DNA of 64,000 bases, taken from Amycolatopsis pittospori. Lineage in GTDB: Bacteria; Actinomycetota; Actinomycetes; Mycobacteriales; Pseudonocardiaceae. The position numbers and the translations under genes are program-made. A model generated the notes under the pieces. It did not search any database, was not told the DNA's origin, and saw only the letters and a program-made list of their open reading frames with translations. Positions 1 to 64,000 of the stretch are shown piece by piece (positions within the stretch are counted from its first letter, which is position 1; each line of letters opens with the position of its first letter). The DNA is taken from the NCBI RefSeq assembly GCF_013870525.1, contig NZ_JACBXD010000018.1, positions 1 through 64,000 of the forward strand. The letters are read 5' to 3'.

Positions 1-951
1 TCGGCGGCGCCGAACCAGGCCGCGGGGCCGGGCTGCGCCCGCGAGAAGACCGGCTACCCGCAGGTGGACGTGAAGAACGCGATCATCGGCTTCTCCCAGT
101 CGGAGAAGGAGGCGAACCCGTTCCGGATCGCCGAGACCCAGTCCATCAAGGACGAAGCCACGAAACTCGGTATCCCGGCGGACAAGCTGCTGGTCACCAA
201 CGCACAGAGCGATCTCAACAAGCAGGTCAGCGACATCAAGTCGTTGCTGGACCGGGGCGCGCAGCTGCTCATCGTGGCGCCGCTGAACTCCGACGGCCTC
301 CAGCCCGCCCTCGACGCGGCGAAGGCCAAGAAGGTCCCGGTCATCACGATCGACCGCAAGGTGACCTCGCAGCCGTGTGCCGATTACCTCACCTTCATCG
401 GGTCGAACTTCGTCGAGCAGGGCAAGCGCGCGGCGCAGGAGATGGTGAAGGCGACCGGTGGCAGCGGCAAGGTCGCGATCCTGCTCGGCGCCTCGGGCAA
501 CAACGTGACCACGGACCGCACCAAGGGTTTCAAGGACGAGATCGCCGCGACCACGGGCATCCAGATCGTCGCCGAGCAGACCGGTGAGTTCGACCGCTCC
601 AAGGGCCAGGCGGTGATGGAGCAGCTGATCCAGAGCAACCCCGAGATCACCGCCGTCTACGCGGAGAACGACGAGATGGGCATCGGCGCGGTCACCGCGC
701 TGAAGGCCGCGGGCAAGGTACCGGGCAAGGACGTGAAGGTCGTGTCGATCGACGGCACCCGCAACGCCGTCCAGCTGATCGCCGACGGCAGCTACAACGC
801 GGTGATCGAGTCCAACCCGCGCTTCGGTCCGCTCGCCTTCTCGACGCTGCAGGACTTCGCCGCCGGCAAGGAGATCCCGCCGACCGTGGTGATCTCCGAC
901 GACCAGTATGACTCGGCGAACGCCGCGCAGAAGCTCGGGAACGCGTACTGA
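1..951 (+). CDS. Sugar ABC transporter substrate-binding protein, furanose type (5' end outside window)
   Basis: The reading frame is open from base 1, so the signal peptide and start lie upstream; 316 residues are visible. The protein is a periplasmic-binding-protein fold of the ribose/galactofuranose group (Pfam Peripla_BP_4). It starts with IIGFSQSEKEANPFR, and has the hinge stretch VAPLNSDGLQPALDAAK and the late motif AVYAENDEMGIGA, which resemble E. coli YtfQ. Extracytoplasmic, it would deliver a pentose or hexose furanose to the two permeases downstream. It is the first visible gene of an operon; the ATPase starts 2 bases after its stop. The furanose specificity is inferred from the YtfQ-like sequence and from the one-ATPase/two-permease gene order. 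Confidence 0.88.
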   Translation, partial: SAAPNQAAGPGCAREKTGYPQVDVKNAIIGFSQSEKEANPFRIAETQSIKDEATKLGIPADKLLVTNAQSDLNKQVSDIKSLLDRGAQLLIVAPLNSDGLQPALDAAKAKKVPVITIDRKVTSQPCADYLTFIGSNFVEQGKRAAQEMVKATGGSGKVAILLGASGNNVTTDRTKGFKDEIAATTGIQIVAEQTGEFDRSKGQAVMEQLIQSNPEITAVYAENDEMGIGAVTALKAAGKVPGKDVKVVSIDGTRNAVQLIADGSYNAVIESNPRFGPLAFSTLQDFAAGKEIPPTVVISDDQYDSANAAQKLGNAY

Positions 952-953
952 CG

Positions 954-2429
954 ATGGAATCGGTTCTCGAGGTCGAAGGCGTGACGAAGACGTTCGCCGG
1001 GGTGCGCGCGCTCGACGACGTGTCGTTCGCGCTGCGACCGGGCGAGGTGCACGCGCTGGTGGGGGAGAACGGCGCCGGGAAGTCGACGCTGATCAAGGTG
1101 CTCACCGGCGTGCACCGGCCCGATTCCGGCACGATCCACGCGCGGGGCGCGATCTCCACGATCTACCAGGAGGTCAACCTCATCCCGCTGATGAGCGTGG
1201 CGAGCAACGTGTACCTCGGCCGCGAGCCGAGGACCCGGTTCGGCTTCGTCGACTGGGCGCGGATGAACTCCGACGCCGCGGCGTTGCTGGCGGACTACGG
1301 GATCGAAGCCGACGTCCGCCGTCCACTCGGGACACTCGGCGTCGGCGCCCAGCAGATGGTCGCGCTGGCCCGCGCGGTTTCGGTCGACGCCGACGTCGTG
1401 ATCATGGACGAGCCGACGTCCTCTTTGGAACCGCGTGAGGTCGAGACGCTGTTCGAGGTCATCGGCAGGCTGCACGAACGCGGGATCGCGATCGTGTACG
1501 TCAGTCACCGGATGGACGAGCTGTACCGGATCTGCGACCGCGTGACGGTGCTGCGGGACGGCAAGCGGGTCCACACCGGACCGCTGGCCGACCTGCCGCG
1601 GCTGGAACTGGTGTCGATGATGCTCGGCCGCAGTGTCGGCGACATCCGATCCCACGGTGCGACGGCGTTCGAGGGAGACCACGAGGCGGGCCGGGAACCG
1701 GTGCTGCGCGCCGAGAACCTCACCAGCGGGAACCGGCTCGCCGACGTCTCGGTGTCGATCAAACCCGGCGAGATCGTCGGTCTGGCCGGGCTGCTCGGCT
1801 CCGGGCGGACCGAGACCGCGCGGGCGATCGTCGGCGATCTCCCGCTGTCCGGCGGGACCGTGCTCGTCGGCGGAAAGGCGGTCCCGCAAGGGAATGTGGC
1901 GGCCGCGATGCGCGCGGGCGTCAGCATGCTCGCCGAGGACCGCAAAACCGAAGGCATCATCCCGCATCTTTCGGTGCGGGAGAACATCGTGCTCGCCGCG
2001 TTGCCGAAGCTGTCGCGCTTCGGTCTGGTCAGCCGTGCCCGGCAGGACCGGATCGTCGAGACCTTCATCGAACGGCTGCGCATCAAGGTGTCCAGCCCCG
2101 ATCAGAGGGTCGCCGAGCTTTCCGGCGGGAATCAGCAGAAGGTGCTGCTCGCCCGGTGGCTGTGCACGGAACCCAAGGTGCTGCTGCTCGACGAGCCGAC
2201 GCGGGGCATCGACGTCGGCGCCAAGGCGGAGGTACAGGCGCTGATCGACGAACTCGCCCGTGACGGGCTGGCCGTCCTGCTGATCTCGTCGGAGATGGAG
2301 GAACTCCTCGACGGCGCGGACCGGCTCGTGGTGCTCAAGGACGGCGCGGTGGTCGGGGAACTGGCGGGGGAGAACCTGACCCAGGATCACGTGCTGGCCG
2401 CGATCGCTTCGGGCGGGAGCGGGGAATGA
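954..2429 (+). CDS. Sugar ABC transporter ATP-binding protein (two nucleotide-binding domains, RbsA/YtfR type)
   Basis: 491 residues, the usual length for the fused double-ATPase of CUT2 sugar importers. The first domain has Walker A GENGAGKST (residues 37-45), Walker B VIMDEPTSSLEP and a degenerate signature (GVGAQQM). The second domain (from about residue 245) has a degenerate P-loop (GLLGSGRTET), signature LSGGNQQK and Walker B LLLDEPTRGIDVGAK, the pattern typical of this family, in which only one site is fully canonical. It energises the membrane channel made by the next two genes. It starts 2 bases after the binding protein and its stop overlaps the first permease start (ATGA), which implies translational coupling. 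Confidence 0.93.
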   Translation: MESVLEVEGVTKTFAGVRALDDVSFALRPGEVHALVGENGAGKSTLIKVLTGVHRPDSGTIHARGAISTIYQEVNLIPLMSVASNVYLGREPRTRFGFVDWARMNSDAAALLADYGIEADVRRPLGTLGVGAQQMVALARAVSVDADVVIMDEPTSSLEPREVETLFEVIGRLHERGIAIVYVSHRMDELYRICDRVTVLRDGKRVHTGPLADLPRLELVSMMLGRSVGDIRSHGATAFEGDHEAGREPVLRAENLTSGNRLADVSVSIKPGEIVGLAGLLGSGRTETARAIVGDLPLSGGTVLVGGKAVPQGNVAAAMRAGVSMLAEDRKTEGIIPHLSVRENIVLAALPKLSRFGLVSRARQDRIVETFIERLRIKVSSPDQRVAELSGGNQQKVLLARWLCTEPKVLLLDEPTRGIDVGAKAEVQALIDELARDGLAVLLISSEMEELLDGADRLVVLKDGAVVGELAGENLTQDHVLAAIASGGSGE

Positions 2430-3424
2430 CCAGCACCCAGCGGAGAACAGAGGAACCGGGAACCACCATGACGGACACGGCGAAGACGGTGGACCGGACC
2501 AGGGTGGCGCGGTGGCTGCAGGAGTACGGCGTGTACGTCGCCGTCGTCGCGCTGGTGTTGTTCAACATCGCGTTCACGGCGAACTTCCTGACCGTGGGGA
2601 ACTTCCGCACCCAGCTCATCCAGGCGGCGCCGGTGCTGGTGGTCGCGCTCGGGATGGCGCTGGTGATCGGCACCGAGGGAGTCGACCTCTCGGTGGGTGC
2701 GGTGATGGCGTTGTCGGCCGCGCTCATCCCGCTCTACCTGGGAGCCGGGACGCTGCCCGCGGTCGCCATCGCCCTCGCGGCGGGCCTGGCGGCAGGAGCG
2801 CTCAACGGCGTTCTCGTGGCGAAAATCGGCATTCAACCGATCGTCGCCACCCTCGCGTTACTCGTCGGCGGGCGCGGTCTCGCACTCGTGCTCGCCGACA
2901 GCCAGCTCGTCCAGCTGCACGACGAGACGTTCCTGGCGCTCGGCACCGGCGAGGTGCTGGGGATCCCGGTGAGCGTGCTCATCGCGGCCGTCCTGGCCGT
3001 GCTGATGGCGGCGCTGGTCGGGAAGACGGCGTTCGGCAGGCGGCTGGTCGCGATCGGCGGCAATCGCCGGGCGAGCGTGCTGGCCGGATTGCCGGTCACC
3101 CGCGTCCTCATCGGCGTCTACGCGATCTGCGGGCTGCTCGCCGCACTCGCCGGGGTGCTTTCGACCGCTCGCCTCGGCGCCGGCGACCCCGCGGACGCGG
3201 GACTGCTGATGGAACTGTCCGCGATCACCGCGGTCGTGGTCGGCGGGACCCCGCTGACCGGCGGGCGCGTCCGCATCCTCGGCACGGTGATGGGCGTCCT
3301 GCTCATGCAGCTGGTGCGCGCCACGCTGATCAAGCACAACCTGCCGGATTCGACCGCGCAGATGATCCAGGCCGCGATCATCGTCGGCGCGGTGTACGTC
3401 GCACGGGAACGGAGCAGCCGATGA
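2426..3424 (+). CDS. Sugar ABC transporter permease 1 (RbsC/YtfT family)
   Basis: 332 residues with about nine hydrophobic segments and the family stretch GTEGVDLSVGAVMAL followed by VVGGTPLTGG near the end, as in BPD_transp_2 (CUT2) permeases. The ATG at 2426 overlaps the ATPase stop (ATGA); an in-frame ATG at 2468 is an alternative start and would drop 14 non-conserved residues. Codon 145 (2858-2860) is TTA, a rare leucine codon read by the bldA tRNA in Streptomyces, so translation may be developmentally limited (inference). It pairs with the second permease to form the channel. Confidence 0.92.
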   Translation: MTSTQRRTEEPGTTMTDTAKTVDRTRVARWLQEYGVYVAVVALVLFNIAFTANFLTVGNFRTQLIQAAPVLVVALGMALVIGTEGVDLSVGAVMALSAALIPLYLGAGTLPAVAIALAAGLAAGALNGVLVAKIGIQPIVATLALLVGGRGLALVLADSQLVQLHDETFLALGTGEVLGIPVSVLIAAVLAVLMAALVGKTAFGRRLVAIGGNRRASVLAGLPVTRVLIGVYAICGLLAALAGVLSTARLGAGDPADAGLLMELSAITAVVVGGTPLTGGRVRILGTVMGVLLMQLVRATLIKHNLPDSTAQMIQAAIIVGAVYVARERSSR

Positions 3425-4413
3425 CCGCGGCGCCCACCTTGGCCGGGCAGGACTCCACCCGGCGCGAGCTGATGACCGGAGTGCTGCAGAAACAGGGCGC
3501 GGCGATCGCGCTGGTGCTCATGGTCGCGGTGGCGTGGCTGTTGTTCCCGCGCTTCGGCAGCCTCGACAACCTGCGTGACATCGCGTTGCAGAGCTCGTTC
3601 CTCGCGATCATCGCACTCGGGATGACGTTCGTGATCATCACCGGCGGCATCGATCTCTCGGTGGGGTCGGTCTACGCGCTCGGCGGTGTCCTCGCGGCCT
3701 ACGGGTCGCAATGGGGTTTCCTCGTCGCGCTGCTGCTCCCGCTGGCGGTGTGCGGGCTGATCGGGCTGATCAACGGCCTTCTCGTGGCGAAGACCGGGAT
3801 GGCGCCGTTCATCGTCACGCTGGCGACACTGCTGTTCGCGCGAGGTCTGCTCCTGGCGATCACCAGCGAGGGCGCGACGACGTACAAGATCCCCGAGGGC
3901 GAGGCGTTCGTCGAACTCGGACGCGGCACGATGTTCGGCTTCGGCTATCCGGTGTTCATCGCGGCGGCCCTCTGCCTGATCGGCGGGCTGCTGCTGCGGC
4001 GGACCCGGTTCGGGCAGTCGGTGTTCGCGACCGGCGGTTCGGAGCAGTCCGCGAAGCTGATGGGACTGCCGGTGGCGCGCACCAAGGTCACCGTCTACGT
4101 CATGAGCGGTGTCCTGTCCGGGCTCGCGGGTGCGCTCACCGCGGCCTACCTGCAATCCGGTGTCACGGTGATCGGTGTCGGCCTCGAATTGGACGCCATC
4201 TCCGTCGTCGTCATCGGAGGCACCCTGCTGACCGGCGGGATGGGCACGATTCTCGGAACGGTCATCGGCGTGGGCATCCGAACGGTCATCCAGAACGTCA
4301 TCAACCAGATAGGAACTCTCGACAGCAACTACCAGTCGGTGGTCAGCGGCGCGTTCCTGCTGGTGGTCGTTGTTCTGCAGCGGTCGCTGGCCCGTACGAC
4401 CACCCGGAGATAG
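3421..4413 (+). CDS. Sugar ABC transporter permease 2 (RbsC/YjfF family)
   Basis: 330 residues. The start ATG at 3421 overlaps the previous stop (ATGA), which fixes it. It has multiple membrane segments, the CUT2 permease motif ITGGIDLSVGSVYALGG, and VVIGGTLLTGGMGTILGT near the C-terminus. Two non-identical permeases with a single double-ATPase is the layout of the YtfQRT-YjfF galactofuranose importer rather than of ribose importers, which use one permease twice. Only 9 bases separate it from the GH2 gene, so enzyme and importer are probably co-transcribed. Confidence 0.92.
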   Translation: MTAAPTLAGQDSTRRELMTGVLQKQGAAIALVLMVAVAWLLFPRFGSLDNLRDIALQSSFLAIIALGMTFVIITGGIDLSVGSVYALGGVLAAYGSQWGFLVALLLPLAVCGLIGLINGLLVAKTGMAPFIVTLATLLFARGLLLAITSEGATTYKIPEGEAFVELGRGTMFGFGYPVFIAAALCLIGGLLLRRTRFGQSVFATGGSEQSAKLMGLPVARTKVTVYVMSGVLSGLAGALTAAYLQSGVTVIGVGLELDAISVVVIGGTLLTGGMGTILGTVIGVGIRTVIQNVINQIGTLDSNYQSVVSGAFLLVVVVLQRSLARTTTRR

Positions 4414-4422
4414 GGAGATCGC

Positions 4423-7146
4423 ATGCACCGAAGAACCGCACGCGTCCTGAGCGTCGTGGCCGGTCTGCTGGCCGCCGCGACGACACTCGTCCCCGTCGCC
4501 CAAGCCGCGCCCGTTCCGCTCCCGACCCCGTGGACGGACCAGGTCTCGCCGTCGAACGCGCTGCCCGAGTACCCGCGCCCGCAACTGGTGCGCTCGGAAT
4601 GGCTGAACCTCAACGGCACCTGGGGATTCACCGGCGCGCCGAACCTGAACTCGCCACCGATCGGCAGACCGCTGAGCGAGAACGTCCTCGTGCCCTACCC
4701 GATCGAGTCGATGCTTTCGGGGGTGAAACGGCACGAGGACAACATGTTCTACCGCCGGACCTTCACCGTCCCGTCCACTTGGGACGGACGCCGGGTCAAG
4801 CTCAACTTCGGCGCCGTCACCTGGGAGACCCGGGTCTGGGTCAACGGGACGTCCATCGGGAGCCATACCGGCGGTTTCGACGCCTTCTCGTTCGACATCA
4901 CCCCGGCGCTGAAGGCAGGGGAGAACGAGATCGTCGTCGGCGTCGCATCGCCTGTCGACGGCAGCCGGTATCCGGTCGGGAAGCAGCGCAAGGTACCCGA
5001 GGGCATCTTCTACACGGCGGCGTCCGGGATCTGGCAGACCGTCTGGCTCGAACCCGTCCGGGCCGAGCACATCACGCGGCTCGACACCACACCCGACGTC
5101 CCCGGTGGCGCGCTCGACCTCGTCGTCCAGGGCACGGCCGGGCAACAGGCCACCGCCGAGGTCCTTTCCGGCGGTCAGGTGGTCGGTACCGCGACCGGTG
5201 CCGTGGGCTCGCATCTGCGCGTGCCGGTCCCGAACGCGCGGCTGTGGTCTCCGGACGACCCGTTCCTCTACGACCTGCGGGTGCGGCTGCCCGGAGGCGA
5301 CGTCGTCACCGGGTACTTCGGCATGCGCTCGCTGGGCAAGGCGATGGTCGGTGGCGTGATGAGGCCGCTGCTCAACGGGAAGTTCGTCTTCCAGCTGGGC
5401 ACGCTGGATCAGGGTTACTGGCCGGACGGCATCTACACCGCGCCCACCGACGAGGCCCTGCGGTTCGACCTGGAACGCCAGAAGGCGCTGGGCTTCAACA
5501 TGGTCCGCAAGCACATCAAGGTCGAGCCGGCGCGGTGGTTCTACCACGCCGACCGGCTCGGGCTGATGGTGTGGCAGGACATGCCCGCGCTGAACTCGGT
5601 CGACGAGGTCCCCAATGGACACGCGAACTTCGAGTCCGAACTGCGACGGATGATCGACCAGCACAAGGGGATCACGTCGATCGTGCAGTGGGTCCCGTTC
5701 AACGAGGGCTGGGGCGAGTACGAGGCCGGGCGCATCGTCGACCTGGTCCGCTCGATCGACAACACGCGGCTGATCAACCACAACTCCGGTTCCAACTGCT
5801 GTGTGTCCGATCCGGACCCGGGCAACGGTGACGTGATCGACGACCACGCCTACCAGGTTTCGACCGGGACGCGGCCACCGGATGCCCGCCGGGTCGCGGT
5901 GCTGGGCGAGTACGGCGGCCTCGGCAGACAGGTCGTCGGGCACGAATGGGAACCGGGCGAGGGATTCGCGTACGGCGCGCTGTACCCGGACGAGACGTCG
6001 CTGACCAACCGGTACGTCGAGATCACCAAGCAGGTCGGGCGGTTCGTGCACGGGCGTGGTCTCTCCGCGTCGGTCTACACCGAGCCGTACGACGTGGAGA
6101 ACGAGGTCAACGGCTTCTACACCTACGACCGTCGCGTGCTGAAGATGACCGAGGCGCGGGTGCGCGAGATCAACCAGCGGGTGCTCGCCATGGCCAAGGG
6201 CACCGAGGTCGGCAAGGGCGAACTGGTGTCGCTGCGGGTCACCACGGCCGGGTACACCGACCGGTACCTGCGGCATCAGGACTCCTTCGTCCGCACCGAC
6301 GTCCTCGGCGAAGGCAGTGCGGACGTCGCCAAACTGGACGCGACGTTCTGGGCCCGGCAGGGGCTCGCGGACGCGTCGTGCCTGTCGTTCGAGTCGAGGA
6401 ACTACCCCGGGCAGTTCCTGCGGCACGCGTCGTCGCGCATCCGCAAGGACGCGAACGACGGCTCGGCCCAGTTCGCGGGCGACGCGACCTTCTGCGCGCG
6501 GGAAGGCGCCGGGGGCACGGCACTGGAGTCGTTCAACCAGCGGGGCGCCTACATCCGCCACTACGCCGAGACCGTCTATCTCGCACGCAGTGGCGGAACG
6601 AACCCGTGGGACACCGCGGCCGGCTTCGCGGCGGACACCACGTGGGCGGCTTCGGGTCCGCTGTGGCGCAGTGGCGCCGACCTGCCGCTGAACCAGGCGC
6701 GGTCGTTCAAGGTGACCACGCCCGGCTTCACCGACCGCTACCTGCGGCACCGTGACGGCCTCGCCCGGACCGACGTCGTGAACGCGTCGAGCCCGGCGTT
6801 GCTGAAGGCGGACGCCACGTTCGTCGTCCGGCGTGGGCTGGCGGATCCGTCGTGCTACTCGCTGGAGGCACGGAACTATCCGGGCAATTTCCTGCGGCAC
6901 GCGGACTTCCGGGTGCGCCTCGGCGGAGTCGAGAACACCGACCTGTTCCGGAAGGACGCGACGTTCTGCGCCCAGCCCGGATCCGGCGGGGTACGGCTGG
7001 CGTCGGTGAACGAACTGGGCACGAACATGCGGCACTACCAAGAGGAGGTGTTCGTCGCCGCGAGCGGCGGCGGCCACCCCTTCGACAATCCGGTGTCGTA
7101 CGACCAGGACGTGAGCTGGGCGGTCTCGGGGGCTTGGACTCCGTAA
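4423..7146 (+). CDS. Secreted glycoside hydrolase family 2 protein with two C-terminal AbfB (CBM42) domains
   Basis: 907 residues. A Sec signal peptide (about residues 1-29, ending VAQAAP) is followed by the GH2 sandwich, immunoglobulin-like and TIM-barrel domains. The acid/base pair sits in PFNEGWGEY (N427, E428) and the likely nucleophile in GEYGG (E496). From about residue 602 to the end are two AbfB beta-trefoil repeats, each opening with a TDRYLRH motif (about 602-755 and 760-905) and each containing the CLSFESRNYPGQFLRH-type core. AbfB domains bind arabinofuranose side chains. It sits 9 bases behind the importer with ribosome-binding site GGGAG, so it likely releases a sugar that the importer takes up. 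The exact glycosidase activity cannot be read from sequence. Confidence 0.88.
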   Translation: MHRRTARVLSVVAGLLAAATTLVPVAQAAPVPLPTPWTDQVSPSNALPEYPRPQLVRSEWLNLNGTWGFTGAPNLNSPPIGRPLSENVLVPYPIESMLSGVKRHEDNMFYRRTFTVPSTWDGRRVKLNFGAVTWETRVWVNGTSIGSHTGGFDAFSFDITPALKAGENEIVVGVASPVDGSRYPVGKQRKVPEGIFYTAASGIWQTVWLEPVRAEHITRLDTTPDVPGGALDLVVQGTAGQQATAEVLSGGQVVGTATGAVGSHLRVPVPNARLWSPDDPFLYDLRVRLPGGDVVTGYFGMRSLGKAMVGGVMRPLLNGKFVFQLGTLDQGYWPDGIYTAPTDEALRFDLERQKALGFNMVRKHIKVEPARWFYHADRLGLMVWQDMPALNSVDEVPNGHANFESELRRMIDQHKGITSIVQWVPFNEGWGEYEAGRIVDLVRSIDNTRLINHNSGSNCCVSDPDPGNGDVIDDHAYQVSTGTRPPDARRVAVLGEYGGLGRQVVGHEWEPGEGFAYGALYPDETSLTNRYVEITKQVGRFVHGRGLSASVYTEPYDVENEVNGFYTYDRRVLKMTEARVREINQRVLAMAKGTEVGKGELVSLRVTTAGYTDRYLRHQDSFVRTDVLGEGSADVAKLDATFWARQGLADASCLSFESRNYPGQFLRHASSRIRKDANDGSAQFAGDATFCAREGAGGTALESFNQRGAYIRHYAETVYLARSGGTNPWDTAAGFAADTTWAASGPLWRSGADLPLNQARSFKVTTPGFTDRYLRHRDGLARTDVVNASSPALLKADATFVVRRGLADPSCYSLEARNYPGNFLRHADFRVRLGGVENTDLFRKDATFCAQPGSGGVRLASVNELGTNMRHYQEEVFVAASGGGHPFDNPVSYDQDVSWAVSGAWTP

Positions 7147-7237
7147 CCGGCTCGTGAGTGGTAAGGATGGTTAGGGCCAACCGTGTCTTAGGTACCTACG
7201 GTCGGGCGGGTTGGCGTGGCCGGACGGACGTCACCGA

Positions 7238-7300
7238 GTGTCGTCCGTCTGATCACGGGCGTCGTCCGTCCGATCACATGTGCCGTCCACCCAGTCACGC
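7238..7300. repeat. Three tandem 21-bp units, family A
   Basis: Units at 7238-7258, 7259-7279 and 7280-7300 share the pattern GTG-YCGTCCG-N3-GATCAC and are spaced exactly 21 bp apart. The same family recurs at 8364-8571 and 31643-31838. There are no spacers, so this is not a CRISPR array. Confidence 0.8.
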
Positions 7301-7405
7301 GAAAGCACCGACCCGGCCCGGCTGGTCGTGAGTGGTGAAGGCGGTGAGAGCCAACCCGGGTCTTGGGTACCCACTGGGTTCTGGCTGCGGCGGGTCGTAG
7401 GTCCG

Positions 7406-7460
7406 GTCCGTGAAGGCCTCCTTCCCTACCCTGAAAGTAGGCAAGGAGGCCTTCACGGAC
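7406..7460. repeat. Long hairpin of the GTCCGTGAAGGCCTCCTT family (copy 1)
   Basis: Left arm 7406-7423 reads GTCCGTGAAGGCCTCCTT and the right arm 7443-7460 is its exact reverse complement; the inner CCTAC/GTAGG also pairs. The same arm sequence occurs at 22793 and 57103 with different inner sequence, so this is a dispersed palindromic repeat that may double as a terminator. Confidence 0.85.
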
Positions 7461-7604
7461 TTCTGGGTCGTCAACGTGCACCAGCAGCGCGGGTGGCCAG
7501 GGCGCCGCGCCGTAGTCGGTCAAGGGGCTCGTGAGTGGTAAGGATGGTTAGAACCGTCCTTACCACTCACGAGGAGTCACGCCACGCCCGGTAACCTTGC
7601 CCCC

Positions 7605-8363
7605 ATGACCGGCCCGGACGTACCTCTCTCCTTCAAGCTCGCGTACGTCCCCGGCGTGACGCCCTCGAAGTGGGTGCGGATCTGGAACGAGCGTTCGCCC
7701 GGCGTCCCGCTCGAACTCGGCCAGACGACCGCCGCCGAGGCCGCAGCGCTGGTGCGGGACCGCGAGGTGGACGCCGTCCTGCTGAGGCTTCCGATCGACC
7801 GCGAGGGCCTGCACGCGATCCCGCTGTACACCGAGACGACCGTGGTCGTCGTGCCCAAGGACCATCTGGTCGCCGCGGCCGACGAGGTCTCGGCCGACGA
7901 CATCGCCGACGAAGTGGTGCTGCATCCGCTCGACGACACGCTCGACTGGACGCTGCCACCGGGGAAACCCGCGCTCGAGCGGCCCGCCACCACGGCGGAC
8001 GCCATCGAACTGGTCGCCGCCGGTGTCGGACTGCTCGTCGTCCCGCAGTCCTTGGCGCGACTGCACCACCGGCGTGACCTGACCTACCGGCCGATCTCCG
8101 GCGTTCCGGAGTCCGGTGTCGCGCTGTCCTGGCCGGAGGACGAGACCACCGATCTGATGGAACAGTTCATCGGGATCGTCCGGGGCCGGACCGTCAACAG
8201 CACGCGCGGGCGGCAGCAGGCCCCGGAAAAGCAGGCGAAAGAGAAGCAGGCCAAGGACAAGAAGCCCAAACGCCCCGAGTCCGGTGGCCGAAAGCCACCG
8301 GCGGGCGGCCGGGCAGGTCAGCGAGGCGCCCCCAAACGAGGGAAACCCCGCCGCCGGGGCTAG
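7605..8363 (+). CDS. Stand-alone LysR-type effector (substrate-binding) domain protein with basic tail
   Basis: 252 residues. Residues 8-195 match the effector-binding half of LysR regulators: KLAYVPGVTPSKWVRIWNER, then ALVRDREVDAVLLRLPI and the late AAGVGLLVVPQSLARL. No helix-turn-helix precedes it. The last about 50 residues are Lys/Arg/Pro-rich and probably disordered, ending in a run of basic residues. The ATG has no strong ribosome-binding site. It converges with a DUF5997 gene, a partner that, as far as I know, is often found beside this type of protein in actinobacteria. Ligand and role are unknown; the basic tail could bind nucleic acid (speculation). Confidence 0.8.
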   Translation: MTGPDVPLSFKLAYVPGVTPSKWVRIWNERSPGVPLELGQTTAAEAAALVRDREVDAVLLRLPIDREGLHAIPLYTETTVVVVPKDHLVAAADEVSADDIADEVVLHPLDDTLDWTLPPGKPALERPATTADAIELVAAGVGLLVVPQSLARLHHRRDLTYRPISGVPESGVALSWPEDETTDLMEQFIGIVRGRTVNSTRGRQQAPEKQAKEKQAKDKKPKRPESGGRKPPAGGRAGQRGAPKRGKPRRRG

Positions 8364-8571
8364 GTGCCGTCCGCCTGATCACGCGTGCCGTCCGCCTGAT
8401 CACGCGTGCCGTCCATCTGAACACGAGTGTCGTCCCTTGGCGACCATCGGACCGACGAGACCTAGGACCGCTCCGAACCGGTAAGCCGTGATCAGACGGA
8501 CGCCTCACGTGATCAGACGGACGCCTCACGTGATCAGATGGACGGCATGCGTGATCAGACGGACGGCACGG
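8364..8571. repeat. Inverted array of 21-bp units, family A (three forward, four reversed)
   Basis: Forward units GTGCCGTCCGCCTGATCAC lie at 8364, 8385 and 8406; reversed units GTGATCAGACGGACG lie at 8488, 8509, 8530 and 8551. Every unit is 21 bp. The two halves are inverted around about 60 bases of unique sequence. The array fills the whole gap between two convergent genes. Confidence 0.88.
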
Positions 8572-8572
8572 G

Positions 8573-8953
8573 CTAGTCGGTGTCGGTGCGAGCGGCCTTG
8601 ACGCGAGCCTCTTCCTTACGGACCTCGGCCTGGGTCTCGCGCTCCCGCTGCAGCCAGTCGGGGTTGTCGGTCTTGACCGCGTCGATCTGCTCGGTGGTGA
8701 GGGCGTCGGTGATCCCGCCACGCGCCAGCCCGCTGATGGAGATGCCCAGTTTCGCCGCGATGACCGGGCGCGGGTGCGGCCCGTTGCGGCGCAGGTCGCG
8801 AAGCCACTCGGGCGGCTCGGTCTGCAGCGCGTTCAGCTCGTCGCGGGAGACGACACCCTCCTGGAACTCCGCCGGGGTGGCTTCGAGGTACACACCCAGC
8901 TTCTTCGCCGCTGTCGCGGGCTTCATCGTTTGAGGGGTCTTCTGCGACGTCAT
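8573..8953 (-). CDS. DUF5997 family protein
   Basis: 126 residues, soluble and charged. It opens MTSQKTPQTMKPATAAKKLG, has a central AKLGISISGLARGGIT stretch that resembles a short helix-turn-helix-like segment, and ends in a Lys/Arg/Glu-rich helix. The start at 8953 is chosen because CTGAGG stands just upstream and conserved sequence starts there. Function unknown. It converges with the LysR-effector-domain gene; the two are separated only by the 21-bp-unit array. Confidence 0.75.
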   Translation of the reverse strand: MTSQKTPQTMKPATAAKKLGVYLEATPAEFQEGVVSRDELNALQTEPPEWLRDLRRNGPHPRPVIAAKLGISISGLARGGITDALTTEQIDAVKTDNPDWLQRERETQAEVRKEEARVKAARTDTD

Positions 8954-8976
8954 TGCCTCAGGGTAACGCCCTGTGA

Positions 8977-10002
8977 TCAGGCGCCCTTGGCGGGCAGCGT
9001 GACGACGCCGAGCCCGGTCAGCACCCCGGCGACGGCGACCGCGGCGACGACCACCCACGCGATCGGATGCCCGAGGTTGAGCGTCCAGTAGGTGCCGACC
9101 CGCCGGTGCACCAGTAGCGCCGGGTCGTTCCGGTTCAGGTAGACCATCCCGGCCGCGTACCAGTAGCGGTCGTCGTCACGTTGTTCGTACCGGGTTTCGG
9201 GGCCTTCGCTCGACGGTGACAGCCGATGTCCGGCGTCACCGTTCCGGACGGCGAAGACGGTCCATGCGAGGAACGCGGTGACGAGTGGGAGGTAGCCGAC
9301 GATCGTGATCGGCACCGTCGTCTCGAAGACGCCCCAGAGCTGCAGCGAAACGATCAGCAGGGTCGCGTTGACACAGCCGGCGGAGATCAGCAGGAGGCTG
9401 ACCACGCCGTGCAGATATTCCCGATACCGCCGGGCCGACGAGGCGGGCCTCGCGGCGTCGATCTCGGGACGGGCCCGAGGGATCGCGACTGCCAGAAGTC
9501 CGAGCATCAAGACGACCAGGACCTGGGCGAAGACCGTCGAAAAGCTCTCGAATTCCCCGAACAGGCCGACGATCGCGGTGACCGCCGCCAGCACCATCGC
9601 GGGTACCAGAAGAATCCACTGTGGACGGACCGGATCGGAACGCAGCGAAGTGTCCGCGACGACCGCTTGCCGCGTTCCGGCGTACCAGTCGCCGTCCCGT
9701 CTCGCCGCGACGATCGACCGGTGCGCCAGGCTCCCGAGCAGCGAATAGACCACCACGAGCGCGACCAGGACGACGTCGTGTGTCGTCCAGCCGAAGAGGA
9801 CGGCCGCGCAGGCGATGAGGGCGGTCGTCACGACACCGCGGTCGTAGCGGCGGCGCACCAGGGCGATGACGGGTTCGCCGACCCGGCCCGCCGGAATCCG
9901 GACGCCGAACGGGAGCGTCGGTCTGGCCAGCGCGGGCGCGGAGCAGAACACGGCGGCGATGAAGCCGACGAGCGCGAGCTGCAGCCAGACCGGAGCGCTC
10001 AC
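8977..10002 (-). CDS. Multi-pass membrane protein with DUF5808-like C-terminus, partner of a GntR regulator
   Basis: 341 residues from a GTG at 10002 that overlaps the stop of the GntR gene (GTGA), which fixes the start. About eight to nine hydrophobic helices. Near the C-terminus is RYWYAAGMVYLNRNDPALLV, a soluble motif resembling DUF5808, followed by one last membrane segment. YtrA-type GntR regulators usually control ABC exporters or membrane proteins in the same operon, so this protein is probably part of a cell-envelope stress response (inference). No transport motif is visible. Confidence 0.78.
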   Translation of the reverse strand: MSAPVWLQLALVGFIAAVFCSAPALARPTLPFGVRIPAGRVGEPVIALVRRRYDRGVVTTALIACAAVLFGWTTHDVVLVALVVVYSLLGSLAHRSIVAARRDGDWYAGTRQAVVADTSLRSDPVRPQWILLVPAMVLAAVTAIVGLFGEFESFSTVFAQVLVVLMLGLLAVAIPRARPEIDAARPASSARRYREYLHGVVSLLLISAGCVNATLLIVSLQLWGVFETTVPITIVGYLPLVTAFLAWTVFAVRNGDAGHRLSPSSEGPETRYEQRDDDRYWYAAGMVYLNRNDPALLVHRRVGTYWTLNLGHPIAWVVVAAVAVAGVLTGLGVVTLPAKGA

Positions 10003-10400
10003 GGTCGCGTTCCGCTCTTCACCGCGAACGAGCCGAGCACCGTCTCGCAGCGGCCGGTCACCTCGCGTGGTTCCAGGCCGAGCACGACGGCTTCGGCGAG
10101 CAGCGTGCGCAGTCGCTCCTGCCACTCGTCCGCGTAGCCGTCCTCGGCGGGGCCGGAGGTCGTGTCCCGCCGGACGACGGCACCGGTCTTGCGGTTGATC
10201 CGGATGAATCCCTGGTTCCGAAGCAGGTCGTAGGCCTTGTTGACGGTGTGGAAGTTGATCCCGAGATCGGCGCCGAGATGCCTGGTGGAGGGCAGGGCGC
10301 TGCCTTCGGCCAGCGCCCCGTCCGCGATCGCTTCGACGATCCGATCGCGGATCTGCTGGTAGATCGGCACCTCGCTGTCGAGGTCGAGTGTCAGCAACAC
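9999..10400 (-). CDS. GntR family transcriptional regulator, YtrA subfamily
   Basis: 133 residues: a winged helix-turn-helix at residues 10-75 (PIYQQIRDRIVEAI, LPSTRHLGADLGINFHTVNK) and a short C-terminal helix pair rather than a full effector domain, which is the YtrA pattern. It is translationally coupled to the membrane protein downstream. The start at 10400 lies only about 15 bases from an AT-rich block with a repeated TGCTATA, a likely promoter and self-operator. Confidence 0.88.
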   Translation of the reverse strand: MLLTLDLDSEVPIYQQIRDRIVEAIADGALAEGSALPSTRHLGADLGINFHTVNKAYDLLRNQGFIRINRKTGAVVRRDTTSGPAEDGYADEWQERLRTLLAEAVVLGLEPREVTGRCETVLGSFAVKSGTRP

Positions 10401-10414
10401 GCCTCAAGGATATC

Positions 10415-10432
10415 TGCTATACATTTGCTATA
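10415..10432. promoter_or_regulatory. Candidate operator/promoter of the GntR operon
   Basis: TGCTATA occurs at 10415-10421 and again at 10426-10432, an 11-bp spacing (one helical turn), in the only AT-rich stretch of the region and between two divergent genes. This suggests binding of the GntR protein over its own promoter. Inference from position and repetition. Confidence 0.45.
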
Positions 10433-10470
10433 ACAACTACATCAGCTAGAAGACGGGGAAGGTGGTCGTG

Positions 10471-10830
10471 ATGGCGAGGCTGGACATGGTCGGTGGCGAG
10501 GTCCGGGTGAGGTTCTCGGCGTGGGAGCGACTGGCCGTATGGCGTGAGGACGTCGTCGTGCCGCCTGCGGCGATCCGGGCCGTCGAGTACGTCGAATCGC
10601 CGGTCGGGCGAGCGCGTGGCGGCCGGGCCGGGGTGCTGGTCAGCGGTGTGCTGAAGGTGGGTTTCTGGGGGCTGGGGACTGGGGTCCGTCAACTGGTGTC
10701 GGTTCGCAGGGGAGTCCCGGCGGTCCGTGTCGAGGTCGATCGAGCCGCCTCGGGGCTGCACTTCGACGAGTTGCTGATCAGTACGCCGAACGCGGTCGAG
10801 GTCGCCGACGCGCTGGCCGTCCGCGTCTAG
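10471..10830 (+). CDS. Hypothetical protein, divergent from the GntR gene
   Basis: 119 residues. The ATG at 10471 is preferred over GTG at 10462 because GGGGAAGG lies 8-9 bases before it. The composition is soluble and strand-rich, with an EVRVRFSAWERL opening and a VPPAAIRAVEYVESP segment; it could be a small PH-like or Bet v1-sized domain but I do not recognise a family. Its stop overlaps the stop of the convergent gene by two bases. Confidence 0.6.
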   Translation: MARLDMVGGEVRVRFSAWERLAVWREDVVVPPAAIRAVEYVESPVGRARGGRAGVLVSGVLKVGFWGLGTGVRQLVSVRRGVPAVRVEVDRAASGLHFDELLISTPNAVEVADALAVRV

Positions 10831-11321
10831 AGATAGTCGAAGAACCGGTCCCACCACGACGGTGGCCGGTCCGGCGGGTAGAGGGCGTCGAAACCGCTGA
10901 TCCCGGTGTACTTCGTCCACAGCGGATGTTCGGAGACGGGCAGGTAGCCGAGTGCTTCCAGCTCGTCTTCGACCCGTCTTCGGTCCTGCGGCCGGAAGAG
11001 CTCGCGTTCCTCGTCTTCGTCGTAGCTGCCCGGGTTTCCCAGTGTCACCGCGACAAGGCCGCCGAAATTGCTGACCGTGACGGTCAGATGGGCCGGCCCC
11101 GCGGTCGCGCTCGCCGGGATCTCGATCCTGCCGAGGTGGCTGGCGTCCTGGACGTGGCGGTCGACCCGGCACGAACAGCCGAACCGTTGTTCCAGCCGGA
11201 CGGCCAGCCGCTCGAACCGCGCCCTCGCGGCAGGTCCGTCGAAGTCGTGCGGGGTCTCCCAGTGACCCGGTTCGTCGAGTTCCCGCAGCATGGCCCAGGT
11301 CTGCTGTTCGTCGAGGGGCAT
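10827..11321 (-). CDS. Hypothetical protein, 164 residues
   Basis: The start is the ATG at 11321, with a good GGAGGCG ribosome-binding site. Acidic and soluble, no signal peptide or membrane segment. It contains FGCSCRVDRHVQDASHLG and an aromatic end WWDRFFDYL. It resembles small actinobacterial hypothetical proteins of unknown function. It stands alone, divergent from the beta-lactamase-like gene. Confidence 0.65.
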   Translation of the reverse strand: MPLDEQQTWAMLRELDEPGHWETPHDFDGPAARARFERLAVRLEQRFGCSCRVDRHVQDASHLGRIEIPASATAGPAHLTVTVSNFGGLVAVTLGNPGSYDEDEERELFRPQDRRRVEDELEALGYLPVSEHPLWTKYTGISGFDALYPPDRPPSWWDRFFDYL

Positions 11322-11539
11322 CGTCGCCTCCCGGCCTCGGTGGTCTAGTCCACTTATCGAATTGACCTTAACCATCCGGATCCCGCTCGGACAATGGTGG
11401 GACGAATGTTGGCCAGAAGAATTTTCCCGAGGGCCGGGTAGCGCCTGCGCTACCCGGGATCCGGCAGACAGCCCTGCTGATCTTCGAGCCCGATTCCACC
11501 ATCGTCGTAGGTGTTGATCCGGTCGACGAAGGAGTGCGA

Positions 11540-12682
11540 ATGACGAGCAAGACACGCAGGGGCGTCGTGGTCCTCACCGTGGCGGGGCTGCTGGGCGCCG
11601 CGTGGACCACCACGGCGGACGCGGCGCCATCGCGGGGATCCGAGCTGCAGAAGGGGCTCGACTCGTTGGTGAGTCAGGAAAAGTTCCCGGCCGCGCTGGC
11701 GTCGGTGACCGGCAGGGGACGGACGACGTCGCTGGTGGCGGGGTCGTCGCGCATCGATCGCCAGGTCCCCGTCCCGCGTGACGGCACCGTCCGGGCCGGC
11801 AGCAACACGAAGACGTTCACCGCGGTCGTGGTGCTGCAACTGGTGGCCGAGGGCAAGGTGGAACTGGACGCCCCGATCGAGAGGTACCTGCCCGGCATCG
11901 TGCGAGGTGAGGGCATCGACGCCACCAAGATCACCGTCCGGCACCTGCTGCAGCACACCAGCGGGCTGCCGAACTACAGCGAATACCTCGGACTGCAGGA
12001 TTTCGAGAAGGTGCAGCACCGGTACGTCCCGAACCACGAACTACTCGCCGCGGCGCTGAGCCACCCGGCGAAGTTCGCCCCCGGCACCAAATGGGAGTAC
12101 AACAACACCGGCTACCTGCTGGCGGGCATGATGATCGAGAAGGTGACCGGACGCCCGATCCACGAGCAGATCACCGACCGCGTGATCAAGAAGGCCGGTC
12201 TGCGGAACACCTACTGGCCGCAGGTGGGCGATCAGACCATCCAGGGACGGCATCCGCAGGGATACGCGATCGGGAACGCCGCCACCGGCAAGGTGATCGA
12301 CGCGACCGAAATGGACCCGTCCTGGGGAGGCGCCGCCGGTCAGCTGATCTCGACGCCCAGCGACCTGGGGAAGGTCTTCCGCGTCCTGCTCGACGGCAAG
12401 CTGGTGCCCGCCGCGCAGCTCGCCGAAATGCGGAAGACCGTCGACGCGCCCTTGTTCCCGGGGACGAAATACGGTCTCGGGCTGATGAGCAATCCGCTCA
12501 GCTGCGGCGGGGTGTACTGGGGACACGGTGGGGACATCCACGGATTCGAAACGCGCGGCGGGGCAACGGAAGACGGTCGCGCCGTCGGGCTCGCGGTGAC
12601 CGCGATGCCGGGAACGTTCGGCGATGCCGAGCGCGGCGCCAAGGCCGTCATGGCCACTGTGGACACCGCCTTCTGCAAGTGA
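11540..12682 (+). CDS. Secreted serine beta-lactamase / D-Ala-D-Ala carboxypeptidase-like protein (class C fold)
   Basis: 380 residues. Signal peptide about 1-28 (ending ADAAP). Catalytic motifs of the PF00144 family are intact: S88-N-T-K91 (SxxK), Y187-N-N189 (YxN) and H329-G-G (the KTG-equivalent box). The ATG at 11540 is preferred over GTG 11534 because GAAGGA lies 7 bases upstream. It acts outside the cell on peptidoglycan stems, D-peptides or esters; whether it confers beta-lactam resistance cannot be told. It is monocistronic and ends before a long hairpin. Confidence 0.9.
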   Translation: MTSKTRRGVVVLTVAGLLGAAWTTTADAAPSRGSELQKGLDSLVSQEKFPAALASVTGRGRTTSLVAGSSRIDRQVPVPRDGTVRAGSNTKTFTAVVVLQLVAEGKVELDAPIERYLPGIVRGEGIDATKITVRHLLQHTSGLPNYSEYLGLQDFEKVQHRYVPNHELLAAALSHPAKFAPGTKWEYNNTGYLLAGMMIEKVTGRPIHEQITDRVIKKAGLRNTYWPQVGDQTIQGRHPQGYAIGNAATGKVIDATEMDPSWGGAAGQLISTPSDLGKVFRVLLDGKLVPAAQLAEMRKTVDAPLFPGTKYGLGLMSNPLSCGGVYWGHGGDIHGFETRGGATEDGRAVGLAVTAMPGTFGDAERGAKAVMATVDTAFCK

Positions 12683-12722
12683 CCTGAAAGGACAGTGCTC
12701 GGCTCGTATGGGCCACCCGCGG

Positions 12723-12781
12723 AAGTACATGCAGGCCCCCTTCCTTGCGTCTAGCGCAAGGAAGGAGGCCGCCATGTACTT
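12723..12781. terminator. Long two-part hairpin after the beta-lactamase-like gene
   Basis: Outer arms AAGTACATG (12723-12731) and CATGTACTT (12773-12781) enclose inner arms CCTTCCTTGCG (12739-12749) and CGCAAGGAAGG (12755-12765) with a 5-base loop. It lies between two convergent genes and can act as a bidirectional terminator; the GGCC-flanked layout looks like another dispersed hairpin family. Confidence 0.7.
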
Positions 12782-12800
12782 GGCAGGGGGCCCGTACGGG

Positions 12801-13544
12801 CTACAGCTTCTCGATGGCGGTCTTGAACTCGGCCAGCGCGGCCCGATAGAAGCGGGGACCGTACGAGACCCTGGCCACGCCGATTTCCCGGAGCGTGGCC
12901 AGATCCAGTTCGTCACCGGTGTTCCCGTTGACCGGGCACCCGAGTTCCGTGACCAGCGCGGCGAGATCGTCCCGGCGCCGTACGCCGATCGGGTAGACGC
13001 AGTCCGCCCCGGCGTCCCGGTAGAGCCGTCCGCGCCGGATCGTTTCGGCGAGCCGGTCCTGTTCGGCGACGCCGCGGTCACCGAGGAAGGTGTCGACGCG
13101 GGCGTTGATCACGATCGGGACGCCCGCGTCCGTCGCCGCGGCCCGGATGTCGGCGAGCCGCTGGGCGTGCTGGTCCGCGTCCACCAGCCCGCCTGCGCGG
13201 TGATCGGTGTCCTCCAGGTTGCAGCCGACGGCGCCGGTCTCCAGCAGCTGGCTCACGAATTCCCCCGGAGCCAGGCCGTAGCCGGCCTCCGCGTCCACGG
13301 TGACCGGCACCGAAACCGCGTGGGCGACCCGGCCGGCCGCCGCGAACATCTCCTGCCACGGCGCGCGTTCGCCGTCGGGGAAGCCGAGCATGGCCGAGAC
13401 CGCGGCGCTGGCGGTGGCGATCGCCGGATAGCCCGCCTCCGCCACGACCTGGGCGCTCGCCGCGTCCCAGACGTTCGGCAGGACCAGCAGGTCTCCGCTG
13501 TGCAGGCCGCGGAGCGTTTCGGCTCGCGCCTTGAGGTCGGTCAT
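12801..13544 (-). CDS. Isocitrate lyase / PEP phosphonomutase family protein
   Basis: 247 residues, a TIM barrel of the PEP mutase/ICL superfamily (PF13714). It shows LPNVWDAASAQVVAEAG at the first strand, SVPVTVDAEAGYG for the metal-binding Asp, GCNLEDTD, and VPIVINARVDTFLG. The KKCGH-type lyase Cys of true isocitrate lyases is not seen, so it is one of the many 2-methylisocitrate-lyase-like paralogues of unknown substrate. It begins just after a gap of unassigned sequence and probably stands alone. Confidence 0.85.
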   Translation of the reverse strand: MTDLKARAETLRGLHSGDLLVLPNVWDAASAQVVAEAGYPAIATASAAVSAMLGFPDGERAPWQEMFAAAGRVAHAVSVPVTVDAEAGYGLAPGEFVSQLLETGAVGCNLEDTDHRAGGLVDADQHAQRLADIRAAATDAGVPIVINARVDTFLGDRGVAEQDRLAETIRRGRLYRDAGADCVYPIGVRRRDDLAALVTELGCPVNGNTGDELDLATLREIGVARVSYGPRFYRAALAEFKTAIEKL

Positions 13545-13863
13545 CGGTCTCCTCCTCGATCGGTACCGGACAGGGCGGGTGCCCGCGGTGCTCCGGCCGG
13601 TCGTCTGCCGGGCATGCCCAGTGCGTCCAGCATGCCGGTGAACGCGACAACGGCGGCCATCGCCGCGGTGAAGCCGTCACTGACCAGCCGGCAGCGAGTT
13701 GTCGAGACGTCGGCCCCTTCTTCGCGTGGTCTCCACGAATGGAGGGACACCGTCGCCGCCGGAAACCGTCGGTCACCCGAACTCGCGGAAAACCGCTTTC
13801 CGGCGTGTTCCTCCACTGGCTACACTCGCCGCGCATCGAGCCGTACGAAGAAGGGACAGGACA
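13545..13863. other. Intergenic region with no supported gene
   Basis: Short open frames exist on both strands, but none has a clear ribosome-binding site or recognisable protein. A possible -10 box TACACT (13821-13826) lies 38 bases before a small leader ORF and may be the promoter of the EF-G-like gene. Confidence 0.5.
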
Positions 13864-13968
13864 GTGCGTCATCGCTACGCCGTCGTCGTCCCCTCGGCTC
13901 GGTACGAGGTGATCCTGGTGTCTCCGGGTACCCGGTGCGCGCCGCGCGGCTCGCACCGGAACCCGTGA
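13864..13968 (+). CDS. Candidate regulatory leader peptide (34 residues)
   Basis: GTG at 13864 is preceded by AAGGGACAGGA and encodes MRHRYAVVVPSARYEVILVS followed by a Cys/Arg/Pro-rich end. It stops 117 bases before the EF-G-like start. An imperfect GC-rich hairpin (13988-14020) follows its stop. Short leader ORF, hairpin, then a ribosome-acting GTPase is the layout of attenuation-controlled resistance genes. The peptide sequence itself matches nothing I recognise. Confidence 0.4.
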   Translation: MRHRYAVVVPSARYEVILVSPGTRCAPRGSHRNP

Positions 13969-13987
13969 CGAACGCCTGACCCTTCGC

Positions 13988-14020
13988 GCGCCTTTTCCGT
14001 TGTCCACAGCGGAAGGGCGC
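13988..14020 (+). promoter_or_regulatory. Hairpin between leader ORF and EF-G-like gene (possible attenuator)
   Basis: GCGCCTTTTCC (13988-13998) can pair with GGAAGGGCGC (14011-14020) with G-U pairs or a one-base bulge, around a loop containing TTGTCCACA. No T-run follows, so it may act by sequestering sequence rather than as a classical terminator. Confidence 0.35.
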
Positions 14021-14085
14021 CTGCTCGCGTTCGCCGGAATCGCGCCGTCCGAGTTTCCGGAGATCATCCTCGAAAGGACCGTGCC

Positions 14086-16125
14086 ATGCGCGCCGTCCCG
14101 CTGTCCGCCGTCCGCAATCTGGGCATCCTCGCCCACGTCGACGCGGGTAAGACCACCCTCACCGAACGGATCCTGTACGTCACCGGCACCACTTACAAAC
14201 GAGGTGAGGTCCACGACGGCACGACCGTGACCGACTTCGATTCCCAGGAGCGCGACCGTGGCATCACCATTTTCGCCGCCGCGGTCAGCTGTTCGTGGGA
14301 CGGCCACCGCGTCAACCTGATCGACACCCCCGGCCATGTCGACTTCGCCGACGAGGTCGAGCGGTCGCTGCGCGTCCTCGACGGCGCGATCGCGGTGTTC
14401 GACGGCGTCGCCGGGGTCGAACCGCAGAGCGAATCGGTATGGCGGCAGGCCGACCGGCACGGCGTGCCGCGGATCGCGTTCGTGAACAAACTCGACCGCG
14501 CGGGCGCCGATCTGGACGCGGCCGTCGAGTCCATCCGGAACCGGCTGCATCCGCGAACACTGGTCGTCCAGCTGCCGATCGGGGCGGAAGACGGCTTCGT
14601 CGGTGTCGTCGACCTGCTCCGGATGCGGGCGCTGGTCTGGGCCGACGGTGCCGAAACGGCCGTCGCAGGGCCGATTCCGGAGTCCCTTGTGGACGAAGCG
14701 AACCGGCGCCGACGGCTGCTCGAAGAGGCCGTGGCGGAACTCCATCCGGCCGCGCTGGAGGAGTTCTGCGAGTCGTCGACGGTTTCGGCGGAGACGCTGC
14801 GCTCGGCGCTGCGCGAGTTGACCCGGACCGGGGACGGCCTCGTGGTGCTGTGCGGTTCGGCCTACCGCAACCGCGGTGTCGAGCCGCTGCTGGAGGCCGT
14901 GGTGGCCTACTTGCCCTCGCCGTCGGACGTTCCGCCGGTGCGTGGTGAGTACGAAGGAACGGAACAGGAACGACCCGCCGATCCGTCGGCACCGTTCTCG
15001 GCGCTGGTGTTCAAGGTGACCGCGACCGCCACCGGGCGGCTGACCTACCTGCGGGTCTATTCGGGCACGATCAGGACTTCGGAGGCGGTGGTGGACGTGG
15101 ATACCGGTCGTACCGAACGCGTCGGCCGCATCCTGCGGGTCCAGGCGGACCGGCATACGCGGGTGGACAGCGCGGTGGCGGGCGACATCGCCGCGGTGGT
15201 CGGGCTGAAGTCGGCCCGTGCCGGCACGACGCTGTGCACCCCGTCGGCCCCGCTCCTGCTCGAACCGCCGGTCGCCGCGGATCCGGTCGTTTCGGTCGCC
15301 GTGGAAGCCCGCACGGGCACGGACGCCGAACGGCTGATGTCGGCGCTGACGCGGCTGGTCGAGGAGGATCCTTCGCTGGTGATCCGGACCGATCGCGAAA
15401 CCGGTCAGACCCTGCTTTCGGGGATGGGCGAGCTGCATCTGGAGGTGGCGGTGGAGAAGATCCGCCGCGATCACGGGCTGGACGTCGGTGTCGGGCGGCC
15501 TCGGGTCGCTTACCGGGAGACGGTCGCCCGCGGGGTGTCCGGCTTCGTCTACCGGCATGTCAAACAGGACGGCGGCGCCGGGCAGTTCGCTCACGTCGTC
15601 GTCGACACGGAACCACTGGAGGAGGGAGAGTTCGAGTTCCGGTCCACTGTGGTCGGTGGCCGGGTTCCGCAGGAGTACGTCCGCGCTGTCGAAGCGGGTT
15701 GTCGTGACGCGCTGGCCGAAGGGCCTCTCGGCGGACATCCGGTGACCGGCGTGCGGGTGACGCTGACCGACGGTGTCACCCATTCGAAGGACTCGTCGGA
15801 TATGGCGTTCCGCACGGCCGGCCGGTTCGCGCTCCGTGAGGCGTTGCGTGCCGGTGCGATGACGCTGCTGGAGCCGGTCGTCGAGGTCACGGTCACCGTG
15901 CCCGAAAGCGCCATCGGCGTGGTGCTCGGCGACCTCGCCGCCCGGCGGGGACGGGTGCTGGGCTCGACGATGCGGGCGGGCACGACGGTGGTCTCCGCGA
16001 CCGTGCCGCTGGCCGAACTGTTCGGCTACGCGACCCGGCTGCGCAGCCGGACGCAGGGCCGGGGCACGTTCACCGCCCGGCCGACCGGCTACGCGCCGGC
16101 ACCGGAGGTGCGGGCTGTCGGGTAG
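14086..16125 (+). CDS. EF-G-like translational GTPase (EF-G paralogue)
   Basis: 679 residues, close to the about 700 of EF-G. G1 AHVDAGKTT (16-24), the switch I region with QERDRGITI, G3 DTPGHVDF and G4 NKLD are intact. The later domains keep EF-G signatures: HVKQDGGAGQFAHV, and FGYATRLRSRTQGRGTF near the end. The switch I (GEVHDGTT) and G' regions are closer to EF-G than to TetM/OtrA proteins, so I call it an EF-G paralogue, not a tetracycline-protection protein. It stands alone, with GAAAGGA before the ATG. An upstream leader ORF suggests induction by translational stress. Resistance or back-up translocase roles are both possible. Confidence 0.85.
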   Translation: MRAVPLSAVRNLGILAHVDAGKTTLTERILYVTGTTYKRGEVHDGTTVTDFDSQERDRGITIFAAAVSCSWDGHRVNLIDTPGHVDFADEVERSLRVLDGAIAVFDGVAGVEPQSESVWRQADRHGVPRIAFVNKLDRAGADLDAAVESIRNRLHPRTLVVQLPIGAEDGFVGVVDLLRMRALVWADGAETAVAGPIPESLVDEANRRRRLLEEAVAELHPAALEEFCESSTVSAETLRSALRELTRTGDGLVVLCGSAYRNRGVEPLLEAVVAYLPSPSDVPPVRGEYEGTEQERPADPSAPFSALVFKVTATATGRLTYLRVYSGTIRTSEAVVDVDTGRTERVGRILRVQADRHTRVDSAVAGDIAAVVGLKSARAGTTLCTPSAPLLLEPPVAADPVVSVAVEARTGTDAERLMSALTRLVEEDPSLVIRTDRETGQTLLSGMGELHLEVAVEKIRRDHGLDVGVGRPRVAYRETVARGVSGFVYRHVKQDGGAGQFAHVVVDTEPLEEGEFEFRSTVVGGRVPQEYVRAVEAGCRDALAEGPLGGHPVTGVRVTLTDGVTHSKDSSDMAFRTAGRFALREALRAGAMTLLEPVVEVTVTVPESAIGVVLGDLAARRGRVLGSTMRAGTTVVSATVPLAELFGYATRLRSRTQGRGTFTARPTGYAPAPEVRAVG

Positions 16126-16132
16126 TACGACG

Positions 16133-16164
16133 ATGGCCCGCCCACGAAACCGTGGGCGGGCCAT
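16133..16164. terminator. Bidirectional terminator
   Basis: ATGGCCCGCCCACG (16133-16146) and its exact reverse complement (16151-16164) form a 14-bp stem with loop AAAC, between the convergent EF-G-like and cutinase-like genes. Confidence 0.85.
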
Positions 16165-16221
16165 TGCTCCGACCGCTGTCACCCGGTTATCGGGCGCCGG
16201 ACGACAATGGCCTTCAGCCGG

Positions 16222-16986
16222 TCACGCCGGGTGCGGCGGACGGCAGTTCTGCCGCGGCAGTGCGTGCGAACCGTTGGTGTACACGCCGTCCGCGATCGTG
16301 TCCTCCATGATCGAGCGGTTGTCCGCCGGACGCGCCCACTGGTAGCAGAGGTGCTGCGCGAAATACCCGCCCGGAGCTTCGAAGGTGTCGAAGTGACAGA
16401 CGCCGTCGGTCTCGATGCAGTAGCGGATGAACGGGATGCCACCGAAATCGGTGCGGCCCGGACCGAACGAGACGTAGCCGCCGAACGGCGACGGCGCCCC
16501 GGTGCCCGGCGGGAGCACCGCGCTGATCCCGCGTCCCGGAGGACCGACGGGCTGCATCGGGTCCGCGAAGATCTTCGCGGAGAACCGGGACTTGTCCACG
16601 CCCAGGTTCCCGTCGGCGATGTCGTTCAGCACCCGGTTCGCGACCAGCGCGCCCTGGGAATAGCCGACGACGGTGAACTCCGCGCCCGGATTCTCGGCGA
16701 AAGAGCTCTGCACCACGCGACGGGCTTCTTCGTGCCCGCGTGCGACGCTCTGGTCCATCGGCGTCTGGTCGCAGTTCGGCAGCCCCGCGGCACCGGCCGG
16801 GTAGTGGACCACCTTCCGGATCCCGCCCCGCAACCAGGCGTCGTTGTACACGGTCGCGGCGCCGTCGCAGGTGCCGCCGATGAGGATGTAGTAGCGCGCC
16901 TGGTCGGCTTGGGCCGCCGGCGCGACGGCGCCGATCAGCCCGGTGGCCAGTGCGGCCGCCAGCAGAACCCCCCTGAGTTTCTTCAC
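16222..16986 (-). CDS. Secreted cutinase-like / PE-PPE-domain serine hydrolase
   Basis: 254 residues from a GTG with GGAAGGGA upstream. Signal peptide about 1-27 (ending AQADQ). An alpha/beta-hydrolase of the PE-PPE/cutinase group: nucleophile S110 in GYSQGA, an acid in FADPMQP and a late His in QHLCYQW. Several Cys residues could form disulfides outside the cell. Family members hydrolyse lipid or polyester substrates; the substrate here is not known. Monocistronic. Confidence 0.82.
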   Translation of the reverse strand: MKKLRGVLLAAALATGLIGAVAPAAQADQARYYILIGGTCDGAATVYNDAWLRGGIRKVVHYPAGAAGLPNCDQTPMDQSVARGHEEARRVVQSSFAENPGAEFTVVGYSQGALVANRVLNDIADGNLGVDKSRFSAKIFADPMQPVGPPGRGISAVLPPGTGAPSPFGGYVSFGPGRTDFGGIPFIRYCIETDGVCHFDTFEAPGGYFAQHLCYQWARPADNRSIMEDTIADGVYTNGSHALPRQNCRPPHPA

Positions 16987-17092
16987 ATTCTCGTCCCTTC
17001 CATTCGACTACGGTGCGTGTCGGAACGTTAGGGATGCGTCATGAAATTTTGATGAAACCCGCCGTGGGGGCCAACGCGCTGGGCCGAACGCC

Positions 17093-17443
17093 TCAGTTGT
17101 GGGAGAGCACGTTCACCACGTGGCCGTCGGGGTCGCGGACGAAGAACCGCCGCACACCCCACGCTTCGTCGGTCAGGTCGTGCACGATCTCCGCGCCGGA
17201 CGCCTTCGCCTCCGCGTACGCCGCGTCGACGTCGTCGACCTGGATCGAAGCCACCGGCACTACGGGACCGGTCTCGTCATGCGTCATCAGGCTCAGCTGT
17301 ACGCCGGGCCGGGCCGGATCCGCCAGCGTCACGATCCAGCCGTGATCCATCACCACCTCGAAGCCGAGCACCCGCTCGTAGAAGGCTTTCGCCTGCTCCA
17401 GCGACTTGCTTTCCAGATTCGGAACCACCCGCTTGATCGCCAT
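17093..17443 (-). CDS. VOC (glyoxalase/bleomycin-resistance) family protein
   Basis: 116 residues, one beta-alpha-beta-beta-beta pair: KRVVPNLESKSLEQAKAFYE at the start and RRFFVRDPDGHVVNVLSH at the end, where metal-ligand-like residues stand. The 5' 167 bases overlap the end of the MFS reading frame on the same strand in another phase. Substrate unknown; members bind small hydrophobic or metal-chelating compounds. Confidence 0.85.
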   Translation of the reverse strand: MAIKRVVPNLESKSLEQAKAFYERVLGFEVVMDHGWIVTLADPARPGVQLSLMTHDETGPVVPVASIQVDDVDAAYAEAKASGAEIVHDLTDEAWGVRRFFVRDPDGHVVNVLSHN

Positions 17444-18665
17444 GCGCCGATCCTGGCACAGGGGTCCGACGGTTCCAGGGCAGCAGCAGCGGCGTCGCCA
17501 GGAGGAGCAAGCCGGCGATCCCCACCGCGGCACGCGGTCCGGTGAAGGCGGCGAGCAGTCCCCACAGCGCCGTCAGGCAGGCCGTGGTGAGTTTTCCGGC
17601 GATCGACCAGGCCGAAAGCGTGCGCGCCGCGCGGTCGAGGGACACCTGTTCGAGCCTGCTGGTGGCGAGCACCGGGTTGAACACGCCGATGCAGGTGATC
17701 AGGGCGAATTCGACGACCACGACCAGCACGATCCCCGACACCCCGGGGTGGATGAAGACCAGCCCGACCGGCCAGCAGACGCGCACCGTACCGGCCACGA
17801 GCAGGACGCGGTCCCGGCCGTATCCGGCGACGATCGACCGGGACAGCCGCGACCCGAGCAGCCCGCCGAGGCAGGGGATGGCGAACGCGAGCGCGTACTC
17901 CCACGGGGCGAACCCGAGTTGGCCGAGCATCAGGACGGCGAACAGCGGCGCGGTGGCCATGATCAGGCCGTTGACCACGAGCGTGTTGAAGAACAAAGGG
18001 CGCAGCAACGGATGGGTGAGAATGAAACGCCACCCTTCACGCAGGTCCCGGCCGCTCAGCCGAGGACCTTCCGGCCGCTCGGGCCGGGGCTCGGAACCGC
18101 CGATGGCCCGGATCCCGGCCGCGGAGAGCAGGTAGCTGACCGCGTCGGCGGCGATCGTCGTCACCGGTCCGAAGAGGCCGACGGCGAAGCCGCCGAGCGG
18201 CGGCCCGAGCACGGTCGCGGTCCAGGTCGTGGACTCGAACCTGGCGTTCGCGACGAGCAGGTCTTCCTTTGGCAGCAGCGTTTTCAGGAAGGCGCCACTC
18301 GCGGCGAGGAACGTGATGTCCGCCGCGGCGACGATCACCGACACGACGAGAAGCTGGCCGAAGCCGAGCCATCCCAGCGCGTACGCCACCGGGATGGTGA
18401 GCAGCGCCGCGCAGCGGACCAGGTCCATCGCGATCATCACCGGCCGTTTGCGGCGGAACTCCACCCACGGCCCGAGCGGCAGCGCGACCACGGCACCGAC
18501 CACGAGACCGGTCGCCGCCAGCAGCGAGACCTCGGTCGTCCCGGCACCCAGCACGACGATCGCGATCAGGCTGAACGCGTCGAACGCGAACCTCGTCCCG
18601 AAGGCGCTCGCCGCGTACGCCGCCCAAAGCCATCCGAATCGTCGCCCCAGCGACCGCCCGCCCAC
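17277..18665 (-). CDS. MFS transporter (MFS_3/enterobactin-exporter-like)
   Basis: 462 residues from GTG 18665; a TTG at 18725 would add 20. Twelve membrane helices are plausible; RRFGWLWAAYAASAFGT opens helix 1 and the helix 2-3 loop is GPWVEFRRKRPVMI. The family is typical of drug or siderophore exporters in actinomycetes. The transmembrane part ends near LLLATPLLLPW (about 17460); the last about 60 residues are a low-complexity Gly/Arg tail that runs through the VOC gene in another frame, so the true stop may have been lost by a frameshift. No clear ribosome-binding site for either start. Confidence 0.8.
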   Translation of the reverse strand: MGGRSLGRRFGWLWAAYAASAFGTRFAFDAFSLIAIVVLGAGTTEVSLLAATGLVVGAVVALPLGPWVEFRRKRPVMIAMDLVRCAALLTIPVAYALGWLGFGQLLVVSVIVAAADITFLAASGAFLKTLLPKEDLLVANARFESTTWTATVLGPPLGGFAVGLFGPVTTIAADAVSYLLSAAGIRAIGGSEPRPERPEGPRLSGRDLREGWRFILTHPLLRPLFFNTLVVNGLIMATAPLFAVLMLGQLGFAPWEYALAFAIPCLGGLLGSRLSRSIVAGYGRDRVLLVAGTVRVCWPVGLVFIHPGVSGIVLVVVVEFALITCIGVFNPVLATSRLEQVSLDRAARTLSAWSIAGKLTTACLTALWGLLAAFTGPRAAVGIAGLLLLATPLLLPWNRRTPVPGSAHGDQAGGSESGKQVAGAGESLLRAGARLRGGDGSRLDRDAGGSGPARRTAEPDDA

Positions 18666-18763
18666 CGCGAGATCAAAGCAAGCCGCCGCCCCGAAGTCGA
18701 ACAACGGGTCGTTGCCGGTCCACAACCACGCGTTGTATGTCCGGTTACCGGTCTCGGCGCCGT

Positions 18764-18863
18764 GACTCGCGTACTCGGGCCCGTGACTCGCGTGCCTGGA
18801 CCCCGCACTCGGGTGTGCGGCATCCGAGCACGCGAGATCCGTCTCTGCGCACGGGAGATCCGG
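18764..18863. repeat. Array of 21-bp units, family B (three forward, two reversed)
   Basis: Units start at 18764, 18785, 18806 (GACTCGCGT-like) and 18827, 18848 (reversed, GCACGCGAGATCC-like), each 21 bp. Same family as 44940-45084. It fills the gap between the MFS gene and the end of the dehydrogenase operon. Confidence 0.7.
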
Positions 18864-20048
18864 TTACAGGTCGCCGAGCGCGGTGACCGGCGATTCGACG
18901 CAGTCGGCGACGAACCGCAGGAAGCCGCCCGCGGTGCCGCCGTCGCACACCCGATGGTCGAACGCCAGCGTCAGCTCGCAGATCTTCCGGGGGACGAGCG
19001 CACCGTCGACCACCCAGGCGCGGTCGATGATCCGGCCGATGCCGAGGATCGCCGCCTCCGGGTGGTTGATGATGGCGGCGGAACCGTCCACCCCGAACAC
19101 GCCGTAGTTGTTCACCGTGAACGTGCCGCCCGCGGGGCCCGGTTTGCCTTCCCGTGCCTGGGTGGCCCGTTCGCCGATCGCCGCCGAAAGCTCCCTTGTG
19201 GACAGTGAGCCCGCGTCGCGGACGACCGGCACGACGAGCCCTCGGTCGGTCTGAGCGGCGAACCCGAGGTTGATGTCGCGCAGCTGGACGATCTCGTCGC
19301 CTTCGACCCGCGAGTTCAGTTCGGGGAACTTCTTCAGACCCGCGACGGCGAACCGGGCGATCAGGCCGAGAAGACTTACCGGGCGATCCGGTGCGGAAGC
19401 GTTGAGAGACTTGCGGGCGGCGACGAGTCCGGTCGCGTCGACGTCGACCCACACCGTGGCTTCGGGGATCTGGCGCCGCGAGGTCGTCAGCTTGTCGGCG
19501 ACGGCTTTGCGGAGCCCGGTCAGCGGGATCCGCGTCTCGCCCTCGCGCGGCTCGGGAACGGTGAGCGCCGCTTCGACGTCGGCACGCCGGATCAGGCCGC
19601 CGGGGCCGCTCCCGGCCAGCTTCGAGAGGTCGATCCTGTTGTCGGCGGCCATCTTGCGCACGAACGGCGAGATCACGCCCGGTGCTTTCGGCGGCTTCCC
19701 GGGAGCGGTGACGACGGTGCGCGTCCGGCGACGGCGTGTCGTGGCCGTGGTCCCGTAGCCGATGAGGACGTTGCCGCTGCCCTCACTCGCCGTCGTCACG
19801 CCGGGTTCGGCGAAGCCGGGGCCGATGGTGAGCAGGGGAGCGCCGACCGGCAGCGACTGGCCGGGTTCGCCGTGAAGACGGGTGACGACGCCGGCGAACG
19901 GCACGGGTACCTCGACCGCGGCTTTCGCGGTCTCGACCTCGACGACGGGCTGATCGACGCCGACGGTGTCGCCTTCCGCGACGAGCCAGTTGACGATCGA
20001 GGCCTCGGTCAGTCCTTCGCCGAGGTCCGGGAGCAGGAAGTCAGGCAC
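18864..20048 (-). CDS. bkdC: Branched-chain 2-oxoacid dehydrogenase E2 (dihydrolipoamide acyltransferase)
   Basis: 394 residues. N-terminal lipoyl domain with attachment Lys42 (VETAK), then a basic linker, a peripheral-subunit-binding domain (FVRKMAADNRIDLSKLAG) and the catalytic domain ending with H365-x3-D369-G (FDHRVCDGG). It accepts the acyl group from E1 and passes it to CoA, giving branched acyl-CoA for iso/anteiso fatty acids and polyketide starters. The GTG start overlaps the E1-beta gene by 8 bases. No E3 gene in the operon; a shared lipoamide dehydrogenase elsewhere is normal. Confidence 0.93.
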   Translation of the reverse strand: MPDFLLPDLGEGLTEASIVNWLVAEGDTVGVDQPVVEVETAKAAVEVPVPFAGVVTRLHGEPGQSLPVGAPLLTIGPGFAEPGVTTASEGSGNVLIGYGTTATTRRRRTRTVVTAPGKPPKAPGVISPFVRKMAADNRIDLSKLAGSGPGGLIRRADVEAALTVPEPREGETRIPLTGLRKAVADKLTTSRRQIPEATVWVDVDATGLVAARKSLNASAPDRPVSLLGLIARFAVAGLKKFPELNSRVEGDEIVQLRDINLGFAAQTDRGLVVPVVRDAGSLSTRELSAAIGERATQAREGKPGPAGGTFTVNNYGVFGVDGSAAIINHPEAAILGIGRIIDRAWVVDGALVPRKICELTLAFDHRVCDGGTAGGFLRFVADCVESPVTALGDL

Positions 20049-21039
20049 CGGCCACCACCGGTTCGTCGTTCCACTGCAGCCGGGCGATGGTGTCCAGGAT
20101 CCGGTCGACGTCCGGAAGCTGATGGCGCTCCAGTTTCGGCGGCGGGTAAGGGATGTCGAGTCCGGTGACGCGCAGAACGGGCGCGTGCAGCTGGTGGAAG
20201 CACTGCTCGGTGACCCGCGCGACCACTTCGGCGCCGTAACCGCCGAACCCGGCGGCCTCGTGGACGACGACCGCGCGTCCGGTGCGGCGCACCGAGGCGG
20301 TGACGGTCTCGTCGTCGAACGGGTTCAGCGAACGGAGGTCGACCACCTCGACGTCCCAGCCCTCGGCGGTCGCGGCTTCGGCGGTCTCCATCGCCGTCGC
20401 GAGCATCGGGCCGTAGGCGATCAGTGTGACGTCCTTGCCTTCGCGGCGTACGACCGCGCGATCCATGGCGGCGCCGTCGCGGGTGAACGAGACGGACTCC
20501 TTGGACCAGTAGCGGCACTTGGGTTCGAGGAAGATGACCGGATCCGGCGAGTCGATCGAGTCGCGCAGCAGGTCATAGGCGTCCTGCGGGGTGCCGGGCG
20601 TGACGACGCGCAGGCCGGGCGTGTGGGTGTAGTACGCCTCGCTCGAATCGCAGTGGTGCTCGACGCCGCCGATCCCGCCGGCGTAGGGAATGCGGATGAC
20701 CATCGGCAGCGAAAGCGCGCCGCGAGTGCGGTTGCGCAGTTTCGCGACATGCGAGGTGATCTGCTCGAAAGCGGGGTAGGCGAAGGCGTCGAACTGCATT
20801 TCGACCACCGGCCGGAAGCCGCCCATCGCCATCCCGACCGCGAAGCCGACGATGCCGGACTCGGCCAGGGGAGTGTCGAAGCACCGCTCCTCGCCGAAGT
20901 CGGCGGTGATGCCGTCGGTCACCCGGAAGACGCCACCGAGCGGGCCGACGTCCTCACCGAAGATCAGTACGCGGTCGTCGTCCTTGACGGCGTCGCGCAG
21001 GGCGGCGTTGAGCGCCTGGGCCATCGAGATCTCGGTCAT
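20041..21039 (-). CDS. bkdB: 2-oxoacid dehydrogenase E1 component, beta subunit
   Basis: 332 residues with the transketolase-like pyrimidine-binding domain (FGEDVGPLGGVFRVTDG, FDTPLAESGIVGFAVG) and C-terminal domain. With the alpha subunit it forms the thiamine-diphosphate E1 that decarboxylates 2-oxo acids from Val, Leu and Ile. Its ATG overlaps the alpha stop (ATGA) and its stop overlaps the E2 start, so the three genes are translationally coupled in the order alpha-beta-E2. Confidence 0.93.
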   Translation of the reverse strand: MTEISMAQALNAALRDAVKDDDRVLIFGEDVGPLGGVFRVTDGITADFGEERCFDTPLAESGIVGFAVGMAMGGFRPVVEMQFDAFAYPAFEQITSHVAKLRNRTRGALSLPMVIRIPYAGGIGGVEHHCDSSEAYYTHTPGLRVVTPGTPQDAYDLLRDSIDSPDPVIFLEPKCRYWSKESVSFTRDGAAMDRAVVRREGKDVTLIAYGPMLATAMETAEAATAEGWDVEVVDLRSLNPFDDETVTASVRRTGRAVVVHEAAGFGGYGAEVVARVTEQCFHQLHAPVLRVTGLDIPYPPPKLERHQLPDVDRILDTIARLQWNDEPVVAGA

Positions 21040-22136
21040 CAGGCCTCCAGTGCTTCGAGTTCGGCGGCGACCTGGGCGCGCTGGGCGGCCAGATGGCGGG
21101 TCGGCTCGGCGTAGACGTGCTCGAACAGGGAGAGCGGGTCAGGCTCGACGTCGGCGTTGAGGGTGTCGCGCACTCCGGCCGCGAAGGACTCGGCTTCGGC
21201 GCGGAACCGCTCGATGTCCTGTTCGGACACCAGGTTCCGGCTCGTGAGGTAGGTCTCGAGACGCCGGACCGGGTCGGCCGCGCGCCACTTCTCGACCTCG
21301 GCGGCGTCGCGGTAGCGGGTGGCGTCGTCGGCGTTGGTGTGCGCGTCGATCCGGTAGGTGTGGGCCTCGACCAGCACCGGCCCGAGTCCGGCGCGGGCAT
21401 GCGCGACGGCGTCGTCCAGGACCGACAGCACGGCGACCGCGTCGTTGCCGTCGACCTGCTCCGACTGGACGCCGTAACCGACGCCCTTGTACGCCAGCGC
21501 GGGCGCGGCGCTCTGCTTCTCGAACGGCACCGAGATCGCGAAACCGTTGTTCTGCACGAAAAAGACGGCGGGCGCCTTGAAGACGGCCGCGAAGTTGAGT
21601 GCCTCGTGGAAGTCACCCTCGCTCGTGGCGCCGTCGCCGATGAGCGCGAACGCGACGGCCTCTTCGCCGCGGCGCCGCATCGCGTGCGCGAGCCCGGCTG
21701 CGTGGAGGGTCTGCGTGGCCAGCGGCGTGCACTGGGGAGCGACGCGGGTCTTGGCGGGGTCGTACCCGCAGTGCGCGTCGCCGCGGAGCAGCGTCAGGAT
21801 CTCGCCCGGTTCGAGGCCGCGGGCGACCAGCGCGACCGAGTCGCGGTAGGTGGGGAAGAGCCAGTCGGCGTCGGTGAGGGCGAGCGCGCTCGCGACCTGG
21901 CAGGCCTCCTGACCGGCGCTCGACGGGTAGACCGCGAGACGGCCCTGTTTGGTCAGCGCGGTCGCCTGGACGTCGAACCGGCGTCCGAGCACCATCAGCC
22001 GGTAGGCCTCGACGAGACGTTCCGCGGGCGGCTCGGTGTAACCGCCGTGCTCGTCGACGCGCGTGCCGTCCTCGGCGAGGAACCGCACCGGCACCGGGGA
22101 CGGCAGCAACGCGTCGGCAGGTGTCTCCCGCGACAT
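21039..22136 (-). CDS. bkdA: 2-oxoacid dehydrogenase E1 component, alpha subunit
   Basis: 365 residues from ATG 22136. The thiamine-diphosphate motif GDGATSEGDFHEALNFA ending in NN is intact, and the YRDSVALVARG and YRIDAHTNADD segments fit branched-chain rather than pyruvate E1. The frame remains open upstream to about 22394, but that extension overlaps the divergent Lrp gene and is not conserved-looking. First gene of the operon, divergent from its probable regulator across 78 bases. Confidence 0.92.
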   Translation of the reverse strand: MSRETPADALLPSPVPVRFLAEDGTRVDEHGGYTEPPAERLVEAYRLMVLGRRFDVQATALTKQGRLAVYPSSAGQEACQVASALALTDADWLFPTYRDSVALVARGLEPGEILTLLRGDAHCGYDPAKTRVAPQCTPLATQTLHAAGLAHAMRRRGEEAVAFALIGDGATSEGDFHEALNFAAVFKAPAVFFVQNNGFAISVPFEKQSAAPALAYKGVGYGVQSEQVDGNDAVAVLSVLDDAVAHARAGLGPVLVEAHTYRIDAHTNADDATRYRDAAEVEKWRAADPVRRLETYLTSRNLVSEQDIERFRAEAESFAAGVRDTLNADVEPDPLSLFEHVYAEPTRHLAAQRAQVAAELEALEA

Positions 22137-22144
22137 GGCGCAAC

Positions 22145-22181
22145 ACCACCTTTCACAGACATATGATGCTGAGATGGTGGT
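22145..22181. promoter_or_regulatory. Candidate Lrp operator between bkd operon and its regulator
   Basis: ACCACC (22145-22150) and GGTGGT (22176-22181) are inverted around CATATG (22160-22165) in the divergent promoter gap. Outer and central parts are palindromic, the rest is imperfect, as in many Lrp/AsnC sites. Confidence 0.4.
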
Positions 22182-22214
22182 TTCCGGAGTCCGTGTGTTC
22201 AAGAGGCAGGCGAA

Positions 22215-22757
22215 ATGAGCGACAAACGGTCTTCGGGATCGGTTCAGCAGCGCCAGACGTCCACAAGTGGCGTGGCTCACGGACCGGATCCGGGACGAAC
22301 GGTCCTTGCTCTCGACGACATCGACCGCGCCATCCTCGCCGAGCTTTCCGCCGACGGCAGGCTCGCCGTCCGCGCACTGGCCGAACGGCTGCACATCTCG
22401 CGCACGAACGCTTACGCCCGACTGGAACGGCTGATGTCCGAAGGCGTCATCACCGGCTTCGGCGCTCGGATCGATCCGCGGCGAGCAGGACTGGGGACCA
22501 GCGCGTACATCCTGATCACCGTCGAGCAGACGTCATGGCGCACGATGTCCGCCGAACTGCGGGAGATCCCGTACGTCGAACACGTGTCACTCGTCGGCGG
22601 CGACTTCGACATCCTGCTGCTGGTGCGGACGCCCGACAACGCGTCGCTGAGCGACGTCGTCCTGGAACGCCTGCAAGCCCTGGACGGCGTGCGCTCCACG
22701 CGGACCTGGCTGATCTTCGAGGAGCAGGCCGGCGCGGCTTCCGGTGCCCGCGTTTAG
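22215..22757 (+). CDS. bkdR: Lrp/AsnC family regulator, probable regulator of the bkd operon
   Basis: 180 residues. An N-terminal extension of about 30 Ser/Gln-rich residues precedes the AsnC helix-turn-helix (LDDIDRAILAELSADGRLAV, LHISRTNAYARLERL), then a RAM ligand-binding domain with VSLVGGDFDILLLVR. Divergent Lrp proteins control bkd genes in Pseudomonas and Streptomyces by sensing branched-chain amino acids, and the position here is the same. The gene is followed by a perfect 25-bp hairpin. Confidence 0.87.
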   Translation: MSDKRSSGSVQQRQTSTSGVAHGPDPGRTVLALDDIDRAILAELSADGRLAVRALAERLHISRTNAYARLERLMSEGVITGFGARIDPRRAGLGTSAYILITVEQTSWRTMSAELREIPYVEHVSLVGGDFDILLLVRTPDNASLSDVVLERLQALDGVRSTRTWLIFEEQAGAASGARV

Positions 22758-22791
22758 TCCCCTACTTGCGATGCTGCCAGGTCGGGACCGT

Positions 22792-22848
22792 GGTCCGTGA
22801 AGGCCTCCTTCCCTACCCTGACAGTAGGGAAGGAGGCCTTCACGGACC
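22792..22848. repeat. Long hairpin of the GTCCGTGAAGGCCTCCTT family (copy 2)
   Basis: Perfect 25-bp arms at 22792-22816 and 22824-22848 with a 7-base loop CCTGACA. Arm sequence shared with copies at 7406 and 57100. It sits 35 bases after the Lrp stop and could terminate it. The rest of the gap to 23121 (about 270 bases) shows no gene, only the operator-like site at 23029. Confidence 0.88.
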
Positions 22849-23028
22849 GGGACCACACCTCGGTGACCCCAGTCGCTCCACCGGTTACAACGACGGCGCG
22901 TGGCCTTGCTCGTTACTGGGAAGGCGTGAAGATCCGCGACCCAGCCACCGCAGGTACCTGGAGCGCTCTCGGCTCTGATCCGAATCGCCACTCGCGACCG
23001 CCCCGGGCGACTGGTGGCGTGAGCTGAA

Positions 23029-23040
23029 TGGTCTATTCCA
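23029..23040. promoter_or_regulatory. DasR-like operator candidate upstream of the GH18-like gene
   Basis: TGGTCTATTCCA resembles the DasR/chitinase box TGGTCTAGACCA (10 of 12 bases) and lies about 80 bases before the start. DasR controls chitin and N-acetylglucosamine genes in Streptomyces; presence of DasR in this strain is assumed. Confidence 0.4.
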
Positions 23041-23121
23041 TCGGACAGATCGGTGAACAAACCTGGCTGTGGCGTTGGAAAATCTCATACCCTCCCAGTC
23101 GGACCGAAGGGAGCTGACCTG

Positions 23122-24036
23122 ATGCGGTGGACCTGGGTGCGTGCGATGGTGGCCGTCGTGGTCGCCACGACGAGTGTCGCGATCGTCCCGATGAGTCAAG
23201 CGACCGCCGTCGAAGCTCCAGCGGCCGGGCGGTCCGCGATCTACGGCGGGGGACCGTTCTATCAGGACGGACAGGCGGTCATGGACGTCCTGCGCTCTTC
23301 CGGGTTCACCACGGTCATCTTGTGGAGCATCCACGTCCACGACAACGGCGACCTCTATTACAACGACCACCTCGTGGTGTCGGGCGGCCAGTACGTCGGC
23401 GACGCCGGATGGCCGGCCCGGCTCCGGACGCTGAAACAGGCTCCGACGTCGGTCGACCGCATCGAGGTCTCGGTGGGCGCCTGGGGCACGCCGGACTGGG
23501 AAGCCATCGACAACCTGATCACGCGCGACGGCACCGGCAGCGGGACCATCCTGTACCGCAACTTCCTGGCGTTGAAAAACGCCACCGGAGCGGACGCGAT
23601 CAACAACGACGACGAGTCGCATTACGACGTCGACTCCACCGTCACCTTCGCGCGGATGGCGAACGCCATGGGGTATCGCAACTTCACGCTCGCGCCGTAC
23701 ACGGCCGTCTCGTACTGGCAGGGCGTGAAGAACGGGCTCGGCGGCCTGGTCGACCGTGTGTACCTCCAGGCGTACGCGGGTGGAAGCGGCAACAACCCGG
23801 CGACGTGGTCGCAGTCGCTCGGCATGCCGGTCGATCCTGGCCTGTGGAGCAAGAACGGCTCCGGCTGCTCGTCGGGCGACTCGCCTTCGCAGGTGGAGAG
23901 CCGCATGCGGTCGTGGAAGTCGTCCGCGGGCATCCCTGGCGGGTTCATGTGGCTCTACGACGACATCAAGAAGTGTTCGGCGCAGGGCACGGCCGCCGAC
24001 TACGCCCGGGCGATCAACACCGCCACCACGAGCTGA
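23122..24036 (+). CDS. Secreted GH18-like protein (chitinase or endo-N-acetylglucosaminidase type)
   Basis: 304 residues from ATG 23122, with GAAGGGA upstream. Signal peptide about 1-33. A TIM-barrel-like order is visible: a first strand SAIYGGG, then FTTVILWSIHVHDNGDLYYN, and GADAINNDDE at the position of the GH18 DxxDxDxE motif with E165 as the presumptive acid. Later strands read NFTLAPYT, VDRVYLQAYAGG and GGFMWLYDD. No separate carbohydrate-binding domain. A DasR-like box upstream supports a chitin-related role. The family call rests on motif shape, not on strong overall similarity. Confidence 0.65.
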   Translation: MRWTWVRAMVAVVVATTSVAIVPMSQATAVEAPAAGRSAIYGGGPFYQDGQAVMDVLRSSGFTTVILWSIHVHDNGDLYYNDHLVVSGGQYVGDAGWPARLRTLKQAPTSVDRIEVSVGAWGTPDWEAIDNLITRDGTGSGTILYRNFLALKNATGADAINNDDESHYDVDSTVTFARMANAMGYRNFTLAPYTAVSYWQGVKNGLGGLVDRVYLQAYAGGSGNNPATWSQSLGMPVDPGLWSKNGSGCSSGDSPSQVESRMRSWKSSAGIPGGFMWLYDDIKKCSAQGTAADYARAINTATTS

Positions 24037-24049
24037 CCAGCCGCGCCGG

Positions 24050-24100
24050 AACGTCCCGGACGACGCGTACGCCCTCCCTGTAGGCGTCGTCCGGGACGTT
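24050..24100. terminator. Strong terminator after the GH18-like gene
   Basis: AACGTCCCGGACGACGC (24050-24066) pairs exactly with 24084-24100 (17 bp, 17-base loop), ending in TT. Confidence 0.85.
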
Positions 24101-24161
24101 TGTAACGCCTTCCGCGGTCGCGCCGAATACAGGCGGGTTCGATGGCCGAGGCGGAGGAAAC

Positions 24162-24605
24162 GTGGCGCGTGTTCTGCTCCTGATCTCGGCTGCCGTCGTG
24201 TTCTTCTTCGGGGCGATGGGCTGCGCGGCGCCGGAGACGCCCGCGCGTCCGACGGTCACGGTGACGGCGAGTGCGCAGCCGGCGTCGACCGTCCCCGGTA
24301 GTGCGCGGGCGACCACGACGGTCGTCGCCACCTCGACCTCCGTGGCGCCGACGACGACAAAGGCGCCGGTCACGACCAAGTCCAAGGACGAGCGGACCCT
24401 GGCCGAACAGAGAAAGGCGGCCTGCCGCAAAGATGAGAACCAGTGCTACGAACCGGGGACGAACACGAAGTGCTCGACAGGTGGCTGCGTCGACGCGGCG
24501 CGCGGAATGACTCAGCGGGACGTCGAAACGGAGCGCGACAGATGGCTGCGAGAGCATCCGGGGTGGTGCGCCGCCGGCGAGACGGGCGCGGTGGCTCCCT
24601 GTTGA
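24162..24605 (+). CDS. Small Thr-rich lipoprotein, unknown function
   Basis: 147 residues from a GTG with GAGGAAA upstream. Lipoprotein signal with lipobox ending AMGC (Cys21), then a Thr/Ala/Val-rich linker (about 25-75) and a small charged domain with five Cys residues and a KDENQCYEPG segment. Anchored outside the membrane. I do not recognise a family. Confidence 0.7.
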   Translation: MARVLLLISAAVVFFFGAMGCAAPETPARPTVTVTASAQPASTVPGSARATTTVVATSTSVAPTTTKAPVTTKSKDERTLAEQRKAACRKDENQCYEPGTNTKCSTGGCVDAARGMTQRDVETERDRWLREHPGWCAAGETGAVAPC

Positions 24606-24708
24606 CGGGGCAAGCCCATTCGGGTGATAACGGTTCGGCATTCGATGTATCTGACGTGCCACCCATTGACACCTCCCTGCGATCGCGGCGACCGGGTGGA
24701 GGAGTGCG

Positions 24709-25170
24709 GTGACGGTGGAGGGCGCGGGTCAGGACTACCTGACGCGACAGGTCGGGGCGTTGCTCGAAGCGATTCGCGAGGAGGGGCCGGTCGGTGAAGG
24801 CAGACGGAGTTTCCGCCTGGCCGGGCATCTCGCCGCGGAGGGCGGTTTCCATCTCGGCGACATCATGGCGGCGACGGCGCAGTTGCTCGCGGTGCACGCC
24901 TGGAACAACGGTTATCTCGGAGCGGCCGAGCTGCTGACCCGCCGCATGCGGGACTTCGGCGCGGAGTCGGTCGAGTTGGTGCGTTATCTCGTGCGGCTGG
25001 AGACGGGCTGTGAGCAGGGCTGGCTCCCGCACGCAGATCGCGACGAACTGATCGCCTACGCCCGGCGCGTCCAGCGTGCGGACATCGAGGAGCGTGCGCA
25101 GGCGATCGAGCCGTCGTTGCCCGGGGTCACCGACCCCGAGCGTCCGGATCGGATGGCCAGTGAGTCGTGA
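24709..25170 (+). CDS. Hypothetical helical protein
   Basis: 153 residues from a GTG with GGAGGAGTGCG upstream. Helix-rich, no signal peptide or membrane segment, with FRLAGHLAAEGGFHLGDIMA and LVRYLVRLETGCEQG. No family recognised. Its 3' end overlaps the convergent ROK gene by 44 bases. Confidence 0.6.
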   Translation: MTVEGAGQDYLTRQVGALLEAIREEGPVGEGRRSFRLAGHLAAEGGFHLGDIMAATAQLLAVHAWNNGYLGAAELLTRRMRDFGAESVELVRYLVRLETGCEQGWLPHADRDELIAYARRVQRADIEERAQAIEPSLPGVTDPERPDRMASES

Positions 25171-26302
25171 GATAGTGCTCGGGATCCGCGAGGACGCCTC
25201 GGATCACCGATCCGGCGGCGCCGCGCACCGCGGCACCGGTGCCGAGCGGCGAACGCACGATCCGCACGGGCGACCACGCCGTGCTGGGCACGCGGCGTTC
25301 CAGCTCGACGAGGAGCGGCTCACGCAGCCAGGGTTCGAGCCGGGCGTAGGTTCCGCCCAGCACCACGGCGGGGACGTCCATCAGATTGACCACAGTGGAC
25401 AGTCCGACGCCTAGGTGACCCGCCGCGGTGGCGACCGCGGTCAACGCCGCGTCCGTTCCCGATTCCAACGCGGCCACCAGATCGTCCACCGTCTCCGCGC
25501 CGGAAACCCGCAGGATCTCCTCCTGGCCCGCCATTCGTTCGAGGCAGCCGTTCGCGCCGCACGAACACGGCGGGCCGTCCGGTGCCACGGGCAGATGGCC
25601 GATCTCGCCGCCCGCGCCGCGGACGCCTTCGAACAGGGCCCGGTCGAGCACGATCCCCGCGCCGATCCCGATTTCCCCGGATACGTGGACGAAGTCGGGT
25701 AACGCGCTGCCGTGCCAGAGCTCGGCGAGCGCGGCGAAATTGGCTTCGTTGCCGACGGTGAACTCTTCGCCGAGGCGGTCCGCCAGGTCGACGTCGCGCC
25801 AGCCCAGGTTGGGCGCGAGTCGCACGAGGCCGGACTCGACCAGGCCCGGAACCGCGATCCCGACCCCGCAGACGGACACGCCCAGCGCCTCCGCCTCCTG
25901 ACGGGCTTTGCGCAGGAACGCCGATACACGCTGGAAAACACGTGGGGTCCGGTTGTCGGCGTACCGGACTTCCTCGGCACGGACGGCGCCGGTCAGGTCG
26001 ACCAGGCAGGACGCCAGGTAGTCCACGCCGATCTCGATGCCGAGTCCGTGCGGGCCGGTGGGGGAGAGCGACACGACGGTGCCGCGGCGTCCCGGGCCGA
26101 CGCGTTGTTCCGGTTCGCCTTCGGCCACCAGGTCCGCGGCGATCAGTCTATCGACCACGCTCGACACGGTGGCTTTCGTGAGCCCGGTCGTGGCGGAAAG
26201 TCCCGCGCGTGAGGTCCCTGGGCCGTCCGCGATCGCGCCCAGGACGAGGGCGGCGTTGTGCTGTCGCACGGTGTGCTGTCCCGCCGGACGCGTGCCGATC
26301 AT
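25127..26302 (-). CDS. xylR: ROK family repressor of xylose genes (XylR-like)
   Basis: 391 residues. N-terminal MarR-like helix-turn-helix (GTSRAGLSATTGLTKATVSS, about 30-55) followed by a ROK sugar-binding domain with the zinc motif CSCGANGCLE and GIGAGIVLD. The kinase phosphate loop is degenerate (LGIEIGVD), so it is a regulator, not a kinase. Divergent from xylA across 95 bases that hold two inverted 15-bp sites. D-xylose as inducer is inferred from context. Confidence 0.88.
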   Translation of the reverse strand: MIGTRPAGQHTVRQHNAALVLGAIADGPGTSRAGLSATTGLTKATVSSVVDRLIAADLVAEGEPEQRVGPGRRGTVVSLSPTGPHGLGIEIGVDYLASCLVDLTGAVRAEEVRYADNRTPRVFQRVSAFLRKARQEAEALGVSVCGVGIAVPGLVESGLVRLAPNLGWRDVDLADRLGEEFTVGNEANFAALAELWHGSALPDFVHVSGEIGIGAGIVLDRALFEGVRGAGGEIGHLPVAPDGPPCSCGANGCLERMAGQEEILRVSGAETVDDLVAALESGTDAALTAVATAAGHLGVGLSTVVNLMDVPAVVLGGTYARLEPWLREPLLVELERRVPSTAWSPVRIVRSPLGTGAAVRGAAGSVIRGVLADPEHYLTTHWPSDPDARGR

Positions 26303-26317
26303 CGCGCGATTGTATTC

Positions 26318-26380
26318 GTTCGATGCCTGAACGAAAGCCTTGACCCGGCCGGGGCGCGTGGATAAGTTCAGGCATCAAAC
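26318..26380. promoter_or_regulatory. Paired ROK operators and xylA promoter
   Basis: GTTCGATGCCTGAAC (26318-26332) and its near-exact reverse complement GTTCAGGCATCAAAC (26366-26380) are 48 bp apart. A -35 TTGACC (26340-26345) and a possible -10 TAAGTT (26363-26368, 17-base spacer) lie between and over the second site, so XylR bound there would block xylA. Confidence 0.72.
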
Positions 26381-26397
26381 TAATTCGTGGAGGCGTG

Positions 26398-27567
26398 ATG
26401 GCTCAGGCACCGACGCGTGCGGACAAGTTCAGCTTCGGGCTGTGGACCGTGGGCTGGCAGGCGAACGACATGTTCGGTTCGGCCAGCCGGGCCCCACTCG
26501 ACCCGGTCGAGGCCGTGCACCGCCTCTCCGACCTCGGCGCCTGGGGGATCACCTTCCACGATGACGACCTCATCCCGTTCGGCTCGGCCGACGCCGAACG
26601 CGCGCAGGTCCTGAAGCGATTCCAGGGCGCGCTCGCCGAGACCGGCCTCGTCGTCCCGATGGTGACCACGAACCTGTTCAGCCACCCCGTCTTCAAGGAC
26701 GGCGGCCTCACCAGCAACGATCGCGACGTCCGGCGCTACGCCCTGCGGAAGGTGCTGCGGAACCTCGACCTCGCCGCCGAACTCGGCGCGTCGACCTTCG
26801 TGCTCTGGGGTGGCCGCGAAGGCAGCGAGACCGACGCCGCCAAGGACGTCCGCGCGGCGATGGACCGGTACCGCGAGGGCATCGACTTCCTCGCCCAGTA
26901 CGTGATCGACCAGGGCTACGGCCTCCGGCTCGCCCTCGAACCGAAGCCGAACGAGCCGCGCGGCGACATCCTGCTGCCGACCGTCGGCCACGCGCTCGCG
27001 TTCATCTCGACACTGCAGAACCACGAGATCGTCGGCGTGAACCCGGAGGTCGGCCACGAGCAGATGGCCGGGCTCAACATCGTCCACGGCATCGGCCAGG
27101 CGCTGTGGCAGGGCAAACTGTTCCACATCGACCTCAACGGCCAGCGCGGTCCGCGGTTCGACCAGGACCTCGTGTTCGGCCACGGCGACGTGCTGTCGTC
27201 GTTCTTCCTCGTCGACCTGCTGGAGCACGGCGGCTACGACGGGCCGCGCCACTTCGACTACAAGCCCCTGCGCACGGAGAACATGGACGGCGTCTGGGCC
27301 AGCGCCGAGGCCAATATGGCCAGCTACCTGCTGTTCGCCGAACGCGCCCGCGCTTTCCGTGCCGACCCCGAGGTACAGGCCGCGCTGGAAGCCGCCCTCG
27401 TCCCGGAGCTGGCGACGCCGACGCTGAACGAGGGCGAAACCGCCGCCGACCTGCTGGCCGACCGGTCGGCGTTCGAGGACTTCGACCCGGACAAGGCGGC
27501 GGAACGCGGTTACGGCTTCGTCCGCCTGTCGCAGCTCGCCCTCGAACACCTCGCGGGGGCGCGCTGA
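26398..27567 (+). CDS. xylA: Xylose isomerase
   Basis: 389 residues, the length of class I (actinomycete) xylose isomerases. It converts D-xylose to D-xylulose with two divalent metals in a TIM barrel. Signatures: [11 protein letters not shown] (catalytic His), FVLWGGREG, and [11 protein letters not shown] (metal ligands), then HIDLNGQRG near the end. ATG 26398 is chosen because GGAGG precedes it; a GTG at 26395 is too close. No xylulokinase gene follows, so xylB must be elsewhere. Confidence 0.97.
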
Positions 27568-27568
27568 C

Positions 27569-28594
27569 TCAGAACTTGTCGACGTCGATGATCGCCTTCG
27601 CGAAGTCTTCCGGTGCTTCCTGCGGCACGTTGTGCCCGATCCCGTTCAGGACGCGGTGCTCGTACTTGCCGGAGAACTTCGACCGGTAGGCCTTGCCGTC
27701 GGTGTTGACACCGTCGAAGTCGCTGCCGATCGTGATGGTGGGCACCGAAACCGCGGGTCCCTGCGCGAGTTTCTGTTCCAGGGCTTCGAGTTTCGGGTCA
27801 CCGTCGGCGAGGCTGAGCCGCCAGCGGTAGTTGTGGATCACGATGGCCACGTGGTCCGGGTTGTCGAAGCAGGTGGCCGAACGGTCGTAGGTCGCGTCGT
27901 CGAAGGACCAATTCGGCGACGCGATCTTCCAGATCAGCTTGTTGAAGTCGTGGCGGTTCTTCTCGTAGCCGAGAATGCCGCGGTCGGTGGCGAAGTAGTA
28001 CTGGTACCACCAACCGAGTTCGGCGGCGGGCGGCAGCGGCTGCTTGTTCGTCTCCCGGTTGGTCACGAGGTAGCCGCTCACCGAAACCAAGGCCTTGCAG
28101 CGTTCGGGCCAGAGCGCGGCGATGATCACGGCCGTGCGCGCGCCCCAGTCGAAGCCGCCGAACACGGCCTTGTCGATCTTCAGGGCGTCCAGTAGCGCGA
28201 CGATGTCGGCCGCGATCGCGGACTGCTGGCCGTTGCGGAAGGTGTCCTTCGACAGGAACCGCGTCGGCCCGTAGCCCCGCAGGAACGGCACGATCACCCG
28301 GTACCCGGCCGCGACCAGGCGCGGGGTGACGTCGACATAGCTGTGGATGTCGTAGGGCCAGCCGTGCAGGAGTACGACGACGGGCCCGCCGGCCGGGCCC
28401 GCCTCGGCATACCCGATGCTCAGCTCACCGGCGTCGATCTGCTTCAGCGGGCCGAACGAGATGTTCCCGCCGGTCGTCGCAGGTGTCGCGGTCGCCGCCG
28501 CCGGTGCGGCCGCGGGCTGGGACGAGCAGCCCGCCAGCGTGGCGCCCGCCCCTGCGGCGATGACGGCCTGCGCGAACCTTCTCCTGGTGAGCAT
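27569..28594 (-). CDS. Alpha/beta-hydrolase lipoprotein, epoxide hydrolase/haloalkane dehalogenase type
   Basis: 341 residues. The N-terminus combines a twin-arginine motif (TRRRFAQAV) with a lipobox (LAGC), so it is probably Tat-exported and lipid-anchored. Fold motifs: HGWP oxyanion loop, nucleophile Asp in GGFDWGAR, late acid around SDFDG and His in GIGHNVPQE. An Asp nucleophile fits epoxide hydrolase or dehalogenase, not esterase. It converges with xylA with one base between stops. Confidence 0.83.
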   Translation of the reverse strand: MLTRRRFAQAVIAAGAGATLAGCSSQPAAAPAAATATPATTGGNISFGPLKQIDAGELSIGYAEAGPAGGPVVVLLHGWPYDIHSYVDVTPRLVAAGYRVIVPFLRGYGPTRFLSKDTFRNGQQSAIAADIVALLDALKIDKAVFGGFDWGARTAVIIAALWPERCKALVSVSGYLVTNRETNKQPLPPAAELGWWYQYYFATDRGILGYEKNRHDFNKLIWKIASPNWSFDDATYDRSATCFDNPDHVAIVIHNYRWRLSLADGDPKLEALEQKLAQGPAVSVPTITIGSDFDGVNTDGKAYRSKFSGKYEHRVLNGIGHNVPQEAPEDFAKAIIDVDKF

Positions 28595-28694
28595 CCTGAT
28601 TCCTCCCGCGAAACGCCTGGTACGGGACGAAGTTAGGGGCTTGACGAAGAGCGCGGCGACCGTCGGACGACGTCATCTGTGTAAGTCGCCCGGG

Positions 28695-29450
28695 CTAGGC
28701 GACTTCCGGTTGGAGGTCGAGGAACGCCGCTTCGAGCCGCCGGATCCGTGCCCAGAACTCGGCTTCCCGGCCGGGCTCGAGGACGCCGAGATGCCCGCCG
28801 GGGACGACGCGGCCGACGAACGGACCGGAGGTCCACACCCGCCACCCGCCGGTGGCGTCGTCGCCCGAGGCGAACGCCGGGTCGTCGGTGCCGCGGATCG
28901 CCGCGATCGGGCACGCGAGACGCGACCGCACGGGCCCGCGATAGGTGTTCAGCAACTGGAGATCGCCGAGCAGGAGGTCCAGCGCGTACTCCCAGCTTTC
29001 GGGGGAGTCGCGGTAGCCGGCGACCGGGGTGAGACCGGTGCGGCCGAACACCCGCCCCATGGCCGACGCGCTCGCTTTGGCGTTCTTGTCCGGCGAGCGT
29101 CGTTGCGGCGCGCACGCGTCCACCACGATCAGGGCGGCAGGGGCGACGCCGAGCCGCTGCGCCGTTTCGAGCGCGACGAAGGCGCCCATTCCGAAGCCGA
29201 TCGCCACGGTCCTGGAGAACCAGTCCCGTTTCGTTTCGCCGGCGAGGTGTGTGGCCAGGTCTTCGACGGTCTTCGCGGGAGACTCCACGAGCCGTTCCCC
29301 GTGTCCTGGGTATTCGACGCCCCAGACGTCCGCCCCGGCCGCGTCGGCGAGCGGATCGAAGGTCCGCATCGTGCCTCCGGCAGGCGGAAACAGCAGGTAA
29401 CCGGGCCCGCGTCTGTCCGAAGTGGACAGTAAGGTGAGCGCAGCCGTCAT
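28695..29450 (-). CDS. Type II thioesterase-like protein lacking the nucleophilic Ser
   Basis: 251 residues with the TEII layout: LLFPPAGGTMRTFDPLA at the start, VEYPGHGERL, and the late GGHLGVLEPG with the His. The nucleophile elbow, normally GHSMG, reads GFGMG: Gly87 replaces the catalytic Ser and Phe replaces His (codons checked at 29187-29201). It is therefore inactive as a classical thioesterase or uses another chemistry. No polyketide or peptide synthase gene is near. Divergent from a zinc-ribbon gene. Confidence 0.78.
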   Translation of the reverse strand: MTAALTLLSTSDRRGPGYLLFPPAGGTMRTFDPLADAAGADVWGVEYPGHGERLVESPAKTVEDLATHLAGETKRDWFSRTVAIGFGMGAFVALETAQRLGVAPAALIVVDACAPQRRSPDKNAKASASAMGRVFGRTGLTPVAGYRDSPESWEYALDLLLGDLQLLNTYRGPVRSRLACPIAAIRGTDDPAFASGDDATGGWRVWTSGPFVGRVVPGGHLGVLEPGREAEFWARIRRLEAAFLDLQPEVA

Positions 29451-29609
29451 GATCCGAAAGATACGCGCGGTTAACCCGAACGGGGTAACGGTTTGGGATG
29501 ATCAAGATCAAATCACCCAGCCGGGGGAGGTTCGCCCGAAAGGTCACCCGCCATGTCGTATCCGGCGCACCTCGTTCGACGTCCTGATAAGAGCCGGAAG
29601 GAGAAAGCG

Positions 29610-29987
29610 ATGAACACCACGACACTGGCCTCGACCACGCGGCTGAACCCGGTGAGCCGCACCCTGCCGGTTCTGCTGACGATGGAGGACGACGCCGAAG
29701 ACGTCGGCCGCCTGGCGCCGGACGACCGCCTGACCTGTCACGTGCACGGACGCTGGATCCACCAGTGCGTGGCGTCCCCGACGCACGTCAACCCGGTCAC
29801 CCGGCACCGCTGGTGCCGCCCGTGCGGTACGGCGCTGACCGTCTCCGTCGACGAACTGTCCGGTGACGTCACGATGTACTGCCCTCGGTGCGGTCACGGC
29901 GAAAGCGCCGCCTCGGCACGGCTGATCACCGCCTGCCGGGCGAGCCTGGCCGCCGCGCGCGCCCGGAAGGTCTTCGAGGCGGCCTAG
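29610..29987 (+). CDS. Small zinc-ribbon-like protein, copy 1
   Basis: 125 residues from ATG 29610 with GGAAGGA upstream. Cys/His pattern: C43-x-V-H46, H51-Q-C53, HRWC69-x2-C72, C90-x2-C93-G, and a late ACRASL. It looks like one or two zinc knuckles. A paralogue with the same pattern is encoded at 54064-54543. Cytosolic; no family recognised. Nothing in its neighbours tells its job. Confidence 0.72.
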   Translation: MNTTTLASTTRLNPVSRTLPVLLTMEDDAEDVGRLAPDDRLTCHVHGRWIHQCVASPTHVNPVTRHRWCRPCGTALTVSVDELSGDVTMYCPRCGHGESAASARLITACRASLAAARARKVFEAA

Positions 29988-29994
29988 GCTCGGA

Positions 29995-30687
29995 CTATTT
30001 GTTCCGCCAGGTCACGGCGCGTGAATCGGCGCTTTCGTACGGCTGGGTGGTGTACGCCAGCGAGGTGATCGGGTCGGACGCGACGCCGAAGTGCAGGCGG
30101 CAGGCCTCGAACACTGCTCCCTTGGCCGAGAAGTCCTTCGGCGCGAAGTTCTGGTCTTCGCAGCCAGTGACGTCGCTGTCGCCCATACCGAGGAGGGAAC
30201 CCGGCCAGCCGCCGCTCTTGGTCTTGGCGGTCAGGATCGGCGCGGTCACTTCGGCGAGATTGGTGCCGTCGATATTCGTCAGCTTCTCACGGACGAAGAA
30301 GAAATTCTTGCCGCGCAGCTTTGCCTTGTCCTCGTCCTTGAGAGGCAGGCCATCGATGTCGGCATCGGGTGCCTTGACCGATTCCACGGTGACGGTCAGC
30401 CCGACGACGCCCTTGGCGTAGCGGCTGTAGAACGGGATGATCGCCTGCTCGCCGAACTTCAGCTTCGTACCCGGCTTGACCGTCTGGTCGGTGACCTCCA
30501 GCGTCGGAGTGGTGGTCAGGTACGGCATTTCGGTGCTCGTCGGCGCGGTCGACGACGGCGCCTCGCCGGACGTCGTGCTCCCCGCGGCCTTGACCTGGCC
30601 GGACGTGTCGGGTGTCGTGCACCCTGCCAGCGCGGCGCCGATCATGACGGCGAAAACGGCATGACGAACTCTCGGACGTGTGGGCAC
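29995..30687 (-). CDS. Lipoprotein, unknown function
   Basis: 230 residues from a GTG. Lipobox LAGC at about residue 23, then a Ser/Thr-rich linker and a soluble beta-rich domain with KFGEQAIIPFYSRYAKGVVG and two Cys (GCEDQNF, EACRLHF) that may form a disulfide. This is a common actinobacterial surface-lipoprotein layout (DUF4352-like telokin fold is possible). Convergent with the zinc-ribbon gene, 7 bases apart. Confidence 0.72.
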   Translation of the reverse strand: MPTRPRVRHAVFAVMIGAALAGCTTPDTSGQVKAAGSTTSGEAPSSTAPTSTEMPYLTTTPTLEVTDQTVKPGTKLKFGEQAIIPFYSRYAKGVVGLTVTVESVKAPDADIDGLPLKDEDKAKLRGKNFFFVREKLTNIDGTNLAEVTAPILTAKTKSGGWPGSLLGMGDSDVTGCEDQNFAPKDFSAKGAVFEACRLHFGVASDPITSLAYTTQPYESADSRAVTWRNK

Positions 30688-30784
30688 GACCGATCTCCCC
30701 TCGAGATGTGAACGCGTGGATTTCCCCCGTTGATCACTCTAGACAACGAGCGTTCACCCGATCGGCGGAGGTAGGTTGCGGGAC

Positions 30785-31639
30785 ATGACCCAGGTTTCGA
30801 CGCCTGCCGAGGCGGCCACGAGTTTCACCGGACGAGCCGTCGCCGAGCAACGCGGGCTGTCGGACACCGTGACCGAAGTCGTCCTGGACAGCGGGGACAC
30901 CGTCGTCGTCAAACGGGGGCATACCCGGAACGCGGCGGCCGCGGAAGCGGCGGGACTGCGCTGGCTGGCCGAGGCAGGCGCGGTGCGGGTTCCCGAGGTC
31001 CGCGGTAACGACGGTGACTGGCTGGTCACCGAACTGGTCGGTGGTGGACGTCCGACGCATCACGCGGCGGAACGTCTGGGCCGGGGACTGGCGGCGTTGC
31101 ACGCTTCAGGGGCGCCCGCGTTCGGCGCGGCGCCGCCCGACGGTCCTGCCGAAGCGTGGATCGGCCTCGCCCCGATGGAGAACGCGACGGGGGAGGACTG
31201 GCCGCGGTGGTATGCCGAGTACCGGGTCGTGCCCTACGTCCGCCGTGCCGTCGACGAAGGCACTCTGGACGCCGAGGAGGCCGCCGTCATCGAGAAGGCC
31301 TGTGCGCGGCTTCCGGAAGTTGCCGGGCCGGCGGAACCCCCGGCGCGCCTGCACGGCGATCTGTGGAACGGCAACGTGTTGTGGGGTGCCGTCGACGCGT
31401 GGCTGATCGACCCGGCCGCGCACGGCGGTCATCGGGAGACCGACCTGGCCATGCTGCAGTTGTTCGGCTGCCCGCTGCACGATCGCGTGCTGGCCGCCTA
31501 CCAGGAGGTCACGCCGCTCGCCGACGGCTGGGCCGAGCGGACCGGGGCGCACCAGCTGTTCCCGCTCCTCGTCCACACCGTCCTTTTCGGACGGACCTAC
31601 GCCGGACAGGCGGTGGCCGCCGCGAGGGCGGTCGGCTAG
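30785..31639 (+). CDS. Fructosamine-kinase-like phosphotransferase
   Basis: 284 residues from ATG 30785; a TTG at 30776 with a closer GGAGG is possible. An aminoglycoside-phosphotransferase/fructosamine kinase fold: ATP-lysine in VVVKRGH, Brenner-type motif HGDLWNGNVLW with catalytic Asp, then IDPAAHGGHRETD in place of the DFG-like metal site, which is diagnostic of the fructosamine kinase family. It would phosphorylate ketoamine adducts for protein deglycation or similar sugars. Stands alone before a repeat array. Confidence 0.87.
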   Translation: MTQVSTPAEAATSFTGRAVAEQRGLSDTVTEVVLDSGDTVVVKRGHTRNAAAAEAAGLRWLAEAGAVRVPEVRGNDGDWLVTELVGGGRPTHHAAERLGRGLAALHASGAPAFGAAPPDGPAEAWIGLAPMENATGEDWPRWYAEYRVVPYVRRAVDEGTLDAEEAAVIEKACARLPEVAGPAEPPARLHGDLWNGNVLWGAVDAWLIDPAAHGGHRETDLAMLQLFGCPLHDRVLAAYQEVTPLADGWAERTGAHQLFPLLVHTVLFGRTYAGQAVAAARAVG

Positions 31640-31642
31640 GCC

Positions 31643-31838
31643 GTGCCGTCCACCTGATCACGCGTGCCGTCCCTCTGGTCACGCGCGCCGTCCACCTGAT
31701 CACGGGTGCGCGCAAGACTTATCGGGTCGGGCTCGGGACATAGGGGTGGGCGGTGTGCGTCGAAGGACGGCACGTGTGATCAGGCGGACGGCACGTGTGA
31801 TCAGGCGGACGGCACGCGTGATCAGACGGACGGCACAC
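31643..31838. repeat. Inverted array of 21-bp units, family A (three forward, three reversed)
   Basis: Forward units at 31643, 31664 and 31685 (GTGCCGTCCACCTGATCAC-like) and reversed units at 31776, 31797 and 31818 (GTGATCAGGCGGACGGCAC-like) flank 70 bases of unique sequence. Same architecture as 8364-8571, again between convergent genes. Confidence 0.88.
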
Positions 31839-31843
31839 GTGTT

Positions 31844-32521
31844 TTAGCGCGCGACACGGTCTAGCCATTCGGCGAGCAGCGCGTGCTCGGCCGGGGTCAG
31901 CGCGTCCACCGGGTCCTTTTCCAGTGCGGCTTTGAGTGCGACCGCGCGGCTGGGGATGTCCGAAGCGCCGTCATCGGCGGAATCGGTGGTGATCGTCCCG
32001 ATGACGTGCTCGCGGGCGGCGCTGATCAGGTCGAGGTCGCGTTGCTCGGGCGGGCTCGCGATGAGCGAGAGGATCACGCCCATCCCGGTCGCGTGCACCA
32101 GTTGCGCCGCTCGTTCCACCGGCACGCGCAGGCGGCCCGCCGCGGCGATGCGTTCGACGATGCGGCGGAGCATCCCGTCCGCCTCCTTGCGGGCTTCACG
32201 GACGCGAGGCTCGCCGTACATGAGCAGGTAGAACGCCGGCTGGGACAGCCCGAAGTCGAGGTGCAGATCCCAGCCGCGCCGCAGATCCTCGACCGGGTCG
32301 TCGCTTTCCCCGAGCGCGTGCTTCCCGGCGAGATAGCTCTCGAAACCGTAGGCCGCGACGGCGTCGAGCAGACCGTCCTTGTCTCCGAAGAGGCGGTAGA
32401 GGGTCGGAGCCTGGACGCCCGCGGCCGCGCTGACCGCTCGTGTCGAGAGCGCGTCGCGTCCGCCCTCCACCAGCAGATCGGCGGCCGCGCGGACCAGCCG
32501 GTCCTTCGTCGTCAACGTCAC
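31844..32521 (-). CDS. TetR family transcriptional regulator
   Basis: 225 residues from a GTG. Helix-turn-helix at about 8-55 (LSTRAVSAAAGVQAPTLYRLFGDKDGLLDAV). The ligand domain is TetR_C_33-like with LSQPAFYLLMYGEP. Divergent from an SDR gene, its likely target; a short inverted repeat ACCT-N3-AGGT lies at 32536-32546 in the gap. Confidence 0.88.
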   Translation of the reverse strand: MTLTTKDRLVRAAADLLVEGGRDALSTRAVSAAAGVQAPTLYRLFGDKDGLLDAVAAYGFESYLAGKHALGESDDPVEDLRRGWDLHLDFGLSQPAFYLLMYGEPRVREARKEADGMLRRIVERIAAAGRLRVPVERAAQLVHATGMGVILSLIASPPEQRDLDLISAAREHVIGTITTDSADDGASDIPSRAVALKAALEKDPVDALTPAEHALLAEWLDRVAR

Positions 32522-32613
32522 GGATCGACGATAACACCTTCTAGGTAGCGCTGGTTCGATATCGCTGATACGGTTTTTATGTTAGCGACGGAAACACCTG
32601 ATGGGAGTGCACC

Positions 32614-33339
32614 ATGACACGCGTTGCGATCGTTACCGGCGGTTCGCGGGGTATCGGCCGGGAGAGTGCCGAACGACTGGCGTCCGACGGCTTCGCGGTC
32701 GTCGTCGTGTACGGCGGCAACAAGGACGAGGCGCAGGCCGCGGTCGACACGATCACCGCGAAGGGCGGTCAGGCGATCGCCGCCCAAGCCGACGTCGCCG
32801 ACGAAAACGCCGTGGCGACCGTTTTCGACACGGCGGAGAAGACCTTCGGCGGCGTCGACGTCGTGGTCCACGCGGCCGGGACGATGTATCTCGCGCCGGT
32901 GGCCGAACTGGACCTCGACCGGCTCGACCGCCTGCACCGCACCAACATCCGCGGCACCTTCGTGGTCGACCAGCAGGCCGCCCGCCGGGTCCGCGACGGC
33001 GGCGCGATCATCAACTTCTCCACCTCGGTGCTCGGGCTGGCGTTGCCGGGGTATGCCGCCTACGCCGCTACCAAGGGCGCGGTGGAGGCGATCACGCTGG
33101 TGCTGGCCCGCGAACTGCGCGGCCGCGACATCACCGTGAACGCGGTCGCCCCCGGTCCGACGGCGACGGCGTTGTTCCTCGACGGCAAGGACGAGAAGAC
33201 CATCGCGGGCATGGCCGCCCAGCCGCCGCTCGAACGCCTCGGGACCCCGGGCGACATCGCCGAGGTCGTCTCGTTCCTGGCCGGCCCGGCCCGCTGGGTC
33301 AACGGCCAGGTCCTCCGCGCCAACGGCGGAATCGTCTGA
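32614..33339 (+). CDS. Short-chain dehydrogenase/reductase
   Basis: 241 residues, a classical SDR. Cofactor motif TGGSRGIG (10-17), NNAG equivalent reads HAAGTM, and the catalytic Ser/Tyr/Lys are in STSVLG and YAAYAATKGA. The GG-N-KDEA region after strand 2 suggests NADPH-type use. It is controlled, in all likelihood, by the divergent TetR. Substrate unknown. Confidence 0.92.
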   Translation: MTRVAIVTGGSRGIGRESAERLASDGFAVVVVYGGNKDEAQAAVDTITAKGGQAIAAQADVADENAVATVFDTAEKTFGGVDVVVHAAGTMYLAPVAELDLDRLDRLHRTNIRGTFVVDQQAARRVRDGGAIINFSTSVLGLALPGYAAYAATKGAVEAITLVLARELRGRDITVNAVAPGPTATALFLDGKDEKTIAGMAAQPPLERLGTPGDIAEVVSFLAGPARWVNGQVLRANGGIV

Positions 33340-33386
33340 GTTTCGCCGACGGCGGCCATCCGGCCGGTCGTGCCAGTATCGATCAC

Positions 33387-34103
33387 ATGACTTCGGTTCC
33401 CGTAAACGCCTACGACGGTTTCGCGGAGGCCTACACGGCCGAGAACGAGACCAGCCTCAACAACGCCTACTACGAGCGTCCCGCGACCCTGGCGCTCGCC
33501 GGGGACGTGGCGGGCAGGCGGATCCTCGACGCCGGCTGCGGATCGGGCCCGCTCTTCGCGGCCTTGCGTGACCAAGGCGCCGTCGTGAGCGGCATCGACG
33601 CCAGCGCGGGGATGCTGGAGCACGCCAAGCGGCGGCTCGGCGCCGACGCGGACCTGCGGGTCGCCGACCTCGCCGACCCGCTGCCGTTCCCCGACGACAC
33701 GTTCGACGACGTCATCGCGTCCCTGGTGCTGCACTATCTCCAGGACTGGGGGCCGACGCTCGCCGAGATGCGTCGCGTGCTGAAGACCGGCGGCAGGCTC
33801 ATCGCCTCGGTCAACCACCCCACGGCCGACTACTGCATCGAGCGGATGGCCGGGCGCAGGCCCGACTACTTCGAGATCTACAACGCGACCTTCGAGTTCG
33901 AACTGCGTGGGCAGACCGCCAGGATGAGCTTCTGGAACCGGCCGCTGCACGCGATGACCGACGCGTTCACGGCGGCCGGCTTCCGGATCTCCGCCATCGG
34001 CGAACCCCAGCCCGTGCCGGCCGCCCGTGAACTGTTCCCCGAGGACTTCCCCTTGCTCGCGACCGCTCCGAGCTTCCTGTTCTTCGTCCTCGAAGCCGCC
34101 TGA
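33387..34103 (+). CDS. Class I SAM-dependent methyltransferase
   Basis: 238 residues from ATG 33387. SAM motif I LDAGCGSGP, motif II GIDASAGMLEHA, then FDDVIASLVLHYL and LAEMRRVLKTGG (Methyltransf_11/25). Small-molecule or quinone methyltransferase; substrate unknown. It follows the SDR by 47 bases and may share its transcript. Confidence 0.9.
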   Translation: MTSVPVNAYDGFAEAYTAENETSLNNAYYERPATLALAGDVAGRRILDAGCGSGPLFAALRDQGAVVSGIDASAGMLEHAKRRLGADADLRVADLADPLPFPDDTFDDVIASLVLHYLQDWGPTLAEMRRVLKTGGRLIASVNHPTADYCIERMAGRRPDYFEIYNATFEFELRGQTARMSFWNRPLHAMTDAFTAAGFRISAIGEPQPVPAARELFPEDFPLLATAPSFLFFVLEAA

Positions 34104-34937
34104 TCACCCAGGCCGGTTCCGCTCGTCATCGCGGGACATCGCCTGACGGCCCCGTTCACGCACCTGCTGGAAGGTGGCCTGAGCCTGTTGTGAGAGCTGC
34201 TGGACCTGTGGCGCCTGCCAGGCCTGCCTGGCGAACGTCATCCCGCCGTCGAACGCGCGCTGCTGGAACTCGCGCGCCTGCCGCAGTTGTTCCGTCCAGG
34301 TCTTGGGGACCACGACCGAACCGGTCCGCCGGTCGTGCCAGCAGGTCTTGCCGTCCGGCGATCCCCGCAGCAGACCGCATTCCACCGCCGAGAAGATCAG
34401 GAGCGAGATCCCGGCCAGCGCGAGCAGCACGCTCAGCTGGAGGACCGCCGCGACCAGCAGCACCCACCCGAGTCCCGGCGCCAGCACCGTGATCGCGGTC
34501 CGGGCGCACACCTGGCCGAAGTTCAGCTTGCCGCCGTCGGCTCGGCGCACAGTGAGGGCGAACGCGGCTTTCCCGAGAGTGCGTCCCCAAGTCCGTACGA
34601 GGACCACTTCGTAGACCATGATCAGGAGGACCTGCGCAGCCAGTGTCAGGGCGATCCACAGGACGACGTCGCCCCACAGGTCGCCTACTTCCTCGCCGGC
34701 GGCATCGCCGAGTGCGCCCCATTCGCCGAAGGCGGCCTTGAAAAGTCCTTTGCCCGCCAAGGTGAAGCCGTGTTTGCCCGCTTCGGCCTGGATCCTCTCG
34801 ACGGTCAGGAACCAGAGCGGCGCGGTGACCAGCCATGGCACCAGCCAGTCGATCCACCGCGCGCCCCAGCGGCGGGCCGATGTCGGAGACGGCAGGGGAC
34901 GGGGTGGCGGGAGCACGTTTCCCGGAGGCTGGATCAT
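34104..34937 (-). CDS. RDD family membrane protein
   Basis: 277 residues. Proline-rich N-terminus, then RWGARWIDWLVPWLV (the R-D/D motif region of RDD proteins) and four to five helices including VRTWGRTLGKAAFALTVRR, the family's RTxGK core. A Gln-rich amphipathic tail closes it. The ATG at 34937 overlaps the stop of the next upstream gene. Function unknown; RDD proteins may be ion transporters. Confidence 0.82.
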   Translation of the reverse strand: MIQPPGNVLPPPRPLPSPTSARRWGARWIDWLVPWLVTAPLWFLTVERIQAEAGKHGFTLAGKGLFKAAFGEWGALGDAAGEEVGDLWGDVVLWIALTLAAQVLLIMVYEVVLVRTWGRTLGKAAFALTVRRADGGKLNFGQVCARTAITVLAPGLGWVLLVAAVLQLSVLLALAGISLLIFSAVECGLLRGSPDGKTCWHDRRTGSVVVPKTWTEQLRQAREFQQRAFDGGMTFARQAWQAPQVQQLSQQAQATFQQVRERGRQAMSRDDERNRPG

Positions 34938-35674
34938 CGGCCCGCCCCCGGCCGGATCCGGCGGTCCCACAACGGGTTCTTGATCGCGTCCCACCACAAC
35001 GACGCGGCGACGACGCCGGCCGCGATCTCCACGGGCTCGAATTTGACGACCACGCTCAGTCCGTTGATCTCCACGACGGTTTCGAGCAGACAGGCCAATC
35101 CGGCGACCGCCGCGGACCAGTGGCTGCGGAGCAGAAGGGCCAGCAGGCAGACGACGGCGACGATCGACGCGTCGGCGACGAGCATGGTGAGGGTGGCGAT
35201 GGCGGCCTTGACCAGGAGGACGCGGAGCATCGCGAACTCGTCCCGCTCTTCGGGCTCGAGTTTGCGCGGCCGTGATTCCCTGGGGTACAGGGAAAGATGG
35301 AAGCGCTCGTCGAACTTGTCGAGTATGGCCGGGTACGCGGCTCCCCAGATCAGGAACACCAGGAAGCCGACGAGGACCAGCCCGGTGTGGCCGTCCTCGA
35401 CGGCCTTGTACTTCCCGAGGAAGAACGCCGGGACCAGTGCCGCCAGACCGGCGACCACCATCAACGCGGTGGAGACCGTGGCGAGCCCGTGGAACCGGGT
35501 CGACAGAAGAAGCACCAGCGGCGCACCGATCACGAAAGCGCCGTAGACGAGGCCGGTGCTGAGGAACCAGAAGGCGAGGATCGCCGTGGTGAGCCAGAAA
35601 ACGGCATAGAGCAGCCATCTGCCCAAGGCGTTCTCGACCACCTCCGGGACGCCTTCTTCGATCATCTTGTCCAT
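34934..35674 (-). CDS. Membrane protein, unknown function
   Basis: 246 residues from ATG 35674 with GAGGGGG upstream. Five to six hydrophobic helices around a charged cytosolic loop (YPRESRPRKLEPEERDEFA). Its stop overlaps the RDD gene start, so both form an operon. The promoter gap upstream holds two TGCAA-N3-TTGCA palindromes shared with the divergent XRE gene. Confidence 0.7.
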   Translation of the reverse strand: MDKMIEEGVPEVVENALGRWLLYAVFWLTTAILAFWFLSTGLVYGAFVIGAPLVLLLSTRFHGLATVSTALMVVAGLAALVPAFFLGKYKAVEDGHTGLVLVGFLVFLIWGAAYPAILDKFDERFHLSLYPRESRPRKLEPEERDEFAMLRVLLVKAAIATLTMLVADASIVAVVCLLALLLRSHWSAAVAGLACLLETVVEINGLSVVVKFEPVEIAAGVVAASLWWDAIKNPLWDRRIRPGAGR

Positions 35675-35690
35675 GGAACGTGCCCCCTCG

Positions 35691-35750
35691 TGCAAGAATT
35701 GCATTCTGCATGGACGGTAGTGACTCGCGTCACGTAGTGCAAGAGTTGCA
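35691..35750. promoter_or_regulatory. Twin TGCAA-N3-TTGCA operators
   Basis: TGCAAGAATTGCA (35691-35703) and TGCAAGAGTTGCA (35738-35750) are 47 bp apart in the divergent gap between the membrane-protein operon and an XRE regulator. Two nearly identical palindromes there are very unlikely by chance; the XRE protein is the natural candidate to bind them. Confidence 0.7.
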
Positions 35751-35781
35751 TTGTGTAGTTTTTGCGTCGATGGGAGATCGA

Positions 35782-36624
35782 GTGGCAGGGGCGTCTGACG
35801 CGGTGGAGGACCGCCGCCGGTTCGGTGGCGAACTTCGGCAACTTCGGGAGAAGGCGGGCAGAACGCTCGACGAGGCCGCGGCGCGGCTGGAGTGCTCGTC
35901 CGCGAAGGTCAGCCGGATCGAGACGGGCCAGGTCGCGGTCCGGCCGCTGGATCTGCGGGAGCTGCTGGACTTCTACCAGGTGACCGGTGCCCGCCGGGCC
36001 GCCATGCTCGCGGTGTCGCGTCAGCGCGGCAAACGGCCGGAGTTCGACGGCGTCATCTACGACGGCTACAACCTCTACCTCGGGTACGAGGAGGAGGCCG
36101 GCGAGATCCGCGAGTACCAGCCGTACTGGATCCCTGGCCTGTTGCAGACCCGGGAGTACGCGCTCGCCCTGTCCCTCGCCGCCGGTTCGACGTCCGAGGT
36201 CGCCGAGCGCCGGGTCGGGCTGCGGATGGATCGCCAGGCGCTCCTCCGGCGGGAGGACCCGCCGCGTCTGTCGGTCGTCGTCGACGAGGCGGCGCTGCGC
36301 CGTCCGGTGCCCGAACCGGGTCTGATGGCCGCGCAGTTGCGGTACCTGGCCGAGGCGGCGGGGGACCCGCACGTTTCCGTGCGGGTCCTGCCGTCGTCCG
36401 CCGGGATGCACCCGGCCCAGGCGGGCGGGTTCATCATCCTGGGCTTCCCGCTGCCCGACGATCCGAAGGTCGTCTACACCGACGACTTGACCGAAGGACG
36501 GCTGACCCAGGAACCCGACCGCGTGGCGGTGTACGTCTCGGCGTTCGAGCGGGTCCAGGCGCTGGCGCTGGAACCCGCGGAATCGGTGGAATTGATTCAC
36601 GACGTGGCGGGGTCGCATTCCTGA
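35782..36624 (+). CDS. XRE family regulator with DUF5753 domain
   Basis: 280 residues from GTG 35782 (GGGAG upstream); an ATG at 35770 is possible. Helix-turn-helix at about 10-60 (LREKAGRTLDEAAARLECSSAKVSRIETGQ) and a DUF5753 effector region from about 95 (EYQPYWIPGLLQTREYA, then FIILGFPLPDDPKVVY). This is the WhiJ-like regulator class that works with small DUF397 proteins in Streptomyces. A DUF397 gene is indeed adjacent but convergent, overlapping by 28 bases. Confidence 0.9.
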   Translation: MAGASDAVEDRRRFGGELRQLREKAGRTLDEAAARLECSSAKVSRIETGQVAVRPLDLRELLDFYQVTGARRAAMLAVSRQRGKRPEFDGVIYDGYNLYLGYEEEAGEIREYQPYWIPGLLQTREYALALSLAAGSTSEVAERRVGLRMDRQALLRREDPPRLSVVVDEAALRRPVPEPGLMAAQLRYLAEAAGDPHVSVRVLPSSAGMHPAQAGGFIILGFPLPDDPKVVYTDDLTEGRLTQEPDRVAVYVSAFERVQALALEPAESVELIHDVAGSHS

Positions 36625-36815
36625 CCGTCCGGGGTCCCAGCACAATGGCGGACGAAAGCCGACCAGTTCGCGGGATCGACGACGAACGCGGGTCCGGGAT
36701 CCTTGGCGTCCCGGACACCGACCCCCGTTTCCAGGAAGGCGACTTCCACACAGGTCGGGCCGCCTCCGCAGCGACTGCTCTTGAACCACGCCGCGCCGGT
36801 GAGATCGTGTGTCAC
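36597..36815 (-). CDS. DUF397 protein
   Basis: 72 residues from a GTG with GAGGAAGGA upstream. The DUF397 core is clear: AAWFKSSRCGG, CVEVAF, VGVRDAKDPG, and FVVDPANWSAFV. Partners of XRE/DUF5753 regulators, related to BldB/AbaA-orfD-type small proteins. Unlike the usual head-to-tail order, it faces its XRE partner tail to tail and is divergent from a second XRE gene. Confidence 0.92.
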   Translation of the reverse strand: MTHDLTGAAWFKSSRCGGGPTCVEVAFLETGVGVRDAKDPGPAFVVDPANWSAFVRHCAGTPDGQECDPATS

Positions 36816-37011
36816 AGGAGTTCCTTCCTCATTTGTTTCGCCGGATGAGGAAAGATCGTGGAATGTCGCCCCGTCGCGACGTCGGGAAAGTTCGTCGCGA
36901 CAGCGCACACTGTGTGGACCAGCGAAGACGCGGCCCCGGACACGGGCTCCGCGAGATGTCGCTAATCTACGTCCGCACGGTCGCACAGCGCTGAGGGGAC
37001 AGGGGAGCGCT

Positions 37012-37794
37012 ATGGAAGCCCGGAGCGGCGATTCCGGTGACATCGCCGATGTCGAAGAGCTCGGCGCGCTGATCAAACGGCTCCGGGACGAACGGAGTCT
37101 CACCCAGGACAACGTCGCGGGCCGCGCGGCGAAACACGGGCTCAGGGTCAGGCGTGAACGAATTTCGGAAATCGAGAACGGCAGGCGCGAACCGCCGACG
37201 CAAAGCGAGCTGCGGGCCATTCTTCTCGGCCTGGGACAAACCGAAGAAACGGTGAAGCGACTGCAGGGTGTCCTCGCCCGGTCGGCCACAGTGCCGGTGG
37301 TGGGCGGCGACGTCGTGGAACTCGCCTTCGGTGACCCCGTGCAAGCGCCGCCGCCGGTGCTTCCCCGTCGGTTCGGCTTCGGGCATCGGCTCGTGTTGTT
37401 GCTCTCCGGTGCGATCGTCGGCGTGCTGGTCGCGACCGCGGTCGCCGGGGTGTGGCCGTGGACGCTCATCACCTACGAGGCCGACCTCCAGGTGAACGTC
37501 GGACGCCCGAACCCGGCCGACGCCGCCGGCGTGTGCCCTCAGCGGAGCACCGACGTCCGCGACCATCGCGACGACACCGCCGGGTCGATCTGGTACCGCG
37601 AGTGCGCGGACTACCTGGAGATCTGGGTGACCGACCATATGAAGGACGGCCGGTGCGTCTGGGCGATCGTGCACTGGAGCAACGGCGTCACCGACACGTC
37701 GAACCGGGCCTGTCCGGCGGGCAAGATGGAGTTCTCGAAGATCGCCAGGTACGGGCCGGACTTCTGGATGGAACTCGTCGCCAGGGCAACCTGA
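37012..37794 (+). CDS. Membrane-anchored XRE family protein
   Basis: 260 residues from ATG 37012. N-terminal helix-turn-helix (about 18-80: LIKRLRDERSLTQDNVAGRAA, RISEIENGRREPP), a linker, one membrane helix at about 125-147 and an extracytoplasmic domain with Cys residues (GVCPQRSTD, YRECADYLEIWV, GRCVWAIVHW). This layout, DNA-binding inside and sensor outside, suggests one-component membrane signalling. Related to the DUF397/XRE genes beside it. Confidence 0.8.
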   Translation: MEARSGDSGDIADVEELGALIKRLRDERSLTQDNVAGRAAKHGLRVRRERISEIENGRREPPTQSELRAILLGLGQTEETVKRLQGVLARSATVPVVGGDVVELAFGDPVQAPPPVLPRRFGFGHRLVLLLSGAIVGVLVATAVAGVWPWTLITYEADLQVNVGRPNPADAAGVCPQRSTDVRDHRDDTAGSIWYRECADYLEIWVTDHMKDGRCVWAIVHWSNGVTDTSNRACPAGKMEFSKIARYGPDFWMELVARAT

Positions 37795-37800
37795 CGACCC

Positions 37801-37862
37801 GCGTTCAGTCCTCTGCTTGCGATCCTTGCGCGTGCAACTACCGCAACGAGAGGACTGAACGC
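37801..37862. repeat. Hairpin, GCGTTCAGTCCTCT arms
   Basis: 14-bp exact arms at 37801-37814 and 37849-37862, with an inner TTGCG/CGCAA pairing in the loop. It lies between convergent genes and may be a terminator. The loop motif CTTGCGAT also occurs at 22765, which suggests a dispersed family. Confidence 0.7.
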
Positions 37863-37940
37863 GAAACCTCTTGCCGAAGGTCAGACGACGGTCTCGTCGG
37901 AGTCCTCGGCCTCGGCCGAGTCGTCCGACTCCTCGATCTT

Positions 37941-38153
37941 CTACTTCAGCTGGAACTCGACCTCTTCCTCGCCGTCGCCTCGCTCGTGCTCGATCGAGAA
38001 CTGCGCGCGGGCCGGGACGCGGAAGCGTTCCCCGGCGATCTGGATGCGGAACGAGGTCTCCGACTCGAGCGCGTCGGCGAGACGGCGCAGTTTCGCGACG
38101 ACGTCGGCGGTGGAATAGACGCGCTCGACGTCTCGGGGAGCGGTTCCGGTCAC
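37941..38153 (-). CDS. Amphi-Trp domain protein, ending at an in-frame amber codon
   Basis: 70 residues: RVYSTADVVAKLRRLADALE and FRIQIAGERFRVPARAQFS are the amphi-Trp domain, whose late near-invariant Trp should follow EFQLK. At that place the codon is TAG (37941-37943). After it the same frame continues with an acidic tail (KIEESDDSAEAEDSDETVV) to a TGA at 37881, so the ancestral gene was probably 37881-38153 with TGG. The protein may still fold without Trp and tail. Function unknown. Confidence 0.78.
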   Translation of the reverse strand: MTGTAPRDVERVYSTADVVAKLRRLADALESETSFRIQIAGERFRVPARAQFSIEHERGDGEEEVEFQLK

Positions 38154-38242
38154 GGTTTCCTCCAGTGTCCGACACCCGGCCGGGCGTCCGTGCCCTCATT
38201 CAATCGTGTGATCGTCGCGGGCCGTCGCCGGGGTCACAGCGG

Positions 38243-38845
38243 TCACAACGTCCGTGCGAGGCGGAAACCGACGTCGTCGACGCGGAACGTCGGGTGGCTG
38301 CGGCGCCGCACCGACGCCCGGCAACTCCAGTGCTCGTCGAACCAGCCACCGCCCCGCAGGACCCGGTACTCGCCGTACACCTCGGCGTCGTAGACGTCCC
38401 AGCACCATTCCCAGACGTTGCCCAGCATGTCGTGCAGGCCCCAAGCGTTGGGCGCCTTCCCGCCGACCTCGTGCACCGACTCCGCCGAGTTCTCGCGGTA
38501 CCAAGCGACTTCATCGAGCGGGCCGTAGCGGGGGCCGGTCGTGCCGGCCCGGCAGGCGTGCTCCCATTCCGCCTCGGACGGCAGGCGGAATCCGTTCGCG
38601 GCGACGTCCCACTTGACGTCTTCGTCCACCTCGTAGGCCGGGGTCAGGCCTTCGCGTTCGGACAGGGCGTTGCAGAACCGGATAGCGTCCAGCCACGAGA
38701 CGTCGACGCGGGGGAAGCGGCTCGTCTCGCTCGCGGTGACCGGCACCGGCGCGAGCAGGAAGGACGCGATGCCGACCGTCCAGCTCCGCTCCGTCCGCCG
38801 GTCCGAAAGCGTCACTTCGCCCGCCGGGATGGTGATCATCTCCAT
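38243..38845 (-). CDS. Formylglycine-generating-enzyme-like (SUMF1/FGE-sulfatase fold) protein, non-canonical
   Basis: 200 residues, shorter than the about 290 of true FGE. Fold motifs are present: FPRVDVSWLDAIRFCNALSE, GFRLPSEAEWEHACRAG, MLGNVWEWCWDVY and RVLRGGGWFDEHWSCRASVR. In FGE the last region carries two catalytic Cys; here the first position is Phe-Asp and only the second Cys remains, so copper-dependent formylglycine formation is unlikely. It may bind ligands or act in another pathway. Divergent from a GNAT gene. Confidence 0.8.
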   Translation of the reverse strand: MEMITIPAGEVTLSDRRTERSWTVGIASFLLAPVPVTASETSRFPRVDVSWLDAIRFCNALSEREGLTPAYEVDEDVKWDVAANGFRLPSEAEWEHACRAGTTGPRYGPLDEVAWYRENSAESVHEVGGKAPNAWGLHDMLGNVWEWCWDVYDAEVYGEYRVLRGGGWFDEHWSCRASVRRRSHPTFRVDDVGFRLARTL

Positions 38846-38891
38846 GGTCGGGCCGATGCTACCCAGACCGCCGGTACGCCATGATGAGCGC

Positions 38892-39527
38892 GTGCCCCTG
38901 CTCATCGAGCCAGTGCTGCCCGCCGGGACCTTCCGGGCCGAGCCCCAGCCGTGCCTGATCGTCGACGACAGACTCCTGCTCCGGCCTTGGTGTGCCGACG
39001 ACGTGGAGGCCGTCGAAGCCGCCTTCGCGTGCCCGGCCGTCCAGCGCTGGCACGTCCGTCGCATCGACGGCGAAGACGAGGCGCAGACGTGGATCGAAGG
39101 CTGGGACCGGCGCTGGGCGGCCGAGACGGACGCGAGCTGGGCGGTGGTCGACGCTCGCGACGACCGCGTCGTCGGACAGGTCGGCCTCCGCACCATCTCG
39201 CTCTTCGAGGCTTCGGCACAGCTGTCCTACTGGGTCCTCCCTTCCGACAGGGGCGCCGGGATCGCGTCCGGCGCGGTGGCGGCGTTGACGCGGTGGGCGT
39301 TCGGAACCGTCCGGCTGAACAGGCTGTCCCTCCTGCATTCCACCGCGAACGCCGCCTCGTGCCGCGTCGCGGACAAGGCCGGGTACGGCCTCGAAGGAAC
39401 CTTGCGGTCTTCGATGCTGCACGCGGACGGCTGGCACGACGTCCACGTGCACGCTCGGCTCAAGAGCGACTCGTCACCTTCACCGGCCGAACAGCCAAGA
39501 GGGCCAGTGCGGCGATCGCCGCACTGA
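38892..39527 (+). CDS. GNAT family N-acetyltransferase
   Basis: 211 residues from a GTG. Acetyltransf_3 type: LLLRPWCADDVEAVEAAF near the start, AQLSYWVLPSDRGAGIASGA (acetyl-CoA loop), RLSLLHSTANAASCRVADKAG and GTLRSS. These are the RimJ/RimL-like features for N-terminal amines or antibiotics. The 3' end overlaps the convergent exporter gene by 68 bases. Confidence 0.85.
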   Translation: MPLLIEPVLPAGTFRAEPQPCLIVDDRLLLRPWCADDVEAVEAAFACPAVQRWHVRRIDGEDEAQTWIEGWDRRWAAETDASWAVVDARDDRVVGQVGLRTISLFEASAQLSYWVLPSDRGAGIASGAVAALTRWAFGTVRLNRLSLLHSTANAASCRVADKAGYGLEGTLRSSMLHADGWHDVHVHARLKSDSSPSPAEQPRGPVRRSPH

Positions 39528-40605
39528 TCCAGACGGCGTAACGGTATTCGTCCGTCGCCTCGGTGACGAGACCGGCGAGCACCGGTCCCAGGAACGCGCC
39601 CGCGTTGAGCGCGACCGTGGCGAACGAACCACCGAGCGTCGGCGCGCCGGGCGCCACGTGCATGACCCGGGCCACGAGCGCGGACCCGCAGCCGAACGAC
39701 AGTCCACCTTGGACGGTCGTCACGACGAAGAGCGCGATCGGATGCGCACCGGTCGTCGCCAGCAGCGCCCAGCCGACGGGCAATGCGCACAACGCGAGCA
39801 CCAGGCCACGCCGGAGTTCGCCGTCACCGGTGCGGCCGGCCACGGTGACCCCGAGGAACGCGCCGACACCGAAAGCCGCGAGCAGACCGGAGACCGCACC
39901 GCTGGGAAGGCGTGCGACGTCCGTCGCGATGACGGCGAGGAAGGCGAACGTCGCGAAGGTCGCTCCGTTGACCAAGGCGGCGAGGACCATCGCCTGCCGT
40001 ACTGAGCGCTCCTTCAGTTCACGGGTCTCCCGCCGGATCGAGATCTCGTGCCGTCCGGGCGCGTCGGCCGGAGCCGAGCGGAACACCAGCACCAGCGCGG
40101 GCAGGCACAACACGGCGACCGCCCAGAAAGCCGATCGCCAGCCGGCGAGATCGCCGAGCACCGATCCGGCGGGTACGCCGGCGACACACGACAGCGTCAC
40201 ACCCGACAGCAGAACAGCGGTCGCCCGTGACTGCTTTCCAGGCGCAGCCAAGGAGACCGCGACGGGCATCGCGACGGCGAGGAATCCGGCGTTGACGATC
40301 GCCGCGACGATCCTGGTGCCGAACAGCACCGGGAAACTCGTGGTGAGCGCACCGATCACGTGCACCACCACGAACGCGGTCAGGAATCCGGCCAGCGCCC
40401 GGCGGCGTGGCCAGCGTGCGCTGAGCACGGCCATGGCGGGGGCGCCGACGATCATTCCGACGGCGTAAGCGGACGTCAGCGCGGCGGCCGCGCCGACCGA
40501 GACCGACAGGTCACCGGCGATCCCCGGCACGAGACCGGAGGCCATGAATTCGGAGGTGCCTTGCGCGAAGACGGCAAGGCCGAGGACGTAGACGAACAGG
40601 GGCAA
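39460..40605 (-). CDS. cmx: MFS exporter, Cmx/CmrA chloramphenicol-efflux type
   Basis: 381 residues, twelve helices. It opens LPLFVYVLGLAVFAQGTSEF, matching Cmx/CmlR exporters, with AMAVLSARWPRRRALAG as the helix 2-3 motif. The start is a TTG at 40605 with GGGAG 7 bases before; no better start exists near the conserved N-terminus. Such proteins export chloramphenicol or related phenicols. The preceding 418 bases contain a possible leader ORF. Confidence 0.87.
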   Translation of the reverse strand: MPLFVYVLGLAVFAQGTSEFMASGLVPGIAGDLSVSVGAAAALTSAYAVGMIVGAPAMAVLSARWPRRRALAGFLTAFVVVHVIGALTTSFPVLFGTRIVAAIVNAGFLAVAMPVAVSLAAPGKQSRATAVLLSGVTLSCVAGVPAGSVLGDLAGWRSAFWAVAVLCLPALVLVFRSAPADAPGRHEISIRRETRELKERSVRQAMVLAALVNGATFATFAFLAVIATDVARLPSGAVSGLLAAFGVGAFLGVTVAGRTGDGELRRGLVLALCALPVGWALLATTGAHPIALFVVTTVQGGLSFGCGSALVARVMHVAPGAPTLGGSFATVALNAGAFLGPVLAGLVTEATDEYRYAVWISAAIAALALLAVRPVKVTSRS

Positions 40606-41023
40606 CGGACGACTCCCAGACAGAAGGTGAGCAGGAGGAGCCGTGCGCGGGACAGGGGAGAACCCGGCCGGGCGCACGGAAAAGCGCTCCGGTCACCGGG
40701 AAGCGAGAGGGGCCGATGCCTAACGGCCGGACACGACGACTCGCCGCCGGACGACCGGCGGCTGGGTTCTGTCGGACTCGGGGCTCGTCACGGGAACGCA
40801 CACTACACAGCGATACCGCCAAGCCTCAACTCCGATCGACCGCGGAGAGCTGGCAAATGGCGGAACGGGTAATGCCGGTCACCGAAGAAAACCGCGTTCG
40901 TTCCGCGTACCGGAACGCTTTCGTTGCCCCCTTGATTGAAGCCGAGTAATGCACTCTGACCTGCGGTTTTCGTGATTGTTTCGGTACTGGGAACCGAACT
41001 TCGAATCCGTTAACCTCGACTTC
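40606..41023. other. Intergenic region before cmx and the divergent oxidoreductase
   Basis: No gene of normal size. On the minus strand a 27-codon ORF (40720-40803, MCVPVTSPESDRTQPP...) stops about 115 bases before cmx and could be a leader peptide, with a CCGGT-G-ACCGG hairpin (about 40690-40700) after it. On the plus side nothing beyond normal promoter-like AT content near 40970-41010. Confidence 0.4.
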
Positions 41024-42103
41024 ATGATTCCCACAGTTGTCTGGGGTACAGGCAACATCGGCCGTGCTTCCATCCGGGCCGTCGACGCGCATCCGGCCCT
41101 GGAACTCGCCGGTGTGCTCGTGCACGATCCCGCGAAGGTCGGCCGTGACGCGGCCGCGCTCGCGGGTGTCGACGGTGAACTGGGTGTGGCGGCGACCGAT
41201 GACGTCGAAGCGATTCTGGCGGCGGGTCCGCGGGCGGTGGTGTACGCGGCGTCCGGTGACATCCGGCCCGCCGACGCGCTGGCCGACATCGTCCGCGCGA
41301 TCCGGGCGGGGGCGGTGGTGGTGACGCCGGCGCTCTACGCGCTCTACGACCAGCGCAACGCGCCCGACGAACTGCGGGAGCCCGTGCTCACCGCGATCGC
41401 CGAGGGCGGTGGTTCCCTGTTCGTCTCCGGCGTCGACCCCGGCTGGGGCAACGACATCCTGCCGTTGCTGATCAGCGGGCTCGGCACCACCGTGGACGCG
41501 GTCCGCTGCCAGGAGATCTTCGACTACTCCACCTACGACCAGCCGGATTCGGTGCGTTATCTGGTCGGCATGGGACAGCCGATGGACTACCAGCCGCCGA
41601 TGCTGGCACCGTCGGTCCCGACCATGGTGTGGGGCGGGCAGGTACGGCTGATCGCGCGTGGTCTCGGCGTCGACCTCGACGACATCCGCGAGACGCTGGA
41701 CCGGCGTCCGCTCGAAGAAACCGTGACCACACGGGCGATGGGCGAGTTCGAGGCGGGGACGCAGGGTGCTGTCCGGTTCGAGGTCCAGGGCATTGTGGAC
41801 GGCGAACCCCGCATCGTCATCGAACACGTCACCCGCATCCACGCGTCGTGCGCGCCGGACTGGCCCACACCGCCCAATGGTGACGGGGCGCACCGGGTGA
41901 TCATCGAAGGTCGCCCGAGGATCGAGGTCTCCGTCGAGGCCACCGACGAAGGCGAGAACCGGTCCGCGGGCGGCAACGCGACCGCGGTCGGCAGGCTGGT
42001 CGGCGCCATCGACTGGCTCGTGGACGCCAAACCCGGGCTCTACGACGCACTGGACGTCCCGTTGCGACCGGCCACCGGCAAGCTCGGAAGGAGCGCGCGA
42101 TGA
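41024..42103 (+). CDS. NAD(P)-binding oxidoreductase, dihydrodipicolinate reductase / amine dehydrogenase-like
   Basis: 359 residues from ATG 41024. Rossmann motif VVWGTGNIGRASIRAV at the N-terminus, then VYAASGDIRPADALAD and VSGVDPGWGNDILPLLI. Similar to the DAP dehydrogenase/DapB-like family that includes 2,4-diaminopentanoate dehydrogenase. Overlaps the next gene start by 4 bases (ATGA), so both act together. Substrate unknown. Confidence 0.82.
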   Translation: MIPTVVWGTGNIGRASIRAVDAHPALELAGVLVHDPAKVGRDAAALAGVDGELGVAATDDVEAILAAGPRAVVYAASGDIRPADALADIVRAIRAGAVVVTPALYALYDQRNAPDELREPVLTAIAEGGGSLFVSGVDPGWGNDILPLLISGLGTTVDAVRCQEIFDYSTYDQPDSVRYLVGMGQPMDYQPPMLAPSVPTMVWGGQVRLIARGLGVDLDDIRETLDRRPLEETVTTRAMGEFEAGTQGAVRFEVQGIVDGEPRIVIEHVTRIHASCAPDWPTPPNGDGAHRVIIEGRPRIEVSVEATDEGENRSAGGNATAVGRLVGAIDWLVDAKPGLYDALDVPLRPATGKLGRSAR

Positions 42104-42579
42104 ACATCGACATCCCCGAGGGCAAGGACCCGATCGGCTACGTATGGGGCGAGATGGTGCCCGGCATCGGCGTCGCGGCGTCCCAGCTCTCCCTGGCGGT
42201 CTACTCCCATACGACGCTCGGCCTGCGCGAGTTCGAGGCCGCGCGGCTGCGGATCGCGCAGATCAACGGCTGCGTCTTCTGCCTGGACTGGCGGACCGAT
42301 CGCGACGGCGAGAAGGTCGAGGAGGGGTTCGCCGACGCGGTGACCGAGTGGCGGACCACGGAGGCGTTCGACGAACGGACCCGGCTGGCCGCCGAGTACG
42401 CCGAACGCTACGCGCTCGACCACCACGGCATCGACGACGAATTCTGGAAGCGGATGGGCGAGTTCTACAGCCAGCGCGAAATCGTGGAACTGAGTATGAG
42501 CATCGGGTCTTGGCTCGCCTTCGGGCGGCTGAACCACGTATTGGGGATCGACACGGTCTGCGTACTGCCGAAGATATGA
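42100..42579 (+). CDS. Carboxymuconolactone decarboxylase / AhpD-like protein
   Basis: 159 residues. The AhpD-like core with redox pair C-x2-C in INGCVFCLDWR and a supporting His/Glu region later (SQREIVELSMSIGSWLAFGRLNH). Such proteins act as peroxidase/disulfide partners or decarboxylases. It is translationally coupled to the oxidoreductase. Confidence 0.87.
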   Translation: MNIDIPEGKDPIGYVWGEMVPGIGVAASQLSLAVYSHTTLGLREFEAARLRIAQINGCVFCLDWRTDRDGEKVEEGFADAVTEWRTTEAFDERTRLAAEYAERYALDHHGIDDEFWKRMGEFYSQREIVELSMSIGSWLAFGRLNHVLGIDTVCVLPKI

Positions 42580-42581
42580 GA

Positions 42582-42610
42582 AAGGGCCGGGGCACGCGCC
42601 CCGGCCCCTT
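42582..42610. terminator. Bidirectional terminator
   Basis: GGGCCGGGGC (42584-42593) and GCCCCGGCCC (42598-42607) form a 10-bp GC stem with A-rich left and CTT right flank, between convergent genes. Confidence 0.85.
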
Positions 42611-42622
42611 ATTTGATCGTCG

Positions 42623-44347
<1,725 letters not shown>

Positions 44348-44405
44348 TCAGTCTCCGGCCAGGTAGGCGGGCGTCCGGCGCGCGGATGGGCCACTATGTA
44401 CGGCT

Positions 44406-44771
44406 GTGGAGTCCACTCGAGTTGATCGCTGGCTGTGGGCCGTCCGGCTGACGAAAACGCGTCCGGACGCCGCCGCGGCGTGCCGTGGCGGGCATGTCCG
44501 CGTGAACGGCAAACCCGCCAAGCCCGCCACCACGGTCGTCGCCGGCGACGAGGTGCGCGCCCGGGTCCACGACACCACGCGGATCTTGGAAGTGACGCGG
44601 GTGATCCAGAAGCGCGTCGGGGCCGCCGACGCGGCGACCTGCTTCATCGACCGGACACCCGCACCTCCTCCCGAGTCCGCGATCCCGGTGGCGCGGCGCG
44701 AGCGAGGTGCGGGACGGCCGACCAAACGGGAGCGGCGCGTGCTCGATCGCTTCCGCTCGGGGGAGAGCTAG
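44406..44771 (+). CDS. S4-domain RNA-binding protein, Hsp15-like
   Basis: 121 residues from a GTG. S4 domain at 5-55: VDRWLWAVRLTKTRPDAAAACRG, HVRVNGKPAKPA. The C-terminal basic tail RRERGAGRPTKRERRVLDRFR is the Hsp15 pattern. Hsp15 rescues 50S subunits with stalled nascent chains. The stop codon TAG is shared with the left end of an inverted-repeat element. Confidence 0.88.
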   Translation: MESTRVDRWLWAVRLTKTRPDAAAACRGGHVRVNGKPAKPATTVVAGDEVRARVHDTTRILEVTRVIQKRVGAADAATCFIDRTPAPPPESAIPVARRERGAGRPTKRERRVLDRFRSGES

Positions 44772-44933
44772 GGCGTGTTTCACAAGTCGGGTTCGCGGTC
44801 TTCGCGCCCAGGCGGCCCCTGACGGCACGGGCGGATACGCCCGAGTACGACCCGGTACGAGGGCGATCCGCCCGCACCGCCAGGAACCACCTGGATCACG
44901 AAGCCCATCGAACAGACTTATGAAACACGCCCT
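44770..44933. mobile_element. MITE-like element with 19-bp terminal inverted repeats
   Basis: AGGGCGTGTTTCACAAGTC (44770-44788) and GACTTATGAAACACGCCCT (44915-44933) are inverted with one mismatch; CTAG flanks both ends (TA target or CTAG). The 126-base interior has no ORF. This is the shape of a non-autonomous element mobilised by an IS630/IS5-type transposase elsewhere. Confidence 0.65.
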
Positions 44934-44939
44934 AGCCGC

Positions 44940-45084
44940 CGGATCTCGCGTGCCCAAAGCCGGATCTCGGGTGCTTGGAGGCGGATCTCGCGTGATCGGA
45001 GACCGTTCACCGAGTGCGGCTTCCAGGCACGCAAGATCCGTCCCTGAGCACGCGAGTGCGGTGTCTGGTCACGCGAGTTCCGCC
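44940..45084. repeat. Inverted array of 21-bp units, family B (three forward, three reversed)
   Basis: Forward units CGGATCTCGCGTGCCCAAA (44940, 44961, 44982) and reversed GCACGCAAGATCCGTCCC-type units (45027, 45048, 45069), each 21 bp. Same family as 18764-18863. Confidence 0.82.
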
Positions 45085-45114
45085 TTCGTCGGCGAGGTGT
45101 CGACACTCAGTATG

Positions 45115-45173
45115 TTCACATATATGGACGTTATTCACATCCGTTGACGGGTGACAGGAACGTGAACTATAAA
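45115..45173 (+). promoter_or_regulatory. Promoter and putative operator of the CBM2/beta-helix operon
   Basis: TTGACG (45144-45149) and TATAAA (45168-45173) with an 18-base spacer form a good housekeeping-type promoter. Upstream TTCACAT is repeated at 45115 and 45134 (19 bp apart), possibly an activator or repressor site. A 55-base leader with GGAGG precedes the GTG start. Confidence 0.62.
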
Positions 45174-45232
45174 GACTGGGTCCGGGTGTACACGCCGCAA
45201 CACCTTCCGTCAGTCCGTCACGGAGGTTTCGG

Positions 45233-47569
45233 GTGTCCCGAAAAAGTCCTCTTCGTCGTGCCGTCCTAGCGGCGGTCTCCGCCGTGGTCGCCACCACCGC
45301 CCTGCTGCAGCTACCGCCCGGCGCGGCGGACGCGGCACCGGGGCCGGGGCCGGGGGCGCTGACCGGCCTCGACACCGGAGCGGCCAACCGCCGCGCACCG
45401 GTCGCGGGGCTCTACGACTGGTCCAGGGCCGGATATCGGGGCGGTGCCGCACTTCCCGGCTCCGCCGAAGTGAATCCCAGCGCCACCTGCCAGGTCACCG
45501 CGGCCGAGCTGGCGAGCCAGTACAACGTCAAGCCGGACGACGGCGCCGACGACACCAACGGGATCCAGGCGGCGATCGACGGGATCAAGAGCGCCTGCTC
45601 GCCGTCCGGGAGTTACACCAAGCTGAGCACGATCACCTTCGCCGCCGGGCGTTTCGACGTCACGCACGAGATCCACGTCGACGCCGACTACCTGATCCTG
45701 CGCGGCGCCGGCAAGGACGCGACGAAGTTCGTCTACCGGCCCGACGCGAACACCTTGTACGACACCCTCACCCCGGACGGTTCGGACTGGGACGAGGACG
45801 GGATGACGTCGGGCGCGGGCAAGGGTGGCTGGCTGTGGCCGGGGCGCGGGTTGTTCCGCGTCCAGTCCCGGGGAGTGCACTCGTCCTACGCGAGCGATTA
45901 CGCGTCGGCGCCCGCCAATCGCAAGGACATCTTCGAGGGCACGGTCAACGTCCATTGGAAGGCCGGCGTGAAGCTGCGGGGCAAGCCGGGCGACACCGCT
46001 TTCGCCGCGCGGATGGGGGACCGGGTCGTCCACCTGGCGAGCAGCGGTGCGCTCACGTCGCTCGCCGCGGGCAACCTGGTCAACATCCGGGCGGCCAACT
46101 CGCTGAAGTTCTACGAACAGCAGCAGGCGACCCCGACCACGTTCCCGTTGCTGAACATGCACATGCGCGCCCAGATCCTCACGATCGCGGCACTGGACAC
46201 GTCCGCGCGCACCATCACCCTCGACAAGCCGCTCGAGTACGACGTCCCGGTCACGTCCACTTCGGACGGTTCCGCTCCGATCGACGGCGCCACGTACGAC
46301 TCGAAGGCTTCCCCGCTGGTCGACCCGGTCCTCGGCGTCGGGTTCGAGAATCTCGGCTTCACCCAGGACATGCCGGGCTTGAACCCGGCCGAGGCGAACA
46401 ACAACTACGGCAACATGGCGCCCGCGGCCGAGATGCACGGGATCGTCTTCAAGTGGGCGGCGAACTCGTGGGTGCGCGGGATCCGCGCGGACATGACCGG
46501 GTCGCATCCGATCGTCACGGAGGAGGCGAAGAACCTCCAGATCGTCGACAACGAACTCAACGGCTCGTGGAACAAGGGCAAGGGTGGCAACGGCTACTTC
46601 CGCGGCTCTCGCGTCTGGGACTCGCTCTACGCCGGGAACACTTCGACCCTGTTGCGGCACTTCACCTTCCAGTGGTCCGCCTCGGGCAACGTGGTGATCG
46701 GCAACTCGTTCGACTCCGATCTGAACCTTCACGGCGGCTGGGAGCGCAACAACCTCTTCGAGCTCAACACGGTGAAGGTCTCGTACGCGCACCGTTCGGG
46801 GAACTGCCGGGCCAACTGCGGCGAGGAGGGCGGCGGCGGACCCGACGACTCGAACTGGTTCCCGATCTGGTGGGGCGCGGGCAAGAAGGCCGTCAAGTGG
46901 TCGGGTGCTTCCGGCTACCGCAACGTGTTCTTCAACAACGCCATGACCAAGCAGGCGACGGACGGCGGACCGTATAACGACTTCTACGCCGACCGGCACC
47001 GCGTCTACGTCTTCGGCTGGGACGGCACCGCGTACAAGCACCTCGACATCGGCGGCACGCCGATCACCGACTGGGCGAAGAACGAGCAGCGGGATTACAC
47101 CGGTGGCCACGGGGTCGACGCGACCAAGACCGACGCCGCGTCGTCACTGTTCCTGAAGTCCGTCGACGGCACTCCGCCGTCGTCGTCGACGGGGCAGACC
47201 GGCACGCCGACGTCCACGACACCGACAACCACCACGAGTACACCTGACCCCGGTGCGTGCCTGACCGCGACGTTCGCACGGAAGTCGGTGTGGGACAGCG
47301 GTTACGGCGGCGGGTTCACCGTCACCAACACCTGCTCGGCGGCGGTGGGCTCGTGGGCCGTCGAGTTCGACCTGCCCGCCGGGACCACGATCAGCGGTTC
47401 GTGGAGCTCGGTGCTGACCAAGGCCGGGCAGCACTACCGATTCGGGAACGCGACGCACAACGGAAGCGTCAAACCCGGTGCGACGGCGAGCTTCGGCTTC
47501 AACGCCGCCGGTCAGGGGCTCCCGGTCGCCTGCACGATCGCCGGATCACAGTGCGGAGGCACGGAATGA
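45233..47569 (+). CDS. Secreted right-handed beta-helix protein with C-terminal CBM2
   Basis: 778 residues from a GTG (GGAGG upstream). Signal peptide about 1-34. Residues about 85-640 form a pectate-lyase-3-like parallel beta-helix: a start DDGADDTNGIQAAIDGIK, then repeated short strands such as LQIVDNELNGSW and GNVVIGNSFDSD. A Thr/Ser/Pro linker (about 645-670) leads to a cellulose-binding CBM2 (CLTATFARKSVWDSGYGGGF to QCGG). Probably a polysaccharide lyase or hydrolase of plant cell walls; the exact activity is not readable. Coupled (ATGA) to the next gene. Confidence 0.82.
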   Translation: MSRKSPLRRAVLAAVSAVVATTALLQLPPGAADAAPGPGPGALTGLDTGAANRRAPVAGLYDWSRAGYRGGAALPGSAEVNPSATCQVTAAELASQYNVKPDDGADDTNGIQAAIDGIKSACSPSGSYTKLSTITFAAGRFDVTHEIHVDADYLILRGAGKDATKFVYRPDANTLYDTLTPDGSDWDEDGMTSGAGKGGWLWPGRGLFRVQSRGVHSSYASDYASAPANRKDIFEGTVNVHWKAGVKLRGKPGDTAFAARMGDRVVHLASSGALTSLAAGNLVNIRAANSLKFYEQQQATPTTFPLLNMHMRAQILTIAALDTSARTITLDKPLEYDVPVTSTSDGSAPIDGATYDSKASPLVDPVLGVGFENLGFTQDMPGLNPAEANNNYGNMAPAAEMHGIVFKWAANSWVRGIRADMTGSHPIVTEEAKNLQIVDNELNGSWNKGKGGNGYFRGSRVWDSLYAGNTSTLLRHFTFQWSASGNVVIGNSFDSDLNLHGGWERNNLFELNTVKVSYAHRSGNCRANCGEEGGGGPDDSNWFPIWWGAGKKAVKWSGASGYRNVFFNNAMTKQATDGGPYNDFYADRHRVYVFGWDGTAYKHLDIGGTPITDWAKNEQRDYTGGHGVDATKTDAASSLFLKSVDGTPPSSSTGQTGTPTSTTPTTTTSTPDPGACLTATFARKSVWDSGYGGGFTVTNTCSAAVGSWAVEFDLPAGTTISGSWSSVLTKAGQHYRFGNATHNGSVKPGATASFGFNAAGQGLPVACTIAGSQCGGTE

Positions 47570-49020
47570 CGAGGAAACGACTGCTCGCCGCGATCGCGGC
47601 CACGGTGTCGGCGGCCGGCCTGTTCGGCGCCGTCGTCACCGCGGAGGCGGCCGCGCCCAGCCTGTCCGCCACCTTCGCCCAGAGTTCGGCGTGGGACAGC
47701 GGTTACGGCGGTAAGTACACGATCGCCAACTCCGGCGACGCGAACAGCGCACAGTGGACGATCGAGTTCGATCTCCCCGCCGGGACGACGATCACCACGT
47801 CGTGGAGTTCCGTGCTGACCAGGGCCGGGCAGCACTACAAGGTCTCGAACGCGGACTTCAACGGCACGATCAAACCGGGCGCCACGGCGAGCTTCGGGTT
47901 CAACACCAGCGGTCTCGGTGTCCCGTCCGGGTGCACGGTCAACGGAAGTCCCTGCGGGGGAGGAGTCCCGACCACCACGAGCCCACCGACGACGACTACG
48001 ACCGCCACGACCAGCAAGCCGCCGACGTCCGCCACCGTCCCACCCGGAGACGTCGTCGACGTCGGCACCGCGGCCGAACTGCAGGCGGCGCTGGCGGCGG
48101 CCGCCCCTGGTCAGACCATCCGGCTGGCCGCCGGGACCTACCGAGGCTCCTTCGTGGCCACGAAACCCGGCACGGCGAGCGCGCCGATCACGGTCACCGG
48201 GCCGGCCACGGCGGTCCTGATCAACGACGGCCCGTCGGGCACCGCGCCCTCGTGCCCCGCACCGACGGCGGGCTGGGACTCCGGATACGGGCTCTGGCTG
48301 TACGGCGCGCCTTACTGGCACCTCGACGGTTTCACCGTGCAGGAGTCGAAGAAGGGGATCGTCGCGGACGACTCCCACCACACCGTCATCGACGGCGTCC
48401 GCGTGCATCGGATCGACGAGGAGGGCGTCCACTTCCGCCGTTCCTCGGCCGACAGCGTCATCCGTGATTCGACGATCAGCCACACCGGCCTCGTGCAGGC
48501 GGGTTACGGCGAGGGCGTCTACCTCGGGTCGGCGAACTCGAATTGGGGGTGTCACGGGAACTCCGGCGGCGTCGACCGCAGCGACCGGATCCAGGTGCTC
48601 GGCAACCACATCGGACCGTACGTCGCGGCGGAATCCATCGACGTCAAGGAAGGCACCACCGACGGCGTCATCCGCGGCAACACCTTCGACGGCCAAGGCA
48701 TCAGTGGGGAGAACTCGGCCGATTCCTGGGTCGACGTCAAGGGAACCGGCTACGTCATCGAGGACAACACCGGCACCTTCGCCTCACCAGGGACGTTCGT
48801 GAACGGCTACGAGACGCACAACCCCGGCACTACGCCGTCCTTCCTGAACGGCTGCGGGAACGTGTGGCGGAACAACAGGTCCGATCTGGGCGGCGTCGGC
48901 CAGTACGCCGTCAAGATCACGTCGACGTCGAAATGCGCGGAACGACCCAACGTCGTCTACGCGTCCAACACCGTGTCGAGGGCGGTGAACGGGCTGACCA
49001 ACATCCCGGTCACCCCCTGA
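47566..49020 (+). CDS. Secreted N-terminal CBM2 with right-handed beta-helix protein
   Basis: 484 residues from ATG 47566, overlapping the previous stop. Signal peptide about 1-29. CBM2 (about 31-130) is nearly a copy of the CBM2 at the end of the upstream protein (both contain WDSGYGG, EFDLPAGTTI, KPGATASFGFN). A Thr-rich linker precedes a beta-helix (about 165-480) with IRLAAGTYRGSF, VIDGVRVHRIDEEGVHFRR and VDVKGTGYVIEDNTGTF, as in pectate lyase/DUF1565-like proteins. The reversed domain order relative to its neighbour suggests duplication and rearrangement. Confidence 0.82.
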   Translation: MTRKRLLAAIAATVSAAGLFGAVVTAEAAAPSLSATFAQSSAWDSGYGGKYTIANSGDANSAQWTIEFDLPAGTTITTSWSSVLTRAGQHYKVSNADFNGTIKPGATASFGFNTSGLGVPSGCTVNGSPCGGGVPTTTSPPTTTTTATTSKPPTSATVPPGDVVDVGTAAELQAALAAAAPGQTIRLAAGTYRGSFVATKPGTASAPITVTGPATAVLINDGPSGTAPSCPAPTAGWDSGYGLWLYGAPYWHLDGFTVQESKKGIVADDSHHTVIDGVRVHRIDEEGVHFRRSSADSVIRDSTISHTGLVQAGYGEGVYLGSANSNWGCHGNSGGVDRSDRIQVLGNHIGPYVAAESIDVKEGTTDGVIRGNTFDGQGISGENSADSWVDVKGTGYVIEDNTGTFASPGTFVNGYETHNPGTTPSFLNGCGNVWRNNRSDLGGVGQYAVKITSTSKCAERPNVVYASNTVSRAVNGLTNIPVTP

Positions 49021-49064
49021 CGGACGCCGGTGGCGGGAGCGGCGCGGCTCCCGTCACCGGCAGG

Positions 49065-49868
49065 TCAGTCGCGGATCGCGGCGATCGCGACGGTGGCATA
49101 GCGCACGGTGAACCGGCCGCCCAGCCGGTCGATCGCCGCGCCGACCTCGGCGAGGATTTCCTGCCGCGGCCCGGGGTCGACCCACGTCAGCGAGCCGAAC
49201 GTCGGGATCTGGTCCAACCATTCGTCCCGTGTGTACACCCGTTCCCAGTCGTAGCGGCTTCGCTCCGGCTCGCCGAAGCCGCCTGCTTCACGGAGGCCGT
49301 CGGCTGCCTTGGCGAGGATCGGCCCGTACGGGTCGGAGGACTGCTTCGGCACGTTCTTGAGGTCGATCGGGGAATCGGGCACGTGTCGGCGGTACGCGTC
49401 CGTCAGCGCGCCTGTGACCGCTTCGGGTGGTTCGGGCACGTGCCAGAACGCGGCCCAGAGGCCGCCCGGTCGCAGTACTTCGGCGGCCTTGGCAGCGCCC
49501 ACGACCGGATCCACCCAATGCCAGGCCTGCCCGGAAACGAGCAGGTCGAACCGGCGCCCGACGGGCTCCCAGTCTTCGAAGGTCGCGGTTTCGACGTCGA
49601 CGCCGCTCGTGCGGGCGAATTCGGCCATCCGGGGATCCGGCTCGACGCCCAGCACAAGGCAGCCCGCCTTCTGGAGCTGACGCGCTTCGATGCCGGTGCC
49701 GACACCGACGTCGAGGGTGACCCGCCCGGGGGCGGACGCGACGAGGTGATCGATGAGTTCCGGGGGATAGGCGGGCCTGGTCCGGTCGTAACGTCCGGCG
49801 TCCACGCCGAAGGATTCCGCGGCCTGTCGATGACGGTGAGGCTCACGCCCCGACGGTAGAGTGGGCAT
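49065..49868 (-). CDS. SAM-dependent methyltransferase
   Basis: 267 residues from ATG 49868; an ATG at 49889 would add 7. SAM motif LDVGVGTGIEARQL, motif II GVEPDPRMAEFA, and FDLLVSGQAWHWVDP, of the type common in trans-aconitate-like and resistance-linked methyltransferases. The start codon lies inside the first of two operator palindromes, so the mRNA is nearly leaderless. Probably repressed by the divergent TetR. Confidence 0.88.
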   Translation of the reverse strand: MPTLPSGREPHRHRQAAESFGVDAGRYDRTRPAYPPELIDHLVASAPGRVTLDVGVGTGIEARQLQKAGCLVLGVEPDPRMAEFARTSGVDVETATFEDWEPVGRRFDLLVSGQAWHWVDPVVGAAKAAEVLRPGGLWAAFWHVPEPPEAVTGALTDAYRRHVPDSPIDLKNVPKQSSDPYGPILAKAADGLREAGGFGEPERSRYDWERVYTRDEWLDQIPTFGSLTWVDPGPRQEILAEVGAAIDRLGGRFTVRYATVAIAAIRD

Positions 49869-49898
49869 GCGCCCACCATAAGTGGGCATGTGCCCACT
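49861..49898. promoter_or_regulatory. Twin TetR operators GTGGGC-N4-GCCCAC
   Basis: GTGGGCATGCGCCCAC (49861-49876) and AGTGGGCATGTGCCCACT (49881-49898), 21 bp apart (two helical turns), between the divergent methyltransferase and TetR genes. This matches the size and symmetry of TetR-family operators. Confidence 0.75.
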
Positions 49899-49918
49899 CG
49901 TCAACGCAAGGGAGTCGT

Positions 49919-50518
49919 ATGCCCACCGGGGTAGCCCTGCGCGAAGTACGCGCGCAGCTGTTCGACGCCGCCGAGCGAGTCCTGCTGCGGGATGGGCCGA
50001 GCGGGCTCACCAGCCGCGCGGTCACCACGGAGGCGGACTGCGCGAAAGGCGTGCTGCACCGGCATTTCGCCGACTTCGACGCGTTCCTGGCCGAGTTCGT
50101 GCTGGACCGCGTCGAGAAAATGGACGAGAAGGCGGCCACCCTGAAGGACGCCGCCGGAACCGGCGACGTCGTCGAAAACCTGACCGAAACGCTGATCGCG
50201 GTGTTCGAGTCGGTCGCGGTCGCGATCGTCCCGCTCGTGATCTTCCGCGACGAACTGCGCGCCCGGTTACGCCGAGAATGGCCCGCCGGGGTCCCGGTGC
50301 TGACGCAGGCGGCGGTGATGATCGGCGGCTACCTCGCTGCCGAACGCGATCTCGGCAGGCTGGCCACGGACGCCGACGTCGACACGCTCGCGGCCACCCT
50401 CATCGGTGGCACGCACCTGCTGTTCGCCGATCGCACCGGTGCCGCGCCGGACGCGGCACAGGTGCGGAAGACGGTCACCGCCGTCGTCGGCTCCGGGGTC
50501 AGGCCTGCGCGGCCGTGA
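49919..50518 (+). CDS. TetR family regulator
   Basis: 199 residues, ATG with GGGAG upstream. Helix-turn-helix at about 10-50 (GPSGLTSRAVTTEADCAKGVLHRHF). A TTA codon stands at 50267-50269, so translation may depend on the rare leucine tRNA. Divergent from the methyltransferase with paired operators; its 3' end overlaps folD by 20 bases convergently. Confidence 0.88.
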   Translation: MPTGVALREVRAQLFDAAERVLLRDGPSGLTSRAVTTEADCAKGVLHRHFADFDAFLAEFVLDRVEKMDEKAATLKDAAGTGDVVENLTETLIAVFESVAVAIVPLVIFRDELRARLRREWPAGVPVLTQAAVMIGGYLAAERDLGRLATDADVDTLAATLIGGTHLLFADRTGAAPDAAQVRKTVTAVVGSGVRPARP

Positions 50519-51332
50519 CGGTGTGCAGCAGCAGCAACGACGTCGTGACCGGGCCGACGCCACCGGGAACCGGCGTGATCGAACCGGCGATCGCCTCGAC
50601 CGCGGCCTGATCGACGTCGCCGACGAGGCCGCCTTCGGGCGTCGGGTTGGTGCCGACGTCGATCACCACGGCACCCGGCTTGACGTGGTCCGCGCCGATG
50701 AAGTGCGCACGGCCGACCGCGACCACCAGGACGTCCGCCGTCTTGGTGACCGCGGCGAGGTCCTTGGTGCGCGAGTGGCAGACGGTCACCGTCGCGTTCT
50801 CGGCGAGCAGCAGCAACGCGGCGGGCTTGCCGACCACGGTCGAGCGGCCCACGACGGCGACCTGGGCGCCGGAGAGGGCGACCTGCTCGCGCTTCAGGAT
50901 CTCCAGTACCGCGGCGGCGGTGGCGGGCGCGTAGGTCGGCAGGCCCGCGGTGAGGCGGCCGAGGCTGACCGGGTTGGCGCCGTCGACGTCCTTGCGCGGG
51001 TCGATGTGCGCGCCGACGTCGTCGAGCGTGACGCCCTCGGGCAGCGGCGTCTGGCAGATGATGCCGTGGACCGACGGGTCCGCGGACAGCTTGTCGAGTT
51101 CCCGGGTGACGTCCTCGCCGCTCGGCTTCTCCAGCTGCACCACGCGGCAGTCGACGCCGACCTTCTTGGCGGCGCGTTCGATGGAGCGGACGTACCAGGC
51201 CGTGGCGTCGTCGTCGGTCGGCACGAGCACGGCCAGCGTCGGGGCGGTGCCCGCCTCGCGCAGCTTGGCGGCGGTCTCGGTGACCTCGGCGGTGATGGCG
51301 GCGGCGATCGCGCGCCCGTCGATCAGCGTCAT
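50499..51332 (-). CDS. folD: Methylene-THF dehydrogenase / methenyl-THF cyclohydrolase
   Basis: 277 residues, normal length. Catalytic Lys/Tyr region DDATAWYVRSIERAAKK, the QTPLPEGV loop, NADP-binding VVGRSTVVGKPAALLLL and PVPGGVGPVTTSLLL. It interconverts 5,10-methylene- and 10-formyl-THF for purine and fMet synthesis. Its ATG overlaps the stop of the cyclodeaminase-like gene. Confidence 0.96.
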   Translation of the reverse strand: MTLIDGRAIAAAITAEVTETAAKLREAGTAPTLAVLVPTDDDATAWYVRSIERAAKKVGVDCRVVQLEKPSGEDVTRELDKLSADPSVHGIICQTPLPEGVTLDDVGAHIDPRKDVDGANPVSLGRLTAGLPTYAPATAAAVLEILKREQVALSGAQVAVVGRSTVVGKPAALLLLAENATVTVCHSRTKDLAAVTKTADVLVVAVGRAHFIGADHVKPGAVVIDVGTNPTPEGGLVGDVDQAAVEAIAGSITPVPGGVGPVTTSLLLLHTVTAAQA

Positions 51333-51952
51333 CGGGCGATCCTTTCGCGGACCTGGGTGACGAGGGCGTCGGCGCGCCCGGCGGCGGGGGTGTACTCGGC
51401 GAGGCGGGCCTCGGTCTCCTTGCGGAGCTGCTCGTCGGACATCGACGCGAGGTTGACCTCGACGTTGACCACGGCCGATTCGAGTGCGGACTTGGCGGAG
51501 GAGGCCGCGACCGCGATGTCGGAGATGACGTTGGTGTTGGCGCCTTCGAGGATCGAGGCGGCGACATCGATGACGTCGGCCGCGAGGGCCGCCGTACGCA
51601 GCGGGACGTCGGCGGCGCCGACCAGGGCGGTCTGGATCGCGGCGCTGCGGGCCTGCTTCTCCTCGTCGGTCGACTTGGGGAGCTTGTACGCGGCGACCAC
51701 CGCGTCGAAGGCGGCCGCGTCGTCGGCGGCGAGGCCGAGAGCGCGCTCACGGAGGTCCTCGGCGGTGCCGAGCGCCTCGGTCATGGCCGCTTCGTGCTCG
51801 GCGTACTTCGGCTTGCCGATGGTCAGGTTGCACACCATGGAGACCAGGGCGGCGCCCACCGCGGCGTTCATCGCGGCCGCCGCGCCACCACCGGGCGTCG
51901 AGGCCTTCGAAGCCAGCTCGTCGAGCCACTGACCGACCGGTTGAGCCTCCAC
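51329..51952 (-). CDS. fchA: Cyclodeaminase/cyclohydrolase family protein (FchA-like)
   Basis: 207 residues from GTG 51952 (GGGAAGGGAA upstream). The formimidoyl-THF cyclodeaminase fold: ASTPGGGAAAAMNAAVGAALV, then LTIGKPKYAEHE, and NVISDIAVAASSAKSALE. Operon with folD via ATGA overlap, so it likely supplies or consumes methenyl-THF. Confidence 0.92.
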   Translation of the reverse strand: MEAQPVGQWLDELASKASTPGGGAAAAMNAAVGAALVSMVCNLTIGKPKYAEHEAAMTEALGTAEDLRERALGLAADDAAAFDAVVAAYKLPKSTDEEKQARSAAIQTALVGAADVPLRTAALAADVIDVAASILEGANTNVISDIAVAASSAKSALESAVVNVEVNLASMSDEQLRKETEARLAEYTPAAGRADALVTQVRERIAR

Positions 51953-52016
51953 GCGATGTTCCCTTCCCGCTGGTTTTGCCGTCGCGCCGAAGCCTACCCG
52001 GGGGTTCCCGGGCAGC

Positions 52017-52067
52017 CTGAAGGCCACCTTTCGCCGATGATCAAGATCGGCGGAAGGTGGCCTTCGG
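52017..52067. terminator. Bidirectional terminator
   Basis: CTGAAGGCCACCTTTCGCCGAT pairs with ATCGGCGGAAGGTGGCC and following CTTCGG, about 21 bp with one mismatch and a short GATCAA loop, between the fchA operon and the peptidase gene. Confidence 0.82.
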
Positions 52068-52076
52068 ATCAGCGGA

Positions 52077-52907
52077 TCACGCCCGCTGGTATTCCTCCCA
52101 AGTGAGCTTCGGCGAGACGGCGGGGCCGTCGTCCGAGCCGCGGCCGGCGAGGCCGTTGTACCCGAGGTAGTAGTCACCGGCCTGGTGCTGCGCACCGGAC
52201 GAGAGGTCCGGATCGGACAGCGCGATGGCGTGGATGTGGTAGGCGAAGCCCTGGGCCGGGGTCCGGACCCAAGCGGCGAAGCCGACCTGACGCAGCTTCC
52301 GCGCGACGTCGGTCCTCGTCGCCGAAGACATCCCTTCCACGCCGATGTCCAGCGCGCCGCCGCCGTCGTGCGTACCGGCCGAAGCGCCGACGCCGCCGGG
52401 GTTGTACGACCCCTGGGTGATGGTGAGCTGCCTGCCGAGCAGACCCTCCGCCTTGACGAGCATCGCCTTGGTCCGGGTGTTCATCGTCTTGCCGTGGTAG
52501 GTCAGGCGGCTACCCGCCGAGACCGCCGCGGTGACGGTGTACCGGTCGGCGCCCAGCTTCTCCAGCGACGTCTTGCCCGGCAGCCCGGACGCGTCGATCC
52601 CGGTGTACCCCAGCGACTTCTGGTAGCTGGAGTAGGCCGTGATCGTCGACGTGCCGAAGTGGCCGTCGACGTACTGCTGGTCGAGCAGCCCTTTCGCGGC
52701 CAGCGCCTGCTCGACGAGCAGCACGCTGTCCTTGGCGCCCGGCGTCAGGGCACTGTCGGCCCGGCGCGGATCGATCTGCGCGGCCTTGAGCACCGCTTCC
52801 ATACTGGCCGCGGGCAACGCGGCCACGGTCACTTCGGCGCTGGCCGGTGCGGCCACGCCGAAGGAGAACGCGGTCGCTGTCGCGAGCACGGCTACCTTGG
52901 TCAACAA
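52077..52907 (-). CDS. Secreted peptidoglycan-binding M15-like peptidase
   Basis: 276 residues from TTG 52907 (GGAGG 6 bases before; TTG 52904 also possible). Signal peptide about 1-24. A PG_binding_1-like domain (about 60-125: VEQALAAKGLLDQQYVDGHFG) and a C-terminal domain with GTHDGGGALDIGV and AYHIHAIAL, which match the zinc ligands of VanY/M15-type peptidases (SxHxxGxAxD and HxH). Probably a cell-wall D,D-peptidase. Confidence 0.78.
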   Translation of the reverse strand: MLTKVAVLATATAFSFGVAAPASAEVTVAALPAASMEAVLKAAQIDPRRADSALTPGAKDSVLLVEQALAAKGLLDQQYVDGHFGTSTITAYSSYQKSLGYTGIDASGLPGKTSLEKLGADRYTVTAAVSAGSRLTYHGKTMNTRTKAMLVKAEGLLGRQLTITQGSYNPGGVGASAGTHDGGGALDIGVEGMSSATRTDVARKLRQVGFAAWVRTPAQGFAYHIHAIALSDPDLSSGAQHQAGDYYLGYNGLAGRGSDDGPAVSPKLTWEEYQRA

Positions 52908-52987
52908 TTCCTGCCTCCTGGACGAACCGACGTTTGTCCGGCCAGCATGATCAGCACGAATACAAGGGCCGTACAAACGAAGTTTTC

Positions 52988-53953
52988 TCAGGTATCGGCC
53001 GGGCCGGCGAACCAGGTGACCACTTCGGACAGAGCCCGGCAATCGGGATCGTCGAGGTGTTTCGCGACTTCTTCTTCGAGCGGACGGAGCCTGTCCCTGG
53101 TCCGGGTGGATTCGAGCGTCCCGGCGGTTTCGAGGGCTTCGATTCCGACGGCCAGCGCTTGATCGGTGTCCCGGTCCAGGAGATGCCCGATCGCCAGCAT
53201 GATGAGACACAGCGACCGGCTGCGCCGCATTTCCGGCCCATAGGCCCCGACCGCGTAGGTCAGCGTCGAGATCGCCAGGCCGACGTGCCGTCCGCCGTGG
53301 CACAAAGCGAGATCCGTGTGGATCGAACCGGCCATCGCGGAAACGTCGATCGCGGTGAAGAACCTCGCCCAATCGGGTGGCTCCACGTCACCCTTTTCAG
53401 CGAATTCGTCGCGGGCCCGATCGAGCAGTCCGACGGCGAGGTCCGCTTCGCCCTTCTTGGCATGGGCCCAGCCCTCGTTCGCGCTCAAGATGCTCGCGGC
53501 CAGCTTCGATCCCGACCGTGCCGCCGCCCGCCTGCCGAGCCGGAATTGGGTCAGCGCCTCGTCGGGAGCACCGTGGTGGAGATGTACCCGGCCCCGGCGG
53601 TAATGGATGTTCGCAGCCAATTCGTGGTCGCCGCCGTCGGCCGCGAAACCCAGCGCGAGCGCGAGATGGTGGTGCGCGCCGACCACCCGGCCGCTGTCGA
53701 AACAGGTCCATCCGGCGAGGTTGTGCAAATCGGCGACGGCGGAGAAAAGTCTCGGCCGCACCGCATCGGAGATCGACATTCCGAGCAACCGGTGCCCGTG
53801 GTGAAGTCGCGCCATGACGGCTTCGCGGCACATTCCGCCACCGCATCGGTAATCGACCGCGCGCAAGGCCTTGGTCTGCTTTTCCAGCGCCTCGACATCG
53901 TGGCTTTCCACCTGGGTGCGGAGACGGCGACCGCCGGCTTCAGGATCTGTCAT
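52988..53953 (-). CDS. TPR-repeat protein resembling XRE-TPR regulators without the DNA-binding part
   Basis: 321 residues. Tandem TPR-like helices from about 70 (GWTCFDSGRVVGAHHHLALALG, ELAANIHYRRGRVHLHHG, LSANEGWAHAKKGEADLAVGLL). In the related regulators an N-terminal helix-turn-helix precedes this; here the N-terminus is only a short charged helix (MTDPEAGGRRLRTQVESHDV), so it cannot bind DNA on its own. Divergent from the second zinc-ribbon gene across 110 bases. Confidence 0.72.
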   Translation of the reverse strand: MTDPEAGGRRLRTQVESHDVEALEKQTKALRAVDYRCGGGMCREAVMARLHHGHRLLGMSISDAVRPRLFSAVADLHNLAGWTCFDSGRVVGAHHHLALALGFAADGGDHELAANIHYRRGRVHLHHGAPDEALTQFRLGRRAAARSGSKLAASILSANEGWAHAKKGEADLAVGLLDRARDEFAEKGDVEPPDWARFFTAIDVSAMAGSIHTDLALCHGGRHVGLAISTLTYAVGAYGPEMRRSRSLCLIMLAIGHLLDRDTDQALAVGIEALETAGTLESTRTRDRLRPLEEEVAKHLDDPDCRALSEVVTWFAGPADT

Positions 53954-54063
53954 GGTCGTTTACCCCTGACGTAACCCCAGAGCGATATCCCTGATTCAAA
54001 GCGTAACGCGACACGCGTGGCCGCGCACGGGTGTCGTTCCGGCGAGAACGGGTGGAAGCTGAT

Positions 54064-54543
54064 ATGACTTCCCGTGGACGCCGAAAGGTCGAGACCCCCA
54101 TGGTGCTGAGTACTTCGCCACGCTCCCGAGCCCATCTCAGGCTGGTCTCACCGGCGGACGCGGGCACCGCGCCCCGATATGGCGGGGACGCCGACCGGCG
54201 GCTGGCCGCGATCCTCGCCGCCGAGGACGTGGCCGAGGAACACGGGCTGAGCGCGCATATCCGGACCACTTGCTACGTGCATCGATGCTGGGTGCACCAA
54301 TGCATCTCCGATCCGCTGCACGTCCTGGTCGTGACCGGGCACCGCTGGTGTCGCCGGTGCGATCGCACGGTCGAGGTCGAAGTCGACGAGGCCGCCCCAG
54401 GGTCGGTCGAGCTCCACTGCGACGGCTGTGGCGTCCCGCCGGACACGGTCGCGAACCGGGAAGTGCTCCAGTCGTGCCGGACCAGCCTGAGTGCCATGCA
54501 CGGCGGGGAAGCGTCGACGCTGTACGTCGTTCCCGACAGCTGA
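54064..54543 (+). CDS. Small zinc-ribbon-like protein, copy 2
   Basis: 159 residues from ATG 54064 (GGAAG upstream; GTG 54031 possible). It has the Cys/His pattern of the 29610 protein: TTCYVH, WVHQC, HRWCRRC, LHCDGCG and a late SCRTSL. The N-terminal 70 residues differ. Divergent from the TPR gene. Family unrecognised. Confidence 0.72.
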   Translation: MTSRGRRKVETPMVLSTSPRSRAHLRLVSPADAGTAPRYGGDADRRLAAILAAEDVAEEHGLSAHIRTTCYVHRCWVHQCISDPLHVLVVTGHRWCRRCDRTVEVEVDEAAPGSVELHCDGCGVPPDTVANREVLQSCRTSLSAMHGGEASTLYVVPDS

Positions 54544-54741
54544 TAATCACGCCGGATGGGCCGGACGGCGGAACCGCGTGGGCGGATCGGCCGAGTCCGG
54601 TGCTCCGTCGGCACCAGTCAGTGGTTTGGACCATCACTGTTACCGAAGCGTGATCTGGACATAACGCACGGACGGTTACTTTGTTGTGGCGCGCAACGAA
54701 TTGCAACGCCCGTGAATTTCCAACGCCGGAGGTGTCACGAC

Positions 54742-57075
54742 GTGAACCGGACCTTTGTGCAGCCCAAACGGCGGAAAGGGGTCCGCGGCGCGCTCGCCCT
54801 CGGCCTTTCCGCCCTGCTGATCGCCGCCGGACTCGGCGGGGCCACGGCTTCGGCCGTGGACTACAGCCAGACCGCCGCCTCGCTGAACGCGACGCAGGCG
54901 CAGTTCTCCTTCACGCCGGCGACGACCGCGCTGTACGTCGACATCCACTACACCGGCGTGCCCGGGCAGGGACAGCAGAACGTCCGCATGGTCAACAGCG
55001 GCGGGACCTGGCGGCACACCGTCGGTTCGCTGAGCGCCGGCACGGTGCTCGACTACTGGTTCACCTACGAGAAGAGCGGGCCGCAGTACGACACGCCGCA
55101 CTTCGGCTACACGCACGGGGGCAGCGGCACGACGGTCGCCACGCCGACGTTCGACCCGCCCGGCGGGAGCTATCCCAGCGCCCGCACGGTGACGCTGTCG
55201 AGTGCGACCGCCGGCGCGACCATCCGGTACACAGTGGACGGTTCCACACCGACCGCGTCGTCCACTGTGTACTCCGGTCCCATCACGGTCTCGTCGTCGT
55301 CCACGATCTCCGCGATCGCGCTCAAATCCGGCTCGACGACCTCCCCGGTGGCGTCCGCGAGTTACACGATCGGGACGACGCAGGCGACCTGTCCGGTCCA
55401 GTCCGAGGTCCCGGACTTCGGGCCGAACGTGCGGATCTTCGACCCGGGCATGTCGGCGCAGTCGATCCAGACCCGGTTGGACGCGGACTTCAACCAGCAG
55501 AAGGACACGCTGACCGCGCAGTTCACCGAGCGCCGGTACGCGCACCTGTTCAAGCCCGGTGTGTACAACGGGATCCACGACGACGTCGGCTACTACACCT
55601 CTGTCGCCGGTCTCGGGCAGAACCCGGGCGATGTCGTGATCAACGGTGACGTGACCGTCGACGCCTTCAACGAGTCGGACAAGGGTGTGGCGCTGCAGAA
55701 CTTCTGGCGCTCGACGGAGAACCTCGCCGTCGTCCCGAGCAGCGGCGCGACCCGCTGGGCCGTCGCGCAGGCCGCGCCGTTCCGCCGGATGGACATCCGC
55801 GGCGGGCTGAACCTCTTCCCGGCCAGCTACGGCTTCGCCAGTGGTGGTTACACGGCCGACAGCAAGGTTTCCGGCAAGACCGCGTCGATCTCGCAGCAGC
55901 AGTGGTACACCCGTGACAGCAGCTACGGCAGCTGGGAGGGCGGCGTCTGGAACATGGTCTTCTCCGGGACGAACGGTGCCCCGGCGAACACCTTCCCGAA
56001 TCCGCCGGAGACGACGCTCGGCACCACGCCGGTGTCGCGCGACGTGCCGTACCTCTACATCGACGGTTCCGGCAAGTATCGGGTGTTCCAGCCTTCCTTG
56101 CGCACGAACGCTTCCGGGCCGAGCTGGGCCAACGGCGGCACGCCGGGCACGTCTCTGCCGATGAGTCAGTTCTACGTCGTCAAGGCGGGAGACACCGCGT
56201 CGTCGATCAACAACGCGCTTTCCCAGGGCTGCAACCTGTTCTTCACGCCCGGCGTCTACCACCTCAACCAGACGCTGAACGTGACCAAGGCGAACACCGT
56301 CGTCCTCGGCATCGGTTACCCGACGCTGGTGCCCGACAACGGCGTCGACGCGATGCGCGTCGCCGACGTGGACGGCGTCCGGCTCAAGGGCCTGCTCTTC
56401 GACGCCGGCACGACCAACTCGCAGTCGCTGCTCACGGTCGGCCCGGCAGGCTCGACGGCGAACCACTCGGCCAACCCGACGACCCTGCAGGACGTGTTCT
56501 TCCGGATCGGCGGCCAGATCGCGGGGAAGGCGACCAACAGCCTGATCGTCAACAGCCGCGACACGATCATCGACCACATCTGGGCCTGGCGGGCCGACCA
56601 CGGCAACGCGGGCACCTACGGCTGGACGATCAACACCGGGGATACGGGCGTGGTCGTCAACGGCGACAACGTCCTGGCGACCGGTCTGTTCGTCGAGCAC
56701 TACCAGAAGTACCAGGTGATCTGGAACGGCCAGAACGGCCGGACGATCTTCTTCCAGAACGAGATCCCTTACGACGTCCCGGATCAAGCGGGCTGGAAGA
56801 GTCCGAACGGGCTCAACGGGTACGCCGCCTACAAGGTGGGGGACAACGTGACCTCACATGAGGCGTGGGGCCTGGGCAGTTACTGCTTCTTCAACGACAA
56901 CCCGGCGGTGAACCTGTACCACGCGTTCGAGGTGCCGAACCGCTCCGGCGTCCGGTTCCACAATCTCGTGACGGTCTCGCTGAACTACAAGGGGACCATC
57001 ACCCACGTGATCAACGACGCGGGGGCGGTGACCCCGCCGGGGACGACGCCGAGCAACCTCGTCAGCTACCCGTAG
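54742..57075 (+). CDS. Secreted modular beta-helix enzyme with CBM56-like domain and chitobiase-C-like domain
   Basis: 777 residues from GTG 54742 with GGAGG. Signal peptide about 1-39. Domains: CBM56-like (40-130, with NVRMVNSGGTWRHTVGSL and FTYEKSGPQYDTP), chitobiase/beta-hexosaminidase C-terminal domain (about 135-215, DGSTPTASSTVYSGPI), then a long catalytic-like beta-helix (about 220-777, VRIFDPGMSAQSIQTRL, HLFKPGVYNG, NSLIVNSRDTIIDHIWAWRADHG). CBM56 binds beta-1,3-glucan, so a GH55-like beta-1,3-glucanase is plausible; I cannot confirm the catalytic residues. Monocistronic. Confidence 0.72.
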   Translation: MNRTFVQPKRRKGVRGALALGLSALLIAAGLGGATASAVDYSQTAASLNATQAQFSFTPATTALYVDIHYTGVPGQGQQNVRMVNSGGTWRHTVGSLSAGTVLDYWFTYEKSGPQYDTPHFGYTHGGSGTTVATPTFDPPGGSYPSARTVTLSSATAGATIRYTVDGSTPTASSTVYSGPITVSSSSTISAIALKSGSTTSPVASASYTIGTTQATCPVQSEVPDFGPNVRIFDPGMSAQSIQTRLDADFNQQKDTLTAQFTERRYAHLFKPGVYNGIHDDVGYYTSVAGLGQNPGDVVINGDVTVDAFNESDKGVALQNFWRSTENLAVVPSSGATRWAVAQAAPFRRMDIRGGLNLFPASYGFASGGYTADSKVSGKTASISQQQWYTRDSSYGSWEGGVWNMVFSGTNGAPANTFPNPPETTLGTTPVSRDVPYLYIDGSGKYRVFQPSLRTNASGPSWANGGTPGTSLPMSQFYVVKAGDTASSINNALSQGCNLFFTPGVYHLNQTLNVTKANTVVLGIGYPTLVPDNGVDAMRVADVDGVRLKGLLFDAGTTNSQSLLTVGPAGSTANHSANPTTLQDVFFRIGGQIAGKATNSLIVNSRDTIIDHIWAWRADHGNAGTYGWTINTGDTGVVVNGDNVLATGLFVEHYQKYQVIWNGQNGRTIFFQNEIPYDVPDQAGWKSPNGLNGYAAYKVGDNVTSHEAWGLGSYCFFNDNPAVNLYHAFEVPNRSGVRFHNLVTVSLNYKGTITHVINDAGAVTPPGTTPSNLVSYP

Positions 57076-57099
57076 GTCGACCCACCTGCGCGTCGTCGT

Positions 57100-57160
57100 G
57101 AAGTCCGTGAAGGCCTCCTTGAGGGACCCTGGGTCCCTCAAGGAGGCCTTCACGGACTTC
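57100..57160. repeat. Long hairpin of the GTCCGTGAAGGCCTCCTT family (copy 3)
   Basis: Nearly perfect 30-bp arms (57100-57129, 57131-57160) around CCTGGG. Shares the arm GTCCGTGAAGGCCTCCTT with copies at 7406 and 22793 but has a different inner part (GAGGGACCC). Located 24 bases after the beta-helix gene. Confidence 0.88.
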
Positions 57161-57300
57161 GGCGATCGGCACGTTTGCGCCACCTGTGTCGGCGGTCGCG
57201 GCCTCAGGGGGCGTGCGTGAGGGTGGGGCGAACGGGTCGTGTCGCGGGGGCTGAGGTGAAGGGCGCTTCGTCGCGTGGCCCCGTGAGCTCTGCCGGGCAA

Positions 57301-57363
57301 GAGGTGTTGCGAAAGGCACTTTCGCAACCATCAGTGTTGCGAAAGTGCCTTTCGCAACACCTC
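57301..57363. repeat. Perfect 28-bp-stem hairpin (GGTGTTGCGAAAGG family)
   Basis: 57301-57328 pairs exactly with 57336-57363, 7-base loop CATCAGT. Each arm also contains the short palindrome TTGCGAAAG/CTTTCGCAA. No gene is seen in the rest of the 57076-57468 gap. Confidence 0.9.
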
Positions 57364-57468
57364 CCTCAGCGCGGACCGTGCCGGCCATGACCGGTCCAGT
57401 GAGCTGTATAACGCCCTATACCGCTGGGCGTCAGGCGACGATACCGGGGAGCGGTTAGGCTCCGACTC

Positions 57469-58791
57469 ATGATCAGCAGTGATGCCCCCACGGACCTCGA
57501 CGCCGCAGCCGTAGTCGGTGACCTGCGCGAACTCTTCCGTTCCGGCGTCACGAAGCCGGTGGCCTGGCGGCGGACGCAGCTGATGGGGCTGCGCTCGCTG
57601 TTGTCCGAGCAGGCCGACGTCTTCCTCAAGGCGCTGTATGCCGACCTCCGCAAGAACGCCGTCGAGGCCAAGCGCGCGGAGATCGCGCTCGTGCGCAACG
57701 AGCTCGATCACACGCTGGAGAACCTCGACTCCTGGCTGAACCCGGAGCCCGCCGACATCCCCGGGCCACTGCGCCCGGGGGACGGCCGCGTCGTGCGTGA
57801 GCCGCTGGGCGTCGCGTTGATCATCGGGCCCTGGAACTATCCGCTGCAGCTGGTGCTCGCACCGCTCGTCGGGGCACTGGCGGCGGGCAACTGCGCGGTC
57901 GTGAAGCCGAGCGAGCTGTCGCCGAACACTTCGGCCGCGATCGCCGAGCACCTGCCGAACTACGTCGAAGGCGTCCGCGTCGTCCAGGGCGCCGTGCCCG
58001 AGACTACGGCGTTGCTGGAGCAGAAGTTCGACACGATCTTCTACACCGGCAATGGCGCCGTCGGCCGGATCGTGATGACAGCGGCGGCGAAGCATCTGAC
58101 GCCGGTCACGCTCGAACTGGGCGGGAAGAGCCCGGCGATCGTCGAGCCGGGCGCGGATCTCGCCGTGACCGCGCAACGGCTCGCGTACGGCAAGTTCGCC
58201 AACGCCGGCCAGACCTGCGTGGCTCCCGACTACGTCCTCGCGATCGGCGGCACCGGCCCGGAACTGGTGGGACACCTCGCCGAGACGGTCACCGGGATGT
58301 TCGGTGAGGACCCGGCGACCAGCGACTCCTACGGCCGCATCATCTCGACGCGCCACTACGACCGGCTCGCCGCCCTGCTGGACAACGGAACCGTGGCTCT
58401 CGGCGGCGAGAGCGACCGCGACGAGAAGTACATCGCGCCCACCGTGCTCACCGACGTCGATCCGGACGCGCCGGTCATGCGTGACGAGATCTTCGGGCCG
58501 ATCCTGCCGATCATCGAGGTCCCCGACGTCGACGCGGCGCTGGAGTTCGTCAACGAACGCGACAAGCCGCTGGCGCTCTACGCCTTCACGGAGTCGGACG
58601 AGACCAAACGCCGGATCGAGACGGAGACGTCGTCCGGCGGGCTGGTGTTCGGGGCGGCGATCATCCACCTCGCGGCGCCGGACCTGCCGTTCGGCGGGGT
58701 CGGCGAGAGCGGGATGGGGCGCTACCACGGCCGCTATTCGATCGACAACTTCAGTCACGTGAAGGCCGTGCTGGACAAGCCACTCGCCTAA
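57469..58791 (+). CDS. Aldehyde dehydrogenase (class 3-like)
   Basis: 440 residues. Catalytic Cys250 in NAGQTCVAPDY and Glu216 in LELGGKSPA; the NAD region GPWNYPLQL and end motif FGGVGESGMGRYHG. The short length and FGPILPII fit the ALDH3/fatty-aldehyde group. It oxidises aldehydes to acids with NAD(P). Confidence 0.94.
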   Translation: MISSDAPTDLDAAAVVGDLRELFRSGVTKPVAWRRTQLMGLRSLLSEQADVFLKALYADLRKNAVEAKRAEIALVRNELDHTLENLDSWLNPEPADIPGPLRPGDGRVVREPLGVALIIGPWNYPLQLVLAPLVGALAAGNCAVVKPSELSPNTSAAIAEHLPNYVEGVRVVQGAVPETTALLEQKFDTIFYTGNGAVGRIVMTAAAKHLTPVTLELGGKSPAIVEPGADLAVTAQRLAYGKFANAGQTCVAPDYVLAIGGTGPELVGHLAETVTGMFGEDPATSDSYGRIISTRHYDRLAALLDNGTVALGGESDRDEKYIAPTVLTDVDPDAPVMRDEIFGPILPIIEVPDVDAALEFVNERDKPLALYAFTESDETKRRIETETSSGGLVFGAAIIHLAAPDLPFGGVGESGMGRYHGRYSIDNFSHVKAVLDKPLA

Positions 58792-58997
58792 GCCAGCGGA
58801 CGCCGTGCCGGTGGAGGCGGAACCGTCTTCGCCAGCACGATCTCCGCCAGCCGGATCGTCGCGAGACCGCGTTTGGTCTCCACGGTGCATTCCGCGTCGT
58901 CGCGGGAGCGCAGGTAGCCGAGTGCGTCGGTGAAGCCGCCCTCGATCCGGTACCGCACGACGACCCTCGTGCCGACCGGGACGTCGGGGAGCGTCAT
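58788..58997 (-). CDS. Small SH3-like domain protein
   Basis: 69 residues. VPVGTRVVVRYRIEGGFTDALGYL, then CTVETKRGLATIRLAEIVLAK and a PPPPARR end. Resembles the SH3-like N-terminal domain of the Rv0428c family of GNATs, here without the acetyltransferase. Coupled by ATGA overlap to the glutaredoxin-like gene. Confidence 0.65.
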   Translation of the reverse strand: MTLPDVPVGTRVVVRYRIEGGFTDALGYLRSRDDAECTVETKRGLATIRLAEIVLAKTVPPPPARRPLA

Positions 58998-59233
58998 CGG
59001 TTCAGGTGCGCGGTGAGCTCGTCGTCGCTCGGCTCGACCAGGTGGGTACCGTCCGGCCAGACGATGGTCGGGATCCGCCGTTCGCCGTTCTGCAGGGCGC
59101 GCACGGTCTCCTCGGCGCCGGAATCCGCCTCGACGTCCAGGTAGTCGTACTCGACACCCTTGGTGTCCAGCAGGGCGCGGCTGCGCTTCACGTCGGGGCA
59201 CCAGCTCGCGCCGTACACGATGAGATCGCTCAT
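58994..59233 (-). CDS. Glutaredoxin-like protein with a single active-site Cys
   Basis: 79 residues. Thioredoxin fold: LIVYGASWCPDVKRSRALL, VEYDYLDVE, RRIPTIVWPDG, HLVEPSDDEL. The active site is CPDV, so a monothiol protein rather than CPYC mycoredoxin. Likely uses mycothiol or another partner (inference). Confidence 0.82.
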   Translation of the reverse strand: MSDLIVYGASWCPDVKRSRALLDTKGVEYDYLDVEADSGAEETVRALQNGERRIPTIVWPDGTHLVEPSDDELTAHLNR

Positions 59234-59236
59234 GGA

Positions 59237-62125
59237 TCACAGCATGCCAGGCCGTGATCCCGCCGCGTGTTCGGCGAGGGCGGAACGGTCGGCGAGGCCG
59301 GTCTTGGTGAGCAGGCTCGCGACGTGCTTCTCGACCGTCCTGGGCGAGATGTGCAGCCGCTGCCCGATGTCCTTGTTCCCCATCCGCTCGGCGAGCAGCA
59401 CCAGGACCTCGTACTCGCGGACGGTGACGCCGGACGCGCGCAGGTCGCCGGGCACCCGGTCGACGCCGGCCCGGCGCTGACGGACGGGTGAGCCGAGCTT
59501 GCGGAGCAGGCTCCGACAAGCACCGGCGACGGCCTGGATGTCCCTGCTGTGGAAGTACTCTTCGGCCTCGTTGAGCCAGCCCGCCGGATCGCCCCAGCCG
59601 TCGGCCGCGGCCGGTTCGGCGATCAGGCGGAGCCCGAGATGACGGGCCAGGGGATAGGGTGCGGACGTCTCCAACGCGGCGGCGACCGCTCGTCCGGCTT
59701 CCGCCGCGTCACCGCGTCTGCCGTGCTCGACGGCGTGCGCGAGCTCCACGAACTGGCGGTTCCAGCGCATTCCGACCACCGCCGACCCGGCCTCCGGGCA
59801 GGCGGCGCCGCCCAGGGTGTCCACGAGTGTCCTCAGACCGTGCTGACCGGCGAGATGGAACCGGCTCGGCCGTTGTTCCTCGAGTTCGGTCACCTGCCCG
59901 AGTTCCCGGCGCGCCCGGTCGAAGTCCTCCTCCAGCAGCGAGCAGAACACCCGCCCGAGCCCGATGCTCAGCACCATCTCCTGGGCGTTCTCGCCGCCGA
60001 TCTCCCGGAAGTCCTCCAGCGCCTGCTCCATCGCCGGGCGATCCGCGCGGTGCCCGGCGGACATCGCCCTGGTCATATGCGCGTACTGCAGTAACGCGGT
60101 CAGCCGGAGCCTGCCGAGTACGGCCAGGTTCTCCTCCAGCAGCGCGTGCGCGGTGTCGAAGTCGCACCGCAGGATCGCGTGCATGGTGCGCACGGAATCG
60201 ACCGCGCAGTGCAGCGTGATCGACCCGGTCCGCTGGGCGTCGGCGCGGGCGAGCAGCAGGGTCTGCTCGTCACCGTTCATCAGCACGCGATGGCCGCCGA
60301 GCCGGACCAGCGCCTGGGTGCGGAGGTGATGCAGCTGGTTGTCCTCGGCGGTCCGCCGCGCGAGTTGCATGTAATGCTCGGATTCGGTGAGGTCCCGCGA
60401 CAGCGCCAGCATGCCGAGCACCTGCAGCGCCTGGCAGACGACGAACGGCTGCCCGGTCTCCTCGGCCACCTTCCACGACTGTCGCGCGAGCCGTTCCGCC
60501 TTCCCAGCACGGCCGGGGACGTCGAGCCAGAGATTCGCTTCGACCGCGTCGACAGCGGCCTGTTGCGCCGGTGAGATCGCCGAACCCAGGGGAGCGCGGG
60601 CGCGTTCGATCTGGCCGAGGCATTCGTCGTGCCGCCCGGCGATGTACGCGGCCCACGCGAGCTGGGTGTGCAGTTTGGCCGCGCGTTCCAGTGTCCCGAT
60701 CTCGCCGAACCCGGCGGAAAGCTCGACGGCTCGGTCGAACTGGCCGATCTGTCCCAGCGCGTACAGCAGGGTCTCCAGCACCTCCGCCCGGTTCCCGGCA
60801 TCGGCACCTGAGAGCAGGTCGACGGCCTTGGTGAGCATCGTGACGGCGGAGTCGGCCGCTCCCGCGTCGAGTGCGCGCCGTCCGGTTTCGGCGAACAGCC
60901 GTCCGGCCGCCTGCTCGTCCAGCGCGGTCAGCCGGAGCGACGCGCCGAGCGCGCACAGGTCGCCGGGCAGGCCCGGATAAAGCTTCTCGACGGCGTCCGC
61001 GGCCTGACGCGCGAGTGCCGCCTTCCGGGCCGGGACCTGTCGCTCCAGCAACGCTTCCGCGGTCAGCGGATGCCTGAAGGCGTACCAGCCCGGGGTCGTT
61101 TCGTCGGTGGTCACCAGGTTCGCCGACACCGCGGCGGTCAGGTGGTTGTGCAGGGTCCGGTCGTTCATCCCGGTGACGGTCTGCACCACCGAGAGTGGAA
61201 AACGGCGGCCGATGATCGCGGCGACCGACAGGAGTTCACCCGCCTGCTCGCCCAGTTGCTCCATCCGGGCGCCGATACTCGTCACCAGTGCGGCGGGAAC
61301 GCGGGCGCGGAGTTCGCCGATCACGCGCCAGCCGTCGCGGCCCTCGACCAGCAGGCCGTCGTTCACCATTCCGTGGAGCAACTCCTCGACGATGAACGGC
61401 AGGCCCGCGCTGTTGCGCCACAACAACTCCGCCGCGGCCGCGGGCAGGTGCTCAGGTTCGGTCTCCAGGCAGGCGGCGGCGAGCTTCCGGGTGTCGGAGA
61501 GGCCGAGGCGGTCGAGTTCGAGGACTGTGCAGCTCATCCGCTGCGCGCCGGAGGTCGCCAGACGGAGCGCGTCGGACGGCTCGTTGCGCAGGGTGCCGAC
61601 GAGCAGGGTGTGCGCCGCGGACAGGTTGTCGACGAGGTATTCGAGGATGAACAGCGTTTCGGCGTCGGCGTCCTGAAGATCGTCGAGGACCAGGAGCGCG
61701 CCGGTGTCGCGGCTGGTGACGGCCAGCAGCCGGTACACGGCCTCGGCGAGGACCATCAGGGAACCGGATTCCCGCGGGCGGTCGCCTTGGCTCCAGTCGG
61801 GGATGAGCTGGGCGAGTACGGGGACGAACGGGTCGAGTTCGGCGGCCCGCGGCGGTCCACCGCCGCGGAAGTGCGAAAGCAGCGCCTGGGTCAACGGCCG
61901 GAAAGGGACCAAAGGGCCGATCGAACTCGCCCTGCCCTGCAGCACCGGGATGTCCGCGGCGACCGCGCGGGACGCGGCTTCGATGGCGAGGCGGGACTTG
62001 CCGATGCCGCCTTCGCCCACGAGAAAGAGCGCGCCGCCGCGACCGGCGATGGCGCGATCGAGAGCTCCGGAGAGCTCGGCCAGTTCGGCGTCGCGGCCGA
62101 TCACCCGCGACGAACGGATCCCCAC
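59237..62125 (-). CDS. LAL-type LuxR family transcriptional regulator
   Basis: 962 residues from a GTG. N-terminal AAA ATPase: Walker A GEGGIGKS (37-44), Walker B LLVLDDLQDAD, a long TPR-like middle, and a C-terminal LuxR helix-turn-helix (VTVREYEVLVLLAERMGNKDIGQ and RTVEKHVASLLTKTGL). Large ATP-binding LuxR regulators activate secondary-metabolite or sugar clusters. It follows the peptide/lanM operon on the same strand after a terminator, so it may govern that locus (inference). Confidence 0.9.
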   Translation of the reverse strand: MGIRSSRVIGRDAELAELSGALDRAIAGRGGALFLVGEGGIGKSRLAIEAASRAVAADIPVLQGRASSIGPLVPFRPLTQALLSHFRGGGPPRAAELDPFVPVLAQLIPDWSQGDRPRESGSLMVLAEAVYRLLAVTSRDTGALLVLDDLQDADAETLFILEYLVDNLSAAHTLLVGTLRNEPSDALRLATSGAQRMSCTVLELDRLGLSDTRKLAAACLETEPEHLPAAAAELLWRNSAGLPFIVEELLHGMVNDGLLVEGRDGWRVIGELRARVPAALVTSIGARMEQLGEQAGELLSVAAIIGRRFPLSVVQTVTGMNDRTLHNHLTAAVSANLVTTDETTPGWYAFRHPLTAEALLERQVPARKAALARQAADAVEKLYPGLPGDLCALGASLRLTALDEQAAGRLFAETGRRALDAGAADSAVTMLTKAVDLLSGADAGNRAEVLETLLYALGQIGQFDRAVELSAGFGEIGTLERAAKLHTQLAWAAYIAGRHDECLGQIERARAPLGSAISPAQQAAVDAVEANLWLDVPGRAGKAERLARQSWKVAEETGQPFVVCQALQVLGMLALSRDLTESEHYMQLARRTAEDNQLHHLRTQALVRLGGHRVLMNGDEQTLLLARADAQRTGSITLHCAVDSVRTMHAILRCDFDTAHALLEENLAVLGRLRLTALLQYAHMTRAMSAGHRADRPAMEQALEDFREIGGENAQEMVLSIGLGRVFCSLLEEDFDRARRELGQVTELEEQRPSRFHLAGQHGLRTLVDTLGGAACPEAGSAVVGMRWNRQFVELAHAVEHGRRGDAAEAGRAVAAALETSAPYPLARHLGLRLIAEPAAADGWGDPAGWLNEAEEYFHSRDIQAVAGACRSLLRKLGSPVRQRRAGVDRVPGDLRASGVTVREYEVLVLLAERMGNKDIGQRLHISPRTVEKHVASLLTKTGLADRSALAEHAAGSRPGML

Positions 62126-62172
62126 CGCCGAGACTATAGCGAGCGAAATCCCCTGCTATGGCGAAGAGTTGA

Positions 62173-62207
62173 TCACGAAGGCGGGCATTCGGGTCCCGCC
62201 TTCGTGA
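62173..62207. terminator. Terminator after the lanM operon
   Basis: TCACGAAGGCGGG (62173-62185) and CCCGCCTTCGTGA (62195-62207), exact 13-bp stem, 9-base loop. It lies 8 bases beyond the small peptide gene, on the side toward the LAL gene. Confidence 0.85.
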
Positions 62208-62214
62208 GCCTGTC

Positions 62215-62409
62215 TCAGATCCAGCCGCCGGTGAAGACGCTGACCACGGACGGCGAGTTGGGGTCGCCGGACAGGGTGGCGAGCGGGTTGGCGCTCAGCC
62301 GGGGCTTGCCGCCCGCCAGAGCGTGGTTGCGCGAACCGACTTCGAGGGCTCGGGGCAGGGTCACGGCGCCGAGCGCGTCTTCGGTGGCGGACAGATCTCT
62401 TTCGTACAT
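62215..62409 (-). CDS. Putative RiPP precursor peptide, cysteine-free
   Basis: 64 residues from ATG 62409, GAGGAG 10 bases upstream; an ATG at 62427 overlaps the lanM stop (ATGA) and would add six residues. The N-terminal half (MYERDLSATEDALGAVTLP) looks like a leader, a double Gly (ALAGG) follows at residues 33-34, and the last 30 residues hold seven Ser/Thr, no Cys, and end VFTGGWI. Its place directly behind lanM and before the terminator is that of a LanM substrate. Lack of Cys would prevent lanthionine rings, so either dehydration only or another role. Confidence 0.55.
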   Translation of the reverse strand: MYERDLSATEDALGAVTLPRALEVGSRNHALAGGKPRLSANPLATLSGDPNSPSVVSVFTGGWI

Positions 62410-62423
62410 TTCGGTGTATCTCC

Positions 62424-64000
62424 TCATACTCGGTTCGCCGGCGGGACGACGGTCGCCGCCGGATGCGGACGGTCGGGACGGAGCAGTAGCGCGGACGGGA
62501 CCCGGTCGCCGAATCCCAGCCGCAGCAGGCTGTACCCGATGCCCGCCAGGCCACTCAGCAGCCCGGGGGCGGGAACCGCGCCGGGGGTCCCGCAGCGCGC
62601 GCCGCGCTGATCGATGGCGGCGAGCAGGTGACCGGTCCGGCGCCGTACCGCGGCGGCGGCGCCAGTGTGCCCGTTCTCCGCCAGCACGCACAACACTTCG
62701 ATGATCCCGGTTTCGCCGTGGCACATACTGAGATCTTTCAGGGGTGCCCCGTCGGACAGTCGTTTCACGGTGCGGTCCAGTTCCAGGGCGTACGCGGGAT
62801 CCGGCAGGTGGGCGGCTTGGCCGAGAGCCGTTCCCGCGAGACCGGCGCACCAGCCGCCGGTGCTTTCCGCCCCGCCGTCCGCCTTTTCGGGCATTTCTTC
62901 GCCGGTCCGGTCGTGTGCCCGCAGGACCCAGTCGATTCCTGACGAACCGCGCGCGAATCCCGTCCCTTGTGGACGTTCGCGGGCGAGCAGCTGTTCGGTG
63001 TAGCGGTCGGCGCGTGCCAGCGAGGTGTCCAGTCCTGTTTGGACATACACCGAACGCATCGAGGCGACGCCGCCCGCTAGTCCGGTCGTGAACCCGGACG
63101 GCGTCTCGGCGGTGGCTTCGGGCATGAGATCGACGGCCTGCTCGATGAGATCTCCGGCGGGAAGCCCGACCAGGGTGCTGAGGCGGGCGATCGTGTACGC
63201 GACACCGCCGAGGCCGAGGAGTCCGCCGCAGCCGGCCGTCGCGGCGAGGTCACTGTCGGCCCGGAGAGTGGCGAAGAGCCCGGGCAAGGGTGTGATCGCG
63301 TATGCGGCCAGGTCGCGGTAGCGCGCGATCCCGGTCAGTTCGGCCAGTTGGGCGAGGAACAGCGCGACACCGCAGTAGCCCTCCCCGAGCCCGGCACCCA
63401 TGGGCAGCACGGTCCAGTAGCGGTCGTCGACGAGTTCGATCCCGAGCCAGTTCGAGCGGCGTTCGTCGGAGAAGGCGTTGGCGACGATGTGGTCGGCGAT
63501 GCCGCAAGCGGTGAGCAGCAGCCGTTCCGCGTCGGGGGCCTGGTTCGGCACCGCCGTCTCCGCGGTCTCGCCGCCGCCGTCGTGTCCGGTGGCCGCCGTG
63601 CTGATGGCGAGCGTCGCCGAGATCAGCCATTCCTGATCGCGCTGGTCGAGGGGGTCCATCTCGGCGACCTTCGCCAGCACCGTGTCCAGCGATGGCCGGT
63701 CCACGACGCCTTCGACGCTCTCGCCGCGGGAATCCAGCAGCGACGTCGATCCGGGGTTCGACGTGAACATCGGGACGTCGCCCTCCCAGAGATCGTCCCG
63801 CTCGTGTGGCACGAGCCGGAGGAGCTTCTCTTCGCCCGCCGAATCCTCTTCGAGCAGGTCGAACGCGCGGTCGCGGTCGGCGGCGTCGCGGAGGAGATCC
63901 GGATGCGTGGTCTCGTCCAGCAGGCGGAAGTAGAAGTTCGTCGGCCGGATGAGGACCCGGATGGGATCTTCCGCGCACCGCCGGAGGTGTTCGGCGAGTT
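62424..64000 (-). CDS. lanM: Class II lanthipeptide synthetase LanM (5' part outside window)
   Basis: About 525 C-terminal residues, open to the window edge; full LanM is about 1000. The dehydratase end is visible (IRPTNFYFRLLDE, HERDDLWEGDVPMF), then the LanC-like cyclase domain with zinc ligands Cys in GGWCAGLAG (codon 62847-62849) and Cys-His in MCHGETG (62718-62723). LanM dehydrates Ser/Thr by phosphorylation-elimination and forms thioether rings. Its stop overlaps the start of the small peptide gene, so both are translated together. Confidence 0.9.
   Translation of the reverse strand, partial: LAEHLRRCAEDPIRVLIRPTNFYFRLLDETTHPDLLRDAADRDRAFDLLEEDSAGEEKLLRLVPHERDDLWEGDVPMFTSNPGSTSLLDSRGESVEGVVDRPSLDTVLAKVAEMDPLDQRDQEWLISATLAISTAATGHDGGGETAETAVPNQAPDAERLLLTACGIADHIVANAFSDERRSNWLGIELVDDRYWTVLPMGAGLGEGYCGVALFLAQLAELTGIARYRDLAAYAITPLPGLFATLRADSDLAATAGCGGLLGLGGVAYTIARLSTLVGLPAGDLIEQAVDLMPEATAETPSGFTTGLAGGVASMRSVYVQTGLDTSLARADRYTEQLLARERPQGTGFARGSSGIDWVLRAHDRTGEEMPEKADGGAESTGGWCAGLAGTALGQAAHLPDPAYALELDRTVKRLSDGAPLKDLSMCHGETGIIEVLCVLAENGHTGAAAAVRRRTGHLLAAIDQRGARCGTPGAVPAPGLLSGLAGIGYSLLRLGFGDRVPSALLLRPDRPHPAATVVPPANRV

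Follow-up and report, generated by a model that had tools for sequence, protein, structure and literature searches.

What does a lanthipeptide synthetase do beside a peptide that has no Cys? This question is raised by one end of the 64,000-nucleotide stretch of Amycolatopsis pittospori DNA analysed here (the window), where a lanM gene is followed on the same strand by a small Cys-free peptide gene and a gene for a large LAL regulator. Altogether our results suggest that these three genes represent an overlooked modified-peptide signalling cassette present in many actinobacteria.

A class II synthetase with an altered cyclase site

The lanM part of the window and the sites discussed below are:

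62424..64000, minus strand: 3' part of lanM, encoding the LanC-like cyclase domain and the end of the DUF4135 dehydratase
62949..62951, minus strand: R788 in GFARG, which by alignments replaces the enolate-protonating His (CylM H835, NisC H212, LanCL1 H219)
62847..62849, minus strand: zinc ligand C822, motif WCAG, equivalent to CylM C875
62718..62723, minus strand: zinc ligands C864-H865, motif CHG, equivalent to CylM C911/H912

The lanM gene at the window end is a genuine class II lanthipeptide synthetase gene. Read from the genome (G000:C90), the whole gene encodes 962 aa and spans 62424-65312 in window numbering on the minus strand. Its product carries the Pfam domains DUF4135 and LANC_like and scores 672 bits against TIGR03897 in an NCBIfam profile search (curated cut-off 304). 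The original prediction of a class II enzyme with intact zinc ligands thus stands, C822, C864 and H865 all being present. The CylM study (PMC4550811) provides both the zinc ligands and the dehydratase residues with assigned roles (D252, H254, K274, D347, H349, N352, D364, R506 and T512), and by alignment the window LanM has the equivalents of all nine of these phosphorylation and elimination residues. At the CylM H835 position Arg replaces the His that acts as active-site acid in the LanC domain; in LanC and LanCL proteins this His protonates the enolate, according to section 6 of PMC9934072.

The same pattern extends across the wider clade, where the tally of site residues covers 104 loci and leaves out L058, which is cut off, and later-fetched loci. 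All nine dehydratase residues are kept in 76/104 LanMs, and the remaining 28 differ only at position 274, where K is replaced by R in 20 and by Q in 2, at position 512, where T is replaced by S in 10, or at both. His at the H835 position is present in all 8 outgroup LanMs and in 22 of the 104 clade LanMs; it is lost in the other 82. We considered whether this loss was coupled to loss of Cys from the precursor and rejected the idea: the branch with Cys-containing cores has mostly changed the His as well, so its loss tracks the clade and not Cys loss, and 17 Cys-free members, including 10 of 12 loci at ~57% identity, have kept it.

The zinc ligands (CCH) are retained in 102/104 LanMs even though most precursors are without Cys, and their retention in Cys-free members means that the cyclase presumably still does something. 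One such activity would be addition of an external small thiol (mycothiol or free Cys) by the LanC half to the Dha/Dhb produced by the dehydratase, in the way that LanCL proteins of eukaryotes attach glutathione (PMC9934072). The LanCL mechanism, however, uses the proton-donating His that most of the clade is missing, and we consider thiol addition unlikely.

A conserved Cys-free peptide beside lanM

Downstream of lanM lie:

62420..62425, minus strand: GAGGAG, Shine-Dalgarno-like, serving the 64-aa start and overlapping the lanM stop (ATGA)
62215..62409, minus strand: 64-aa Cys-free precursor-like peptide, tail ...LSANPLATLSGDPNSPSVVSVFTGGWI

The 64-residue peptide is a real gene. In the genus search 19 genomes, its own included, carry a LanM that is at least 87% identical, and the peptide adjoins lanM in every one; its dN/dS of ~0.22 over 18 close orthologues indicates purifying selection, and it has four matches in public protein sets. 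Neither Pfam nor NCBIfam yielded a family for it or for the other precursors tried. The open reading frame bears out the prediction of a peptide with no Cys and with seven Ser/Thr within the last 30 residues. Two other predicted features did less well. An ATGA overlap with lanM fits a 70-residue reading and not the 64-residue peptide, the start of which lies 14 bases past the lanM stop behind GAGGAG; this motif stands 5' of the 64-aa ATG in 18/18 orthologues listed, and an ATG at the ATGA position, found in 18/18 orthologues checked, is in frame in four. A double-glycine site is also unlikely, since Gly-Gly is found in 5/18 orthologues (Gly-Ser in 13/18) and no C39 peptidase or transporter was found nearby, and we rejected Gly-Gly as the cleavage site.

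The wider clade is represented here by 124 loci, which are those fetched, spread over genera, and not every match (G076, for example, is omitted); order and class were sampled with L095, the LanM of another genus, as query, and own and family genomes are included. Nine further loci form the outgroup, in which the LanMs of L044 and L045 are identical, and the clade tree is from FastTree only, with long-branch warnings. Five clade loci have no readable peptide. In the other 119 the core is Cys-free in 93 and contains Cys in 26; the Cys-free core, conservation of which in relatives had been proposed as a check, is kept in the 19 near genomes and in 93/119 readable loci of the wider clade, so that this check does not refute the Cys-free reading. 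In these counts L088 was reset from Cys to unknown, its short match looking spurious, L117 is Cys-free, its sole Cys being in the leader, and the peptides of L089, L109, L142 and some later-fetched loci were picked by eye.

The conserved N-terminal part of the peptides has the pattern GxRxxxL[ASTM]G in 100/117 cases. By hydropathy only, an export-like hydrophobic segment is found in 0/18 peptides of the window's own lineage and in 47/51 other Cys-free peptides, and among relatives outside that lineage and the 57% group an AxA-like site, a loose pattern, accompanies the segment in 67/70.

Most Cys cores (23/26) sit in one branch and mostly read TTCC. TTVS and TTCC tails belong to branches of a single clade and follow related leaders, and Ser/Thr-x-x-Ser/Thr is present within the last 17 residues of 99/110 Cys-free tails. 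Both observations are compatible with a thiol-free joining of dehydrated residues, with paired Ser/Thr connected through carbon-carbon (labionin-like) or ether bonds, in which the Ser of TTVS would take the place of the second Cys in TTCC. We regard such a link as very unlikely: we know of no LanM-family enzyme that performs it, the pattern is loose and the tails are short, and the match of TTVS to TTCC is by reading only, the seed alignment having given different columns.

The question of a second precursor

A Cys-containing substrate could be encoded elsewhere. Upstream of lanM we saw no lanthipeptide-like precursor, so the proposed check for a Cys-rich precursor there leaves the Cys-free reading unrefuted. 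The two small Cys-containing proteins encoded upstream have Sec-type signals as judged by eye and are matched in 3/105 and 1/105 loci, own included; both were rejected as precursors. The own genome (97.29% complete, 192 contigs) has no second LanM and one DUF4135 gene, and a search of it with the leader alignment recovered the window peptide at 1.2e-27 with every other match at 0.13 or worse, although such a search would not pick up precursors whose leader is unrelated. With a single DUF4135 gene and a single member of the window-peptide family, the genome weakens the predicted option of a second precursor outside the window. That LanM acts on such a distant precursor, with the neighbouring peptide as helper or decoy, draws on the state of the assembly and on cyanobacteria, in which precursors may sit far from LanM (PMC7268733). 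Set against the genome search and the lanM-adjacent peptides readable in 119/124 loci, this arrangement is most improbable here.

Co-occurrence with a LAL regulator

Beyond the peptide, the window contains:

59237..62125, minus strand: LAL regulator of 962 aa, with STAND ATPase, TPR-like superhelix and LuxR HTH (PF13191, PF00196)
61598..62107, minus strand: AAA/STAND NTPase domain of the regulator, residues 7-176 (PF13191, 8.4e-23)
59501..61033, minus strand: helical-repeat (TPR-like) region of the regulator, approximately residues 365-875, from DSSP of the model
59264..59425, minus strand: LuxR-type HTH of the regulator, residues 901-954 (PF00196, 3.7e-11)
58994..59233, minus strand: mycoredoxin-like glutaredoxin gene, 3 bases past the regulator (PF00462 over cut-off)

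The regulator starts 89 bases past the peptide end. Its AlphaFold2 model (pLDDT 90.5, pTM 0.72) has a STAND-TPR protein as best PDB fold match, with low TM-scores, and its TPR region gives weak kinesin light chain TPR matches (profile positions 443-601, E 8e-4 to 6e-3). The original prediction was silent on this protein, the most constant partner of lanM.

A homologue of the regulator is found in the fetched stretch of 123/124 clade loci, usually directly downstream of lanM with small peptides in between, and in 114/124 it lies downstream of lanM on the same strand and no more than 1 kb away. The distances among LanMs and those among regulators correlate with r = 0.95 over 120 loci, a value expected in part because of shared ancestry. 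In the six genomes with two copies, reading of the nearest-relative lists placed the nearest LanM and the nearest regulator in the same group for 10/12 copies. Within the genus, 45/80 genomes have a clade LanM and 46/80 a close regulator, the one extra genome (G006) having no LanM match; across the window's family, the LanM of the cassette is matched in 140/390 genomes, the weakest few matches being other LanMs. Among the gene families of the 37 loci that were clustered, lanM is found in 36 loci, the regulator in 31 and the next widest family in 14. The genus also yields 58 regulator matches, 12 of which lie apart from any lanM (eight were opened, none with lanM), and the regulator type is therefore not tied to the peptide. 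A CqsA-type signal synthase beside the lanM-less LAL paralogues was considered and rejected: PRK07505, a subfamily named 'hypothetical protein', scores 518.9 bits there and the autoinducer synthase model 80.9.

Among the 37 clustered loci, the branches have no family of transporters, immunity genes or proteases in common. A C39 LanT-like transporter was found in 0/124 clade stretches (42 of at least 18 kb and 82 shorter) versus 6/9 outgroup loci; with 82 stretches below 18 kb, its absence applies to the lanM neighbourhood only. In clade locus L136 an ABC-exporter match is present, but without the C39 part. These data bear on the possibility of a secreted morphogen or antibiotic as product, with a regulator that merely governs expression of the operon. 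LAL regulators are common cluster regulators, and the hydrophobic segment and AxA-like site of most relatives are what Sec export would lead one to expect. However, no exporter, immunity or protease family spans the branches, and constancy in 123/124 loci is not expected of a mere cluster regulator. We judge a secreted product of this kind possible, if somewhat doubtful.

The gene that follows the regulator returns us to external thiols. It is mycoredoxin-like by PF00462, scores 70.6 bits against TIGR02200 (below the cut-off of 89.5) and occupies the same place in all 18 close loci of the window's lineage, which favors thiol addition there. The remaining 106 clade loci gave no match; of these, 26 extend to 5 kb beyond lanM and 69 end less than 3.7 kb beyond it. 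Moreover, this gene and the aldehyde dehydrogenase gene next to it are conserved together in all four near loci that were clustered, one of them the window's own, which may be mere near-species synteny. We rejected the idea that a mycothiol partner is general to the clade, the gene having been found only in the window's lineage with 26 of the other 106 loci allowing a full test.

A possible signalling cassette

We envision a scenario, to which we assign a probability of about 45% from sequence evidence, in which lanM, the peptide (or peptides) and the LAL regulator work as one cassette whose ring-free, dehydrated product acts with the regulator in a pheromone-like manner. LanM would recognize the conserved N-terminal part of the peptide through GxRxxxL[ASTM]G, and would then phosphorylate and eliminate Ser/Thr in the tail, in the window probably around SPSVVSVFT. 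As Cys is absent from the peptide, the resulting dehydroalanine and dehydrobutyrine would not close into internal thioether rings, and they would presumably take up no external thiol either. A normal ring-closing role for the LanC-like half, with its zinc site retained, appears unlikely given the loss of the proton-donating His in most of the clade. The modified tail would work together with the neighbouring STAND/TPR/LuxR regulator, in the simplest case as a ligand, in a peptide-signal system resembling RRNPP pheromone-receptor pairs in its working without being one. Export, perhaps through the hydrophobic segment, is least supported in the window's lineage, which is without that segment. Against the scenario stand the Cys cores in 26/119 loci, the 17 Cys-free members that keep the His, the zinc site retained in Cys-free members and the regulator copies apart from lanM. 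A broader proposal, that in a widespread form of actinobacterial signalling LanM makes a dehydropeptide (or thiol adduct) whose tail is read intracellularly by a co-inherited STAND-TPR-LuxR regulator, strikes us as rather doubtful; if true, it would add a LanM at work without lanthionine and a peptide pheromone whose receptor is a STAND protein.

At least one large lanthipeptide survey dropped Cys-less candidate precursors by rule (PMC7268733), so such a cassette could escape notice or be listed as an orphan LanM. If the cassette reading is correct, LanM gains a role outside antibiotics, the supply of dehydrated, ring-free peptides to STAND regulators. LAL regulators would gain a candidate ligand class; to our knowledge their ligands in actinobacteria are mostly unknown. 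The questions about LanM and about LAL regulators are both testable with a three-gene operon, and Cys and Cys-free cores within one clade provide a natural experiment on the LanC half after loss of the substrate Cys.

Relation to known systems

Our search of the open literature, which did not reach Zhang et al. 2015, found no recognizable description of a lanM-peptide-LAL cassette. Like the class II systems of CylM and LicM2, the clade has a two-domain TIGR03897 enzyme with dehydratase residues and zinc ligands and a small peptide adjoining lanM. Unlike them, its precursors are mostly without Cys, Gly-Gly is not conserved in the window's lineage, no C39 LanT was found, the cyclase His is mostly lost and the constant partner is a STAND/TPR/LuxR regulator. 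The core Cys that Lan/MeLan products demand is absent from the window peptide and from 93/119 readable loci, and the pairing of double-glycine precursor with LanT is likewise absent (GG in 5/18 orthologues; C39 in 0/124 stretches, 42 of at least 18 kb).

Cys-less LanM-associated peptides have precedents in the LanM + LanKC clusters (Zhang et al. 2015, AEM, via PMC7268733) and the cyanotins (PMC7268733), which share with our clade a LanM with Cys-less precursor peptides. In the part of that source available, these are two-synthetase clusters or cyanobacterial sets with no stated link to a LAL regulator.

RRNPP systems, as described in PMC10075063, pair a Sec-secreted propeptide of 10-100 aa with a TPR receptor of 250-500 aa encoded beside it. 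The window likewise has a short propeptide gene (64 aa) directly adjoining, 89 bases upstream, that of an intracellular regulator whose TPR character is supported by the model superhelix, the low-scoring STAND-TPR fold match and the weak kinesin TPR matches, and in most relatives the peptide has a basic stretch, followed by a hydrophobic one, and ends in a short tail. It differs in that the regulator has 962 aa and a STAND ATPase, LanM belongs to the unit and the window peptide has no Sec-like segment (0/18 in its lineage, hydropathy only).

Finally, CA_C0082 of the Clostridium agr locus (PMC10301443) is a LanM-family protein tied to peptide signalling and not to lantibiotic production, as we propose for the clade LanMs. 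Its homologues are without the zinc ligands and other conserved catalytic residues, whereas the clade LanMs keep both their dehydratase residues and their zinc site.

Results

The lanM gene, its peptide and the search for a second precursor

The 8.42 Mb genome that carries the window has one DUF4135 gene. The product of the window's lanM scores 672 bits against the TIGR03897 profile (cut-off 304), and contains DUF4135 and LANC_like domains. Named genomes yielded 13 relatives of it, and the nine that share 87-91% identity with it are all Amycolatopsis. The genome read beyond the window (for lanM) and open reading frames (for the peptide and regulator) give the following layout.

3' part at the window end, whole gene to about 65312, minus strand: lanM
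Start 14 bases past the lanM stop, minus strand: Cys-free peptide, 64 residues
Window 59237-62125, 89 bases past the peptide end, minus strand: regulator, 962 residues
Window 58994-59233, three bases past the regulator, minus strand: mycoredoxin-like gene, found in 18 of 18 near loci (LanM at least 87% identical to the window's)

This reading bears out the original observation of a 64-residue peptide without Cys next to lanM. The ATGA overlap proposed for the two genes is present in the DNA but gives a 70-residue reading, and just 4 of 18 orthologues keep its ATG in frame; common to the 18 compared is GAGGAG followed by the 64-residue start. The mycoredoxin-like gene has no match in the other fetched clade stretches, though the majority of these stop near the position where it would lie.

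The window's peptide is a conserved gene. Near orthologues come from 19 of 80 genus genomes, own included, and all 19 have the Cys-free peptide at the same position. The Cys-free core, proposed for comparison across Amycolatopsis, is conserved in these genomes, with pN 0.032, pS 0.135 and dN/dS 0.22 across 18 orthologues. The Gly-Gly feature fared less well, being present in 5 of 18 with Gly-Ser in the other 13. Twelve further loci, at about 57% LanM identity, together encode 29 Cys-free peptides with a related leader, between one and three per locus in tandem, and a six-sequence alignment of peptides from both groups has 16 invariant columns. In 10 of these 12 loci (L067-L078) two or three diverged Cys-free peptides lie in tandem between lanM and the regulator, as though the core had been duplicated and then changed.

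A Cys-containing precursor upstream of lanM had been envisaged. In the approximately 2 kb between lanM and the next large upstream gene, nothing resembling a lanthipeptide precursor, a transporter or a protease was seen. The stretch holds two small Cys-containing proteins that look Sec-secreted by eye and are rare in relatives: of 105 loci, own included, tblastn matched one of them in 3 and the other in 1. In L002, the stretch reaching upstream of lanM, one lies at 9704-9976 (minus strand) and the other, also on the minus strand, ends at 10716. A search of the window's own genome with the near-group peptide alignment, which relies on leader likeness and would let a precursor with an unrelated leader escape, returned the window's peptide at 1.2e-27 and all else no better than 0.13.

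Distribution and peptide tails

With the window's LanM as query, 140 of 390 family genomes have matches at E <=1e-100, the weakest of which are other LanMs (for example in genomes G008 and G078, placed in the outgroup). The LanM of L095, a locus from another genus, matches in 45 of 397 sampled order genomes at 1e-100 and in 4 of 394 sampled class genomes at 1e-150; both counts include the window's own genome. From part of all matches we fetched 124 loci, here called the clade, and nine other LanM loci as an outgroup. In a FastTree tree the 124 are set apart by a branch whose local support is full.

A peptide is readable in 119 of the 124 loci, Cys-free in 93 and with Cys in the core in 26, 23 of the latter in one branch. 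Cys-free tails include TTVSAPG, STVVSNHTHA, PTVVTNGTFAL and PSVVSVFTGGWI, and 99 of 110 have Ser/Thr-x-x-Ser/Thr within the last 17 residues; TTCC occurs in 19 of the 26 Cys-type tails. The mostly-TTCC branch comprises L112, L113, L118, L131, L132, L137, L139-L141, L157-L162 and others, and Thr-Thr-Cys-Cys side by side is an odd arrangement for lanthionine rings. Upstream of lanM in a group at 44% (L047-L057), a long tricorn-type-protease-like protein, GNAT-like proteins and an Sfp-type phosphopantetheinyl transferase recur, all named by eye.

Enzyme active sites

With the catalytic and zinc residues of CylM taken from PMC4550811, the window's enzyme retains all nine dehydratase residues compared, as do 76 of 104 clade LanMs; the others deviate solely at position 274 (R or Q), position 512 (S) or both. 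LanC enzymes use a His, CylM H835, to protonate the enolate (PMC9934072). All 8 outgroup LanMs tallied have His at this position, versus only 22 of 104 clade members; the window's enzyme has Arg there, and the residues seen in its place elsewhere are Arg, Trp, Asp, Phe, Asn, Gly or Thr. The loss occurs with and without core Cys, and 17 Cys-free members retain His; the change characterises the clade and does not simply follow from the loss of Cys. Of 104 clade LanMs, 102 have CCH as zinc ligands; two Cys-type enzymes (L114, L120) align with HCH and CCC, where sequencing error is to be considered. Because the zinc site is kept, the earlier suggestion of an external thiol may still apply, as a less likely reading.

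The regulator as partner of lanM

The regulator belongs to the lanM-peptide unit. A homologue of this LAL (STAND/TPR/LuxR) regulator lies in 123 of 124 clade stretches; the sole exception (L058) stops at a contig end, and a regulator sits near the start of another contig there. In 114 loci it follows lanM on the same strand at a distance of up to 1 kb; in five it is equally close but on the opposite strand, and in four the placement is different. Pairwise LanM and regulator distances correlate at 0.95 (120 loci), a value that includes shared ancestry, so pairing within the six two-copy genomes is the better evidence: by reading of lists, 10 of 12 copies have their nearest LanM and nearest regulator in the same group, the other two (L109, L138) drawing them from different groups. 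Across the genus, clade LanM occurs in 45 of 80 genomes and the regulator (E <=1e-100) in 46 of 80. Twelve of 58 regulator matches in the genus lie apart from lanM, which speaks against exclusivity, and eight such places, when opened, contained no LanM. Beside five LAL regulators without lanM (L174-L178), the opposite strand encodes a PRK07505 PLP acyltransferase-like protein together with a 3-hydroxybutyryl-CoA dehydrogenase, possibly another maker-plus-STAND-regulator pair; the family names come from a scan of L177, and homologues occur in all five.

The AlphaFold2 model of the regulator (mean pLDDT 90.5) contains a long helical superhelix. Its best PDB match is 6mfv, a STAND protein that includes a TPR region, at a low TM-score of 0.29 by query length; the ninth, also with low TM-scores, is 8bob, an entry on maltose system regulation whose chain we take to be MalT.

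Export

A C39 LanT-like gene is present in 6 of 9 outgroup loci versus 0 of 124 clade loci, only 42 of which have stretches of at least 18 kb; L136 alone has an ABC-exporter match, without the C39 part. A hydrophobic segment precedes the tail in 47 of 51 Cys-free and 18 of 18 Cys-type peptides outside the two near groups, compared with 0 of 18 in the window's lineage and 1 of 29 in the 57% group, and 67 of 70 peptides outside these groups have an AxA-like site (loose pattern). Most relatives could thus plausibly use Sec-type export, whereas for the peptide of the window itself this is not plausible.

Discussion

Altogether, our results define a conserved three-part unit whose substrates are mostly Cys-free. 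Its dehydratase is intact and its cyclase altered, the partner is a STAND-TPR-LuxR protein, and no LanT lies nearby. We envision a scenario in which LanM dehydrates Ser/Thr of the peptide tail, giving a product that would have no internal thioether and could serve as a ligand at the regulator.

We recognised no description of the clade with its regulator in the open literature searched, including the portion of PMC10301443 compared, and Zhang et al. 2015 may cover some of it. A LanM with a Cys-free peptide has precedent, since such peptides are described in the passages drawn on from PMC7268733 and PMC11251773. The former notes, with reference to Zhang et al. 2015, that LanM-associated peptides of clusters with LanM and LanKC lack Cys; it says the same of some cyanotins, and its survey threw out any ORF whose estimated core held no Cys. 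The latter describes an extra Cys-free peptide in clusters that have both type III and type II enzymes.

The cassette is also reminiscent of the RRNPP pairs of peptide pheromone and TPR receptor. Judged by the criteria in the excerpt of PMC10075063 used, it resembles them in propeptide size, adjacency and TPR, but departs from them in receptor length and, in the window's lineage, in Sec secretion. By analogy, the cassette may work like an RRNPP pair, although on this comparison it is not a member of that family.
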